Assembly: GCA_027604005.1 (NCBI GenBank)
Contig: JADGJT010000093.1
Span: forward strand, 1-64,000
Direction: 5' to 3'
Origin: Dinochytrium kinnereticum
Lineage: Eukaryota; Chytridiomycota; Chytridiomycetes; Chytridiales; Chytridiaceae
DNA: 64,000 nt
The notes under the pieces are model-generated. The model was not told the DNA's origin and did not search any database. It was given only the letters and a program-made list of their open reading frames with translations. Below are positions 1 to 64,000 of this stretch, in pieces. Position numbers and translations under genes: made by a program. The stretch's first letter is position 1. Each line of letters opens with the position of its first letter.

Positions 1-53
1 TTTTTTGCACGAAAAGAACAATCAACAAACTAACCAACTCTATTGTCAAACAG

Positions 54-204
54 GATTATCAAATTCGCCTCTGGGATCAACGAGAACCGCCGCCTCGTTC
101 AAGGCAACTACAAGTCGAGCACGAGTGGGATGACCTCCAACCTTCAACATCCAGCGCCAACCGCTTCCATTCATCAGCAGAACAGGAAGCATGATGAGTG
201 GTAG
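54..204 (+). CDS. Cache-type membrane sensor, last exon only (gene cut by window edge)
   Basis: The exon follows an acceptor (cag at 51-53) and ends at TAG 202-204. It encodes about 50 residues beginning (M)IIKFASGINENRRL. This closely matches the last exon of the next gene (VKNFAKGLKENRRI), and the intron phase is the same: the first base completes a split ATG. It is therefore the 3' end of a tandem paralog of the gene at 2,134-3,938. In cyclase and kinase receptors of zoosporic fungi such a stretch follows a Cache plus HAMP-like region and leads into a catalytic domain. Here it stops within a short Gln/Asn/His-rich tail, so no output domain follows. The paralogy is seen in the sequence; a sensory role is inferred. 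Confidence 0.6.
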
Positions 205-2133
205 ATTATCTTGTGAGGAAGGAAGAGAGGGTGGAGGGCGAAGGTTTGGTTCACGCTGGACGTGGATTTTTGGGTTTCTCTTCTCTCTCTTCTTTTTTTT
301 TTTTTTTTTTTTTGTACATGGATGTGTTTGGTTGCGCGTGCTTGGTGCTTTCTTTGGAGCCTGGAGATGTGTTGTTTTGGTAGATTTTTGTTTTGGTGGG
401 GCGTTGGTAGATTAGATTGGAGGTTTTGTGGCTTATCCTTTTTTGGCGGCCCTCCTGTTTTGTTTTTTTTTTTTTTGGTTTTCTTTTTCTTTTTTCGGAA
501 ATGAGTGTGGAGTGTGCGATTAGGGGGGTGTTTTGTTTGTTTAATTGTTTGTTTGTTTTTTTTTGACTTTTTTTTTTCGTTCTTCTTTTTTTCGGTCTTT
601 TCATCGTCACCGTTTCATTCGTTTCTCGGTTCCCGTGTTTGTTACTTTTTTCTTAACTTTCTTCCTTTTTTTTTCGTGTCTGCTCTTTTCCAGTTACGCT
701 TTCTTCATTTCATCTGAATTTCTTGGTGGTGTTGTGTGGTTCTTACCGAATTGTCTCGTGGTTTGTTTTTTTTTTTTTTTTTTTGTTCGTTTGTGGATGT
801 TTTTATAATTCTTAATACTAGTTATTGCTTGTGTATATATTTTAGTTTGTTCGCACGGTTTATGGCTTTCTTTCTTTTCTTTTTCTTTTTTCCTTTTTCG
901 CCCCAGTGTTTGGTTTGACGCCAGTTTCGCGTCCGCGTCTCCATGATTCTCCTTTTCTTTACTTTCTACTCTTGTTCAAGGGTTTGGCGGTTTGGTTGTA
1001 AGATCCCATCTCCACTTATAACCAATGAGAGCGTGATGATCTTTCATCCAGGGCTTTGACGGTGATGCGATGTGAGCAGGATTTTTACGGTTGGTTTGGT
1101 TTTGGTTTGTGGATGCTCGCAGTGGAGGATTTGTTGGGGCCCTGAAGGCATGTGTTTTCAGCCCTTTATTTTACTCTTTGATTATTCGGCTTTGTCTTTC
1201 GTGTTGCGCCGCCGTCCCTCGCTTTTTTTATTCTGACGCTCTGTTTTCATTTCATTTTGCTTGCTTTTTGTCTGAGGCAACAAACAACTTTAACGAGAAT
1301 TGATTCATGGGTGATGCGAAGAGTGGCGTTATAATCCCCTCCCCACCAGCATGGCTTCCCGAGTGCAAACCCATACAGCGTTTTTAAGGGGCGGTGATCC
1401 ACTTTGCAACAGATATGCAATCCTAATTTCTTTGAAGGTGCTTTTTTTTGTTTCCAGTCTCCGCTTACACGTGCAGCTGTTCCTTCCTCGGCTAATGAAT
1501 GGGGTTTTGCCTGGCTTGCAAGTTCTTCTTCTATATTTGGAAGGTTCATTCCATGCGCCTGTGGCAAGTGTTATGCCACTTTTTGAACATGGCAACCATA
1601 AACCTGGCCATTAATGTTCTTCGCAAATGGTAAATCCAGATCGTCCACTGCGCCGACTGAGATTGCCAACCCCTGTTAAGGCATTTTCACTGGCAGCGAA
1701 CGGGATGTTGGAAACTACGTCGTGTAAATCCCGCGATGAACAATACTCGCTAGAGCAAAGTCAGCGAATGGGCTGCTGTAACAACTACCGGAGGCGTTGA
1801 ACGAGAAAAAAAAAACAACAACTGCACCCCTTGATTCACATCTCTTCAGACCTTCATTGAAACGTTGAAGTGATAGGGAGATGGGTGATGCCACAAGGAG
1901 TAGCGCGAGGAGTGTGAGTTTGGTTTGTTTCTTTGTGTGTTGGTGATGCGACGGCTTACTGGTGTTTTTGGAGTAGCTGTATCAGTATGAGCCGTCGTTA
2001 TCCAATAGGGATCGGGTGAGGCTTGTCTCAGGCTGTTCGGTGCCGTTTATTCTGGCCATCACTGCAGAGATTTTTCTGATGTGAGTTAAACCCCCCCCCC
2101 CCTTCGTTCCTCTAAAGTTTTTCGTTCGAGGGG
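205..2133. other. intergenic region, T-rich then unstructured
   Basis: I see no gene here. The first 700 bases are strongly pyrimidine-biased and give only low-complexity open frames rich in Phe, Leu, Cys and Trp. Further on there is a C12 run near 2,090-2,102 just before the next gene. The region holds the 3' flank of the first sensor gene and the promoter of the second, but I cannot mark individual signals. Confidence 0.5.
285..920 (+). repeat. T-rich low-complexity tract
   Basis: Long T runs (8-19 nt, for example around 293-313, 462-475 and 769-784) are interspersed with TTC, TTG and TTTG words for over 600 bases, starting about 80 bases after a stop codon. Purines are scarce on the + strand. 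It may be U-rich 3' UTR, decayed repeat or replication-slippage DNA. Confidence 0.5.
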
Positions 2134-3938
2134 ATGGGGGGGCGTTCTACTCGAGTGTTTTTGCTGTTGGATTCCGTTTTTCACGAGCTGCGTCGGCAGA
2201 TCTTCTCATTCGTATGCCCTTCCCTCCAAAGCTGCATCATCATCACAGCTGGCCTTCTCTACGTCTCCATCACCAACAACTCCATCTCCAACAATATATG
2301 CTTAAACCAAAGCATCAGCTCCATCGAATCCCTCGCTTCCGCTATTCAACAACGCACGGCGGATCTTGTCACAGCCTCGCTCAACGCGACGGTGGCAGGA
2401 CCCGTTCAGTCCATTCTTGATGCTTCAAAGATCCATTCCGTTGATATATTGGACATTACAAATTATGATCGACTTTGGCCGTACTTTTTCATGCAGATAA
2501 AGGATCATGAGTCTGTTTCGTTGATTTATTATGGGGACTCGAGGTGGAGAGATTTTGTTGGGATTAGAAAGCTTCAGAAAGATGTTGATCCTGAGACGGG
2601 GAAAACTATCCGGGTTAGTTATGGGGTGGACCTTATGGATGAGGGTAGGTTGGCAAGGGTGCCATCGGTAGGCTGAGACTCTTTATTCCAAGTGATCGTG
2701 CTTCGTCTTTTGACCAACCAAACCCTCTGTTTTGAACCAATAGAGGTGCCCACAAACGTGCCCGGCCAACATAGCATCTGATCCGAGAAACCAGACACGC
2801 TTCAAGTATTACCTTAACGAATCTGGTCGCATCACCGGTGAGGTCTATGAAGCAGCCACATATGACCCGACCAGTCGAACCTGGTACAAGGCTGCAACTG
2901 CGATTTCCACCTCGATACCAGTCTGGACCGACGCCTACCTTTTTTCCAATAATGTCGACATTGGCATCACAGCGGCCATTCAAATCTTTTCAAAGACTGA
3001 TCCAAGTCGAGTTCAAGGTGTCTTGGGGTCTGATATGAGCTTTGCTGTTTTCAAGGATCAGCTGAAGCTTTTGCCGTTGACTCCGAATGGGTTCGCTGTG
3101 GTTTTTGATGACGTTGGAAACCTTTATGGGTCTAGTGTCGATGGAGAGAACGTCACGTCTGTGGACCCAATCTCCTCCGTATCAACCATCAAGTCGGTCC
3201 GAGGCCTTGTGGATCCGATCTTGCGAATGTCCATGTCCTATGTCCTCTCCCGGCTTCTCTCACAAAATGAGATTCAGAATGCCAAACTTAACCTATCATC
3301 TCTTCCCTCAAGCGCTACATACCGCGTCCCCATCCCAGGCGGCTCACCCAACTCTGACATCGTGCTCCTTCTTAAAAGGGTGAATATGGGATTTGGTCTC
3401 CGCATGAACCTGTTGATTGGAGCTCCCTTGAGCGATTACACGGGTGGAATTGATGGAACTAGCTTGGAGCTTAGAAACCGGTTGTCTTCCAACACGAGGA
3501 TGATGCTGGTGATTGGGGCTGGTGTCGTCTTATGCTTCATCGTTCTGTCTATCCCTGTGTCTCATTATGCGTTCGCGGCTCCGTTGAAAAGGTTGGCTTC
3601 TCATATGGAGGAGATTGCGAGGTTTGAGTTTGCAAGTCTTTATGGGAAGGATCGAAACAGGAGAAGCTTTTTGAGAGAGGTCGGTGTCATGCAGGATGCG
3701 TACTGGAACATGTGAGTTCAAAGTTTATTCTGTTTTGAACTTGATATCTGTCTGTTGATTTGGTTGTCTAACGAACTTTTGCAGGGTGAAGAACTTTGCG
3801 AAAGGTCTGAAGGAAAACAGGCGGATACAGGGTGGGTCCTCATCTGGAGCCATTTCTTCAAATGTACCGGTTGGCCGTTCCTCCACCATGCATCATCATC
3901 ATCAGCATCAACATCATCACCACCATCATCCCAAATAG
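2134..3938 (+). CDS. double-Cache-type membrane sensor without output domain
   Basis: Three exons fit: 2134-2667, 2744-3711 and 3785-3938, giving 551 residues. A hydrophobic segment near residues 29-46 precedes an extracellular region with Cache-like words (TSRTWYKAA, VWTDAYLFSNN). A second membrane helix (MMLVIGAGVVLCFIVLSIPV) follows, then a HAMP-like stretch with a helix ending MQDAYWNM / VKNFAKGLKENRRI. In related receptors this linker leads to a cyclase or kinase domain. Here the protein ends after about 30 more residues with a His/Gln-rich tail. The third junction is firm, because the split ATG restores the frame. The first donor (2668) is less certain, since GTGCCA at 2659 would also keep frame. 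The start is also tentative, as an upstream exon is possible. It is a tandem paralog of the gene ending at 204. Ligand unknown. Confidence 0.7.
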
Positions 3939-4271
3939 CCTTACGGCCATGTATTATACTTATTAAAGAGGTCATGATCAGAGAGCGTGATGCCTCCATA
4001 CTGTCTCCGAGCAGTTGATCACCAACTCAAACCGCCCATGTTTTCGTGTCTTTCAAATAATCCGATTCACCTTCTTGGACGTGGAAACGCCGTCAACGCG
4101 CCGCGCGCAATGACGGATTTGCGAGCAGAACAAAGTGGAGCCGAGGCGACCCTTTTTTCTCTGCCCAATTGCTTGTTTTGCCTGCATTTGTCATCTGCTG
4201 TCCACCACCCACATATATTTTTAGTTGTTTTTTAAAACGATGTCCTTACGAAAACCTTTACCCCTGCCGAG
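3939..4271. other. intergenic spacer, promoter of oxidoreductase gene
   Basis: This 333-base spacer lies between two + strand genes. An AT-rich CATATATTTTTAG at about 4,209-4,221 lies about 50 bases before the next ATG and could act as a TATA element. Nothing else recognised. Confidence 0.35.
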
Positions 4272-5432
4272 ATGTCCATCCCCGAATCCTCAAAGGCCAT
4301 CGTCTTCAGCCGATACGGCGCCCCAGACGTGCTGGAGCTGACCACAGTCCCAACCCCAACCCTCACACCCACGGACGACGCTGTCATCGTAAAGATTGAC
4401 GCTGCTGGTGTGAACCCTGTCGACTACAAGGTTCGTCAGGGGGACCTCTCTGCCCTTCTCCGACTTCCGTTTCCAGCCATCCTTGGAATTGATTACGCTG
4501 GTCATGTTGTTGCCGTCGGATCACAGGCCAAGGGGGATCTGAAGGTTGGCGATGCGGTGTATGGGAAGCTTGCTGGAGTCAGCGGAAAGGGAACTTACGC
4601 AGAGTACATCCGAGTCTCGACGAGAACGGATCTTGTGGTGAAGAAGCCTGAGAGTTTATCTGCCGTTGATGCTGCCGGTGTGGGAGTCTGCGCTTTGACC
4701 GCTTACGTTGGCCTTGTCACTTACAATGGCCTCTCGCTGGACCACGTGGATCAACCCGTAGGCCCTGACTCCAAGTCTGTTCTTGTCATTGGCGCTTCCG
4801 GAGGTGTTGGGTCTTGGGCCGTGCAGCTGAGCAAGAAGCTGGGAGCAAGGGTGACGGCTGTTGCGTCTGGAAGGAATAAGGACTTTGTGGTTGGCGCGCT
4901 CAAAGCCGACACCTTCATCGATTACACTGCTGCCGCCCTGGACAAGCAGCTCACGAAGCAGAATGAGTTTGATGTCATTTACGACGCTGTTGGCGGTGAT
5001 CAGTATTGGACTCTCGCGCAGACGATTTTGAAGCCTGGGGGCCTGTTCGTCACCGCCGTGGGATCAACTGAACACGGAGGGAAGCTGACGCTCTACAACC
5101 TTGGTGGCATGGTCGGGTCATTGGCTTGGAGAAGCCTGACCAATTCAAGAAAGTAAGCTTAAGCCTTCTTTGTCGTTGCTGCATAGTTCTTCAGATGTTG
5201 GGTTGTTTTTTTTTTGGTCTAATCATCTAATCAATCCGTTTTTGTTCCCTTCTGAAGGTACCGCTTCGTCTCCAGCCTCCCCGTTGATCAGTTTGATAAC
5301 CTTGCCAAGTGGATTGCAGATGGGTCGCTCAAGTGCCCCCCGTCGACCACGATTCCGCTTGCGGAAGCTAAGCGCGCCCATGAACTCAGCGCATCGCATC
5401 GCACAGTTGGAAAACTCATCCTCACACCTTGA
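4272..5432 (+). CDS. MDR-family quinone oxidoreductase-like (zinc-independent alcohol dehydrogenase superfamily)
   Basis: Two exons, 4272-5152 and 5258-5432, give 351 residues. The intron splits AA|G and has good GTAAGC and GAAG borders. The N-terminal GroES-like fold shows AAGVNPVDYKVRQG and FPAILGIDYAGHV. The Rossmann part shows VLVIGASGGVGSWAVQLSKK, the usual AxxGxVG-type NAD(P) fingerprint. A late PGGLFVTAVGS strand follows. The cysteine and histidine ligands of zinc alcohol dehydrogenases are absent. This places it with NADPH:quinone reductase and RTN4IP1/enoyl-reductase-like enzymes that reduce activated double bonds or quinones. Length is normal for the family. No targeting signal is obvious, so it is probably cytosolic. 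Substrate cannot be told. Confidence 0.88.
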
Positions 5433-5913
5433 GCCCAGCGAACAATCTTTAGAAGCATTTCATAACAATGAATGAATGTTCATCAATACTGGCATCCCTT
5501 CAACTATTTGCAAAATGAATCGCATTTCTTCTGAATGAGACGTAAATGAAGGAAATGCTTGATAGATAAAAGCATCTCGGCCCTACTTATGAACCTGGAA
5601 GCTGAGTTGTAGCTTTTTCTTTCTGGAGAGGACTGATAATGCAAGTGCAAGGAGATGTCTCATGGCTCATAATCAAGAAAGCAAATGCATTGAGAATGAT
5701 TCAAGTGTTTTAATAGTAGGGTGGAGGAATGAAAAAAACTTTATATAAGACTAACGAGAAAAAAAAACACAAGAAAGAAACGGTAACAGTCGGAATAGAG
5801 GATAAAGGGTTTGTTTCGGTAGGAAGAATATGTAGAGGAGGGCGAGAAAAAAAAAAAAAAGAAGGAAAAGGAACGAGACAAAGACATGCCAAAGTCTTAA
5901 GTACCAGCCCCAA
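5433..5913. other. convergent intergenic spacer
   Basis: The 3' ends of the oxidoreductase (+) and the myosin (-) face each other here. The DNA is A-rich, with an A14 run near 5,847-5,860. No gene or RNA recognised. Confidence 0.45.
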
Positions 5914-8900
5914 CTACGGAGCGGCACTAACAAGGTTGATCAAATTTGGTATACTAATATGAGAAGGAGCAAAGCTTTCCAAAACCGACACCGGTGCAGG
6001 CATAGGCTCAGCGTAAACGGGTTCCGGATCAAGAGAGATAAACACCGACTCCATATGTTCCGTCTCCTCAGCCCTCCTCGCTATAATCCTCATGAACGTG
6101 TTGGTCATAGGGGAGTCAGGATCCGCTGACGGGTAATCTTGGAGAAGATGACGGATCTGATTGCGGTTCAGCATGTAGCCGGTCTCGTAGACCACTTCGG
6201 CGTCCTCGGCCGTCGTCTTTGGGAGAGTGAGAACCTTGGTGCTTTGGAGCATTCGTTGGAGGTAGTCAACGCCTATCGTGGATTTTCGTTAGACGTATCG
6301 GGTGGAGGCTGTAATGAGTGGGATTTAAACACTAACCTTGGCTTACGCGATTCTTCAAGCACCACTCTTCCAGGCGAGTTACATTGTATTGGATCTGGCA
6401 GCCTAAGATTCGATATCATGGTCAGTGCATGCAGGCAAAACCAAAAAAAAAAAACAAACCCTCTCACCTCTCTTGTAGTTGCAAAAGTTACGCTTCTTAA
6501 GCAACCCATTAAAGCTGGTCACCCCCAAAACCCTGACAAGTTCATTCAGGATATGATCACGATGATCCACCGTAACATAATAAGTCTCCATGATGTTATT
6601 CAGCCCCACCAAATACTCTTTCAACGTTGTCAGAGTCCCATTAGTAGGAGCCGCTCCAGCAGGATTCGTCCCAAATATAGACCAAAAGCTCGATGAAGCC
6701 TCCACTTTCATGTTCGGCAGGTCCTGAGTGTCGAGGATGGCGCCAACCGCCATGGATGCGACATGCCGTTTAGTGTCCTCCATATAGCCAGACATCAGTT
6801 GCGCCATCAGAGAATCAAGATCACTTCGGAGCTTTCGGAGAACGTTCACGTGTCCCTTGCCTCCGGTTGGCGGCCGTTTGGCTTCGGCGAAGAAGAGGGT
6901 GGCGATGATGGAGATGAGTTCCTGAACGTTGGATATCCAGAAGATGGGGCACATGTCATTGTCGCTATGCTGAGAGTGGGAAGAAAAAGGTAAGGAACAC
7001 GAAAAGAAGAAGGATTAACAACGGAGACTCCACTCACCACTCCAACGTTAAAAATATCCTCTACAATTAGGCTCATCATATTCTGCAGCTTGAGGGTCAT
7101 GTCGTACTGCAGCATCGCTCGAACAGTGTAGCCTATCAAATGTGCAGGGAAAAACACCTCCTTCCTCGATAAAGGTTTGGTGGACGCCGTGGGTACCTTC
7201 AGGCTGATGACGAGGGCGTTTCTAATCTCCTTTATAAGCTCTGGTGACTCCAATGCTCTTTGCTGTAAGATCATACAATATAGACCAATTAGAAAGAGAA
7301 AAAGTGAAATGAAATGAAAAGCGGAATAACCAGAAAAAACTTAAATGTTTGAAAAAGATAACTAAAGCGGAGATAAAACTCAACGATTGGAAAAAAAGAG
7401 AAGAAAAAAAAAGATAAAGTGTGCCTCACCTCTGTTGACCCAGTATCCTTCTCCAACGAATTAATCCGAGTCGGCAAAGAAGTAAACGACCGAAGCTGAT
7501 GACCCCCCGTCCCATTACTATAACTCAACTGATGACTCCTAGGCCCAATCGTCGGCGGTCTGCCTCCAGAAAGATTCGGCGCAGACCCCACAGCATTATA
7601 CTCAACCGGCACCCGCGCGCCAGACTGATGAGAATGATAAGACCCAATCGACGACTCTGACGGCCTCCTCGACATCTCCTTCATCTCCGGAGCCTCATAC
7701 CTCTGCTGATCCACATTCACAGTCGACGCCCCCGTGGTCGATGGACTCGGAAGCTGGCCGTAGGGAGCCCCGTTCTCGGACATCTGTGATCCCGACATGG
7801 AGCGTGGGGGAGGGGTGTGGTTACGGGAGTTTGGGAAGTATGAGTTTGGCATAGCGTGTCCAGGGATCTCGTTCACAGGGGTTCGGTAGAAGCTTGAGTG
7901 GCTGGAAACTGCTGATACTGGACTCGTTAGGGGAGGAGAGAAGGGTGCGTGAGGTGGGAAGTGGGAGGTTGGGGAGGGTACGTTTTGTAGGTGGTGGTGG
8001 TGGTGAGGGTGCGGGTATTGCGGTGTTGGGGAGCGGCTGCCGTGTGTTCGGGTTGGTGAGTCGAAGCGTCTTGGGTATTGGTGAGGGTGGGGTTGTTGAA
8101 TAACGGGACTTGTGCTATCCGTTGGAATCATACCGTTCACGTATACATGACCATTAACGTGCATATCGGAGGAGGAACGGCTGATAGAAGAATCCCTCGA
8201 CCCTCTCCTACCCATAGACGCCGCCGCCGCCGCCGCCGCAGCAGCAGCAGCAGCAGCAGCAGCAGCTCTTTGCTCCTCCTCCAACTTTGCCTTTGTCCTC
8301 TCTTCCTCCATCTTCGCCTCAATCTTCGCCTTAGCGGCCGTCAGAGCCTCAGCCTGAGCCATCAACTCCTTCTCCTTCTTCTCCAAAGCCTCCGCCTTCG
8401 CCTCCGCCTGCTTCCTAGCCTCGGCCTCCAGTCTCGCCATCTCCCGAGCCTTCACCAACTCCTCATTGTTGACCGTTCGTTTGCTGGCGTCCTGTCGCGC
8501 TTTGGCCTCGGCTTTCGCGAGATTCTCAGCCAACTCCCTCAGTCGAGCTCGCTCTGCGTCTTCGAGGATGCCGCCATCTATGTAGGAGTTGGCGCGTCGG
8601 ATCATGGGACGGGGTCTCATGCCGATCATGCCTGCCCCGCCAGGCTTCTCAAAGGTCTCGAGAAGATGGGGACGAGGGGAGTTTGCCGGGGTTGTTGAGG
8701 AGGGGAGAGACATGACGGTGTTCGATGATGGTGGAAGTGGGGGTTTGGGGAAATCGTGGGGTGGAGAGGGTGGGGTTGCGAGGGGGGCTGGGGTGGGAGT
8801 GGATTGCTGTTGGGCAATGAGACGCTTAAGTTGGATATTCTCAGTTCGGAGAGCTTGGATGATGGGGTCGTCGGTGACGGAGGCGGTGATCATCGACATC

Positions 8901-11900
8901 CTCTTGGATCCTTGACTGATGCGAAGTTTCTCTGCAAGCCGCTTCGATTCCTCCTCCCGAGCGGCCGTCTCCTCCTCCTTCTTCTTAAGCGCATTCAACA
9001 GCCTCTCTCTCTCCTTAAGCAGCGCATCCCGATTCTCCGTAACGGCCGCCAACTCCTTCTGCAACGAAGTCGAAGCATTTCCAAGCTCCCCCTCTACCGC
9101 CTTCTTCCCAGACTCAAGCTTAGCACACTTCTCCTTCAATTGCGCCATCCCAGCCTCAAGCGTCCCAACCTTCTCCGTGAGCATCCTCACCTCCTCCGCC
9201 TTGGCCTGCAACTGCTGACTCAACGCAACCACTTTGGTCTCAAGACCGTAATTGAGCTCCTTGAGCTTCCCCACGGATTTTGCTTCTAGCTTGAGAGCCA
9301 CCAGCTCCCTTCTCGCCTTTTTACGTCGAATGCAGGATTGGAGATGGATCACGAGACGACGGACGCGTTTGTACTCTTTGCGGGATTTGTAGCCGCGCCA
9401 GGCGGACTGGAACATGATCGTGGCTTTGGTTTGTCGCATCGCGAGGAGGAGGATCTTGCAGCAGAACATGCGGTAAACTGATGGTAGAATTTTTTTTTAG
9501 CGGGTTTGCTTGTCTTTTGAAAAAGAACGGCAGGGTTTGGGGATTGCTTTTTTTCTTTTTCTTTTTCCTTTTTGTTTTTTTTTTCCTTTTCCCTCCTTCT
9601 TTTTTCTTTTTCTTTTCCTTTTTCTTCTTTTTTTCTCCCTTCTTTTTTCTTTTTTGGCATCATGGAAGGAGGAAGAATGAAATGAGATGGACCCCTCAGT
9701 AACTCACCACTTTGAAGCTTGATAACCGCCTTCCGCTTTCGTTCATACCGAGTCCGCTCAAGCCAACCCCTCACCATCTTCTGCACGAGTATGGCTGATT
9801 TCGTCTTCTTCAGGAACCAGAACTGCTTTCTAGCAATGTACCCTCTCATGGCTGTGAAGAAAAGAAAAGAAAAAAGAGTCAGGAACATCCACTCCACCCA
9901 GCCGCAAAATTTTTTTTTCTCCTTTCAAATCTCCAACTCATACCTGTTTGAATGGTGATGGTCGACTTTCGTAACGTCACGTAATGCTTTCTCTCCATGT
10001 ACCTCCGGAAATTCTTCTGGCAAAGGACGATCAAAAAGTTTTGTCTCTCCGTTCGTCGTTTCTCGAACGTCGCAATCTGAACACGAACAGGATGGGGGGG
10101 AAGAAGAAGGAAACAAATTTTCAGTCAAAAGTTTAACAAAAAAAAACCACAGCTCCAATAACAAAATGCAAAAGAACGCCTCTCCCCCCTCAAAACATCC
10201 AAAACCAAAACCAAAACCAAAAAAAACAAAAAACAAAACAAAGACAACATAAACAACAACAACGGGATCAAAAAACCCGAAAAAAAAATTAAAAATTAAA
10301 AACAAAAAAATTTTCCAACCCCCGCGCCTTCCTCACCTGCCCAGCCCTCAAAAAAACCTGCGTCAACCCAAACTGATACTTATCCTCATCCGAGATAACA
10401 CTCCTCACAATCCTCTCACAAAGCTCCCTCTCAGGCGCCCTCCAAAACCTCGAATTCACTAAAAGGTTGTACCGATTCGCAAACTGCTTGTGCGTCATCT
10501 TGTTGGGGTAGCCGGCGCAACTGATCTTAATCGTTTCCAAAACTCCGCAGGCTGGGGGGGAGGGGCGGGGGTTAGAGATGGTGGAGTGCTGGGGTGTACG
10601 GGGGGAAGGGGGCGGGGTTTACCTCGGAGTTGGGAGAGAACCATGGGACCTTCGAAGCCGAACGGGGCTTTCGCCATGTTTGGCTTTATGCATCGGATGT
10701 ACTGGGGTTGGGAAGGTGAGGTTAGAGGGGTGGGTGAGCGGGTCATGGCGATGAAGGAGAGGGGTGAGAGAGATGTTTGGAAGAGGAGGGGGGAAAAACA
10801 GAAATAATGAGGTTGAGGAGAAGAAAAAAAAAATGAAAGGAGAGAACAACGATACATGAAAGGCGAGAAAAAACTAATAATTAAAAAAATAAGGTAATCC
10901 CTCACATGCGACTCCGTCCCCCGAATCGTCTCCATCAGCTGTACCAAAGAAGCCTTAAACATCGACCCAAGCGTCGGCTTCCTCGACTTCCCCGTCGTAG
11001 TCCTCCTCTGCAACCCCCCCGCAGAGCTCAAAGCCTTAGACTGCTGAGCCGCAGCAATAGCAATCGGATCATCCTCATCCAACTCCACCAACTCCTGCAA
11101 GAACCCAAACCCAGCCTTGCTCAACACCTCATGCTGCTCAACCGACACCGTGTCCTTGTTCTTCTCAATGAACCCCTCAGAGCTATAAGTAACGTCCACA
11201 GCGTAATGACGGACCGTGAACCCGTTGGGATCGAACCGTGGCTTCTCGTAGAACTTTTGAGTGGGAACTCCGAAACGGGTGTTGAGCTTGGCTATGAAGG
11301 AGGGATCGTTGCCGGCTGGGAGACGTGATTCTTCGTCTAGGAGGTCGAGGATTCCGAGCTTTCCTTCGATCAGGTCGATGCAGGGTTGATTGTCGTTGAA
11401 ATCGATCATGGTCCAGACGATCTCTTCTCGCATGTAGAGCTCTTGTTCGAGACGGAAGACGTGGGAGTTGAATTCTTGTTGGAGTTTTTCGTTGGCGTAG
11501 TTGATGCAGAATTGTTCAAAGGAGTTTACTTCAAAGTGCTCAAATCTTTTGGTGTGGTGGGAGAAGGAAGGGAGCGGGTTATAAACGTCAGATAATGACG
11601 GAGTGGTCTTGTTTTTGCTTTTTTTTTTTTTTTTTTTTTGAGGTAGGAATGCGCTTACCCATAAATATCAAGCACTCCAATAAAGTTCTCATTCTTCCCT
11701 GAATCCCGAACAAGGTTCTTATTGACAATCTTTACGAGCCAGTCGAAAAGTCGCGTGTATCTAATCACAAAAGAAAGGGAAAAAAAAGAACATCAGCAAG
11801 CAAAAAAATAAATAAATAAATCAATACCTCTCACCCCACCACCACCGCCCCCTCAAAAAAAAAAAAAAAAAAAAAAACACCACACAAAAAAGGCCCNNNN

Positions 11901-14447
11901 NNNNNNAAAAAAAAAAAAAAGGAAAGAAACTTACATAAACTTTGCCACAGAATCCCTCACAACCGTCGCCTGATCCGCCCTCAAATCCTTCGTAAACTTC
12001 TCCCCCCTCGTCACAATCAACCTCTTGGTCAACCACTTCCGAAACTCCCCCCTATCAATCTCCAACAACCGACAAGCAACCACAAGGCTCGCATCCCCAT
12101 CCAAAATATCACACGACTCGCCCTTGTCAACGATATCAATGTTCCCAAGGTGAAGCAACGCCGCGCAGATTCGAAAGATGGACCACTGCATCGACACGGG
12201 GATGCCGATCGTTGAGAGCGCTTTTTGGGTCAACGCGAATTCCGCCGCGTCGTCAAAGTTCTTCACGACCCCCGCTTTGCCTTGGTTCAGGTAGTTGAAG
12301 TTTTGCCAGGTTGAGAGCGCGAGCTCTTCCCTTTCGGCTGCCGGGGCCGCCGCGCAGAGTTGGTAGAAGATGTGGTAGTTGCGTTCTGTTGATTGTCGGA
12401 CGCGGGGGGGGTTGGGTTTGATATGGTTGCGGGAAGAGTGGAAAGGTTAGATTTCAAGGAAGAGGGGCGGGCAGGGGAGTTGTGTTAGAAATGATTGCGG
12501 CGGGGAAAAGGGGGTTTGGATGATCGAAGGGAGCACGGGAGGATAAGAGGTGGTTGAGAGGGGCGGGGTGGAAAGGAAGGTGAGGGGAAAGGTGAAGGGG
12601 GTTTAAGGCATTGATGAAGTATTGAAAGAAGACGAATTTCCCTTCAAAAAAAAAAAAAAACCAGCAAGAGCAACAACAAAAATAACACGAAAACATCTCA
12701 AACAATTACCAGTAAAAGGCTGAAACACCAAACGCGACCTCTCCAAAAGATAAGTCCTGATCTTCGCCCCCGTGATCCGAACGCTCCCACTCTCAGGCCT
12801 CGAAAAAAACAGCTCAATAAACTTCCCAAACCGCGACGAATTATCATTTCGCGTCGTCTTTGCGTTCCCAAACGACTCCAAGATGGGGTTGGTCGCAAGC
12901 ACGGCCTGCTCAATCTCACTCTTGCCTCCCTCCACTGTCGTCGCTGCGCTCTCGGGTCTCATCAGGAGGTCAATGTCGTCCATCTTGCTCAGGGAGTCGA
13001 CGGTGGCAAAGTACCTCATGATGTATTTTGTGGATTGGGTTTTGCCGGCCCCGGATTCGCCAGAGACGATAATGGATTGGTTGGAGCCGCGGAGCATTGC
13101 GCGGTAGGCTTCTTCGGCGATGGAGAACTGTGGGATTGGGGAGGGATTAGAATGTGTGTCGAGGGGGGAGGTTTTTGTGTTGTTTTGTTTTTTCTATGGT
13201 CGATGCGTGAAAGGAATGGAGAAGGCAAGAGAGATAGAGTGTGAAAAGTTGTTTTCTTGATACGCACCACGTGAGGCTCCAGCTCCTCCCGTGTTTTTCC
13301 TGCGTACTCTCTCATTGTGTCCACAGAGTACATGTCGATCTTTTCGAAAGGGTTCATCGCGATCAGGACGATACCAGAGTAGGTATAGATGTATTTTTTG
13401 TTGAATCGGTTCTTCACTCCCCAGAAAACAGCCGGTCTAGATAAAAGAAGGTGAGGATGGAAAGGTTTGAGCAGGCGATCAGGACAAAGAGCTGAGGATG
13501 AAGCAGAACAAAAATCAAAACAAAAAAATAAACGGAGGCAGAGAGGAAGAATAACAGAGATATGTGTTGAGATGCTCACTCGTGAAGGTAGGAGAGTTGG
13601 GCAAGATCATCGGCGAGGTCCTGGAAAAACAAAACACAATGATTGAATACCCTTTCATCAAACATGAATGCTGAGGCGTACCATGATTTCCGGATTTTTG
13701 AGAGGCGGCAGATCCGCCAGGTTGTTCTTTGCCATCTGCGATATACTCCCCTCAAACGTGACGCCCTATTGTAACCCACAGAGATCAGACACAAGATCAT
13801 CCACTGAGATTCAGATCGCGCAGAGAGCCCTCTCCTCCATGGACTTTGTTGCAAGATCCACACATGTCCCCCAACGCAGTTCCCATCAAAACAAAAGACC
13901 GAAAAAGAAAAGAAGAAAAAAAAAAGTCCGAGAGTCCTGCCAGCCACGCACCTGGTTCGTCCCCATGATGACAAAGTCCATCCATAGATGATCCTCCCGC
14001 GCTATCTTTTTCCGCAACTTTCCGAGGATCCAGCCATCGACTTCGTCCGGAAAGTAGCTGCGGCAGTGGCATTAAGAAAGAAAACAAAAACAAAAGGGTT
14101 GGGGTTAACACTGGATTCCTCCTGGCATCACTTTTCGAGTCTGCTGGTGATGATGATTGACAGGGAAAAGATGCAAAATGCATGGGATTCAAAGAGCTGT
14201 GGAGAATGGGACTGGGGTGTGGTTGAGGGAGGATGGCTGGCCTTGCACACTCACGCATAGGTGTCCTGAGAGAGAGGAATTAGTGTCAGAGCATAAAGAA
14301 TCAATCAGGATGAGCAAGAGTCTCATTGAGTCAAGAGAGCGGGCATCCCGTCCATTCCAAGAATCAATGCTGATGGCTTCCTTGCCAGGAGAAAAGACAC
14401 ACCTTCTCATACTCCCTGAGGGCCTTCTCGATGGCCTCCTTCTCCAT
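5914..14447 (-). CDS. MYO5: class V myosin heavy chain
   Basis: Nineteen exons, all in phase: 14447-14403, 14265-14255, 14057-13952, 13765-13682, 13620-13580, 13436-13268, 13127-12710, 12385-11935, 11760-11659, 11545-10906, 10701-10623, 10551-10337, 10076-9944, 9851-9708, 9477-7430, 7262-7038, 6969-6468, 6402-6337, 6272-5914. The product is 1,945 residues. The motor has the P-loop GESGAGKT (about 175-182), switch [11 protein letters not shown], switch II DIYGFE and the SH/relay region. About five or six IQ motifs follow (790-905), then a coiled coil. A long low-complexity linker with a second Ala/Glu/Lys coiled coil and an alanine run comes next, and a DIL cargo domain ends the protein ([24 protein letters not shown]). 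It should carry vesicles and organelles along actin to growing tips. The linker makes it longer than yeast Myo2. There is no SH3-like N-terminus beyond a short lead. A 10-base N gap lies in the eighth intron. Confidence 0.95.
8217..8270 (-). repeat. GCN triplet repeat coding for polyalanine in the myosin linker
   Basis: The + strand reads a run of cgc/cgccgc followed by gcagcag units. On the coding strand it encodes about 16 consecutive alanines, directly after a Glu/Lys/Ala-rich coiled coil and before [11 protein letters not shown]. Mixed GCT, GCC and GCG codons make part of the tract less slippage-prone than a pure repeat. Confidence 0.8.
11897..11906. other. assembly gap (10 N) in a myosin intron
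   Basis: Ten Ns sit between a C/A-rich stretch and an A run, inside the intron between the exons ending at 11935 and starting at 11760. The two exons join in phase, so the gap does not touch coding sequence. The true length is unknown. Confidence 0.95.
14255..14265 (-). other. 11-nt microexon of the class V myosin gene
   Basis: On the minus strand a pyrimidine-rich acceptor (ttcctctctctcag) is followed by GACACCTATGC and then a perfect gtgagt donor. It enters in phase 0 and leaves in phase 2. It joins exactly to the C that opens the next exon (14057), giving ...[16 protein letters not shown]. Without it the first and third exons do not join in frame. Confidence 0.8.
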
Positions 14448-14619
14448 GAATGGCGGCGGGTGATGCGGTGGAGGGGGGAGGGGGGAGGTGGCAGCGGGCA
14501 GACGGGGTGCAGGTGGTGGAGGGTGTGGTGTGGGAAAGCAATGACGGCCGTCGCTCGCTCGGCTCGCTGGCAAGACGGTCGTCGTCCTTCTTCTATGAGT
14601 GTGTTATTATTTATTATTT

Positions 14620-14650
<31 letters not shown>

Positions 14651-15237
14651 GCTGGGTGAGCAGTGGCTCCAAACACGCAGAAGGGGAAAATTGGCCTTCC
14701 TGCCGCTGTCTGGCACTTCCTGCCGCGGTCTGCGCCTGACAAGCACGCAGGTAGCTACCAGCATCCAAGCCAGTGAATGCAGCTTATACGCATCAGTATA
14801 TACGTGCTTAGAGAGATTTTTGTTGCTTTAGATGATCAATCTACCAAAAGGGTGAGCAGGTATAAATCTTCCTTTTAAACTCCACATGGTATGTACTGAC
14901 GCTCTGTCCCTGCTTTCTTTTCTACCATGTCACTGTTGCTGTTGGCACGAGCTTTCTGCCAGGCCGGTTTGAATGTTTCCAATGAGCAGTGGTTGGTATA
15001 AAGCAACCAGCAAACTTGCCTTGTTCAAATAAATTACTGCTGTGATGTGGTACAGACAGAGAGACAAGGGAGGGAGCGTCATTCCTGCCTCCTTCCTGCC
15101 AAGGATTGTCGCGGGAGGGAAGGAAGGGCAGGGAGCATCCTCGGATCCCCCGCCAACCACGTCCATCAATCAATCCCCTCTGGCTGTTGGCGATGCCTCT
15201 GACGATCCAGAACGTTGGCATTCAAGAATGATCTATC
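14448..15237. other. intergenic region upstream of myosin
   Basis: It contains the myosin promoter (minus orientation) and an ATTT-type microsatellite. Short open frames here are of biased composition and match nothing I recognise. Confidence 0.4.
14600..14651 (+). repeat. TTA/ATTT microsatellite
   Basis: Three or four TTA-type units (TTATTATTTATT) pass into about eight tandem ATTT units ending near 14,650. A simple slippage repeat, about 150-200 bases upstream of the myosin start. Confidence 0.9.
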
Positions 15238-15369
15238 CTATGCCTCTGCGTTCTCACTGAGGCGATCGTGCATCAGCTTCCGATGCCACAGGGACGCGTC
15301 CTTCTTGATAGGGAGACCAGAACCCAGTTTAGCATGCCCATCCGGTAACAGCTCGAGTTTGAACATCAT
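15238..15369 (-). pseudogene. short ORF with copia-type pre-integrase resemblance (weak)
   Basis: Forty-three codons from ATG 15369 to TAG 15238. The second half reads KKDASLWHRKLMHDRLSENA, which resembles the LWHxRLGH core of the GAG-pre-integrase region of Ty1/copia polyproteins. The histidine spacing is kept but neighbouring residues differ, and no integrase or reverse transcriptase is found around it. With the gag-like pieces to its right it could be the remains of one minus-strand element. It may also be chance. Confidence 0.25.
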
Positions 15370-15542
15370 GCTTGCCTTCTCCCCTGGCCGGATGCCCAAT
15401 GTTCATCGACATGTCCCTCCAGGAGAGCCAAGCATCTTTCTTTTTTTCGCAAAAGGACATCTTGGCAAAGGCGCCAGGATATGGTTGAAAACGACAATCT
15501 CTTTGTCTGAATGCTATGCATCAGCCACATCGACTCTCCCGT

Positions 15543-15968
15543 CTATAAGGCAGACTGCGCAAACCCCACAGGAAGATCCTCCATCTCCTCCTCATCGGTG
15601 TCCTCCTCGGCCACCTTCCTGGCATTGCCTCCAGTATTCGTCTTCTTACCCTTGTCCCCTCCCTCTCCTCGGTCTTTGGCCACATTCACAACTTTTGTCA
15701 TCGTGCGGTATGATCGCTTTGGTCGCATCCTCCTTGTTTCCAAATGTGACGAATCCGAACCCTGCCGACCTTCGTCATCCGCTCTCCTTGATGACAAAAC
15801 CATCCACCACCTTTCCAAACTTTCTGAAAGCTTCCACCAATGCATCGGCCCCAACACCCCCCCCCCAAACCTCCGATTTAGAGCTTCGTTCCCTCCTCTA
15901 CCTTCCTCCAGGATCCTTGTCCATACCCTATCGATCGTTTTGAGTCCCTCTGGATTGTTGAAGTTCAT
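15543..15968 (-). pseudogene. unknown acidic-tailed ORF, possibly retroelement or gene remnant
   Basis: An uninterrupted frame of 141 codons (MNFNNPEGLKTIDRVWTRIL...) has a basic middle and an acidic end (EEDTDEEEMEDLPVG) before TGA. The frame is open for some way upstream of the ATG. Composition looks protein-like, not like simple sequence. I do not recognise the family. It may be part of the same decayed gene as the next feature. Confidence 0.35.
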
Positions 15969-16407
15969 AGGCGTGAGTGGGAAAGCATTGAAGCACCTGC
16001 CTTGGACTTATTCCCAAGTGTTTGACGCATCCACAGTGACTAAGAGACGCGTTAATCACCTTGAGAGTTAGGAGTTGAAGTGTAAAAGAACAAAGATAAG
16101 GGCACGTGCACCAAAAGGGAAATGATAAAAGGCTAGGTCAAGTCACAGCGGAAAGGTCAGGCTGGTGACTTGACAGACAAGAAGGTAGGTCGGGGCGTGA
16201 ATCTCTACTATAAAAGGTTCAAGTTATAGAAAGAATAAGTTTCTTCAAAGAAAATAAAAGACTCTCTCAGCAGCTGAACTTTTAACAGTAAGTTAAGTGA
16301 CATTACTGGGTGAGCATCCCTGACCAGGAGCACTTTGCTCACTGTGTATATTCTATTTTAACTTCAAAGTGCCTCAACATGTATTTCCCCACCTTCTTCT
16401 TATCCTG

Positions 16408-17003
16408 TCAAGTTTGGAGAGCACGTTCTTCTCCACTATCATTGTCCACTCTCTGATCTCGACTCACACCACGTTCTTGCGCCCGCTTAACCAAGTATTC
16501 CCGCATTCCGTCATTATCGTCGACGATACCCTTTGTTTCAAACACGGCCGTCAGCAGCGTGAGAGTTTTCCTGCAATCCCAGGCAGAACTTTCGAGCCGC
16601 CTTGTACTTACTTGAACGCCATCACCACCACCACTTGCGTGGCGTCAGGATACTCAAGGGCCTTGAGCGCATTCAAGAGGTCTTGGAAGCGGTCGGCGTA
16701 CTGTAGACCCGACTTCTTGGACATCTGTCCAAATCTCTCGATTCGTCTAAGCATCATCTCAATGTGATTGCCCTTGTCGAATTTAACCTCCTTCGTCAAC
16801 GCCATCCATCTGTCGTAGCATGCACCACCCGCCATAAACTGCGTCTTAAGGACACCATCATCACTAATCCTCTCCCTCACCACTTTCTTGATGATTCCTT
16901 CCACCTTCTCCCATTTTTGCACCGCCTTGATTAACTACTCGCGATCCTGAACTGGCCCTGCCACGCCTGCCCCGGCCAAGACCGAGAACTTAACATGGTG
17001 CAT
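16408..17003 (-). pseudogene. gag-like ORF with internal TAG and a 41-nt intron
   Basis: From ATG 17003 the frame runs 22 codons to TAG 16937-16935, then stays open through KWEKVEGIIKKVVRERI and LQYADRFQDLLNALKALEYP to 16612. A consensus intron (gtaagt...ttgcag, 16611-16571) restores the frame for a last exon, 16570-16408, ending ALQT. The helix-rich middle resembles capsid domains of retrotransposon Gag proteins (YxxRFQxLLxxL). The single TAG (Q to stop by one base) suggests a pseudogene, or alternatively an intron ending at gag/tag. No LTRs or pol were seen, so a host gene is equally possible. Confidence 0.35.
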
Positions 17004-17559
17004 TGTTTTGCCAATTGATCTTGACCTTTGGTAGGGCTTAGTGATTTCGCTAAATTCTCCGAGTCGAATAAGCTCTGGGTGGCAAGGGCTTAAGGCTCCC
17101 TGCCTAGGTTCAGAGTTTTCATAAAGGCTGTTTCAGTTAGCCTCAACGGACCGGTGGGATGAAGACTTCTCGTGCCAGTCAATCGCAGCAGTCATCGTAA
17201 AAACAACTAAGTGAAGTATTCGTTCCTGCTGGTAGCGAGAATCTGCTTATGCTCAAGGTTCAGCAAGAGTTCATGTGCAGTGGCTCCCAATACTCTTTGG
17301 CATGTGAATGGTCAATGGGACGACCTCATAATAAAGCAACTACCACTCATTTATTTGTTTATAATTCTTATATACACCAGCGCATCTGAGGATATCAACA
17401 ATAGTTTATGCATTGATCACTGCGAGTGATAATGGATGTAACTGAATCAACCCATAAAGAGCTTATTACAACAAACGTCAATGAACAAGAAGGAAAGAAT
17501 TCGTAAATACACGCAATAACAGCAACATGATACAACATGACACAAATAAGGATGACCTC
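17004..17559. other. intergenic region, nothing recognised
   Basis: AT-rich spacer between the gag-like fragment and the 3' end of the membrane-protein gene. No RNA gene or repeat recognised. Confidence 0.4.
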
Positions 17560-19095
17560 TCAGCGCTCGCCATCCATCGACGTGATCCTGTCTCCCCTTT
17601 TCACGCTGCTGCTTACAGTTCGAATCGACGGATGCAACACCGCCTCCTTCCCCCCCCTCAACATCCTCAAAAACGTCAACCCCCCCTCCGAGCTCCCATT
17701 CGAATCCGACCTGCCCAACGTCACCCCTCCTCCATCCGACTCAGTCATCACCGTTTCCCTCGGATTCCTCTCAGAAGAGGCCCCAGAATCCGTTCTCCAC
17801 AACCTCACCCCAGACGGCGCCAGGCTCCTCTGAAGGCTGGTGGGAGCAGCTGTGCTCCCTGCTCTGCTGGACGTGCCGTCTGATCGTGGGATGGAGAGGG
17901 AGTGCCAGGTTGGCGTCCAGCGTTGGCTTGCGGTGGCGGTGGTTCGGTGGCCTGGCTCTGCAAAGCGACTCGGACGGTGCTCACCGTAGAAACGCAGAGG
18001 AGGGTCTGCTGGGTTGGTTTGGGTGGTGGGAGTGGGGGTGGTTGAGAGGAGACGAGAGAATTGATTCATGATCATTCTTGCGGCAGCGCTCGCGGTTGCC
18101 ATTGAAGGTGGTTCGATGTCGCTTGAGATGGGGTCTGGCTTTTGAGGGCTATCCCCTTCATCGTTCTTAACCTCTTCCTCGTCGTGATCGTCTCTGGCGA
18201 CTGGTGATTCACCCTTGAGATGGAACGGGAGAACCTGACCTCGTTTGAAGAATCGATGCGACCCCGAACCACGTCCAAATCTCTTCACGGCATCCGACTT
18301 GCTCCATCTGCTTCTCAGAGCCATCACCGCTGCAGCGACCAACCCCACCACCACCAAGCAAGACAGGCAGACCAGCACGATTGTCAGGGTTTCTGTTTCG
18401 TTGGATCGAGACGACGCTGACTCGGCATTGGTGGTGTCTGCGACGTTTCTGGGCGGGATGGCTGGTGAGGGAACTTGCTGTTGGATGTTTGTCAGAGATG
18501 TCGTGAAGAGACCACCGCTTGGGAGGTTGATGCCTTGAGGGACGGCGTTGGTGGAATCGCTGTTGCCTGCCGATGCGGGAACTACTGCGTTGATGATGGC
18601 TGGTGCTGGGACGATTGCTGTGCGGGGTGGTTGGGCCGTGACGATGATGGCTGGATCTGAGGTTACAATTGGCAGGCTGCCAGCCGTAGGTGACGGATCG
18701 TTGGTGATGAAAGTGGGGATTGGAATGAAGGTGACGATCGGTTCGGACAGCGTTGTTGTGGCTGCCTGCGGCTGTTGGTTCATGTAAATCATCAATAAAC
18801 CTGATGGTCTCGGTAAAAGCATCAACCAACTCACCCTAACGATCCTCGATCTGGGCGCTGGCGCTGGTGATATCAAAGATGCGGAAGCAGAGGTGGACGG
18901 GGCAACGGTCGTCAGAGTTCCGGCGCTAGACGCTGTTGGCACAACACCTCCCAAAATCCTGGGGAGCGCCGCTGCTGGCAGGCTTGTGGATATTGAGAGG
19001 GGGATGATGACGGGAGGGATCTCCTGACCGTCGTCGTCAACAAGGACATCCAGCACGTTGGGGTCTAGAGGTGAGAAGGGAACGGTGACGGACAT
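17560..19095 (-). CDS. single-pass membrane protein with Ser/Thr/Pro-rich outer part, function unknown
   Basis: The frame is open for 511 codons. A 63-nt segment, 18834-18772, has intron borders (gtgagttgg ... aaccaacag). Removing it gives 490 residues, and keeping it adds 21 hydrophobic residues out of character with the flanks, so it is probably an intron. The N-terminal half is Ala/Pro/Thr/Val-rich. One transmembrane helix (IVLVCLSCLVVVGLVAAAVM, about 237-260 unspliced) is followed by a basic stop-transfer RSRWSK and a long Ser/Thr/Arg-rich cytoplasmic tail. No clear signal peptide. The plan resembles fungal wall-stress sensors such as Wsc/Mid2 in outline only; there is no WSC domain. Confidence 0.6.
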   Translation of the reverse strand: MSVTVPFSPLDPNVLDVLVDDDGQEIPPVIIPLSISTSLPAAALPRILGGVVPTASSAGTLTTVAPSTSASASLISPAPAPRSRIVRVSWLMLLPRPSGLLMIYMNQQPQAATTTLSEPIVTFIPIPTFITNDPSPTAGSLPIVTSDPAIIVTAQPPRTAIVPAPAIINAVVPASAGNSDSTNAVPQGINLPSGGLFTTSLTNIQQQVPSPAIPPRNVADTTNAESASSRSNETETLTIVLVCLSCLVVVGLVAAAVMALRSRWSKSDAVKRFGRGSGSHRFFKRGQVLPFHLKGESPVARDDHDEEEVKNDEGDSPQKPDPISSDIEPPSMATASAAARMIMNQFSRLLSTTPTPTTQTNPADPPLRFYGEHRPSRFAEPGHRTTATASQRWTPTWHSLSIPRSDGTSSRAGSTAAPTSLQRSLAPSGVRLWRTDSGASSERNPRETVMTESDGGGVTLGRSDSNGSSEGGLTFLRMLRGGKEAVLHPSIRTVSSSVKRGDRITSMDGER

Positions 19096-19883
19096 GTTTC
19101 TCTGTCTGGTTTGTTTTCGCCGACGCTTCCGTTCGCCTCAATCGCTCAACAGCAGAACAGATGACAGGACGCCCAATTGACTCAGTCTCAAAGTTGGGGG
19201 GAATGGCTATTGATAGACAAACGGCTTTTGGTTTGCAGCCATGGTGTTTTAAGCAGAAATTAACTCTGAACCAAAGACCAGCTGGTGCTGGCAGAGTCCC
19301 GTTTCATCTCTTCATTTGCGGCATGTCGATGCTGGCACGCGAGGAGGCGGCGCATCGTCACTGAAACCCTTCCCCCACATAAGACACCCTCGAGAAGGAC
19401 GAACAAATGCTCCTATTGGTGCTTTCTGTTGTGGGGAGGAAATTCATTCTTTACTCCAATCACGACTTTTTCTTTTGTTTTTTTTTTTTGCGTTTTCGGA
19501 GTTTAGGCTTCTCTGAAATATTGACGTTTGCCATTCGCTAGCTTGAAAAGATGTCGTTGATGGAACTGGAACTCAGACTGCTGTCGTTACTAGGTTGATT
19601 TTTTTGGAGGGGGATAGCCCATCCTTAACGATGATTTTATTAAAACTACTGAAGCGCAGGATAGCATATCCGAGGCTTGACTCCTTCAAAAGGAAAGAAA
19701 AAAGAGAAAGGGTGGGAGCGGGTGCTCGCCATATCATCAGAAATGCAAACTGAGCGACTGAGAAAAGGTCAACCAGAATAGAAAAGAAGGGCATCTCTTC
19801 AAGGTTAGAAGAGAAAGGGAGCAAAGAAAACGAGATTTAAAGAAAAGGGATAAACAAAACACAACGCATTTCGCCTTGCTTCT
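19096..19883. other. intergenic region, nothing recognised
   Basis: This lies between the membrane-protein start and the amylase 3' end, both on the minus strand. It includes the promoter of the membrane-protein gene and a T10 run near 19,480. No gene seen. Confidence 0.4.
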
Positions 19884-22800
19884 TTAAACAGCAATGAGCA
19901 CGACGGGTTCACCGCCCGAGATAACGATTGAGACGTCACCGTTAGCGTCGGGAGTGTACGTCTTCCAAGTGGAGAAAACGTCCCTCAAAACTGCAATAAA
20001 GAAAAAGAGATTGTAAGCCATTCAATAGGCAAATGTGAGAAAAAAACCAACCTCTGCTCCCAAAAGGCGACTTGACAACAAACGTTCCCGACTTTGAAGA
20101 CCCACCATTCGTGACGGCAATCACGAAATCACCCCTTCTGAAAGCATGGAAATCCCTCTCAGTCCTCAGGCTCTCATGCTTGCTGTGCACAAATGACCTT
20201 CCTCCACTTCCGACCGTGACCGATCGACGAATCCTCAGAAGAGTTTGGAGGAACCCCTTGATGCTTCGAGAGGACGCGGATTGGGGGGTATACCAGACTG
20301 ACGTCAGTTGGTCCCAGAATGCCTGACGATTTCGTGGGTCAATATCGCCGGTTCCTGGGCTCCTGATGCCAAGCTCGGTGCCGTAATAGACGATTGGGAT
20401 GCCGTCAGAGAATAGAGTGAGGGTTAAAGCGTTCTTCAAGACTGATGGGTCTGAAAAGCGATGGGTGTTTCAGGTCTGTTAGTCTGGTTGTCTCTCGTTT
20501 TTGAAGATTTGGCTCTTACCTCCATTCAGATCAGCGAACCTTGGCTGGTCGTGATTGTCGAGGAAGGTGCCGAGCATGGACGTGTCTTTGTAAAGGATTC
20601 GGTCGTTGGCGAGCTGGGACTCAATCTCCCACATGCTCCCACGGTTGCTTCCAAACACCCCACGGGAGATCCTAAAGTAGGAAGGGTAGTTGAGGAGACC
20701 CATTGCTGATTCGTAACGCGCGTTAAATGAGATGCTGGAGACGGAATGACCGTGTTAGATGTTTGAGTCTCTCTCTTTTTTGTGGAATTAAAACACATAC
20801 TCGGATGTTAGGACTTCACCGAGGGAGAAGAGGTTGCCAGAGGACTTGACAAAGTCGGGCCAGAAGTCGAGCCTTACGTGCTTGGCCTACATTACAAAAC
20901 AAATTGAAGGGAAGGGACAGAAAGTGAGAAAAACACAACACCAACAACATCAAAAAAAAACACGTTAAGAATGGAAGGCCAACATACAGTGTCAATCCTC
21001 AACCCATCAAACTTAAACTCATCAGCCAACCACCTAATCCAATCATAAAGCGCCTTAACAACCTCCTCATTCTCCGTATCCAAATCCGGCAAAGTCCTGT
21101 CAAGCCAGCACTGCTCAACGCTTGTCTGATTCCCGTAATCAATCTGACACTGCTTGTGGAATCTCGACGCGTCGTTGAACGGCGCTGGGAGCTGATCCAG
21201 GGTTGCGTTGTGGATGCCTAGGTGGTTCGCCACAACATCTATCATCACGTGGATCTGAGAGGTGGTTGTTAGGATGTGGGTTTTTTGTTTTTTCTTCTCG
21301 CAAATCTTACGTCGAGTGCGCGGGCGGCGGCGATCATGGTCTTGAATTCGTCGGCGGTGCCGAATTTGGGGTTGATGGTGTAGAGGTCTTGGGCGTAGTA
21401 ACCGTGGTATCCTTCAGGGTCGTCTGAAGCCGGAGACCGGTTAGGATTTTGGTCAGAAGCTCCCCCAAAAAAAACCAAACCAAATAAGGAAAAGCCGTAA
21501 CGCCTCCTCCCCTCCCCACACACACTTACTTTGAACGACAGGGGAGATCCACTGTTGAAAAGAAGGAAATTGGTTGGTCAAAAAACTAAAGGAGATGAAA
21601 AGATGGGATGGAAACTAACTATAGCGTCAAAGCCTAATTCCTTAATATAATCGAGGTTCCTTGTAATTCCGTTGAACGTTCCACCGCAGTGGCTTCGGAG
21701 GTTGTTGCAGGGTTTAGTGGCATCATCAGTTGAGGGCGCGAACCGATCCGTCAAGATCTAAGCAAACCCCGAAACCATCAGAAAACAAAATTTCAACCCT
21801 CAAAATTAAAAGGAAACGGCAAACAAAAAAAAAGGGGGGGTAAGATAATCCATACCTGGTACACCGTCCTCCCCTTCCACCCAAACTCAGCCGGCAACCT
21901 CCGGTCCGGCAGAAATAACCGGTAAAAATACCCTCCATTATCATCCCTCCCCTCCCTCCCAACAACCTTTGCAATCGTCCCTTCATCCTCCCCATCCACC
22001 GTCGCGTAAAACACCGCACCAAATCCGGGCCCGCATCGCCGCACCGTGAAGGGGTACAACAGAATCGACGCGGTCGGTGCCGGGGTTGTGGCGATGGGAT
22101 TTGGATCGTTGGTGACGATCGGGGGAGGTGCGAAGGGGGCATGCTGGAGGTCTGTGATGGGGACTGCGCGGACTCGTTGACGGATTGGGCGGTAGGTCCC
22201 GTCCCAAGGGGTCACGTCAGAGGTGCACCAGATTGTAAAAGTCGCCCGGGGGAGAGGGTCGACGGGTTTGGGGGTTGGCACTTTAAGCTGGAGGGGTTTG
22301 TTTTGTTTTTTTTTGTTGTTTTTTTTTTTNNNNNNNNNNTTTAGGAAGGGGGGGGGGTGGGGGGGGGCGGGAAGGGGTTAGCGAGAGGTGCGGGGGTTTT
22401 TTGGGGGGTGGTTTTAAACGACTTACCCAGACGTAACCTGTGAGCAGGTTTGTGGGGGGGTCGTATTGGAAGCTTTGGAGGTTGATCAAGTTCTCGGCGT
22501 CCATTGTTGCGGGTGGGGGCGATGGGTTTGGGTTGCCGTATACAATGTCGGTGGGCTTTGGGGTGGCTGTGGGCTGGAATTTATGGTTACGCTCAAAGAG
22601 GTCTAAGAGCATGCAACTCACCCTCTGGCTAGTCGTTGAGGTTGGGACAGATGTGGCGGTGACGGTGGGGGCGATGTAGGCGAGGGGGTAGTTCTGACCG
22701 TTATTGTTATCTTAATCTTTAACGATATACTTAACGAAGAACTGTTTCCCAAAACAACCCCCCCCCCCCCCGAAACTAGTTAGCACAAATGAAACACCAG

Positions 22801-25800
22801 CAAACAACCACTCAAAAGGAACCTACCCTCGACCCGATACCAGCGCTCGCAACGACCGGACCCTCAAACTTCCAAACCTGGTACCCATTCCCTCCGTCCT
22901 CCTTGTAACTCGCTTGAATGACTCCACCTCCGTTATCAAAGTTTCCAGTGGCGCCAGAGTAAACAACCGAGACCTCCTTTGTGAACGCGAGATCTTTCAC
23001 CCAGATTTCTCCAGAGAGGGTTTGGTTTGAGAAAGTGTAGCTCCTGACTCTGTGGTTGCCGTTGGGGAGGAGCGGGGTGGAGGGGGTTGCCGTGATGGGG
23101 TAGTTTGAGCTGGACAGGAAAGCGGGGGAGGAGGAGGTTTGTTAAGTTTACCAAAAGGTTGGGGAGGTGGGGATTCTTACCCTCCGTTCCCGTCAATGGT
23201 CTCAACAACGTATTCTGCGTAATACTGCACACCGGGAAAAAAAAATAATTTCACACCATCAGTCAGTGACATCCACCTAAACTCTCACCCTAGTCTGAGC
23301 ACCGGGCTGCACAAGTGCACCCCTGAAAGTCCATGCCTCCGTTCCATCCGCTGCCGAAGACTTGTAACTTGCAGGAAGGTAAAGCCCTGCCGAAAAATCA
23401 TTGTTGCTTCCAAGGCTGTAGAAGATGTTCAAAATCTTTGTGAAAGCAATGTTCTTGGCCTAACCAAAGAAAAGCGAATGTCAAGCAAGGGTATCATTTG
23501 GAACCGCACGAAAAAAAGGTCACTGTGAAAGAAGAAAAAAACCACACACAAAAAAAAGATAAACAAACAAACTCACCCTAATCTCCCCGTAAAACAACTG
23601 AGTCACCTCATAAACAGCATCTGTGATCTTGACGTTCGGAATGATTGGTTCAGGAGTCGATGTGGCTGTTGCTGTGGCCGTTGATGTCTTGGTCTCGGTC
23701 ACGGTTGCCGATGCGGTGATGGTTGGAGCAATGTAAGGAAGGCGGTAGTTAAATCCGTTGTTGGTGTCAAAATCTTTCACCGTGTATTTCACGTAGAACT
23801 ATTTTAGCAGCCCATTCAAAAATGAGTAGAATGGGTGGGGCCGGTGGAACAGGGTTGGGGTCAATTAGTACGTGCTGGGTAAATGGGATGAAACCAAAGC
23901 AAAGTAATGCTTATTATGCCCTCGGTGAATGAAGACGAGCGAAACGGAAGAGAAAGAAAGTACCTTTGACCCAACACCAGCTCCCACCTCAACACTACCC
24001 GAAAACTTCCAAACCTGAAACCCATTCTCAACGGTCCTATCGTAATTGGCTGCAATCGATCCACCGGCACCAAAATCCCCAGCAGAAGAAGAGTAGAACA
24101 CCGTCGCGGATTTAGTGAACGCGATGTCTTTGACCTATGGTTTTTTTGTTTTTTTTTTTTTGGAAGATGTTGAAAAGTTCATCAGCGATATCCAACAGAA
24201 CTTATTGTTTGTTTGTTTTTGGTTTTTGGCTTTGCTTATGCTTTTTTGTGACGTTAACTCACGTAAAGTTCTCCTGAGAGGGTGGTGTTGTTGATCTCGT
24301 AAGATTTTACGCGGATGTTTCCGGTTGTTGGGGTTGTTGGTTCGATGGTGACGGGGGTCGTAGTGATGGCATAGTTGGAGCTAAAGCGGAGTTTGTTAGG
24401 TAGTTTTGAATGAAAGGTTGATGACAAAATGGCTCACCCGCTGTTTGAATCATAATCATCAACCGTAATAGCAGCATAATACTAAACCAAAGTTAAAACC
24501 ACTTTTAAAAACAAACACCCCCAACAAACAAAAATTAAGAAGAAAAACCAGCTTCCAGAAATGACAAACAATCCAATCGTAAACAGAGTATAAAACCAAA
24601 GAGAGAGAAAACCCCCCGAAACATGAAACAAATCAACACTCACATATGTCCCCTCCCCTGCCTCAATCAGCTTCCCATCAAACGACCAAACCTCAAATCC
24701 ATCCACACCCGCTCCACTCTTGTACCCAGCACCTAACTTGTACCCTTTTGAAAAATCAGTCCCGGCCGTCCCGGCCGATGAAGATGAGTAATAGACCTCG
24801 ACCACTTTGTTGAATGCAATGTTTCGAATCTGTCAACATGTTAATTTTGTGGGTATTGGGGGTGTTAAGACGGGAAACGATCAGCAACGTGTTTGTTTTT
24901 TGTTTTGTTTTTTGGGTGAATGGCGGGGTGATGAGCGATCATCATTTTTTTTTTTTTTTTTTTGTATTGTTTTTTGGGGGTATGGCGGGGTCCCGCCCGC
25001 TCATCCTTTTTTTTTTTTTTTTTTTGTTTTTTTTTGGAAAACGTCTAATGAGGTGGAGCCGAAAAAGAGCGGTGGGAGGGGATGATGATGGAAGAAAGCT
25101 CACCGTGATCTCTCCCGAAAACGCCCCACCAACATCGTAAGCAACGCTATTAATCTTAATGTTGCTCAACGGCGTAGGAGTCGAAGTAGCCGTCGCCGTC
25201 GCCGTCGCCGTTGCCGTGTCCTCCGTCGTCGTTGTCGTAGCTGTCGTTGTCTCAACAGCAGTGGTCGTGATGGTCTCCGTCACAGTCGGAACTGTGGTAG
25301 GCGGGACGTAAGGCAACAAAAAGTTGCGCCCGTTGTTGGTGTCGTAGTCGGTGACGGTGTATCTGACATAAAACTATTGATAAAAATATGTTATTACCTC
25401 GAGACGAAAAAAAGTTTTGTTTTTTGATTGTGGGGGGGGGTGTTAGTTACCTTTGACCCCACACCACCTCCTTCCTTAACGTCACCACTGAACCTCCAAA
25501 CCTGATACCCATTCTCGGCAAAGGTTTCAAAAGTGGCGGCGATGGAGCCGAGGTCCGTGATGGCTCCGGTTGTGGAGGAGTAGAAAACGGTGGCGGTTTT
25601 GGCAAAGGCGTGGTCTTTTACCTGTTTTTGGTTGTGTTTTTTTGGGGGGGGGGGGGGGGGGGAGGAAATGTTGTGTCAGGCTTTTTCTTTTTGCTTGCTT
25701 ATTTTGGGTCTGCGTTGGAGGAAGGGGAGGAGGAGTTACCCAGATTTCTCCGGAAAATGTAGAGCCCGTGAGCGTTGCGGATTTCATGCGGATGTTGCCG

Positions 25801-27852
25801 GAGGTGGGGACGGTGGGTTGGTGCGTTGATGTTGTGGTGATGACGTAGCTGAAAAGTAGAATTGAAACAAATATGGTTAGGAAGTTTTGCGTCGTTAATT
25901 GCTAGTGAGGACTCACTCAACGTTCGTATCCACATCTTCCACAACGTATTCAACGTAATACTGAAAAGAAAAATGGTGGGTCAGAGTTCATAATGGGTTT
26001 GCTGTGATCACATTACCTGGGTCTCATACCCGGCCTTAACAACCGCATCTGAGAATCTCCAAATCTGAACATTTCCTTCCTCTACACCAGTATCTTTTGC
26101 AGAGATCTTGTATTGGGTTGTGAAATCTCCATTTGGGAGACTGTAGAAGATCGTCACAGCCTTCTTGTCTCCGATATTCTTAACCTACTCAAAAGAACAA
26201 ATGTCCGTCAACACCATCTCTCAACTCTTTATGAGAAGGGAAAGGAAAAAACATTTCAAAAACAATACCTTAATCTCTCCTGAAAACACCCCACCCGCAT
26301 CATACGTTGCCTCCCCCATCTTGACATTCGGAACTGGCGCGGGAGTGGGTTGATCATCTCCCGTCGTGGTGGACAAAGAGGGTTCGGAGTGAGTAATGGT
26401 TGCGGTGAGAGTTATGGTGGGTTTGTCGGTGGGAACCGCCGTCGTCGGGGCTGGTGGGATGGTGGATGCGGGAAGGGTGAAGGTTGTGGCAGTTTCGGTG
26501 GGGATTTCGGTTGTCGTTGTAGTGGTTTTGGTTGTAGAGGTGGCATGGGAGGTGGAGGTTGAACTCGTAACGATGGAAGTGGTGATAAGGCTGGAGGTAG
26601 TGGTGGTAGTCTTACTAGTGGTGGAAGTAGTGGTGGTAGTTGTGGTGATTATGACGGGAGGAAGAACGATACGATAGTTTTTGGTGCCATTGTTGTCGTA
26701 AGTCGTAGCATCATACCTGAGGTGAAACTTTCAAATTGGTTATAATCAAACACAGAAGAAGAAAAAAACCAGCGCCCTCCCCCCAACCTCACCTGAGACC
26801 CCCATCCAGCTCCAGTCCTAAGATGTCCCGAAAACTTCCAAATCTCATAATTGTAATCCTCAGAAGACTCAAACTGAGCATTTAAGGATCCCCCCAGCGT
26901 GAAATTCCAGTTCTTGTTGGAATAGAAAGCTTGGACTTTCTTCTCGTACGCCAGCCCCAGGATCCAGGCTTCTCCGGTAAAGTACCCAGTGATCGGGTTG
27001 TAACCGGTGCATTTAAGCTTGACATTCGAGTTGTCTTTGGGGATGTTCACGTGGAAGAGGCCGATTCCTGGGTTGATGGGATAGTTTTTCATGGTGGGGA
27101 AGCTGATTCCAGTTGATAATTGGTTAACTCAGTAAACCGGATTGGGGGATGAAGCAGTAGTGGGAATGGCTTACACTCCGTTGGAGTCGAAATCGGTGGC
27201 CGTGTATTGCAGGTAGAACTGTTTTGGTGAAAAGCGGTATCAGATTTGAACGATGAGCATTTATGGAAGAATCAAAGAATGAACAACAATCGCCCTCGCG
27301 CACATGCGTGTTGGAATGTGACGGCTTGTGTAAAACAGACCTGGGAGTTGTTGCCAATGGAGGGGTGTGTTCCGGAGATGGTCCAAAGCTCGTAGTTTGA
27401 GTGAGGGATGGACATGTTGAAAAAGGCCTCAACCGAAGCACCCGTCTTCCAGTCTCCATTCCTAGATGAGTAGATGGCGTACACTTTCTTGTCGTAAGCA
27501 AGGTTCTTGACCTGATTGATCACAAAAAAAAAAAAAAAGTGACAAGCGAGATGGGATGAAGATAACGCTCAATGAGAAATCGCATGCCCATCTGAAGAGA
27601 CAAAAAAACAGTGTGGATCCTCACCAAGATGGTTCCAGAGACAGTGCCTGTGACTGGGTTGAAGGAGTGGGACCTCAGCATGACGCTGGCGTTGTTCGCG
27701 GGAACAGGGATGGGAGGGGTGGGGCTTGGGCTGACGGTGGTGGCCGTTGACGTTGGGGCATCTCCTCCAGCCGAGACTACAGCCGCCAGAGCCGCCAACA
27801 ACACGATCATCCACACACCCATGATCGCCGTTGAGCGCTTGCGGACAGCCAT
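19884..27852 (-). CDS. secreted alpha-amylase (GH13) with an array of CBM21-like starch-binding modules; in-frame TAA
   Basis: Twenty-nine exons join in phase to 1,752 residues, apart from a TAA at 22714-22712 (codon 1081). Exons: 27852-27625, 27511-27341, 27218-27175, 27102-26793, 26727-26269, 26184-26017, 25960-25917, 25848-25740, 25621-25451, 25373-25104, 24829-24644, 24481-24438, 24380-24263, 24134-23964, 23798-23577, 23459-23289, 23224-23181, 23109-22827, 22741-22622, 22573-22427, 22287-21856, 21757-21620, 21551-21530, 21423-21311, 21254-20988, 20886-20801, 20734-20520, 20450-20052, 19990-19884. A signal peptide is followed by eight clear and one diverged CBM21-like modules (VKxLAFxK, QVWKFSG, YTVxDxDTNNGxNY) with Thr/Ala linkers. 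The GH13 domain covers about 1297-1752, with DVVANH (1401-1406), GLRIDT (nucleophile Asp 1483), GEV (acid Glu 1508) and DNHD (1572-1575). It hydrolyses starch outside the cell. If the TAA is real, only the binding modules are made. Confidence 0.9.
22330..22339. other. assembly gap (10 N) in an amylase intron
   Basis: Ten Ns follow a T run inside the intron between exons ending at 22427 and starting at 22287. The frame is kept across the junction. The flanking G-rich sequence suggests a sequencing difficulty. Confidence 0.95.
22712..22714 (-). other. in-frame TAA inside the CBM21 array of the amylase gene
   Basis: The exon 22741-22622 reads [27 protein letters not shown]. The matching exons of sister modules read [15 protein letters not shown] and [15 protein letters not shown]. 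The TAA therefore stands exactly where Phe or Tyr is expected (TAC or TAT to TAA, one base). Homology continues on both sides in the same frame. Confidence 0.85.
25180..25312 (-). repeat. Thr/Ala linker repeats between CBM21 pairs
   Basis: Coding-strand ACx and GCx codons repeat here ([22 protein letters not shown]). Similar linkers occur at about 26,380-26,650 and 23,650-23,720, each placed after every second module. Such stretches are usually O-glycosylated and extended. Confidence 0.75.
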
Positions 27853-28805
27853 GGCGTGACGGATGCTGTCGGATGGGGGAGGTGGATTCTTAGCACCAGG
27901 TTGGGGAGGGAACCTTTTTTTTTATCTGCCAGCAGTCCTTTGGCCACAGGCAGGCAGGCAGTGACCAGCCAGCAGCAGCGGAAGCAGCGCAGGGACGGTG
28001 ATTTATTGAAGCTCTCTGCCCCTCTGCCCTGCCTGAGCAGAAAACAAAAGAAAATAAATCCTCAATGCGATCGATGCTTCCTCCGGTCGTTGTCTGCGGG
28101 TCGCTGTCGCTGTAGCAGAGCGTGCATGTCGCACATGTGCATTGTCCCACCTGCAGTGTGACTGCAGGTGGGACAGAGCGCGTATGTGGTGGAACAAGAC
28201 ACAATCTGCATCGCGTGAGACCACCACCCACCCACGAAAACTAAAATGTAAAAAACACCCACACCAACACCACTGCCACTCTGCCCTTCTTTTTTTTTTT
28301 TTTTCACGAAAACCCAAAGGCACTCATCACTCCACTCTGCCTCCTTCTCCTAAAATAAATCATAAAAAAACATGTTCCAATCCATTCGCAGAGGGAAAGT
28401 AAAAAAAAGGAAAATGAAAATAAAAACAATCACTGAAGTCCGCTAAAAAAATGATAAACACCGACTTTGTTCTACCCCTCCCTCACCCCTCTTCCTCTAA
28501 TTTCTTTCTTTTCTCTTTTTCCATTCCGTCTTTTGTTTTTCATGTCCGCGTGGATAAGATGTATCATATGCGTGGTGCGCTCCCCTGCACACATGTCCTT
28601 CTCTGTGCTAGTGCCCCTTGCCCCTTGCCGCCCATGCATGCCCACCACCAGTCAGTCCACCACCACCACCAACAACAACAGCATTTTAAAAAAAGTTGCT
28701 TTTCAACCTTCTTATTACTTTTATTATGTGTGTACTTTTTTTCATTTACGTTTCTTTCTCCATTTCATGAAAATCACCCAAACCCTTCTTTTTTGCTTGT
28801 ATTAT
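27853..28805. other. intergenic region upstream of amylase
   Basis: This is the promoter side of the amylase and the 3' flank of the PIG-Z gene. It carries a perfect inverted repeat (separate entry) and short purine-rich and CT-rich stretches. No coding region recognised. Confidence 0.45.
28143..28175. promoter_or_regulatory. perfect 15-bp inverted repeat, 3-nt loop
   Basis: TGTCCCACCTGCAGT, then GTG, then ACTGCAGGTGGGACA: both arms match without error (28143-28157 and 28161-28175). It lies about 290 bases upstream of the amylase ATG. It could be a binding site for a dimeric regulator or a cruciform-forming sequence. Function unknown. Confidence 0.5.
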
Positions 28806-31800
28806 CTACAAGCAAGGCGTCCTGACAACCTCCCAAACCCCAACTGAGGTCGCATCCCATCCAACCTTTCCAACCCCATCCCCAAAGGGCAGCCTGCTCT
28901 TCACCATCTCTGCCACAATGTCCAGATCATCCGGGTTGATGTGAGGCGGTAAGAGAGGTGCCGTCACGTGGCGTGGGATCAACGTCATGTTGGATGCAAT
29001 CAGCTGTGATAGTGCTTCATTTAACGCGTAGGTCGGGGTGATTAATAGCAGACGGGTACTGCTTATTGTTTTGTTTTTTTTTGGAATCGAGGGGGAGGAA
29101 AGGAGATGCGCGTGATTATTTTTTTTTTTTGTTAGTTTCTTCTTTTTTTTTTTTTTTTGTTGCGGGATAGAGCCAAACTCTTCCATACCTCATCTTTTCA
29201 CCCCTCGAAAACCTCTTTCCAACCCTGACAGCACGTCCATCCTTCTTCTTTGGCGCCCACCATCCATCAAAAATGCTAAAAGCCTCGTCGATGGGCGGGT
29301 GAGTAATCTCATCGTTCAGGCACTGTCGTGGTCGAAACTCTTCTCTCGTGAATGAAAGAATGCGAGAGGCTGGGTTTCCCGCGAGATCAATCACTTCCAA
29401 AGCGTGGGGATGGGAGGTAAAGAGACTATTGCGGTCGTCTATAGTTCATGCATTAGAAAAAAAAAGAAAAAAGAAAACAGCATAAAACAATCGGATAGCA
29501 AAGCACGGCCACCCCCCCCAAATAATCGGGAACCACGCTCACCATTCCCCAACGCAAACAAATGCCACGGTGGTCCAAACGTCTTTCTCACCAAAATCCT
29601 CGTAAACAACTTCAACCTCCCAGCCTCCCTTTTACCTTCCTCAACTTTATTCTCTGACCAGCACTCAACCATCCTAGAGTCCACAACCCCCTCTCCATGA
29701 CTCGAACCTGCGACCGTTCGACACGTCTCAAACCCTCCCACAACCTCATTTCGGGCCTCAAGCGCCATCAGAGTCGGCACAAGCCCGGATTGATGAAAAA
29801 ATCCAAAGAAGAGGGTGGTGGTCAGGTTGAATAAAACCCAGACAGTCTATTGAATATGTTTTTTTTTAAGGTGGTGAAGGTGGAATATGGAAAAGGGTTA
29901 GAAGTGGTGAATGGAGAACGGTGAGATGCTCACCCAGAACTTTTTTTGACTCCCTGGAGATAGAAGGTGGATTCCCATAGTGCCTAAAAAGACCAGTGGG
30001 AAGATAAGCGGAATCAGAAACCGGGGCTCTTGATGAGGTGCAGAGGATAGGAGGATAAGGCTGAAGAAGAGGGTGGCGAGGTTGACTGGTTTGTGGTTAT
30101 TTGTTTGTTTTTCGGTAGTTACAGTGGAGTGGTTGGGTGAGCTTGTCGTTTCCAGCTATTGTGACGTGAAGAGACGAAAAGATAACAACTTACCACTCAT
30201 GAGCAATGTAACCTTCAACTTTGCGACGCCTTCCACCTCTTTTCGAATAACCCCATGCGTTCCCTCACTCTCCCGCTTCTCCTTTCCTTTCCCCTCCTCC
30301 ACCTTCCCCTTCCCAACACCTCCCGCCTTCCCCACCACCCCACTCCTCCCAACCCTCCTCAAGAACGGCCAAACCCCCAACAAATGCAACGGCCCAAACA
30401 CCAACGGCAGATTCACAACCCCATGCAACCACCTCGGATGAATTCCGTGCGTTTTCAAATTCCCAAAATCAGAGTTATACCTCACATTGTTCCCAAACAC
30501 ATTCGTCAAACCACCTTCCAAACCCCACCACCCACCACCACCAACCATCATCAACCCCATCATCTCACTCACAGATCCCACCCGCACACCCCCCGATAGA
30601 ACTTTCAGCGTCCCGTAGAAGAGGGAGTCGGTTATAACTATCAGGGAGATCGAGAAGAGGAACCCGAGGGTGAAGAGGAGGAGACGGTGGAAGGGACGGA
30701 AGAGGGGGATGGTGGAGAGGTCCCGGAAACAAGTCCAGAGGAATGCGTAGGATGGGCTAAGGAGGTAGAAGAGGGCGTCGGTGCGGGTTAGGAGAGCTAG
30801 ACCGGTTAGGAGGCCGAGGTTGAGGGAGGAGGTGAGGGTTGTATTGTGGCGCTTGTTTGTTTGTTTTTTTTATATGTACAGATATAGGAATAAGATTGTT
30901 AGTTAGTAAGTTGAAGAGCGGGTTGGTGGGTGTGCAGATTATTGGCCAAGTTTGCTAGTGTTTTCTCTGAGCTGAGCGGAGGTTGGGTTGGTGGTAGGAT
31001 ACATGGTTTCTGTTTCTTTGTTGCGTGTTTGTTTGTTTCTTGTTCGCTTTTTTTTTGCGTTCTTCAAAACAGCTAACCAAACAAACTCATGAAACACATA
31101 CCATCTTCACAATAACAAAGATTACACTCGCCAATATAAGAGCCAACCAAGAATTCGAAAACGGCCTCACAAGAAAGCAAAGCGTGGCCGTTGATGACGC
31201 GAAAAGGTGTAGCGGTGTTCTCCCAAGCTCCTGATGATCTTTTCCGATAGACATGATCAAAGCATCTGTTCAAGTTTACAATGAATGGTACCCGGGACCG
31301 ATAAGGGATTATTGGAACGATCCATAGCTGGAAGAAGAAAAAAAGTTCTTTGAAGTGATAGTTACCAAAGATGAAGGTGAGGAGAAGCATGGAAGTCCTT
31401 TGGACTATGTATAGGACTAGACCAGTGGGATTTGGGTTGAAGTAGCTTGTGATTTGGAAGGGGATTCCGAGGGTTAAGTATCTAAAATAGGAGACCAATG
31501 AATGTTATAAAGACATATTACAGTCGAAATCAACAAAAAATAAAAAATAAAAAAAACACCATCCTACAACTCCTCAACAGCGAAATCCCACCAAAACGAA
31601 AAAGGTAACAGGGGGAGGGAAAGGAAAACAGAAGCAAAAAAAAAAAACAAACTCACGGCACAAGAAAATGTCTACTCGGCCCCGGCTCCTCCGTTCTCCA
31701 CTCCCAAGCCAAATTCACCCTCTTCCCAAACACAAAGCCTATCTCATAAATATCAACACAAAAAGAAAAGGCAGAAACGCGAGGGTAAGCAAGAGGAGGT

Positions 31801-31992
31801 TGCTTCAGTACCTGCCATTGGTTCAGATGATTGAAAGTACTCGTCTGGATGGATGAAGGCTGGAGCATAAGCCACAATGATTCTGAGGACGATGAAGAAG
31901 AGGTAGAAGGTGTCTGTTCGTGGCGGGGTGCAGCGGGTGGGTGGAAGTTCTGGTTGTCGACTGTTTGGTGGTGGAGGGGTTGAGGTGGACAT
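28806..31992 (-). CDS. SMP3: GPI mannosyltransferase 4 (PIG-Z / Smp3 type, GT22)
   Basis: Nine exons join in phase from ATG 31992 to TAG 28806-28808. Family marks, in order: IHPDEYFQSSEPMAG in the first exon (the conserved HPDE of GT22 enzymes), WEWRTE, RPFSNSW, LLTRTDALFYLL, NLKTHGIHPRWLHGVVNLP, LSSAPHQEPRFLIPL and FFGFFHQSGLVPTLM. Several hydrophobic segments fit a multi-pass ER membrane protein. It adds the fourth, side-branching mannose from dolichol-phosphate mannose to GPI precursors. In fungi this mannose is required before ethanolamine phosphate can be placed on Man3. The frame is open upstream to another ATG at 32085, but 31992 gives the more usual short N-terminus. The neighbour upstream in the same orientation is a GH76 enzyme that works on GPI proteins. 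Confidence 0.9.
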
Positions 31993-32167
31993 GGCTGGCA
32001 GCGCTGATTTTTTCGTTTTTGGGTTTGTCCAAATCAATATCTCTGTGCTATGATACACGCAATATTCCTCCAATGTTGGTGGCACGAGGGATATTCCAGG
32101 TCACACACAGAGTTGCTTGTCACACCCCAACGTGTTATTATTATTTTTTCTCGCACCAAACCAGCCT

Positions 32168-34117
32168 TCAGACGGCAGCCAGAACAACGACAGCAGCTGC
32201 AGGCACAAGGCCCAGCGCCCAGCCTCCAACCCTGTTTGCACCAGAAGGGGTGCTGGTGGTTGTGGGCTGGTTGGACCTCGTGCGCGTCGTGACGACGCCA
32301 GTCTGAATATCCTGCTTGGGAGTTGCACCGAGGATCACGGAGAGGGAGATCAGGGATTCCATGATCTCAATTTGATCACGGGGGTTCATGCCGTCGTCGG
32401 TGATGTAGGATGTGCCAGGGGCTGATGATTTGTGTTGTTTGTTGTGGTGTTTTAGGGGAAGCGGTTAGCGGTTGCGTTTGCGCAGGGTGGTGTTGGTGTT
32501 TGTTTTTCTCTCTGGAGAGAAAGAGCTTCTTGCTTCCCCTTTCTCTTTTTGTTTTTCTTTATGGAGCAGAGGGGCAGAGAGGAACTCACGCATTTTCCGG
32601 ATACAGTTCCATTCCGCCGAGTTGCAGGCGGTGGCGACTTCCGTCGCGTGAACTTGAACAGCCTTCTTGATGATCTCCTTTCTCTTCACATCTGGCGAGA
32701 CTCTGTACAGGCTAAACAATGCCCGCAAAACAGGCCAAGTGAACCCTAATAACTTGAGTCAGCTGTCATATTGTCGACCGATACGCTTGAAACTTACCAG
32801 TCGGGCTCTTGCATTTTGATAGCTTGCATCCGCGTTCTGTGGTTTGGACGCCTCCCGTGGTTGGGTCGAAGAAGAACTTTTGGAGCCCGTCAAAGAGTTT
32901 GTGGGCTTCGTCAAGGTATTTTTGGTCTTTCGTCATTGTGTACCAGGTAGCCATACCAGAAATGAGCGGGCCGTATTGATAAGACCACTGTTTAGGTAGA
33001 TCGTAAGCTGAGAAAAAGAAGGTGGAATGACGGGGACATCGCAGCCATGTGCATCAATTTTAACATACCCCAAGCCCATTCACCAACCCACAATTAGCGA
33101 TATCCGTCGAAGTCGGCGTAGAAGCGTGAACCCCGTCATAAATTTCATACTCATCCGTAATCAGTCCGCTTCTCATCCAGGCATAGATCTCATCCGCCAC
33201 CTTCTGAAGGTACGCCTCGGGCTTCAATGCGTAGATCCTGGCCGCCAGTTCAATCGCTTGAGTGTTGGAGATGGTTGATTTGTAATTTCGATCGGATTCT
33301 AGGCCGCCATTTCGATTACGGGACCAGTAGATCCCGCCACCGCAGGCTTGGTCGTTCTGCTCAAGCATTTCTTCGAGAGTGCGGTTTGCTGGAGTGATGA
33401 GGTGGTTGGTCTATGTGTAAGTGGTTTCTGATGTTGGGGAGAGGTGGATAGAAATGGGACTCACCAACTTGTATCCATGGTTTACCTGGGTTTGAACCTG
33501 AGGGATCGACGATGGCTTGAGGGCCCCAGACTTCAGCGGCTGATATAGCTGTATTCAAAGTGCATTTTAAAAAAAGAGCAAGTATAAATCATGAAGGGAA
33601 GAAAAACATACCCATTAAGCCCCACCACCCAATATCATCATTCCACCTCCCATTCCACGTAGCGTCCTTCCCTGAAGCAGAATCCAAGAAATCTCCTTGA
33701 TCATACCGAGTTGCCATGATCATCTCTCCATTAATGAAATCATCGTACGTAGGGTCTCCCGAAAACTTTCGGTAGTTGACGTAAGTGTTCCAGTAGAGAG
33801 CGCTCTCGTGCCATTGAACGATTCCATCGGTCCATGCCTTTACCAAAACAAAGAAGAAGAAGGAAAAGTGAACACCTAGATTTGCGGGGAGGTGGGGGTG
33901 ATAAGTGTTCTTTACCCCAACACCGTCTGGATTGTAGTACGTGTTCATCCATTTCATCCCGGCTTTGATGGCCTTATCGACTTCGGCTGTTTTTCTAATC
34001 AGAGTGCTGTGGAGAGGGGGCAGAAGACGCCAAACCTTTGCTCGTTACATCAAGTGTGTTTGCTGAGACAGGGCCAGCGACCACAGCGAACATCCCAAGC
34101 AGCGTCGTGAGCCTCAT
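32168..34117 (-). CDS. GPI-anchored GH76 alpha-1,6-mannanase / transglycosidase (Dfg5/Dcw1 type), copy 1
   Basis: Multi-exon gene. A signal peptide (MRLTTLLGMFAVVAGPVSA) begins at 34117. The catalytic region shows VQWHESALYWNTYVNYRKFSG, DQGDFLD, WNGRWNDDIGWWGLM, GGIYWSRNRNGG and YKSTISNTQAIELAARIY. The NDD pair is the catalytic aspartate site of GH76. The C-terminus has a hydrophobic tail (GWALGLVPAAAVVVLAAV) after a Thr/Ser-rich stretch, as for GPI attachment. In yeasts such enzymes are proposed to cut the GPI glycan of anchored proteins and transfer them to wall glucan. It lies 175 bases upstream of PIG-Z on the same strand. Copy 2 is at 45,670-47,552. Confidence 0.88.
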
Positions 34118-34784
34118 TGTCTCAGTTGTGAATCAATGCTGCTCAGTTGAGCTGGCTGGCCCATTTGCCTGCAGATGTGGGCAAGGCTGGATGGAAGTGT
34201 TCAAATTCAACTGTTGTGCTAAGCCAAGCTGCCTTTTGTGCACAACTAAAAAAAAAGGACAGACACCGTGCCATCACACACGGACAGCGTGTAAAGATGC
34301 GCTGAGACATTGACGTGCGAGGACAGGGTCGCAAGCGCCAGCGTCGCAGGTTGCGGCATCCTCAGCGCAGTGCTTTGATGGCGACCGCCATGTTGAACGC
34401 TGCGGCCGTCAGTTGCCATCCGTTGCGGAGACGAGCAGCACGACCGACTGACGGGCATCAGCCAGCCTGTGCCTTGATCAGGAAATGTGGGACAGCTCTG
34501 TGGTGGTTCCTGCCATCAGAACACCAACTCTCAAATATTTATTGGCGAATATCTGAAGATCTTTGCGTGTTCAAGGCAACATTTCCACCCTCAGATGGAA
34601 TATTCTGTTCCTCAAGAACATGTGTGAATTCGATGCTGGAATAACCGTTAGACTCGCGGTCATATCTGAGCGATTAAAATTGGTGTTTGTTTTGTGAAAG
34701 AAAAGCAACTAGTGCTAGATTTGTAAATATATATAAGTATATATATAAAAGGCTGTAAATAATCCAGCATTGAGAGCTCGTACA
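34118..34784. other. intergenic region upstream of GH76 copy 1
   Basis: This is between the cyclase stop and the GH76 start, both on the minus strand. An alternating TA tract occurs at about 34,723-34,748. No gene recognised. Confidence 0.4.
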
Positions 34785-37700
34785 TCACTTGAAATGCCTT
34801 AATGGCCTGGACGCGTCGACCCAATCAAGAAACGTACGCGCGTCGACAGCCTCAAAATAATTCCTCGCAAGCTTCATGTGTGCCTGAAGTCCGTCCAGCA
34901 GCCACAGCCCCGCATGAGCAGTCCCTAGCCATATAGGGTTTCTCTGCTGTAAAAACCCCACCATCTGAGGGGTTAGCAATGAGCGCAGTCGTTTTCGCGC
35001 CCTCCTCCGATTTCCAAGCAGTATGGCCTCCAGTGCCTCGAAAAGCTTCATGTAGATGCGAGATCGGTACACGCCTTTTGCAAAGGCACGAAACATAGGT
35101 GCCGAGACTCTGAAACAGTCCAGCAGGGCCTTACGCTGAGCTGGGATCTTGATAGATGCCATAGGGTTGGAATCTATGAGGCTTAGAATGGGCCATCCAG
35201 CCAAGAATCCAAATTGAACGGTTATGTAAAGGAAGCTTAGAAATCGAAGGTTTCGGCTGCACTTTGCTAGGAATGCCAAATTGTTGATAGCATCTTCTAC
35301 GTCATTCTTAATTACTGCTCGCCACACTCTTCCAGCGGTGGGAGGGGATTCGGAGGTTTCTGGGAAGCCCTCATATTGCTCTACAATTCTGTGATCGTTT
35401 GAGTGTAATAAGATTGTACGTTAGTGGCAGGAAAACGTTCAGCACATGTGGTTTAATTTGAAAACAAGATTGTTTACTCAACAAGGGCAGGATCTTGCGT
35501 AAAATAAATACCTTTTCTTATACGATTCAAGTTGGTCCATGAAGAAAGTGATCGCATCGACACGCTTCATTGTGATCGAAAACATGAGGCCGAGGGAAAA
35601 TGTATTATGATCCGTCAAAGCATTCATGTAAAGAATTAAGTCCAGTCGTGAGAGAAATAGGTTTTCAACCTCCTCATAACTTTTGGGATGTCGAAGATAC
35701 GAAAGGGTGCTGCTCAAAGCTAAGGGGAGAGAGATTAATACGAGTCAAGCTACAAGCTGAAAGATAACATAAAAGGTTTACATTGCATTCCAAGCATATC
35801 TCCTTTCTTTTCGAAGGCCCTAGCCATTGAATGAAAGTATTGGTTTGCAGAATTTAGGGTAACATTAAGGTTAGTAGATGATGAAAAATAATAATTGTTG
35901 GGCAGGGATATGAGCGCTTAGATTATACAAACATCTTATTCGTCTCCGCTAATCTTTCAAGCTTACTCTCATCGGCTTGTGCCGATAGCACCATAGTGAG
36001 AAACGGCATGGCGGGTCGCAATAGTTCCGGATTGGCCTTCTTCGCAGCATGAATCCCGGCCGAAAGATACACCCGGCTAAGAGTCGGTATCTTGATCATA
36101 AACATGTAAGACGCTACGATTGATGCCACGGCCCACAAAGCAGGCTCCATTTCAGTAAGAGGCATTGTTTGATTCAGCAGCTCCAATATTATCACCATTT
36201 TGTATCCTTCGGGGATGACCGTCGTCGGAATAGAGACCCAAAGCAGTGCATTTAACGATTTTGTGATGTAAACTGTTCGTTTGGAGTTGTACGAAGAACC
36301 TCCTTGCTTGCCGGATTTCTTTTTGGATGATCCTTGCAGCGGTATCTTTCCGCCAGATGTCAGAGCCAAAAGTCTTATCTGGCGAAAAAAGCGTCGAAGG
36401 ATATCCCTTTTAGTAAAGTTGGAAGGTGCAGGAAAGTTAACCCCGAGAAGCTTCAGGGCTCGTATAGCAGAGGAGATGGTAATGTCGAGGCGGTAAGAGA
36501 CGCTTCCAGAACTCGAAAGTGTCGCATGCCATATCGCTTGACGTTCGTTGTCTACAATCTGGGCTGGTATGTTTTCTTTCAAGGAGTCGAAATAGTCTAT
36601 GAGTTGCTTTAGAATCACTATCACCTCGGGAGTGAAGCTTCGGCGTTCATAATACAGTCTGATTTGTATTTGCATGGAAATTGATCAATTAGAAGGATCA
36701 GCAAAGAAACTCCAGAAATACGCGAAAGAAAAAGAGGATTCTTACCCAAGCTCTTCCCCGTATAATATTCTCTTGTCTATTAGAGGGGTCAACCAGAAAT
36801 GATGATACAGTGACGGCAAATATGTCCCCCTGTTCTCTTCATTCACTCGGCTCTCCAAAATCCTACCAACTATAGAATGCAAATTCCCCTTCTCAGAATA
36901 TGACAGGCTCTCATATATAGCGTTTGCAATTGATATATGCCGAAAGTAAAATGATCTTAAGCCGATGGGATTTTCTGGAAAGTCTTCATCTGTTCCCTTA
37001 GATTCGGTTGGATTTCCAGTCCATTCGGGAGTGGGTGCGCGTGGAGATGTCTGCACGCTATCATCGCTTTCGACACCTGCGCACTTGATGAAAGCGAATG
37101 TATCCTCTTCTTCAATGAGATGAAGCAAATGACGCACGCCTTCTTCCCTTGAGTCGGTTGCGTTGGGATTTATTATATCATACACGTCGTCCAGGTGGAA
37201 GTACTGACCAAAAATGCTCGCATGCCGGAGGAAATGCTGGAAGTCATGATGCAATCTTTTGGAGAGTAAATGATGAGTTTGTTTGTTTTTTGTTGGTTCA
37301 ATTGTGGGACTCTGGCTGTACCTATCAAACTGCATGATGATGGCATGGCTAACGTTTTTTTCGAGAAGTTCCGAAACAAAGCTTTCCATCCCGCTTTTTA
37401 ATTCCAATGAGGATTCGGCAGATACTCTGAAAACGTCATTTTTTTGGAGCACTTGGACCATCATTTGAAGAACGAGTGGGCTGCTGGCTGTCTTTTTCCA
37501 GAGCACTGAAATATAGGAGGGGAAAAATGGACAGGGTTTGATGTTAGCTCAAGGGTTTAGGTCCTTGCTTAACTTACTTGACGATATGTTGTTGTTAATA
37601 GACTCAGCGCCTTGACTCTGGAACGAAGATAATAAAAAGTCTATCACATCTTGCTCTTCAAGTCCCTTCAGAGGAACGTGTACTAATGCGGCAGATGACA

Positions 37701-40700
37701 TAATAGGGCGGATACCGGGTATATTATAATCGCTTAATGGCCGACAATAAAACATCATGAATATCTGTTTTAATTTGGAAGATTTAGTATGTGAGAAAAT
37801 GAGCCTAGAGACGTGAACTAATTTAATATACCTCTGAGAGGGGGCTTGATAGTTGACCCAAGACTTCCAAAGACACTGAGTCCATCCACTGTGTTGACGA
37901 TACGTTAAAATAGGAGCACTTTAAAGACGGGAAAATAAGGGAATCAAGTAACAGACCTGAAGATCGTCAAATATAAACACAGTCTTAGTTTTCTTAGACC
38001 ATCGCTTTAAGAGCCTAACCACAAGCGCGACCAACACCGTATTCCTTATTTTGGGAGGCATCTCTTTGGTGGTATCAGTCTCCGACACATTATGAACAGA
38101 AGGAAAAAACACCGCAAGCAATGGGTGGAGCAAAGGGTTCTCATCCATCCCAGACAGAAACCGTTGAAGAGAGTCAGAAAGCTGCCTTCCAGCGGCTAAG
38201 TCGATCTCTGTTGTGGATTGAATGGATAATCCAGAAGTATATTCCGAATCATTTGCAAGCATAGATGAGGTGCATATTGATGTGTGACAGCTTGCTGTGG
38301 AGTTTGAGAGTTTGCGGGAAGGAGTATATCTCGTTGTGGACAGAAAACGGGATTCCTCCCTGAAAATGTGTTGTATCGTACCGCGGAGTCCAGAGAAGGG
38401 TATCAGTGTGCATTCCTTTGCTATTCTTGTAATGCTACATAAAAGGGGGGGGGGCGGGGGGGTAATGATTAGGAGTGCTGGCAGATGTGATTGTGCTGAA
38501 GAACAGTTGTGATAGAAAATTGAGGTTTGAAACAAAAGGTAAGTACCAAAGGTCTACCCCTAATTTTTTTGCTTCCGTTATGAAATAGTCTAGCAATGTT
38601 GATTTACCAATCCCACTTGGACCTTCAACTACGACCACTGATGTCTTTACATTTTTCATCCATGAGCTCAGTTCATCAACAAGCCTCCGTCTTTCGTTTC
38701 GGTACCCAAATATCTTCAGGTTATCTACCTTAGATCCTTCTATGCGTGTGGCTGATTCTATTCCTGATTTCGTATCTTGCAGTCCTCCTTGATTTCGAGG
38801 GTGATGATTTTTGGGTGAGTCGACGTGAAAGACGTCTATAAGTGCCTCGGAACCCTTGAATCGGTATCGCCCAAGATGACCAGTCTTAAGATCACTGCTG
38901 GAGCTTGCAGTGGTATAGTCGCAGACTATGGGATAATGTGGTGAGGCAACCCCGAGAAATCTTGCTGCCTGATTCACAACATCGCCTTCACGTACAAAAC
39001 AAGATTAGAAAAATAGGAAAAGAAGGGCGCTAATGGAGTATAATACCAAGAAGACTCGCTTCGCTACGAATAAGGTTTCCTAATTTTGCAAAAAGGATGG
39101 TTCCAGAAGTTACCGATATTGCAAACTTGCACTCTTTGAAATGTTCACGGAAATAGATCGCAGTCAATAGAGCACGCATGGGCTCATTTTCATGCGTCCA
39201 CGGCTTTTGATGGAAATGGTGTAAGTACGAATTCATTTTGTTCAAGACAAATTCACCATACCGGAAGGCCGAAACATGCCAGCATGGTTTGGCCCTTGTC
39301 GTCGACTTAAGAAATTTAGGTGAGTACCTCATCAATGCAACAGATGTACCCTACCAGCATACTGTTGAAAAACACCGCCATTCTGTCGAAGTCCTTCCAA
39401 GAAAATGGTCATAGCCTTTTGAGCAAGCGTAGGGTCAAAGCGAGTCAATAGTTTGACAAAAATGATGCTAATCGACCGGTATTGGCTAGAGAAGCCTGTT
39501 TTTATATGTAGATTAGACTGTAGAAAAGAATTCACAAGATCACCTACTTGAAAACGTGTACGAACTGCCTTGTTCACCCTTTTGAAGAGGTCCATTCACT
39601 TTGCTGAAGTTTTCTGATCGCCTTCTTTCTGCTGATAATCCGTAGCTTTGTACGATCGATGCGTTTACAAACTTGCTCAGGAGGTCAATAAACTCATCTG
39701 GAACCGCTACCATAAAGGAGTCCCTTTTCAACGAAATCTTTCCGTCATCTTCTATCGTGGACGACATTCTTCGAGACGAGTAATTCAAACTCCCCCACCT
39801 ATCAGAAAAGTACATGGAGGTTGATCCAGGGATGTAGACTGGGCCCTCGATTGTATTGTCTAAGATAATATTGGCAGCCCGCTGGTCGATTATTACGCTT
39901 GTTGCCGTTGACCTGGTCATCAGCGGTACGCTCTTGTTGAATTCTTGCTTGCTAGACATGAAACTCTCCCATGAGCTTCGATCCACGGCCGCCTCGCCTA
40001 TTTTATTTTTTTTGGTCAAGCATATTTGTATATATTCAGAAATGGACCGCAGATAAGGACTTGGATACAGAGATAATCGCGGTTCCAAAAAAAAAAAAGG
40101 ATACACACCAGCAGATGCTTCATTCAAGAGATCTCCTAAAGACGAAAGACATTCTCCATTCAGAACATAATCGAGCCGATTCTCCAAATCGCCCAAGATG
40201 ACGTTGCAAACAACACCAGAGGTAACCGCGATATGCAGTTTAAGCTGGACCTCCGCTGGCATCGACATTTTCGGAGTCGCAGGCACCGATGTCGGATCAG
40301 TACTCGAAAAAGATAGCCTATTCCTTTTCTTCATCGTGTGGGGAGCAGAAGTGGATGGTAATCGTTCCAAGCCGACGGGTTTTTCTGGACCAGCCAACGA
40401 AAGCACCTGGAGCAGCTGAGTGGTGTCGATAGTAACAAGCGGGTGATGTTTTAAGATGTAGACGCAGCAGTCAATAGCTCTGTCAATAACATTTGCCTCT
40501 GTTGACAGAGAAGAGTCATTTCTGAACGCGACCGTAACGGCATCTCCATGAAACTTCACGACATCTCCTCCGTAAAGAACAACCGTTTCGATTATCTGAA
40601 TCCAAAATGTGTCAGAGAGAACTATAATTGGCTCCACTGGATCAACAACAGCAGCCTTTTTCAGACCTTGCTCATAAACTCGCAGACAGCCGTTGTTATC

Positions 40701-41057
40701 AGCTCAGATGAAACCTTCCCATGGACTGCCTATTTTCCCTTAGTGAATGGACATTCTAGAACCGTATCAAATGCCCTACCAGCCGTGATGTAAGCGATGA
40801 GTAGCCCGATATATCTATCATCACCTATATATATCTCAAAGCTTTAGATTTCACTGCCGTCTCCTCCTACCGCCTTTGATGCGGAGGTTTGAGAGAGAAC
40901 GCGGAAATCTCACCACCGATGCAAAAGACGTTTCGACGAATGGTCCTCCCCTCTTCAAACAAGAAACAACGGCCTGACATCTTTGCCGGTCCGAGACGGT
41001 CTGACGAACATAATCGCTCACAAAGCTGGCGATGATGTCGTGTTTTCTTGACTCCAT
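34785..41057 (-). CDS. soluble adenylyl cyclase-like protein (ADCY10 type): two cyclase domains, NTPase, helical C-terminus
   Basis: Many exons; the 5' ones are 41057-40914, 40825-40780, then 40731 down through AVHGKVSSELITTAVCEFM, 40595-40110 and 39997-39578. The first cyclase domain has VMIDISGY, YGGDVVKFHGDAV, TSGVVCNVILGD and LLNEASAG. The second has YRSISIIFVKL, VDDKGQTMLACFGLP, SHENEPMRALLTA-type sequence (here THENEP), TSGTILFAKLG and GDVVNQAARFLG. A P-loop VVVEGPSGIGKST follows, then a long helical region to TGA at 34785. This order (C1-C2-NTPase-repeat) is that of soluble, bicarbonate-responsive adenylyl cyclase. No membrane segment is seen. In the 46-nt second exon, family alignment needs a one-base frame change after DISGY. 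The product would make cAMP, perhaps linked to zoospore motility (inferred). Confidence 0.85.
39544..39577 (-). other. 34-nt intron in the cyclase gene
   Basis: Between ...NGPLQKG and DLVNSFLQS the minus strand reads gtgaac...caagtag. Removing these 34 bases joins the two frames in phase 1 and gives a continuous cyclase linker. Keeping them leads to a stop. It is among the shortest introns in this window. Confidence 0.6.
40780..40825 (-). other. cyclase exon 2 with apparent one-base insertion
   Basis: The exon reads GTGATGATAGATATATCGGG CTAC and then T TCATCGCTTACATCACGGCTG. The first frame gives VMIDISGY, and only the frame shifted by one gives SSLTSRL, the normal continuation of class III cyclases. 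The exon is 46 nt, whereas 45 would keep phase with both neighbours. Confidence 0.65.
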
Positions 41058-42004
41058 CGACCCCAGCTCATCTCCTTAGTTTCTTTTTTGGGCAATGCAG
41101 AACTTGCTGGAATTAAAAATAAGAACGGCTTGACCCATAGTACCTGATTTTCCCTCAAAAGATTCCCAGTAAATCCATATGTAATAACACGTCGATCCCA
41201 ACCTCAACCACCTGAAATAATTATTTAATATATGTTGCTGCGGAAGCATATGGGTCTGTTTTTCTTGGTTTGGTTGAATGCATGGGCTGGAGTGAAGCTT
41301 TGTATATATGCCCGAGAAAAGGGCCGAGAAAAAGTGTAGCTGTTCGGTGGCTTCAACGCTGTGTGTGTTCAAGCTGTTGATTTTAAGCTTCAAGTAAAGC
41401 TCCTTCTCCCATTGATAACTTAAAATCACAACACCCAAACACTACTTGGTTCAAAGTGGTCAGGCTATAAATGGACAGAGCGATTATTTCACGCCGTTCT
41501 TGAACAAGACATATATCAAACCAAACATCCAATCCAAGTCAAAAAGAGGCAAGTAAACCAAAACACGTCAGGAAAGGGCCGCATCGCATTGCGTGCTGTT
41601 CTATGAAGTTTTTTCGGCTTAGGGAAGGGAAGGCACTTTGAAGGAATTGAGGTAAGCAAACGACCAAAGTTAATTAACGGAAACTTAATAGCCAATATGA
41701 AATGTAAATATAATTCATGGAAAGCACCCAAATAATAAAAAAGGAATTCAACAAAAAAACAGCAATCGAGGGAGACCCTCAAACCAATAAAGTTTAGCTC
41801 AAGAAGCAATTGCCGAGATGTTTGACGTTTGACCAAAAACGCGATGCGACAAAAAAACAACAACAAAAAAACATCACATGACGTGTGGCTAAAAAAGAAA
41901 ACTAACAAGTGCAGAGGTTCCTATTACCATCACAACAGTGGTCAAAGTCCTCCTAAAGGTATACAAGAAAAAAACAAAAAAAAAACTAGCCTTCTCCCCC
42001 CTTC
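41058..42004. other. intergenic region upstream of cyclase
   Basis: This holds the promoter of the cyclase (minus) and the 3' flank of RRN3 (minus). A-rich runs near 41,850-41,990. No gene seen. Confidence 0.4.
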
Positions 42005-44783
42005 TCAAATATCCAAAGAAGTGCTCATGAACTCGACATCGCTCTCCCCACCAACCCCAGATGACGCTCCAACGCTCCGTTCGTCCTCCTCTCCCTCCCC
42101 AACCCAAACCGCGTAATGCCCTTCAATCCTCTTCCCCGTCAACACAAGGTGACATGGGTCAAAAGGAAAGAAAGCCTCCAAGCATTCCGTGGGGTGAAGA
42201 AATCCTCCTGCAGGAGCCTGAAGAGCGTCTCCAGCAGTGGCGGCAGGGGAGGGCGATGTAGGAGAGATGGACATTGGTGATCGACCTGACATAGGGCTGC
42301 CAGAAAAGGCGTGGGAGGTTGAGGCGGGCGTACGGTGGCTGGTGTAAGATATGGCGGCGGAAGGTGGAGGTTTTAGGTGCTGTGAAGAGGCGATGGGATT
42401 AGGTGGTGGGAATGCATTGCGTTCGTTGGGCTTTTGCATGAGGGCATAGCAGTAGAGGAGGTCGAGTTTGTGGGTGATGCGAGCAAACTCTAACACTACA
42501 GCTCGAGAACAGACCTTTTTTTTTTAAATTTTATAAAAAACACGTTAGAAATGTTGATAACGAATTAGAAAGGACGAGAGAGCCGAAGCAGCTGATTGGA
42601 TTGATTCCAAGAAGCGGCCATATGATCGAAAATAAAAGAATAAAGCAAAACAATCTCTCACCTTCAACGGCGCAAATCTCGACATAACAACTCGTTGAAA
42701 CCCATTCATCTCCGCAGGAAGCATCCCTTTGTTAAATCTCCCCGCACCCCCTTCCACTCCCCCTGAAACAATCAACGCCCATCGAAAGCAGAAGACGTAA
42801 AGAAGTGCCTGAACGACGGAATAAAACAATCCAAACTTCTTCAGGTCCGGTCCACCCCCCATCGAAATCGATTCCGCCTCGTTCCCCTCAACAAAACCCA
42901 CAGCCCATCCATTCAACATCTTAACAATGTGCAGCACGTTCTCGGTATCGAGAAACGAGGCTCTGGCGACAAAAGAGGATAAGTATGCTGAAGCCGAGAT
43001 ACGTAGGATGGAAGGGGACGATGTGTCAAAGGTCTTTTGAACAAGGAGGACGAGAAACCGATCGGTGAGCGTCGCGTCTAACGAACAGGCGTAGAACCAC
43101 AGGAACTGAGTGTACCGACACTTGTGAGTGGGGAGAATGGTGCGTTCAAAAATCTCCAAAAGCATGCTTCGAAAAGAATCGCGGGGGTTTCGAATCGAGC
43201 GGGTTGTGGTTGGTGGAGGGTTTGAGGGCTGCGTCAGAGCTTCCTGAACGTATCCCATAAGGAGGTTAAGCATCGAATCAAGCTTTCCAGCCATTTTCAT
43301 GAAGTCATGGACAATCATCGGAGGGGCGTCGTCGCTGTCTGAGTCACTTTCAAAACCGTCCTCTAGATCAAGTTCGTCGTGCTCATCTTCTGAATCGTTG
43401 TCATCGTTGTCGGCGGATTTTCTAATGCCATTTATATCCACAGTTCCTTCCAGACCTTCACCATCCAGCGCGTCCGGGTCAAAACAGTGCTGGAAAACTG
43501 ATTGGTAATCTTCCTCATCGAGATCGTCCAAGGCTGTTTGAATCTCGACCTGTAAAACACAGGATGTGAGCCACCAGTTATATCTCATTATCGAAAAGAC
43601 GAAAAGGAGGTTACAGGCAAAAGAAAACTAAAGCACCCACATCAATCTGAACGGCTCGATCTATCGCCAAGCCCCAAATTGGTCTTTGCAGAACTGGCGC
43701 ATACTCTGCGATTCTCATCATGTTTCGAATGTACCACACATTGGCCTGAACATTCTCCGTCTTATGAGGAAAGTTCTCGGTCAAAATCGGGATCATGAAA
43801 GAGAGGCCAGATGGAATAAGGCGAAGAACGCCTCGAAGGCATTCATGTATTTGATCAAAGGCTGTGGAAAGGTCGGCACTGCTTCTGAGATTTGCTTTAT
43901 CGCTGGCTGTTGCGATAGGGATATCAGTCATTAAACACGAAAGAGGGGGCTGCCTCAAACCAAAAACAACTTACCATTTCGAAGCCACCCTACCAACATC
44001 CTGACAACCGGCATCATGTAAAATGCATGCGCGGAAACTAGGTTCTCTAAAAAGTGTCGATACACCTGCACGAATTCATCCCCCCTTCCAATCCAATCGA
44101 CCTTGAGCAGCAAATCAACCAACGAGGCAAGTCTCGGCGATAAACTTGACACAACAGCAGAGAATGACTTCACCCACTTTGTAAGCGTCGCTGTTGTGAC
44201 CTTCTTAGCTGCGCCAGGTTCGCGGGATGATGAGGAGGTTCCATTGGTTGGTGTTAGGGTTGCAGAGAGGTCTAGGGTGGAGATGATGTTGAGGTAGGCC
44301 CCTGAGTCGCCCTGGAACATAAGGTTAGTCTATGCGTCCAGCAGGTGAGATTACAGGGCCCCAACGGGTTTTGCTGACACCCACCTTCTCATGCAGCGAT
44401 AGAGCCTCAACGAGGAAAGTGACCATGGACGTATCATCCATTTCCTCCCAATCCTTCAACACCTCTCCCTTTCCCTCCTTCTCATCAGCCCCTCCATCCT
44501 TAGGCTCCTCAAAGAACCTCACTGACTTCTTGACACCTCCAACCCCCGCAGTCGCCAAAGTCGGCGGGGTAGACAGATTCGGTTGAGGTCTGGACGACAA
44601 AATCTGCTGGTGCTTCCTCTTCGCCAAATCATCAACCGCAACCAGAGCGGGGACGAGAAGACTTGTAGGAAGGGAAAAGGTGTGGGTGATTGACTGGTTG
44701 GAGCCTTGCAGGGATGGTGGAGATGATGAGGGTGGGTTGAGCTGCCTATCAGGCTCAGGCAGGATGATGGATGTCGGCATCAC
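42005..44783 (-). CDS. RRN3: RNA polymerase I-specific initiation factor RRN3 (TIF-IA)
   Basis: Five exons join in phase from ATG 44783 to TGA 42005-42007. The HEAT-like body shows FYMMPVVRMLVGWLRN, LRGVLRLIPSGLSFMIPIL and NVWYIRNMMRIAEYAP. An acidic insert follows (DNDDNDSEDEHDELDLEDG), then YTQFLWFYACSL, LLYVFCFRWA and VCSRAVVLEFARITHKLDL-LYCYAL. The C-terminus carries FFPFDPCHL, the usual RRN3 end motif. RRN3 binds Pol I and recruits it to rDNA promoters, so it acts in the nucleolus and links growth signals to rRNA synthesis. The N-terminal 100 residues are Ser/Pro-rich and not conserved. Another Ser/Pro-rich insertion lies after KPNERN. Confidence 0.92.
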
Positions 44784-45669
44784 CTCCGTCGATGCTTGAA
44801 CTGTTCTGAAGGTGGCTAAAGGATGCTTTTGGGGGGGTGAAGTGGTTCCTGCAGTGGGCTGTATGGTGCCTGTGGTGGTGGGTTTGGAGAAGTTGACTGC
44901 CTATTGCCCTAACCCCTCCCCGTTTCCGCCGAAGATGTCAGGGTGATGCTGATGCTGTAAGGCCCTTCCTTCCTAATGCCGTCTCTGATGGTCAGGCTGG
45001 AGCGTCGAGGTCGAGTCCCGAGTCTGTCCTTTTGAGCGAGGCCAACAAACGAAACGAAGCAAGAGATGTGGTAGTGACTGTGCACAAAGGAGAAAGAAAG
45101 AAAGAAAAAAAAAAAAAAAATTCACGCTAGGGGTGATGCCTCCGCTGTGCCCGTCACGGAACGCATCGACCGCATCGACGGAGACGCCAGGCGACGAACA
45201 CGAGCTGGATCATTTCGGTCATGAAGGGAAGGGACGGGCTGCAAGATGTCTGGTTTCTTTGCGGGGGGCGTTCCGCCGCAAGCACGAGCAAGCACAACAC
45301 ACTACAGAGATAGAAAGAGAATTAAGTTGGCAAGCAGCTGAGAGGCGTCATGTTCAAACTTTGGACAGAGCAACAATCGTAGAATACAATTGGGATTGAA
45401 GGGTACGTCAAAGTCCAAAAATCACATACAGACGCGGCAACAACATGAAGAGAATACGATACCCACTTTTTTAATTTTATTTTGGCGATAAAATGAAAAA
45501 CAATAAAAGAAAAAAATACAGAGATAGGGATGTAAAAGGACCGAGAAAAAGAGTTTGAGGTGAGAAACTTGACCAAAGCCAGAACAAAACATGCACAGGG
45601 GCATTGAGTAAAAACAAACAAACAAACCAACAACAAACAGACGCGCTAAACCAAAAAGACAAACATCAC
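44784..45669. other. intergenic region upstream of RRN3
   Basis: Holds the RRN3 promoter and the 3' flank of GH76 copy 2, both on the minus strand. An A15 run lies near 45,107-45,120. Nothing else recognised. Confidence 0.4.
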
Positions 45670-47552
45670 TTAGTAAAGAAAGGCGAAAGCCAGTCCGATA
45701 ACAAAGGCGTAAGCAGCCGCAGCAACAGTCTTTCCTTGAGAAGCTGCGCTCGGCTTGTTGGGGCTGCCAGCGGTCACGGGGGGGACAGAGGCAGGGGGAG
45801 CGGGAGGAAGAGCGTTGTTTTCCTTAGGGGCAAAACCACGAACAATAGCGAGGGCGGTCAAGATTTCGAGAGTCTCGATCGCATCACGGGGGTTGGTACC
45901 GTTAGGGTAGGTGTACTTGTCAGGGACTGTTAAGAGAAAAAATATGGTTAAGCATCTTCCTTAATGTAAAAAAGAAAGGAAAAAAAAAAGAAAGCAGTAA
46001 AGCAGGGTATCGTTACCTGGGCTCACAGTCCTGACGCAGTTCCAATCAGCCGCAGTTCCAGGGCAGTTCCTGGCGTTGTCCAAAGCCGTTGCCTCGATGG
46101 CAGCAGCAATCCTGTTCCTAATGCTAACGTCGGGGGTAATGGTGTAGAGAGTGGCGAATCCACGGAAAAGAGCCCAGGTGAAGCCTCCAGGGTCCTTGTC
46201 GCAAACAGGGTACTTTTCACGGCAGATAGGGTCGTAGATAATGTTGTTTGAGTCGACAAAGAAGCTCATAGCGGCCTCAAAGTGCTTGTGAGCCTCGTCG
46301 AGGTACGTTTGGTCTTTCGTCTCATTGTAGAAAATGGCGAGAGCGGGGATAACAACACCGTGTTGGTAGGACCACTGTAGAGAATGGAGATTTAGTGTTT
46401 TTCAAAAACTAAAAAAACACAAGAAAAGAGGTGATGTACTAACGGGGTTAGGAGTGATAGTTCCGCAAGTCTCGGCGGTAGGTCCGTCACTAGCAGTCTC
46501 AATTCCATCAATAATCATGTAATCCGATTTGATGACATATTGCTTCATCCACTTATAGATCATATCACCCACAGTCTTGAAGTAAGGTTCCTTTGTCAAG
46601 CTGTATAACCTAGCAGCCATTTGAACAGCCTGGCCGTTGGAGATCGAGGACTTGTAGTTCTTGGACTTGGAGTTCCTGTCACGAGACCAGTAAATTCCAC
46701 CACCACAGGTGGCGGGCTCCCATTGCTCCATCATCTGAACGAGGGTGCGGTTGCTGATCTGCACCCAGGATCGACCCTTTTCACCTTGAGCACCGTTGGG
46801 GTTCACCAGCGCATCGCCACCCCAGATCTCCGCACCAGTAAGGGCTGTAGATTGAAAAGAAAAGAAAGATAAGTAACTGATAGACGAGGATAATATGAGG
46901 TGAGGCTTTTTAAGGTTGTTGAAGATCCTTTCAAAACATTCCTAAGTCCAGTTTTGAACCAAGCCATTATTATTGCACCGGCCATCCAACGGGATGAGCT
47001 TGCATGCAATGATTCCGCATCTGGCCGATATCAAGAACAGAAAATAAAAAGAGAAAAACTCACTTGCAAGCGCCCACCAGGCGATATCATCATTCCACTT
47101 GCCCTGGAGGGTAGCCTGGATACCCGAGTTCCCATCCAAAAAGTCACCCTGATCATAGTACGTAGCGATGATAAGCTGGGACGAGATGAAGTTATCATAC
47201 TGGGTGTCCCCAAAGTACTTTCGGTACTGAAGGTACGTCTGCCAATACATCCCAGACTCATGCCACTGGACAAGGTTCTGGTCCCAAGCACCGTCTCCCC
47301 AGGTAGAGTAGTACTCGCCGAGCCACTTGCTGGCAAGACGGCCGGCCGTATCAACGGCAGCTGGATTTGAAAAGAACAAGAGGGTAGTGATGTGTTAGAG
47401 AGGACCATAGGTTGACTGTGTGTGTGGGTGGGAGGAGGAGATTTGATGGATGGCTCACCTGAGCTCTTAACGTCCAGCTGAATAGCACCGATGGCCGATC
47501 CAACTGCTGCAGATAGCAGAAGGAGGAGCTTTGAAGATGAGCCAAAGAGCAT
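45670..47552 (-). CDS. GPI-anchored GH76 alpha-1,6-mannanase / transglycosidase (Dfg5/Dcw1 type), copy 2
   Basis: Multi-exon gene from ATG 47552 (signal peptide KLLLLLSAAVGSAIGA) to TAA 45670-45672. It shares blocks with copy 1: VQWHESGMYWQTYLQYRKYFG, YDQGDFLDGNSG, GKWNDDIAWWALA, CGGGIYWSRDRN, YKSSISNGQAVQMAARLY and NPRDAIETLEILTAL. The NDD catalytic pair is present. The C-terminus is Pro/Ser-rich, then hydrophobic (TVAAAAYAFVIGLAFAFLY), as for GPI addition. Intron positions parallel those of copy 1. The copies are about 11 kb apart with cyclase and RRN3 between, so this is an older dispersed duplication and not a fresh tandem. Confidence 0.9.
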
Positions 47553-49044
47553 TGTTCTTGACGGTAGGTGTGAGCAAGGCGCAGTGCAAGGGTTGGGTGT
47601 TTATCTCTAGCGAACGGTCTCTACAGAGCACAGATGCAGCGTCTCAGTTCCTCTGGAGAAGGGGTTGGATGATACGGGGGGGGGGGGATGTCGTCGTTAG
47701 GAGGAGACGGCTGTGAGGGCAGGCAGCGAAGGGGGTGGTGGAGGGGATATGTTTTTGTATGCGTTGACGGGGAAGAAAAGACGGGATCCTGCGAAGTCGG
47801 TGGTCTGTCCCTGTGGGTTTTTCTTCACGTCTGTTGCGGCAACGTTTGGGAAGGCAAGGGCCAACGAGGGGTTGGGCCCAGTGGCGCGAATGCCTGCACG
47901 CATTTTTTCCCCTTTATTTAGGGCATTTTGTTACGGTTCGTGGCGTGTGCGTGACACAGCTAGGGCCTGAACCTAAACCCAAGTCAGAGTTGCGGGCACG
48001 GAAGCACGACCCAATCGTCCGGTTCTGCTTGACGTTCAGCCCCAAACACGACTTGGCGCAGCGGCAGGGAATTCAAATCGTGTTCTTCCCACGCCTCTCC
48101 CGCTTGGCGCGTCACGCGTCATGGTTTGGGTTTGGGTTGCTGAAACACAGACGCGGAGAAACGCCGCCGCTCATTGGGTCAAGTGCAGGCGGAACATCCT
48201 TCCTCTGTCGCCTTCAACTCAAAAAAGACAGACAGAAGAAGGTCTAAAAGTTGCCATAGAAAAGAAAACCAGAACTGCAGTTTTTTTTTTTTTTAAATCT
48301 TGTGTATGGTGCTGCTACTAACTCAGCTTTTTATTGCTTAAAAGTATGGGTTAAGTCGAGTTTGGCTGTTTCTGGGTAGTGCGGCTATTAAGCGCTCTGT
48401 AATGACAGCAATGCAGCGGATATTGAGAGCCTAGAATTGCACCGTTTCGTTATCTTTTCAGACATGAACATCAGTGGGTCTCAATAAATATCAATAGATT
48501 GTTCCAAAGAGACTGGCAGCAGAGGCGGTCTAATTAAAACCCCACAATAACATTCACGCCGCGCGATGAAGCTCTGGTCATTAGCCAAAGAGTGCAAAAA
48601 CATTCGAATCTCTTCTGCAACAGACGTAGCTCCATGACTCTGCTGGTCGGCGCCAACGTGTTTTATGCCGCTCCACATCCAGAGAAATCCGGTTAACGCT
48701 TGCAAGCTGTGTCGCAGGAGGACAAACGGAGCATTTATGCAGCTGTGTTGTTAGGCTTGAGGCAAGCTGACGAAATGTTGTGGCGGCAAGAGTGGAGCTG
48801 ATCACTCCAAGCAGCAGCTGCTCCATCTTCAGGGAGATCAAGCTACCCACTGCCACATGCAGAGATATTCGCCGGACGAAGTGCAAACATTCATTTCTTC
48901 ACCAAACAAAGATGAACACTGGCGTCGCTCGCGATTATTCCCTCGTTTTGATTTGCGATGACCTCCCAGCCAACAAACAGCCTTGAAGTTTTGAACATTT
49001 TGTTGACAAACCTTCCCATCTCCGACCATAACACTCACCTCCAA
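47553..49044. other. divergent intergenic region
   Basis: Shared upstream region of GH76 copy 2 (-) and the S41 protease (+). GC-rich in the first 700 bases with open frames on both strands that lack family resemblance; I read them as chance. An ACGCGT occurs near 48,113. No RNA gene seen. Confidence 0.4.
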
Positions 49045-51933
49045 ATGCACCTCGCCCTCGCCCTCACATTCATCTTGATCTCGCCATTAACCGCACAACG
49101 ATCCGGTGAATATCTTGTGGATTTGATGCCGAGAGATGCGTGGGACGATTCATTAACCTCTTTCTTTGGGGGTTGTGGTCTATCCAACCAGCTGACCCTT
49201 GCGCTGGTCTTGTGAGTGGGAGAGCTTACACGTTCGAGAGGGCCTACGCTTGCTATGCATCATTTTCTTTGAGTAGGGAGGAAAGACGCAGACACGTTGA
49301 CGAGCTTAAGAGAATTGTGGAAGTGTGGGTGCTTTTTGTTTTTTTTGTGATTGTTGTTGTTCTTCGTTCTTTTGTTTAGATGGGTGCAGGGTTGAGGAAT
49401 AACGTGGTGCGTAGAGGAGGAGCCTTTACAATTTATCCAGTTTTGAAAAGAAGGGGGGGGGTTGAGACTTTGGGACGCCCAAAGGTCGTTTTAGAAGGTC
49501 AAATTCTTTGATAACCACTCACTGGATCTAAAAGCGATGTTGAAACTTGATGAAGAATAGATTACGCACGATCGTGCATTTTCCAATAATGGAAAACTGA
49601 TTGTGCAGATTATTCGTCCGATACCCCATCAACATCTCCATGAACTCATCAATGCCTTACCTTATCCAAAAGAACTTCCAACTAACCCGAATCTTCTCCC
49701 TTCAGCTACCCTTTCACTGACTTAAACATCAACCCCCCCGCGCCACTCTTCCCCGCCTCCCTGAACCTAACCGCCTCGCTAGAGGCCCTGACAACGCCAG
49801 AAACAATGACCCATCTAGAATTCGACAGCCGGATCACCCTCTTGACAAAAGCCTTAAATGATGCTCATTTTTCCTATGCTCCTCAATGCACGCAAACTTT
49901 TACGTTTGTTCAGCCTTGGCATTTGAGGGTTGTTGATGGGGCTGTGAGGGTTGGGAAGAGTATCTTTCGGGCGGAGGGGATGCGATTTTGGAGGAAGGAG
50001 GTTGGAGAGGTTGAGGGGTTTCGGGTGAGGAGAGTAGATGGGGTTGATGCTTTGGTGAGTATAGATGGTTATATTATCCTTTTCTTGTAATCTGACAACA
50101 GCCCGCCTTTTGCTTCATAAAAGAAATCCATCCAAAACTTTGCAGATCGTTTGTCCGGGTTCGCTCGATCCCCGGAATCACGCTTCAACGCAGTCCTCCA
50201 AACTCTTCATCTCATTGACGGGTCCTTTCAAACCATTCCAGGAAAATACTACCAAACCTCTTTTCTTGGCCACGACGCTCTTCCTAACAGGACCTACGAA
50301 CTCGTTCCTCCCGAAGGTGGTCCGGACGTTAGGCTGGTTGTTCCTTGGGCTGCGTTATTCTTGGTCGGTGAGGAGAATGTTCGGGTTGAGAGTGGAGGAA
50401 TGTATGGGGAGATGTTCTGTGGGAGAGCTACGAATAGGTCTGCGTTGAGAAGGAGGGGGGAAGAGAGGAAGTTGAAACGACCCGCTTCTGAGTTCGCGGT
50501 GCCAAGCTACTACAAACCTCTCCCCGCGAATCTCACTGTCGCAATCACAATACCTGACATCTTTGCCTCTAAATCGATGATCACAAACACAACCATAACT
50601 AACACAACAATCCCACGACTGGATCTTGATGAACCCATTATTAAGGATAACGCCGGGTCAGCATTTTATGTGATGGATGATGGGGAGACGGGTGTTTGGG
50701 TGTTTGCGAGCGTTGTGCCAAGAGAGGAGAGTGATGAAGGGATTGCGGAGTGGGTTGGGGTTGTTACGGGTGGGTTGAGGGGGTTGGAGCGAAGAGGGGT
50801 TAAGAGGCTTTTAATTGATGTCTCGGGGAATGGCGGAGGTAACTTTTGTGCGGGGACGGCTTTTGCGGAGGTTAGTTATTTTATTTTTTTTTTCGTTGAT
50901 TCTCTCAGTGTTCTTAGTTTTTGTAGTTCTTGGTTACCTTTTTTTTCCACCATGCTCTCCTGTGGCCTTATAAAATCCTTATTGAACGTTTCTTCTCTCT
51001 TTACTATTTTTTTTTTGTTTTTTTCGGTTTTGTTCGATATAATCTGCTTTTCATCACTGATCAACCTTGTAACATTTCTTTTCCCCCTCTACCAAAAATG
51101 CACAGTACCTCATCTCAAATACCCCCATGATCATTGATCAAATTCGCCTAACCCCTACCGTCCGTGCCCTCCTCAAAATCGACTTCCTCTCCTTCAACAG
51201 CCCAGATCCCGACGTCAAACCCCTCAATACCTCCCAAACGACTTATACCCAGAACCGAGGAGGAGGTAACCAAACTCTCTCACCCTTTTTCACATTCTGC
51301 CACTCTACTGGGACTGAGAGAGGGCTGAAAGGTCCTGGTGTGCCGCAACTTCAAAAAGGATGGAGTCCGAATGACATTGCGGTTGTAAGCGACGGGGGGT
51401 GTGGAAGCGCTTGTGCTTGCTTTGTCAGGACTCTAAGGGACGCTCATGGGATCCGTGCGTTTGTTTATGGAGGTTCACAGACTGGAAAAAATTACACGCC
51501 CACGTCGTTTGAAGGTGGCATCGTGGTGCCCTTTTCACAGATTGCGACCTACAATGCCTCGGGGCTCTCTGAAAGGGAGACTTCGCTTCTTCCCGTCAAT
51601 TTCTCGATGCCCGTTTACGGAAACATTCCTGTCACTCAAGGGTACTCGAGGCTGGGACGATTGGGAACGACGTTTCCGGCTGAATGGGTGCCGCAACCTG
51701 CAGAGTTTTTGGAGATTTCGGATCCTTTTGATAAGATTGCGCTTTGGAGCGTTGTTGTGGAGAGGATGAAGGGGGTGGGGAATTCTTCTGGGATGGGGGG
51801 GGCTGGAGGTGAGAAGCAGGCGGTCCCATTGGACTTGCCTAAAAATGAGCGGAACGGAGGCTTGGAGTGGGGATGGAGGGGATGGGGTGGATTGATTGGA
51901 GTGCTGATGGCTGGGTTTAGTGTCGCATTATGA
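49045..51933 (+). CDS. secreted S41-like serine protease with GPI-type C-terminus
   Basis: Exons: 49045-49105, 49191 to about 49323, about 49706 to 50054, 50124 to about 50870, and 51105 to 51933. Signal peptide MHLALALTFILISPLTA. The mature start reads SADPCAGL, with paired cysteines as in fungal S41-family proteins. The tail-specific-protease core is recognisable: KRLLIDVSGNGGG (substrate-binding strand) and VVSDGGCGSACACFVRTL (nucleophile Ser in the GSxC context), followed by FVYGG. The C-terminus has a Gly/Trp-rich hydrophobic end (GLIGVLMAGFSVAL) fitting a GPI signal. The family is CPAF-like and occurs widely in saprotrophic and pathogenic fungi. Natural substrates are not known. First and second introns were placed by frame. 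Confidence 0.8.
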
Positions 51934-52771
51934 GAGGGCATGTTTCCCGTTGTTGTTTGTTGCTTGACATTTAATCTCGTTCTCGGAACTATACGGTTCA
52001 AACCTCACTTGGTTGGTTTAAATAAAAGGTTGTTATTCATAATGGAGGGCCGTGAAGATACGCTTTCTTTTGTAAATGATTCTTTCTTGCTTCCGCACCA
52101 TCCTTTTAACAATTGCCCCCGTGTTTTTAATTGCCTTTGCCACTCACTATTGTCTTGATCATCTATTCTTTTAACCTCAAATTCATTATTATCAAACACG
52201 TATCACGCTGCCTATCAACTCATCATTGCAGCACGTCGGGTCATTCTTCCAAGCAAAAAAAAGAAGCATGGAGTGTGCACCATGCGTCATGTGGAAGGGT
52301 GGCTGCGTAAGGTGAACCCCCATGCCACCATGCATGCTCTTTTAGCAGCACGCGTGTTTGGGTCCGCGTGTGGTTGGTTGTGCCTTATCGACGGAGGGCC
52401 ATCCACAGCCCTCAGAGCCCACACGAACCTCTGTGAGACCCGTTTCGTGCTCGAAATGTTGTGTCGCTTGGCCGCGCGCAGCACGCAGAAGGGGTTGGTT
52501 GGGTGCTTGCGTGCGATCAAGGCGTTCTGGCCACCGCTGCAGCCAGGGCAGCGCTTCACATGTCTGATGCGCGATGGCTGTGATTGGAGGTGTTGGCTGC
52601 ACGCGTCTTGCGTCTCCCTTGCTGTCTCACCGCGAGCTGCTGCAAAAACACACCTTTTGTCATGGACGGTCTTGGCTGGACCTTTCACACCGTTGAGCTC
52701 GGGGCTTTAAAGAGGAGACTCTCCGATGGAGGAGGAGGGATACGCTAGACTTTGGAGATAGAGAATAGACC
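51934..52771. other. intergenic region upstream of phosphatase gene
   Basis: The proximal 500 bases are GC-rich and contain two ACGCGT hexamers (near 52,350 and 52,600). A TATA-like GGCTTTAAAGAGG lies about 65-70 bases before the next ATG. No gene recognised; long open frames on both strands are composition artefacts. Confidence 0.4.
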
Positions 52772-54957
52772 ATGCTCGTCCTCCCCTCCCTCATCGCCCT
52801 TGCTGCGGCTCAGACTGCCTTGGCTGCATGCATCAAGAAGTCGCCTTCGGCTACGGCCGTTGCCCTCCCCACCTACGCTGTCGATGCCCCTGCAGTGAAA
52901 TCGGCGAGCGCTGCCATCTCCCCAACGAGTTATGGAGTGTCAGCCCCCCCTGCTCCCACCACCACATCCGTCCCCAAGTCATCGTCCACAGCCGTCTACG
53001 GGGCTGGTGATGGTGAGTACGGCAAAACCACCACCACCACCACCACAGCAACGTCCTTTGCGCCTCCCGCTGCGACAAAGATTCCTGAGATCCCCAAGGG
53101 CCTCGGCTTTGTTGACTCTGCCCCGATCCAGGACCCAACCAAGATTCTACCATTTGTGGACTACATCTACACCAACCAACGCAACGACCCTTGCATGGTG
53201 ACAGCCGAGACCAACGCTGGTGCTCGTATCGGTCTCAAGATGTTGGACATTTGGAAGCCTACCTCCCTTATCGTGGATGCTGGAGTCACGCTCCCTGCTG
53301 CCAATGGGTGTTCTGCCGTCGTTGCCTCCACTTGGTCTGGAGTTCCTGGGGATGCGACGGACGGTACCATCCTAAACAAGGCCGCTCATGAGCACAACAT
53401 CATGTACTGCATTAATGTGACGAGCAAGCTCACCCCTGCGCAGGTGGAGTTGGCTTACTTTGAGGACCGCAGGAGCAAAGGGTACAACCTCGTTGATGGA
53501 ATGGGACCCCTTGCCGCTCCTTGGTACAAAATATCAAAGGTCTTCACCACTCTCACCACCGTCCCTGAGAACGCCTCCACGGTCTTTTACCCGGACACTG
53601 CAAATGGGTTTGGGGATGCCAGTGACCCCAACTTTGCAAAGATCATGAAGTTCCTTGACCTTCCTGGTCTGAACGCGTCTACCGAGCCTTCCAAGGTATG
53701 TTGAATGGCGGGTGCCTCAAGCACAGGCTTACACTCTTTCTTTAGCGTTTCTTCAAGTACGCCAGGCCTTACCGCTGGGACACCAGGGTGATTGTTCCCA
53801 GCGTTATTCGCCCTTCCCTCAGCAAAACCCCAAGCACTGATGGTGGTTACATCTCTGGCCACACCGCCGAGGCCTACCGAAAGGGCCTTGGATTCGCTTA
53901 TGTTGTCCCCGAGCGGTTCCAAGAGATGGTCGCCCGTGCATTTGAATCCGGTGAGCGACGAATTCTCGCTGGAGTGCATTCGCCGTTTGACGTCATGGGT
54001 GCTCGTAGCCACGCCACTGCTTCTGCCGCCGCCAACCTCTTAAACGTGGCCAAGGAGTATCGCAAGGAGATTCGCACGCTTGCAAGGGACATGCTTCTCA
54101 AAGCTTTGGACTTGAATGACACCACTGCTCTCAACGCTCTTGCTCGGAAGGGGGACGCCAGCAATGACCTGTTTGCTGATTACGAAAAGACCAAGGCAAA
54201 CATCATGTTTCGCTCCAACTATGGGTTCCCTATCATTGGCAGAACTGGCCTTCCTGCCAACGTTCCTAAAGGTGCTGAGGTCCTTCTAGAATCCAGGTTT
54301 CCTTATCTGTCGGCTGAGCAGATCCGTGTTATCCTCAAGACCACTGCCTTCCCGTCGGGACACCCGTTGAATGATGATGAGGAGGGCTGGGGCAGACTAA
54401 ACTACTTTGTTGCCGGGGCTGGATTCAATCGCTTGGATGGGGACGTTGATTTCACCATGGACGCTTCGCTTGGGGATTTCAACGCCGCGGATTCGTGGAG
54501 AAACGATATTTCTGGCGCTGGAAAGATCACCAAGAGGGGTTCTGGTGTTCTCACCCTTCGTGGGGCAAACTCCTTCACTGGCGGGTTGGTCATCCTTGGT
54601 GGAGCTGTTGAGGCAGGGTCCCGGTCTGCTCTTGGAAACGGTGACGTCTATGTTGGAGAGGGGGCCGCTCTTTTGGCCGATGATCCCGTTTCTGTAGGCG
54701 GGGCTTTCACCCAGCTTAAGGGATCAAAGCTCACTGTTTCGGTCGTTGGCTCTGGCGTTGCCTTCTCGGTGAAGGGACAGGCGGTGATTGCTGGTGGAGA
54801 GCTTGTTATCAAGGTGGCTGCTGGCCTTAAGGCTGGCGAGAAGGTCAAGGTGATTGAGGCTGAGTCCATTGTTGGTGCCTTTGCCAGTATTGTGGTTGAT
54901 GGGGCTAAGGCTTCCTACACCAAGACTGGCGTTGAGATTGAGGTTGCTGCTGATTAG
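52772..54957 (+). CDS. secreted PAP2 (class A-type acid phosphatase) fused to autotransporter-type beta-strand repeat
   Basis: Two exons, 52772-53695 and 53746-54957, give 711 residues. A signal peptide is followed by a Ser/Thr/Pro-rich lead to about residue 105. The phosphatase core has all three PAP2 signatures: K308-x6-R315-P316 (the Lys is the last codon of exon 1), SGH at 345-347, and R380-x5-H386-x3-D390 in RRILAGVHSPFD. Next comes an ISRASD-like helical part. From about residue 566 a beta-rich region reads GAGKITKRGSGVLTLRGANS, FTGGLVILGGAVEAGS and LGNGDVYVG, which matches the passenger repeat of bacterial autotransporters (PATR). No outer-membrane barrel follows. It would release phosphate from organic esters outside the cell. 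The architecture is bacterial; the intron and the Thr-rich lead are fungal. This suggests transfer followed by domestication. Confidence 0.88.
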
Positions 54958-55547
54958 ATGTCTCGTTTCTAAACCTCCTTTGCCGTTCTCGTTTTGATCT
55001 TGTTGGTTTGATGCTTTTTTACACTTTTGTCACTTTTCGCGGTTCGTTCCCTGCTCTTTTGTCTCTTTCTTTCTTTCTCTCTTTCTTTTTTTATATTCTT
55101 ATAAATTCTGTTGAACATAGAAAAGAGAACAAATAAACATGCAATCTGGAATCATTATTATTATCCCCCCAATACATGGTTATTATTATTATTGGCTTCT
55201 TCTTCTTTCTTACCTGTCGTCCGTGCGTACACGCCAACGCGTCATGACACGTCGAGACGCGTTGAAACCACGAAGGTTCTCGATCTGTCATCGACTTTAA
55301 GGCGCAGCAGCACACGGCGCAGGCTGTGATTGGCGGACTAAGTTGTGTCCTCGATCCTATTGTGCGACGGTGGAACCGCTTGGTTCTGCGCACAAAGAGG
55401 CGGAAAAACCCAAACAGGCAAAACGCGTCGCGTTGTCACGCACTGAAGCCGTGCGCTTACGTGAGTTTGCCTGGCCTTCACGCAGGGATAAAAGCGCGAC
55501 GATGCGATTCCGACGCTCCGTCGCTCACTCTCTACCGTCCGTCAAAC
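54958..55547. promoter_or_regulatory. promoter region of fasciclin gene with ACGCGT boxes and TATA-like element
   Basis: Three ACGCGT hexamers occur at about 55,228, 55,257 and 55,425. GATAAAAGC lies near 55,488, about 60 bases before the ATG. ACGCGT is the MluI box bound by MBF-type regulators in yeasts, so a link to cell-cycle timing is possible but inferred. A TTA-rich microsatellite lies near 55,153-55,195. Confidence 0.35.
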
Positions 55548-56798
55548 ATGAGGTTCATTGCTGCCGTTGTTGCGCTTGCTGCTGCCGCCACTCAGGTCGT
55601 TGGCCAGACCATCGTCGAGGCCCTCGTTGCTGACCCCGAGGCCGCCACCCTTGTCAAGGTTGCCTCTGATATTGATGGTGTGGTTGACCTTCTCGCCGGC
55701 GTTGACGGCCCCGTCACCCTCTTTGCCCCCACCAACGCTGCGTGAGTGATATACATCATCCCATCCTGTCGCCTTTGTTTCTTTTCACTATCACCGCCTT
55801 ACTATCGCTGGTGATGCATTTCTTGACGTCTAACCGTTTCGTCTCATGCTTTCAATAGCTTTGACAAACTGATCGAGGCGAAGGCTGACCTTTCTGACAA
55901 GAAGGCTGTTGGCGACATCCTCTTCTACCACGTCGTTCCGGGCACTTCCTACAGCCCTACCGCTGGCAGCACCGTTCTCTCCACTCTCTTGAAGCCTGAG
56001 GGGCTTGACAACCAGCCTGTCGTCGCTGCCTTTGACGGCAAGACTGTCACCATCAAGTACCGTCTCTCTGGTGCGAAAGTCGTCAAGTCCACCCCCATTC
56101 TTAAAGGAAAGGGTGTTATTCACTTTATCGACACCGTTCTTCTCCCTCCCCAGGACATTGTCACTGTTGCCACTAATGGTGATCTCACTTCCCTTCTCTC
56201 AACCATCGAGTTCGCTGGCATCGGTGCTACTGTTGCTGGCCTCAAAGGCGTCACCATCTTTGCTCCCACCAACGCTGCCTTTGAGGCCATCGCTGAGGTT
56301 ACCAAGGACCTTAGCAAGGAGGTCATTACCGACGTTTTGACCCTTCACGTTGTCCCCACCGTCGTTTTCTCTCCCGCGATTATCAAGGCTGAGTCTATCC
56401 CCGCCGTCGAGACTCTTCTTAAGGATCAAACCCTGGCTGCGGCCTTTGACGGAAAGGCTGTCACTGTCGCTGGCCTTGGAAACAAGACCCCCGCCACTGT
56501 TGTTCTTGCTGACATTGTCTTTAACGGCGGTGTCGTCCACGTCATTGACACTGTACTCCTCCCTGGGGCCCCCGAACCCCCTACCACCGACGTTGAGACC
56601 AAGACGGAGACTTCGACTTCAACCAAGACTCTTGTCGAGTACTCTTCGGCTACCTCCACCGTCGCCACCCTGGCCGCTACCAAGACCACCTACGGTGTTG
56701 CCAAGCCCACCAACCTTTACGTGGAGAACAGTGGCTCTGCTTTGGTTCCTGTCGGTGCCGCCGCTGCCGCTGTTGCGGTCGCTGCCTTGATGGCTTAA
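55548..56798 (+). CDS. fasciclin (FAS1) two-domain cell-surface protein
   Basis: Two exons, 55548-55741 and 55859-56798, give 377 residues. The intron splits GC|C. Signal peptide MRFIAAVVALAAAATQVVGQ. Two FAS1 domains follow, each with VTLFAPTNAA or VTIFAPTNAAF (H1 motif), a YH or LHVVP strand, and a GVIHFIDTVLLP or GVVHVIDTVLLP end (H2). The C-terminus is Thr/Ser-rich, then hydrophobic (VGAAAAAVAVAALMA), a likely GPI signal. Such proteins act in adhesion and wall organisation. Codon use is C-ending and strongly biased compared with neighbours, as expected for a highly expressed gene. Confidence 0.92.
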
Positions 56799-59033
56799 AG
56801 ACTTATGACTTTTTTTTTACCTTTTTTCTGCTTTTCAATTTGGATGAGCTACATTCCTTTCGGTTTCGTTTCCTGCTTTTTAGTTGGCACCTATCGATTC
56901 TCTCTTTTCTTTCCTACGTTTCCTTTCTCTTTTTACACGAGTACTATCGCATGAATAGAAAAAGAGAGCGTGTGTATAGACTGTTTCTGTTTGAGATGTT
57001 ATTGTGACCTTGACGGGTGGATACAAAAATGTTGATGTTGACTGATGATATGAGTCGTCATCCTTAATAACCTGAGCAATAGTCGCTTCAAATCGTTGTA
57101 GAAAGGTACTCCTCAAAAGGGCATAGAACAAACTGAATCGCGTCCCCTTCCGATTACCCAAAGTTACCACACTTTAGGATGATGTGACATTATTCGCAAA
57201 GTACTCAGGCACATTCCAAGCTCCTCCTAGCCGGTTGGAATATTCTTCCGTAGCCTCATGGCCAAAAGGCATGCCTCTCCCCTTTGCAATATCATTCCTC
57301 CAATCTTCCTTAGTGTTTTGTCCCAGTTTTGTCCCAACACGTTTCTCCTTCAATTCCGTAAGCACCTTTATTGTAATTATAGCTTTCAAGTATATCAAAC
57401 AATACGTAGCGCCTCCAGTGACAGCCTCCTTTTGCCGTGACAAGTCAGTTTGTTCTTCTGTTTTTTTCGTCCTTTGACTGCCGCAGCCGCCCCGCAGCAG
57501 TCTTCAACGGGGAAACTGGAGTGACATGAGTTGGAGGATTTGTGGGAGGGACCCCCGCCTCTAATCAACATGATCTCATTAAACAAGCTGGTTGGGTTAT
57601 CCGAGTCTTACAAGGTACAATATGAGTTGGCAAAGGAAAATGTGAAAAAACAATAAACAACAACACGTCTGTTAGGATTTAAGGCACATTGCCCACTTAA
57701 CAAACTTAATAAACAGTATCTTATTATTAACTAGTAATCTAGTTATGGAGATCTACCCTGAGGATGGCTCCCATGCCGTCCGCCGATGTTCCAGCCTCCA
57801 TGCTGGTCAAGGGCACGTCGTTCTACAGAACAAGGCCAAGCCTCTCATCACCTCCAGACAAGGTAAGTCGTCTTGGTATCTCCCACACCTCAGATCTCCT
57901 TCAGCCCACAAGGATCTTTGAGATCTTGACTCCACCTTATGTCTAGCCCTTTGACCTAGCCATGAGGTCTCACTGATAACTCTTACTCATCAGCGACTCT
58001 CTTGCTGATCTGCTTCTTACTCTGAGACTCTCTTTTATATGCATGTACGTCATCTATATGTAGTACACCAAATATATTCTCTTCTATCTTTGGCATTCAA
58101 GCCTTCATGTCGCTTATTTGCCAAAAAATCCACTTTTGAAGGCAACCCACAAAGAGAGGAAGTGGTAAACCATAACCATGTCATCACCTGCGACTACAGG
58201 GTGATTTATTGACGCCATTCACCATCTCAGACCTCTAAATCCACCCATCACTCTTTTCTAACCCTTCCCACAGTCATCACCCTTACGCCATCACCAGCTA
58301 TATCCCACACCACCTAGTCCACCGGTAGAGGCTGAGCTCCGATCATCGCATGTTGGGGAGAGGACTGCCCCAATTCAGGAGAGCATTTGGTGCTAATACC
58401 ACAGGAACTTATCAGGGATACCCGCATCAAGGCCAGCGACACCCTGTGACAGCACTAAATTACTCCTCTGGTCAGGCTCACGCCAGAGCCCACGTTCTGA
58501 TCGGGCAAGGATGTAGGGAAAATTCGGAAAGGGGACTAAGGAGGGTGTGCGGGAGGAAGCTTATAGGCAGAGGAAAGGATACTTAGAACGCGGTAGTTTT
58601 CAGTGGGGACAACTTCCATCAATCTTCTTTTTTTACTAGAAAACCAATGATTTATATCAATAATCTTTTCTGAAAACGCCAGATCAAAAAGCACAGCAAC
58701 ATTGCACCATTGCGTGTTATCTCCCCTAGCCCTCTAATAATACGCCCTCCAAAACTAGAATTCGTGCTAAAACATTCATCTTCCGCTTGACAGAGATTTT
58801 TGAGGAAAGATTTTGCTATTTGTGCCACTGCTCGTTAGGGTTCGTTACACCGACACAGGGCGCTGGTGGCACAAGCAAGCCAGTGCACCATGTCTCAGCG
58901 GTATAAACCAGCAGCACCTGCCTCAGGTGCGCTGGCCAAGGCAGCCAGAACACCACGAGCCTTGAGCAGGAGAAAAGATAACTAAAGCGTGTAAAAATAA
59001 TAATCGACGCCAACGTCTCAGCTCAGTACTGCC
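56799..59033. other. gene-poor region, AT-rich
   Basis: Two kilobases without a recognisable gene. A minus-strand frame of 89 codons (57,174-57,443) and a + frame of 78 codons (58,350-58,586) match nothing I know. A TGTTAGG start at 57,667 followed by AT-rich sequence and TATATGCATGT near 58,037 looks faintly like a solo LTR, but no matching end or target duplication was found. Confidence 0.35.
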
Positions 59034-61654
59034 ATGATCTGCCCATCGTTGCTGCTGGCCGTTGCTGGCGGGGTGCTCTCGGCCATCTCCTCCGTCCATG
59101 CACAGGCGCCGCTGCCCCTTGCCTGGGGGTTTGGAGGGTGTGAGTGTCGACTTTGCTGCATGCATCCACTTGCTTCTGCTGGCTGCATGCGTTCCTTTCC
59201 TTGCTGACGGAGCGATGGTTCCTTTATCTTTTGATATCAGCTGCCTTTCAGCTTGAAGGTGCCTGGGACAGGGATGGCAAAGGACTTGGAACCTATGATA
59301 GTGAGTTTTTGGGTTTCATGCGGCCCCAGTTCATCCTGCGGTTGAGTGCTTGGGACATGCCTTTTTTTCCCATGAAGCTGATTCAACCTTCCGCAGAGTT
59401 CTATCATGATCAACCCAACAGCCCAAATGGAGACATTGCCTCTGGGCATTAGTAAGTCTTAAATAGTTGCGAGGATGCCTCAAATCTTACCGAAATCAGT
59501 GATAGGATGGAGTCTGACCTTAAATACTTGAGCCAGCTTGGGGCCACCTCCTATCGCTTCTCTGTCTCTTGGCCTCGGATTCTTCCAGATTGCACTGGAA
59601 CCGTCAACCCAAAGGGAATCGAATTTTACAGGAGAATGATTGACAACATCATTGCGAATGGTGCCGAGCCTTATCTGACCATGTTCCATTGGGATCTGCC
59701 GCAGGGTACGTTTTGAAGTTTATTTCTTAGATTTTTCCTTTCTTATGATAGTTGTGTGGTGTGGAATCCAGCCTGTCAAGACCAATTTGGTGGCTTCGCA
59801 GACCCTCGCATCATTGATGCCTTCTTGGAGTACGCCAAAGTTTTATTTGATAATTTCGGTGATAAGATCACCTACTGGCTTACAATCAACGAGCCTGAAG
59901 CCAACTGCAAGTTTGGATGGGAGCAAGGTATATTTTATAGATATGTTTTGCCATTAAGTTCTTCCACTTTATGTTGATTGTTTGTGCAGGCCTAACATTC
60001 CTCACTGTTCTTAATCATGCTTATCAGGTATATTTGCCCCCGGACTGAGGCTTGGAACTCAAGTCGGACGGTTCAATTGCTTAAAATACAGCCATTTAAT
60101 CCATGGACGGATTGTGCAATATGCTAGGGCCAACTACTCTGACAGGAACTGGAAATTTGGCGTCCCTTCTATCGTATCTTGGTATCAGGCAGGTGGAAGC
60201 GGATCCCCCGAAGGTTGTTTCTTTATTTCACTCTCCGTAAAAAAATTCTTATACCACATATTGCTTCGCAGACCTCGCTGCCGCCGACTTCGTTCAGCAG
60301 AGGGACCTTTCGTGGTTTTTTGATCCCGTTGTTTTTGGAGACGTACGTCCAAGCATCATCGTCACTCCGTGTTTCATGATCCATTTCTGGACAGACGTTA
60401 ATTTTTTTTTCTCCTCTTTTCTTTCAGTGGGGGGAGGCCGCTAAAATAGATCCTGTCGAAGGAAGCTACGTCGCCAACGCTGCTTTCACCGATTCTGAAA
60501 AGGAAATCATTCGCAACACCACTGATTTTATCGCTCTGAATTATTACTCAACCTCCGGTGTGGTCGCTAACGGACCTTTCCCTGGTTACTCTGGCGCAGA
60601 GCCAAAAGAATTTTATGTTAGTTTTTTCTTTCTCGCGTTGCTCTTTTGTTTGTTGCATTTGTTTTTACGGGCTGACGTTGGTGTTCTCCCCGCATTTATC
60701 GGAATCACAGAGAGCGGGAAACACGTGGCAGAATGTTTACGCCCCAGGATTGAGATTTTTGATCAACTATGTTCACAGGCGATACAATATGGATATCCAT
60801 CTTACTGAAATTGGTACGGAAGTTTTGGATCCTTTTTTCTCCCTGCCTCCCCTTTACTCTGAATTCAGAGTGTGAGTGACTTATTTTTTAACCTGTCTAT
60901 CTTAATACAGGGTTTACTCCTATCAATGAGGCGAACCAGTCTTTAGATGAGATTGTGAATAGCCCTGACCGTCTAAAGTTTTGGCAGGATCACCTTCAAG
61001 CGCTCACCGGGGCTGTTATTGAGGACAAAATTCCGGTCCGGTCTTTCTTGGCCTGGTAGGTCTTGGTCTATATGCTTGTTTCTACATCATTCTAGACTTC
61101 TCCTTGTTCATTGACAAACGAGAGTACATTTATCTTTCTCACTACATATGTAATCCTAACCCATCTTCTAAAAGGGCTATTATGGATAACTTTGAGTGGA
61201 TACAGTACGAGTCCAAATTCGGCTGCATACACGTCGATTTCAATTCCCCAAATCTTACACGTACCGTAAAGAACGCGACTTATTATGTAAGCTTTCATCT
61301 TTCTTTGTTCGTCCCTTTCACTCGTCTTATCACAAAAAAAGACAACAAACGACGTCATCTTAACCCTCACCTCCTTCCCTACGTTAGATGTCCGACTTTT
61401 TCAAAAACGCCCAATCCCCTTTCACCAGTCGCACTATTCCAGTCACCACCACTTCCACTTCCACCAGCAATCCAACCCAAGCAGCCACTTCGGAACCTTT
61501 GAACACGAGTGGTGTGCCGAACACGGTAACCGTTGTCTCATCCGTCCCTGCCTCTACAAAACCGAGCTCTGCGTCGCTGGTGTTGGGGACGGTTGGTTTA
61601 GGTGTTTTGAGGGTTTTGGTAGGGGTTTTTGTTGCTGTGATGTGGGGTGCGTAG
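59034..61654 (+). CDS. secreted GH1 beta-glucosidase with GPI-like C-terminus
   Basis: About a dozen short exons; the first are 59034-59139, 59241-59300, 59397-59451, 59500-59705 and 59772 on. The signal peptide runs to SSVHAQ. GH1 marks in order: GFGGSAFQLEGAW, SYRFSVSWPRILP, MFHWDLPQ, TYWLTINEPEA (acid/base Glu in NEP), ALNYYSTSG, LRFLINYVHRRY then LTEIG (nucleophile Glu in the place of TENG), and AIMDNFEW, FGCIHVDF. A Thr/Ser-rich stretch and a hydrophobic end (VLGTVGLGVLRVLVGVFVAV) follow, as for GPI anchoring. It would release glucose from cellobiose or aryl glucosides at the cell surface. The intron density (roughly one per 150 bases) is much higher than in the neighbours. Confidence 0.88.
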
Positions 61655-63091
61655 GGTTTAGGGATTTGAGTCTTGGATTCGGTTTGTCTGCTTTCGTTTT
61701 GGGGGGGAGGTTTCCTTTTCTTTATCTATTTATAATCTATCATTTTCTTTTCTGTTGCGGGTTTCTTCATATGCCCTCCCTAGTGGCCCATGTAAAGCTC
61801 TCGTCCCCGTCATTTTGTTGTTTGAACGTGTTTTTAGAATAAGACGGTAAAGTTTAAGCATAACTACTCACTCCACGAATATGATGCACTCTAAATTCTC
61901 GCATCAATAGCCCAAATATTGAAATAACTCCTGGTAAGAGTTGATTAAGTGGTCATCGAGAGATGAAAACTCTACAACAACTCATAAATACGGGAAGTTC
62001 TTGTATCCATAGTCTATCGTTAAGAAGAGTAGACTCGGCTCAAGTCTCGCGTCTTCGCCGTATCCTGCTGACTCTTGTAAAATCTCAGGAAAAAACATAA
62101 AACGTATAGGATGATCTCTAATTCGTTTATTAATCAAAGTGAGACGTACAAGAGTCAAATAACGGAGAAAAAGAAGAAAAAAAAGTCTTAGAAAGACCAG
62201 TTTCCACCAGATTAAGTGACCTACGAAGTCCAGGAAACTTAGGTACACCTTGATTCGGCATTCCTGATGCCTATATAATAACGACTTTTCATTCTGAAGG
62301 AGTATCAGATAGGTGCTTGGAGACCAACTGCGCGTTCACACCTGGCGGCTGCTTTCTTATTCCTCTCCGATCAGGTTATTGGGCGTTCCCTTGGTTCTCC
62401 TAATGTTATTCTCCCTAACAATGTTCATTGCCGTGGGAATGAATCTTCGACTCCCCATGCTGCAGATATGCGCACGTCAGCTCAATGAGAATGTATCTAG
62501 ATTTCAAATCAGATCTCCATAATGCCATCTCTTTATTAATTCCTAAATCTCATCTCCCTAATGCCATCGGCAATTCCTGACGATAAGATGGTGTGGTGTA
62601 TTTCAACGAAGGCCGAGAAGACGTAGGGGACGTTAGCCGGTGCACCGAACTTCGAAGCTCACTGCGGCCAGTATTCTAGGGGGTTTCCTTTATTTCAGTA
62701 TTAACGCTTTATTGGCTTCTTGGGTTTGGTTCTTATGGCGTGGGCTAAATAATGTTCGCTAATGAGTCCCTGCTCCTTGGTCCTCTTTTTTTTTTTTTTG
62801 CCTCATTCGACCCTTACGCAATATTTCGTCTTATATGTGCCTTACAATTCACTTTTAATACACCTCAAATAATATTATTGATCTAAAAATAAAATGAGAT
62901 CTAGTTTATTTCCAACGAAAAACTCAGAAAGATTTTGGATGTAGAGCCAAGACTTTTCACACTCAAAGAGGTGGAAACCGACTTAAACGATTGGAAAAGC
63001 GTTCGGAATAACATTCTTCTCAAATATTGAAACAAAAGAAGATTTATAAATCGCTTGCCAATGCCACGATAATCCTTCACATTATTCCCAC
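61655..63091. other. convergent intergenic region, nothing recognised
   Basis: The 3' ends of the glucosidase (+) and cyclophilin (-) genes face here. Mostly AT-rich; short frames lack any resemblance. A T12 run lies near 62,788. Confidence 0.45.
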
Positions 63092-64000
63092 CTAGAGGAT
63101 CATGGCGGATATAATACCATCTCCAACTTCGACGAGGTCGATCACGTCAAGACCCCGAATAACTTTTCCAAAGACCGTGTACTGGAATTTGAGCGATCAG
63201 AATGTAAAGTGAAGATTAGTCAGTGGTCTCCAAACGGGAGGGGATTGGCACATGGACATTAAGTGACGACTTGGCAATAAAGAGCAGTACACAGATGAAG
63301 GAAAGTAGAACGAAGAACTCACTTGGCCGTCGAGTGATGGGACAGGGTTATGAGAGATAAAGATCTGGCACCCTCCAGAACCAAACGCTGTGCTCCTTGG
63401 CATACCGATTGCTCCGCGGTCGTAGACTCTGGGGTTGATCTCTGCGCGTACCTGGAAACCAGCATCACCGTAACCCCCGCCATCCGGGTCTCCACCCTAA
63501 TTTTCAACGAAAAAAAAAAATCAAGACTTCGTCAGAATGATTCAAGAAGCGCAACCAATCGAGAGCATGAAAGAAAACTCCCCCATTTACCTGAATGACA
63601 AAGTTGTCAACCACGCGGTGCCAGGTTAGCCCGTTATAGACACCATCCCTAACAAGTCCCAAGAAGTTAGCAACATGGATAGGAGCCTCCCTCTCAAACA
63701 GCTCAAACACCATCTCCCCTTTACTCGTTACAAACTTCACTTTAGGATTCACCCTTCCAGCGGACACCGTCGCAGCCTCACGGTACGGGGACAACTCCAA
63801 CGCGTCCTCCATAGGCAAATCAGTGGGGAGGTTCGGAACGCCACGCTTCTGAAGCTCCATCAGAGCGCTGTTGCGAACCTGAGCGTAAGGGTCTGATAGG
63901 GTCTTGATAAGTAAAGGGGTAGTGATCTCGGTTTTATTCGGAATGGTCACGAGGAGATCGACAATCTGTTGGCGGACGTCTTTGTAGGTGCGAGGGGTGG
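63092..64000 (-). CDS. cyclophilin-type peptidyl-prolyl isomerase with HEAT-like N-terminal part (5' end outside window)
   Basis: Three exons are visible: from the right edge to about 63595, a middle exon ending at 63321, and 63181-63092 (TAG). The first shows a repeat-like helix pair (LLIKTLSDPYAQVRNSALME) and then the cyclophilin start (KVKFVTSKGEMVFELFEREA, NFLGLVRDGVYNGLTWHRVV). The middle exon gives GGDPDGGGYGDAGF, RAEINPRVYDRGAIGMPRS and GGCQIFISHNPVPSLDGQ. The last gives YTVFGKVIRGLDVIDLVEVG. HEAT repeats joined to a cyclophilin with RGAxGMPR and GGCQIFI are common in bacteria and unlike the PPIA type, so bacterial ancestry is possible. The active-site Arg is in WHRVV; the usual Trp near the end is absent, as in bacterial forms. 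Confidence 0.85.

What the first reader, a model, noticed from the sequence alone, without database searches (positions are those of the whole stretch)
52772..54957. PAP2 acid phosphatase plus autotransporter-type repeat in a fungal genome: candidate transfer from bacteria
All three PAP2 signatures are intact, and the C-terminal 145 residues resemble the PATR passenger repeat otherwise known from bacterial autotransporters. The gene has gained an intron placed between the Lys and the rest of the first phosphatase motif, and a fungal-like Ser/Thr lead.
Basis: partly seen in the sequence, partly recalled or inferred. Interest (0 to 1): 0.75.

Follow-up and report, generated by a model that had tools for sequence, protein, structure and literature searches.

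The report
Bacterial surface phosphatase adopted by chytrids
A chytrid-like fungus carries a gene for a probably secreted phosphate-releasing enzyme whose whole blueprint, including a bacterial-style coiled tail, appears to have come from bacteria and was then fitted with fungal features.

Summary
A 711-aa gene (exons 52772-53695 and 53746-54957, 50-bp intron) keeps the class A acid phosphatase residues and has a PATR-bearing beta-helix; both Pfam models pass their cut-offs. Homology to bacterial proteins is end to end (about 50% over 604 aa), so this is one inherited bacterial architecture, not a domain pasted onto a fungal enzyme. Eight fungal-clade sequences (this one; Phlyctochytrium x2, Chytriomyces x2, Entophlyctis, Physocladia; one metagenome protein) form one clade (99/98) inside Pseudomonadota. 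A tree with them outside is rejected only modestly (AU p=0.031); separate transfers for the two chytrid subgroups are not rejected (p=0.177). Contamination is excluded by the intron, fungal neighbours and host-like GC3.

Refinements: 62 relatives scanned show no autotransporter barrel, and most bacterial ones look like lipoproteins. The linker before the helix is homologous to the end of the S8 protease domain of autotransporter proteases. A paired Cys motif is bacterial in origin, not a fungal novelty.

Best explanation: a secreted or wall-bound non-specific acid phosphatase for scavenging organic phosphate, from a beta-proteobacterium-like donor. Activity and location are untested. A well-supported new case of a known kind of event.

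The parts
52772..53695 (+). exon 1: signal-peptide-like N-terminus (judged by eye), Ser/Thr-rich leader, first half of the class A acid phosphatase domain, ending in motif-1 Lys308
52826..53098 (+). Ser/Thr-rich leader, residues 19-109 (91 aa, 30.8% S/T), not present in the 8 bacterial relatives aligned
53192..53194 (+). Cys141; with Cys180 both present in 8 of 8 fungal and 38 of 220 bacterial rows, never one alone
53309..53311 (+). Cys180, second member of the pair
53696..53745 (+). 50-bp spliceosomal intron, phase 0, GTATGT donor, CTTAC branch-site-like word, TTTAG acceptor
53746..54957 (+). exon 2: rest of the phosphatase motifs, linker and beta-helix
53105..54111 (+). class A non-specific acid phosphatase (PAP2) domain, about residues 112-430, interrupted by the intron
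   Evidence: outer limits taken from the fold of relative P0003
54232..54426 (+). residues 471-535: linker homologous to the C-terminal end of the S8 protease domain of autotransporter proteases (Ssp, EprS)
54295..54954 (+). right-handed beta-helix of autotransporter passenger type, about residues 492-711 (overlaps the linker homology)
54526..54612 (+). PATR unit (PF12951), the only one found in the 22.4-Mb assembly

Best explanation
The gene descends from a bacterial gene for a surface class A acid phosphatase carried on an autotransporter-type beta-helix, taken up by an ancestor of Chytridiales-type chytrids, most probably once. In the fungus the bacterial lipoprotein leader was replaced by a eukaryotic signal peptide plus a Ser/Thr-rich stalk, an intron was gained, and codon usage moved to that of the host. 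Inferred function: the protein enters the ER, is secreted and stays in or leaves the wall, where the PAP2 active site (by analogy with PhoN-type enzymes, recalled: His386 nucleophile, His347 acid, Lys308/Arg315/Arg380 holding the phosphate) hydrolyses organic phosphate esters and frees phosphate for uptake; the beta-helix serves as a stable C-terminal scaffold or spacer. Shown by tools: architecture, homology, clade, intact residues, predicted fold. Inferred: secretion, wall location, activity, substrate, role of the helix.
Confidence: 0.77

Rival explanations
1. Two or more separate transfers: the Phlyctochytrium/window group and the Chytriomycetaceae group each obtained the gene from related bacteria.
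For: Constraint with the first group outside is not rejected (p-AU 0.177); the Entophlyctis protein is closer to bacteria (up to 61.7% identity) than the window protein is (up to 51.2%); Cys213 differs between members (6 of 8).
Against: Fungal monophyly 99/98 and 100/97, seen in 99% of 200 bootstrap trees in both.
Confidence: 0.15
2. Assembly contamination by bacterial DNA.
For: Bacterial-type protein with about 50% identity to Burkholderiales.
Against: Spliceosomal intron inside the conserved motif, fungal-type neighbours in the same window, host-like GC3, and homologues under the names of four chytrid species that group with it.
Confidence: 0.01
3. Ancient vertical inheritance in fungi with wide loss, or transfer from chytrids to bacteria.
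For: The nearest relatives of the window protein are fungal.
Against: Fungi nest inside bacterial diversity that also spans Bacillota, Deinococcota and Actinomycetota; fungi outside Pseudomonadota p-AU 0.031.
Confidence: 0.04
4. Same origin, different chemistry: the PAP2 domain acts on lipid or inositol phosphates or as a vanadium haloperoxidase, or the protein is mainly a wall or adhesion protein whose enzyme is secondary.
For: The PAP2 superfamily includes those activities (recalled); a bacterial PAP2 protein, Pho18, is reported active on phytate (PMC6355987, passages). Beta-helices of this type occur in adhesins.
Confidence: 0.15

Closest known systems
Bacterial 'phosphatase PAP2 family protein / autotransporter-associated beta strand protein' of Burkholderiales (e.g. 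Variovorax ginsengisoli P0004, Paraburkholderia tropica P0016)
   Same: Same domain order over the full length, about 50% identity, same active-site residues, PATR in a C-terminal helix, no barrel match
   Different: Lipobox-like leader in most (145 of 188) instead of signal peptide plus Ser/Thr stalk; no intron; most lack the Cys141/Cys180 pair (182 of 220); mean GC3 0.859
Class A non-specific acid phosphatases PhoN/PhoC/KpAP (7f17, 2a96, 1d2t, 9qcj, 9jq0)
   Different: About 17-22% identity in structural alignment; chains of 211-274 aa without this linker or beta-helix
S8 autotransporter proteases Ssp (8e7f), fusolisin (8axg), EprS
   Same: Window residues 469-598 match the end of the protease domain and the spacer and PATR that follow it
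   Different: No Peptidase_S8 match and no translocator barrel in the window protein
Known bacteria-to-chytrid transfers (Batrachochytrium dendrobatidis study, PMC5005798; two passages seen)
   Same: Genes of bacterial origin in a chytrid
   Different: The terms PAP2 and autotransporter do not occur in its main text, and its one 'phosphatase' is in an arsenate reductase entry

Membership tests
PAP2 superfamily, class A non-specific acid phosphatase | Pfam PAP2 above gathering score | tested here: met
   29.4 bits against 27.2
PAP2 superfamily, class A non-specific acid phosphatase | Catalytic residues K, R, S/G/H, R, H, D | tested here: met
   All present; invariant in 228 of 228 rows, 15 of them chosen with a partial motif filter; the motif itself is recalled from the literature
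PAP2 superfamily, class A non-specific acid phosphatase | Class A soluble phosphatase fold | tested here: met
PAP2 superfamily, class A non-specific acid phosphatase | Phosphatase activity at acid pH | not testable with these tools
   needs an assay
Type V autotransporter | C-terminal translocator barrel (PF03797) | tested here: not met
   Pfam at E up to 1 finds only PAP2 and PATR in the window protein; PF03797 not among the 14 families matched by the 62 members of A3
Type V autotransporter | Passenger-type right-handed beta-helix with PATR | tested here: met
S8 subtilase | Asp/His/Ser protease catalytic domain | tested here: not met
   No Peptidase_S8 match in 62 members at E up to 1; only the tail of the domain aligns
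Horizontally transferred bacterial gene in a fungus | Fungal rows nested inside a bacterial tree with support | tested here: met
   99/98 and 100/99; 100/97 and 95/95; AU p 0.031 against fungi outside
Horizontally transferred bacterial gene in a fungus | Integrated in the nuclear genome | tested here: met
   Intron, fungal-type neighbours, host-like GC3
Horizontally transferred bacterial gene in a fungus | Single event | tested here: inconclusive
   Monophyly 99/98 but the alternative is not rejected, p-AU 0.177

The most novel reading that the evidence does not exclude
An entire bacterial surface protein, itself a chimera in which a phosphatase replaced the protease of a serine-protease autotransporter (keeping the protease's last segment and its beta-helix), was domesticated in Chytridiales as a wall-displayed phosphate scavenger; the bacterial lipid anchor was swapped for a Ser/Thr stalk in some lineages and a GPI-like tail in another, so a eukaryote now uses an autotransporter-type beta-helix as an extracellular scaffold.
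Probability: 0.35. Interest if true: 0.6.

Novelty: new member of a known kind. Interest (0 to 1): 0.45.

Why it matters
Phosphorus often limits freshwater life (general knowledge), and a bacterial surface phosphatase kept in several Chytridiales genera suggests that chytrids compete for organic phosphate with a borrowed enzyme. It also shows an autotransporter-type beta-helix being kept in a cell without an outer membrane, a natural test of what that tail is for. Bacteria-to-fungus transfer of enzymes is itself well known, so the general idea is not new.

Tried and rejected
Cysteines as a fungal adaptation: the first alignments showed C141, C180 and C213 only in fungi; the wider set showed the C141/C180 pair in 38 of 220 bacterial rows, always together, so that idea was dropped. 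Only C213 (6 of 8 fungal, 1 of 220 bacterial) remains fungus-biased.

A named sister: a script of mine printed 100/97 for a group of the fungi plus metagenome protein P0044. That came from support labels shifted by re-rooting; the tool's own drawing of the same tree leaves P0044 in an unresolved fork. No sister is claimed.

Sequon enrichment after entry to the ER: window 4 seen against 3.3 expected; the eight fungal rows have 1 to 10; the first 60 of 220 bacterial rows 5.0 against 4.0. No signal.

Phage route: with the Phlyctochytrium protein P0001 as query, one weak match (27% cover) in 50,697 phage records. Plasmid route: 42 records hold a match to the window protein, each under 60% identity, 9 covering at least 80% of the query; some bacteria carry the gene on plasmids or megaplasmids, which does not show that a plasmid took it to fungi.

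Distribution: 17 of 398 genomes drawn from the phylum of G001 had a match at E up to 1e-60, the centre genome G001 (known to carry it) being one of the 17. One of the 17 loci (L108) was dropped before the trees because my filter picked up no open frame with the motifs.

Tree choices: 58 rows (8 fungal-clade, 50 bacterial) were chosen from 198 by a 69% identity filter on the bacterial rows; one search dropped ten rows (Paracoccus, Niallia, Paenibacillus, five divergent unnamed ones, L098 and P0003). FastTree runs on 183 and 228 rows gave the same fungal clade (99) but warned of long branches. The first AU test went against a firm single-origin claim and is told as such.

Organism name: not determined. 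The assembly is unnamed; IFT57 and radial-spoke matches point to a flagellated organism, and the nearest protein is from Phlyctochytrium, so 'chytrid' is inference.

Literature: eight searches listed no paper that by title or abstract start deals with this gene family in chytrids. Passages, not whole texts, were seen in PMC5005798, PMC6355987, PMC6690862 and PMC10303873; all other papers only as listings.

Full report
Gene and gene model. The finding's coordinates are correct. Two open frames (52772-53704 and 53788-54957) are joined by a 50-bp intron, 53696-53745, with a GTATGT donor, a CTTAC branch-site-like word and a TTTAG acceptor; it was the only match on the + strand of the gene to the one splice pattern I searched. 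Without splicing the frame meets a stop after two more codons. The spliced junction STEPSK|RFFKYARP has an uninterrupted counterpart in the seven other fungal-clade proteins and in the 8 bacterial ones. Whether those fungal genes have introns was not seen, since only their proteins were available; P0003 comes from a metagenome as one uninterrupted protein of 593 aa lacking an N-terminus.

Surroundings. Of ten other open frames of the window scanned with Pfam, five matched: a zinc-type alcohol dehydrogenase, an IQ motif, a myosin head, the RNA polymerase I factor RRN3 and a fasciclin domain; the myosin and RRN3 matches are partial, as expected for genes split by introns. The gene's GC3 is 0.603; seven other window stretches range from 0.523 to 0.654; 75 of the 80 bacterial loci have a mean of 0.859, range 0.564-0.965 (five loci with other start offsets were left out). 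The assembly of 22.4 Mb shows one copy, one PATR and PAP2 matches at three loci. IFT57 and radial-spoke matches over cut-off indicate a flagellated organism.

Domains. Pfam gives PAP2 at 302-404 and PATR at 569-596, both above cut-off; NCBIfam adds TIGR02601. The residues of the class A acid phosphatase site (motif recalled from the literature) are K308, R315, S345-G346-H347, R380, H386 and D390, invariant in 228 of 228 aligned rows (15 rows had been chosen with a K-x6-RP and SGH filter). Sequence search of the PDB finds class A phosphatases (PhoN and others) and, for residues 471-535, the autotransporter protease Ssp.

A protease relic. The stretch between phosphatase and helix is homologous to the end of an S8 protease domain: for the Variovorax relative, residues 415-520 align with Ssp 306-411, including the segment FPYMSADQISAVIKTTA...FGWGRVNL. 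The fusolisin model matches 62 of 62 members of alignment A3, EprS 21 of 62, and the mycosin model, which has no PATR helix as far as I recall, 2 of 62 (E up to 0.01; the scores seen are far below the curated cut-offs of the fusolisin and EprS models). No member matches Peptidase_S8 itself at E up to 1. The simplest reading is that the bacterial ancestor arose when a phosphatase replaced the front of an S8 autotransporter passenger. That is an inference about bacteria, older than the transfer.

Relatives. The best hits are Phlyctochytrium bullatum (56% and 55%), then metagenome protein P0003 (52%), then proteins at about 50% over the whole 604 residues; the named ones among these are chiefly Burkholderiales, with Chytriomyces hyalinus among them (120 of 1001 hits listed, from 7998 scored candidates). 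A fungal profile added Entophlyctis luteolus and Physocladia obscura (120 of 955 listed); a second fungal profile added no further fungal name in its 120 of 2115. The four named species are all Chytridiales. Because only the top 120 are shown and most hits are unnamed, more distant eukaryotic relatives are not excluded.

Tree. With 58 rows and 651 columns, eight fungal-clade rows group at 99/98, inside a 47-row Pseudomonadota clade at 100/99, apart from Bacillota, Deinococcota and Actinomycetota rows. With ten long or odd rows dropped, the seven remaining fungal rows stand at 100/97, inside a 39-row clade of Burkholderiales-type rows at 95/95 and a 44-row clade at 100/98, but the fork to which they attach is unresolved. 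Holding all Pseudomonadota together without fungi is rejected at p-AU 0.031 ('all' here means the 40 bacterial rows of the 47- and 48-row clades). Putting the Phlyctochytrium/window/P0003 group outside the rest is not rejected (p-AU 0.177). Direction bacteria to fungi is therefore well supported; a single event is favoured, not proven; the donor is a beta-proteobacterium-like lineage of unresolved identity.

Adaptation to the fungus. Of 188 bacterial database proteins, 145 have a lipobox-like motif in the first 60 residues, against 3.9% of shuffled leaders (157 of 220 when rows read from stop to stop are included). Of the fungal-clade proteins only the window's shows such a word (LAAC); P0003 lacks its N-terminus. 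Four named fungal proteins and the window's have Ser/Thr-rich stalks of 66-245 residues, 30-50% S/T; the two Chytriomyces proteins lack the stalk and end in a hydrophobic GPI-like tail (judged by eye, no predictor run). Cys141 and Cys180 occur together in 8 of 8 fungal and 38 of 220 bacterial rows and never singly, which fits a disulfide inherited from the donor.

Function. The most likely role is a secreted, wall-associated acid phosphatase that frees phosphate from organic esters. Active-site conservation and predicted fold are shown; secretion, location, substrate and the helix's role are inferred. I rate the transfer itself at about 0.9 and the enzymatic role at about 0.8.

Standing. This is a solid, somewhat unusual case of bacterial gene transfer into chytrids. 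Eight literature searches listed no report of it, in a library that lacks most subscription papers.

Noticed in passing
window 54232-54426 (residues 471-535) and the 62 members of A3: Linker homologous to the C-terminal end of an S8 protease domain; the bacterial ancestor looks like a phosphatase grafted onto an S8 autotransporter passenger.
   Followed up: partly
window 53192-53194 and 53309-53311: Cys141 and Cys180 are either both present or both absent across 228 rows, suggesting a disulfide inherited from bacteria.
   Followed up: yes
L085:1390-4518 (Paracoccus marcusii plasmid): A relative with PAP2, PATR and an autotransporter barrel, so barrel-bearing and barrel-less versions of the family coexist in bacteria.
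   Followed up: partly
P0007 and P0017, C-termini: Chytriomyces versions end in a hydrophobic GPI-like tail that the other fungal-clade versions lack (judged by eye).
   Followed up: partly
window 52820-52831: The leader holds LAAC, resembling a bacterial lipobox; six of the other seven fungal-clade proteins do not show it and the seventh lacks its N-terminus, so it may be chance.
   Followed up: partly
window about 55548-56798: Neighbouring fasciclin-domain gene with its own Ser/Thr-rich stretch near the C-terminus, on the same strand about 600 bases downstream.
   Followed up: no
window 50151-51933: Upstream pair of open frames with no Pfam match frame by frame; by eye they resemble one intron-split fungal S41-type peptidase gene.
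   Followed up: no
genomes: The family is patchy in Pseudomonadota (17 of 398 genomes, the centre genome included), suggesting transfer or loss among bacteria as well.
   Followed up: partly
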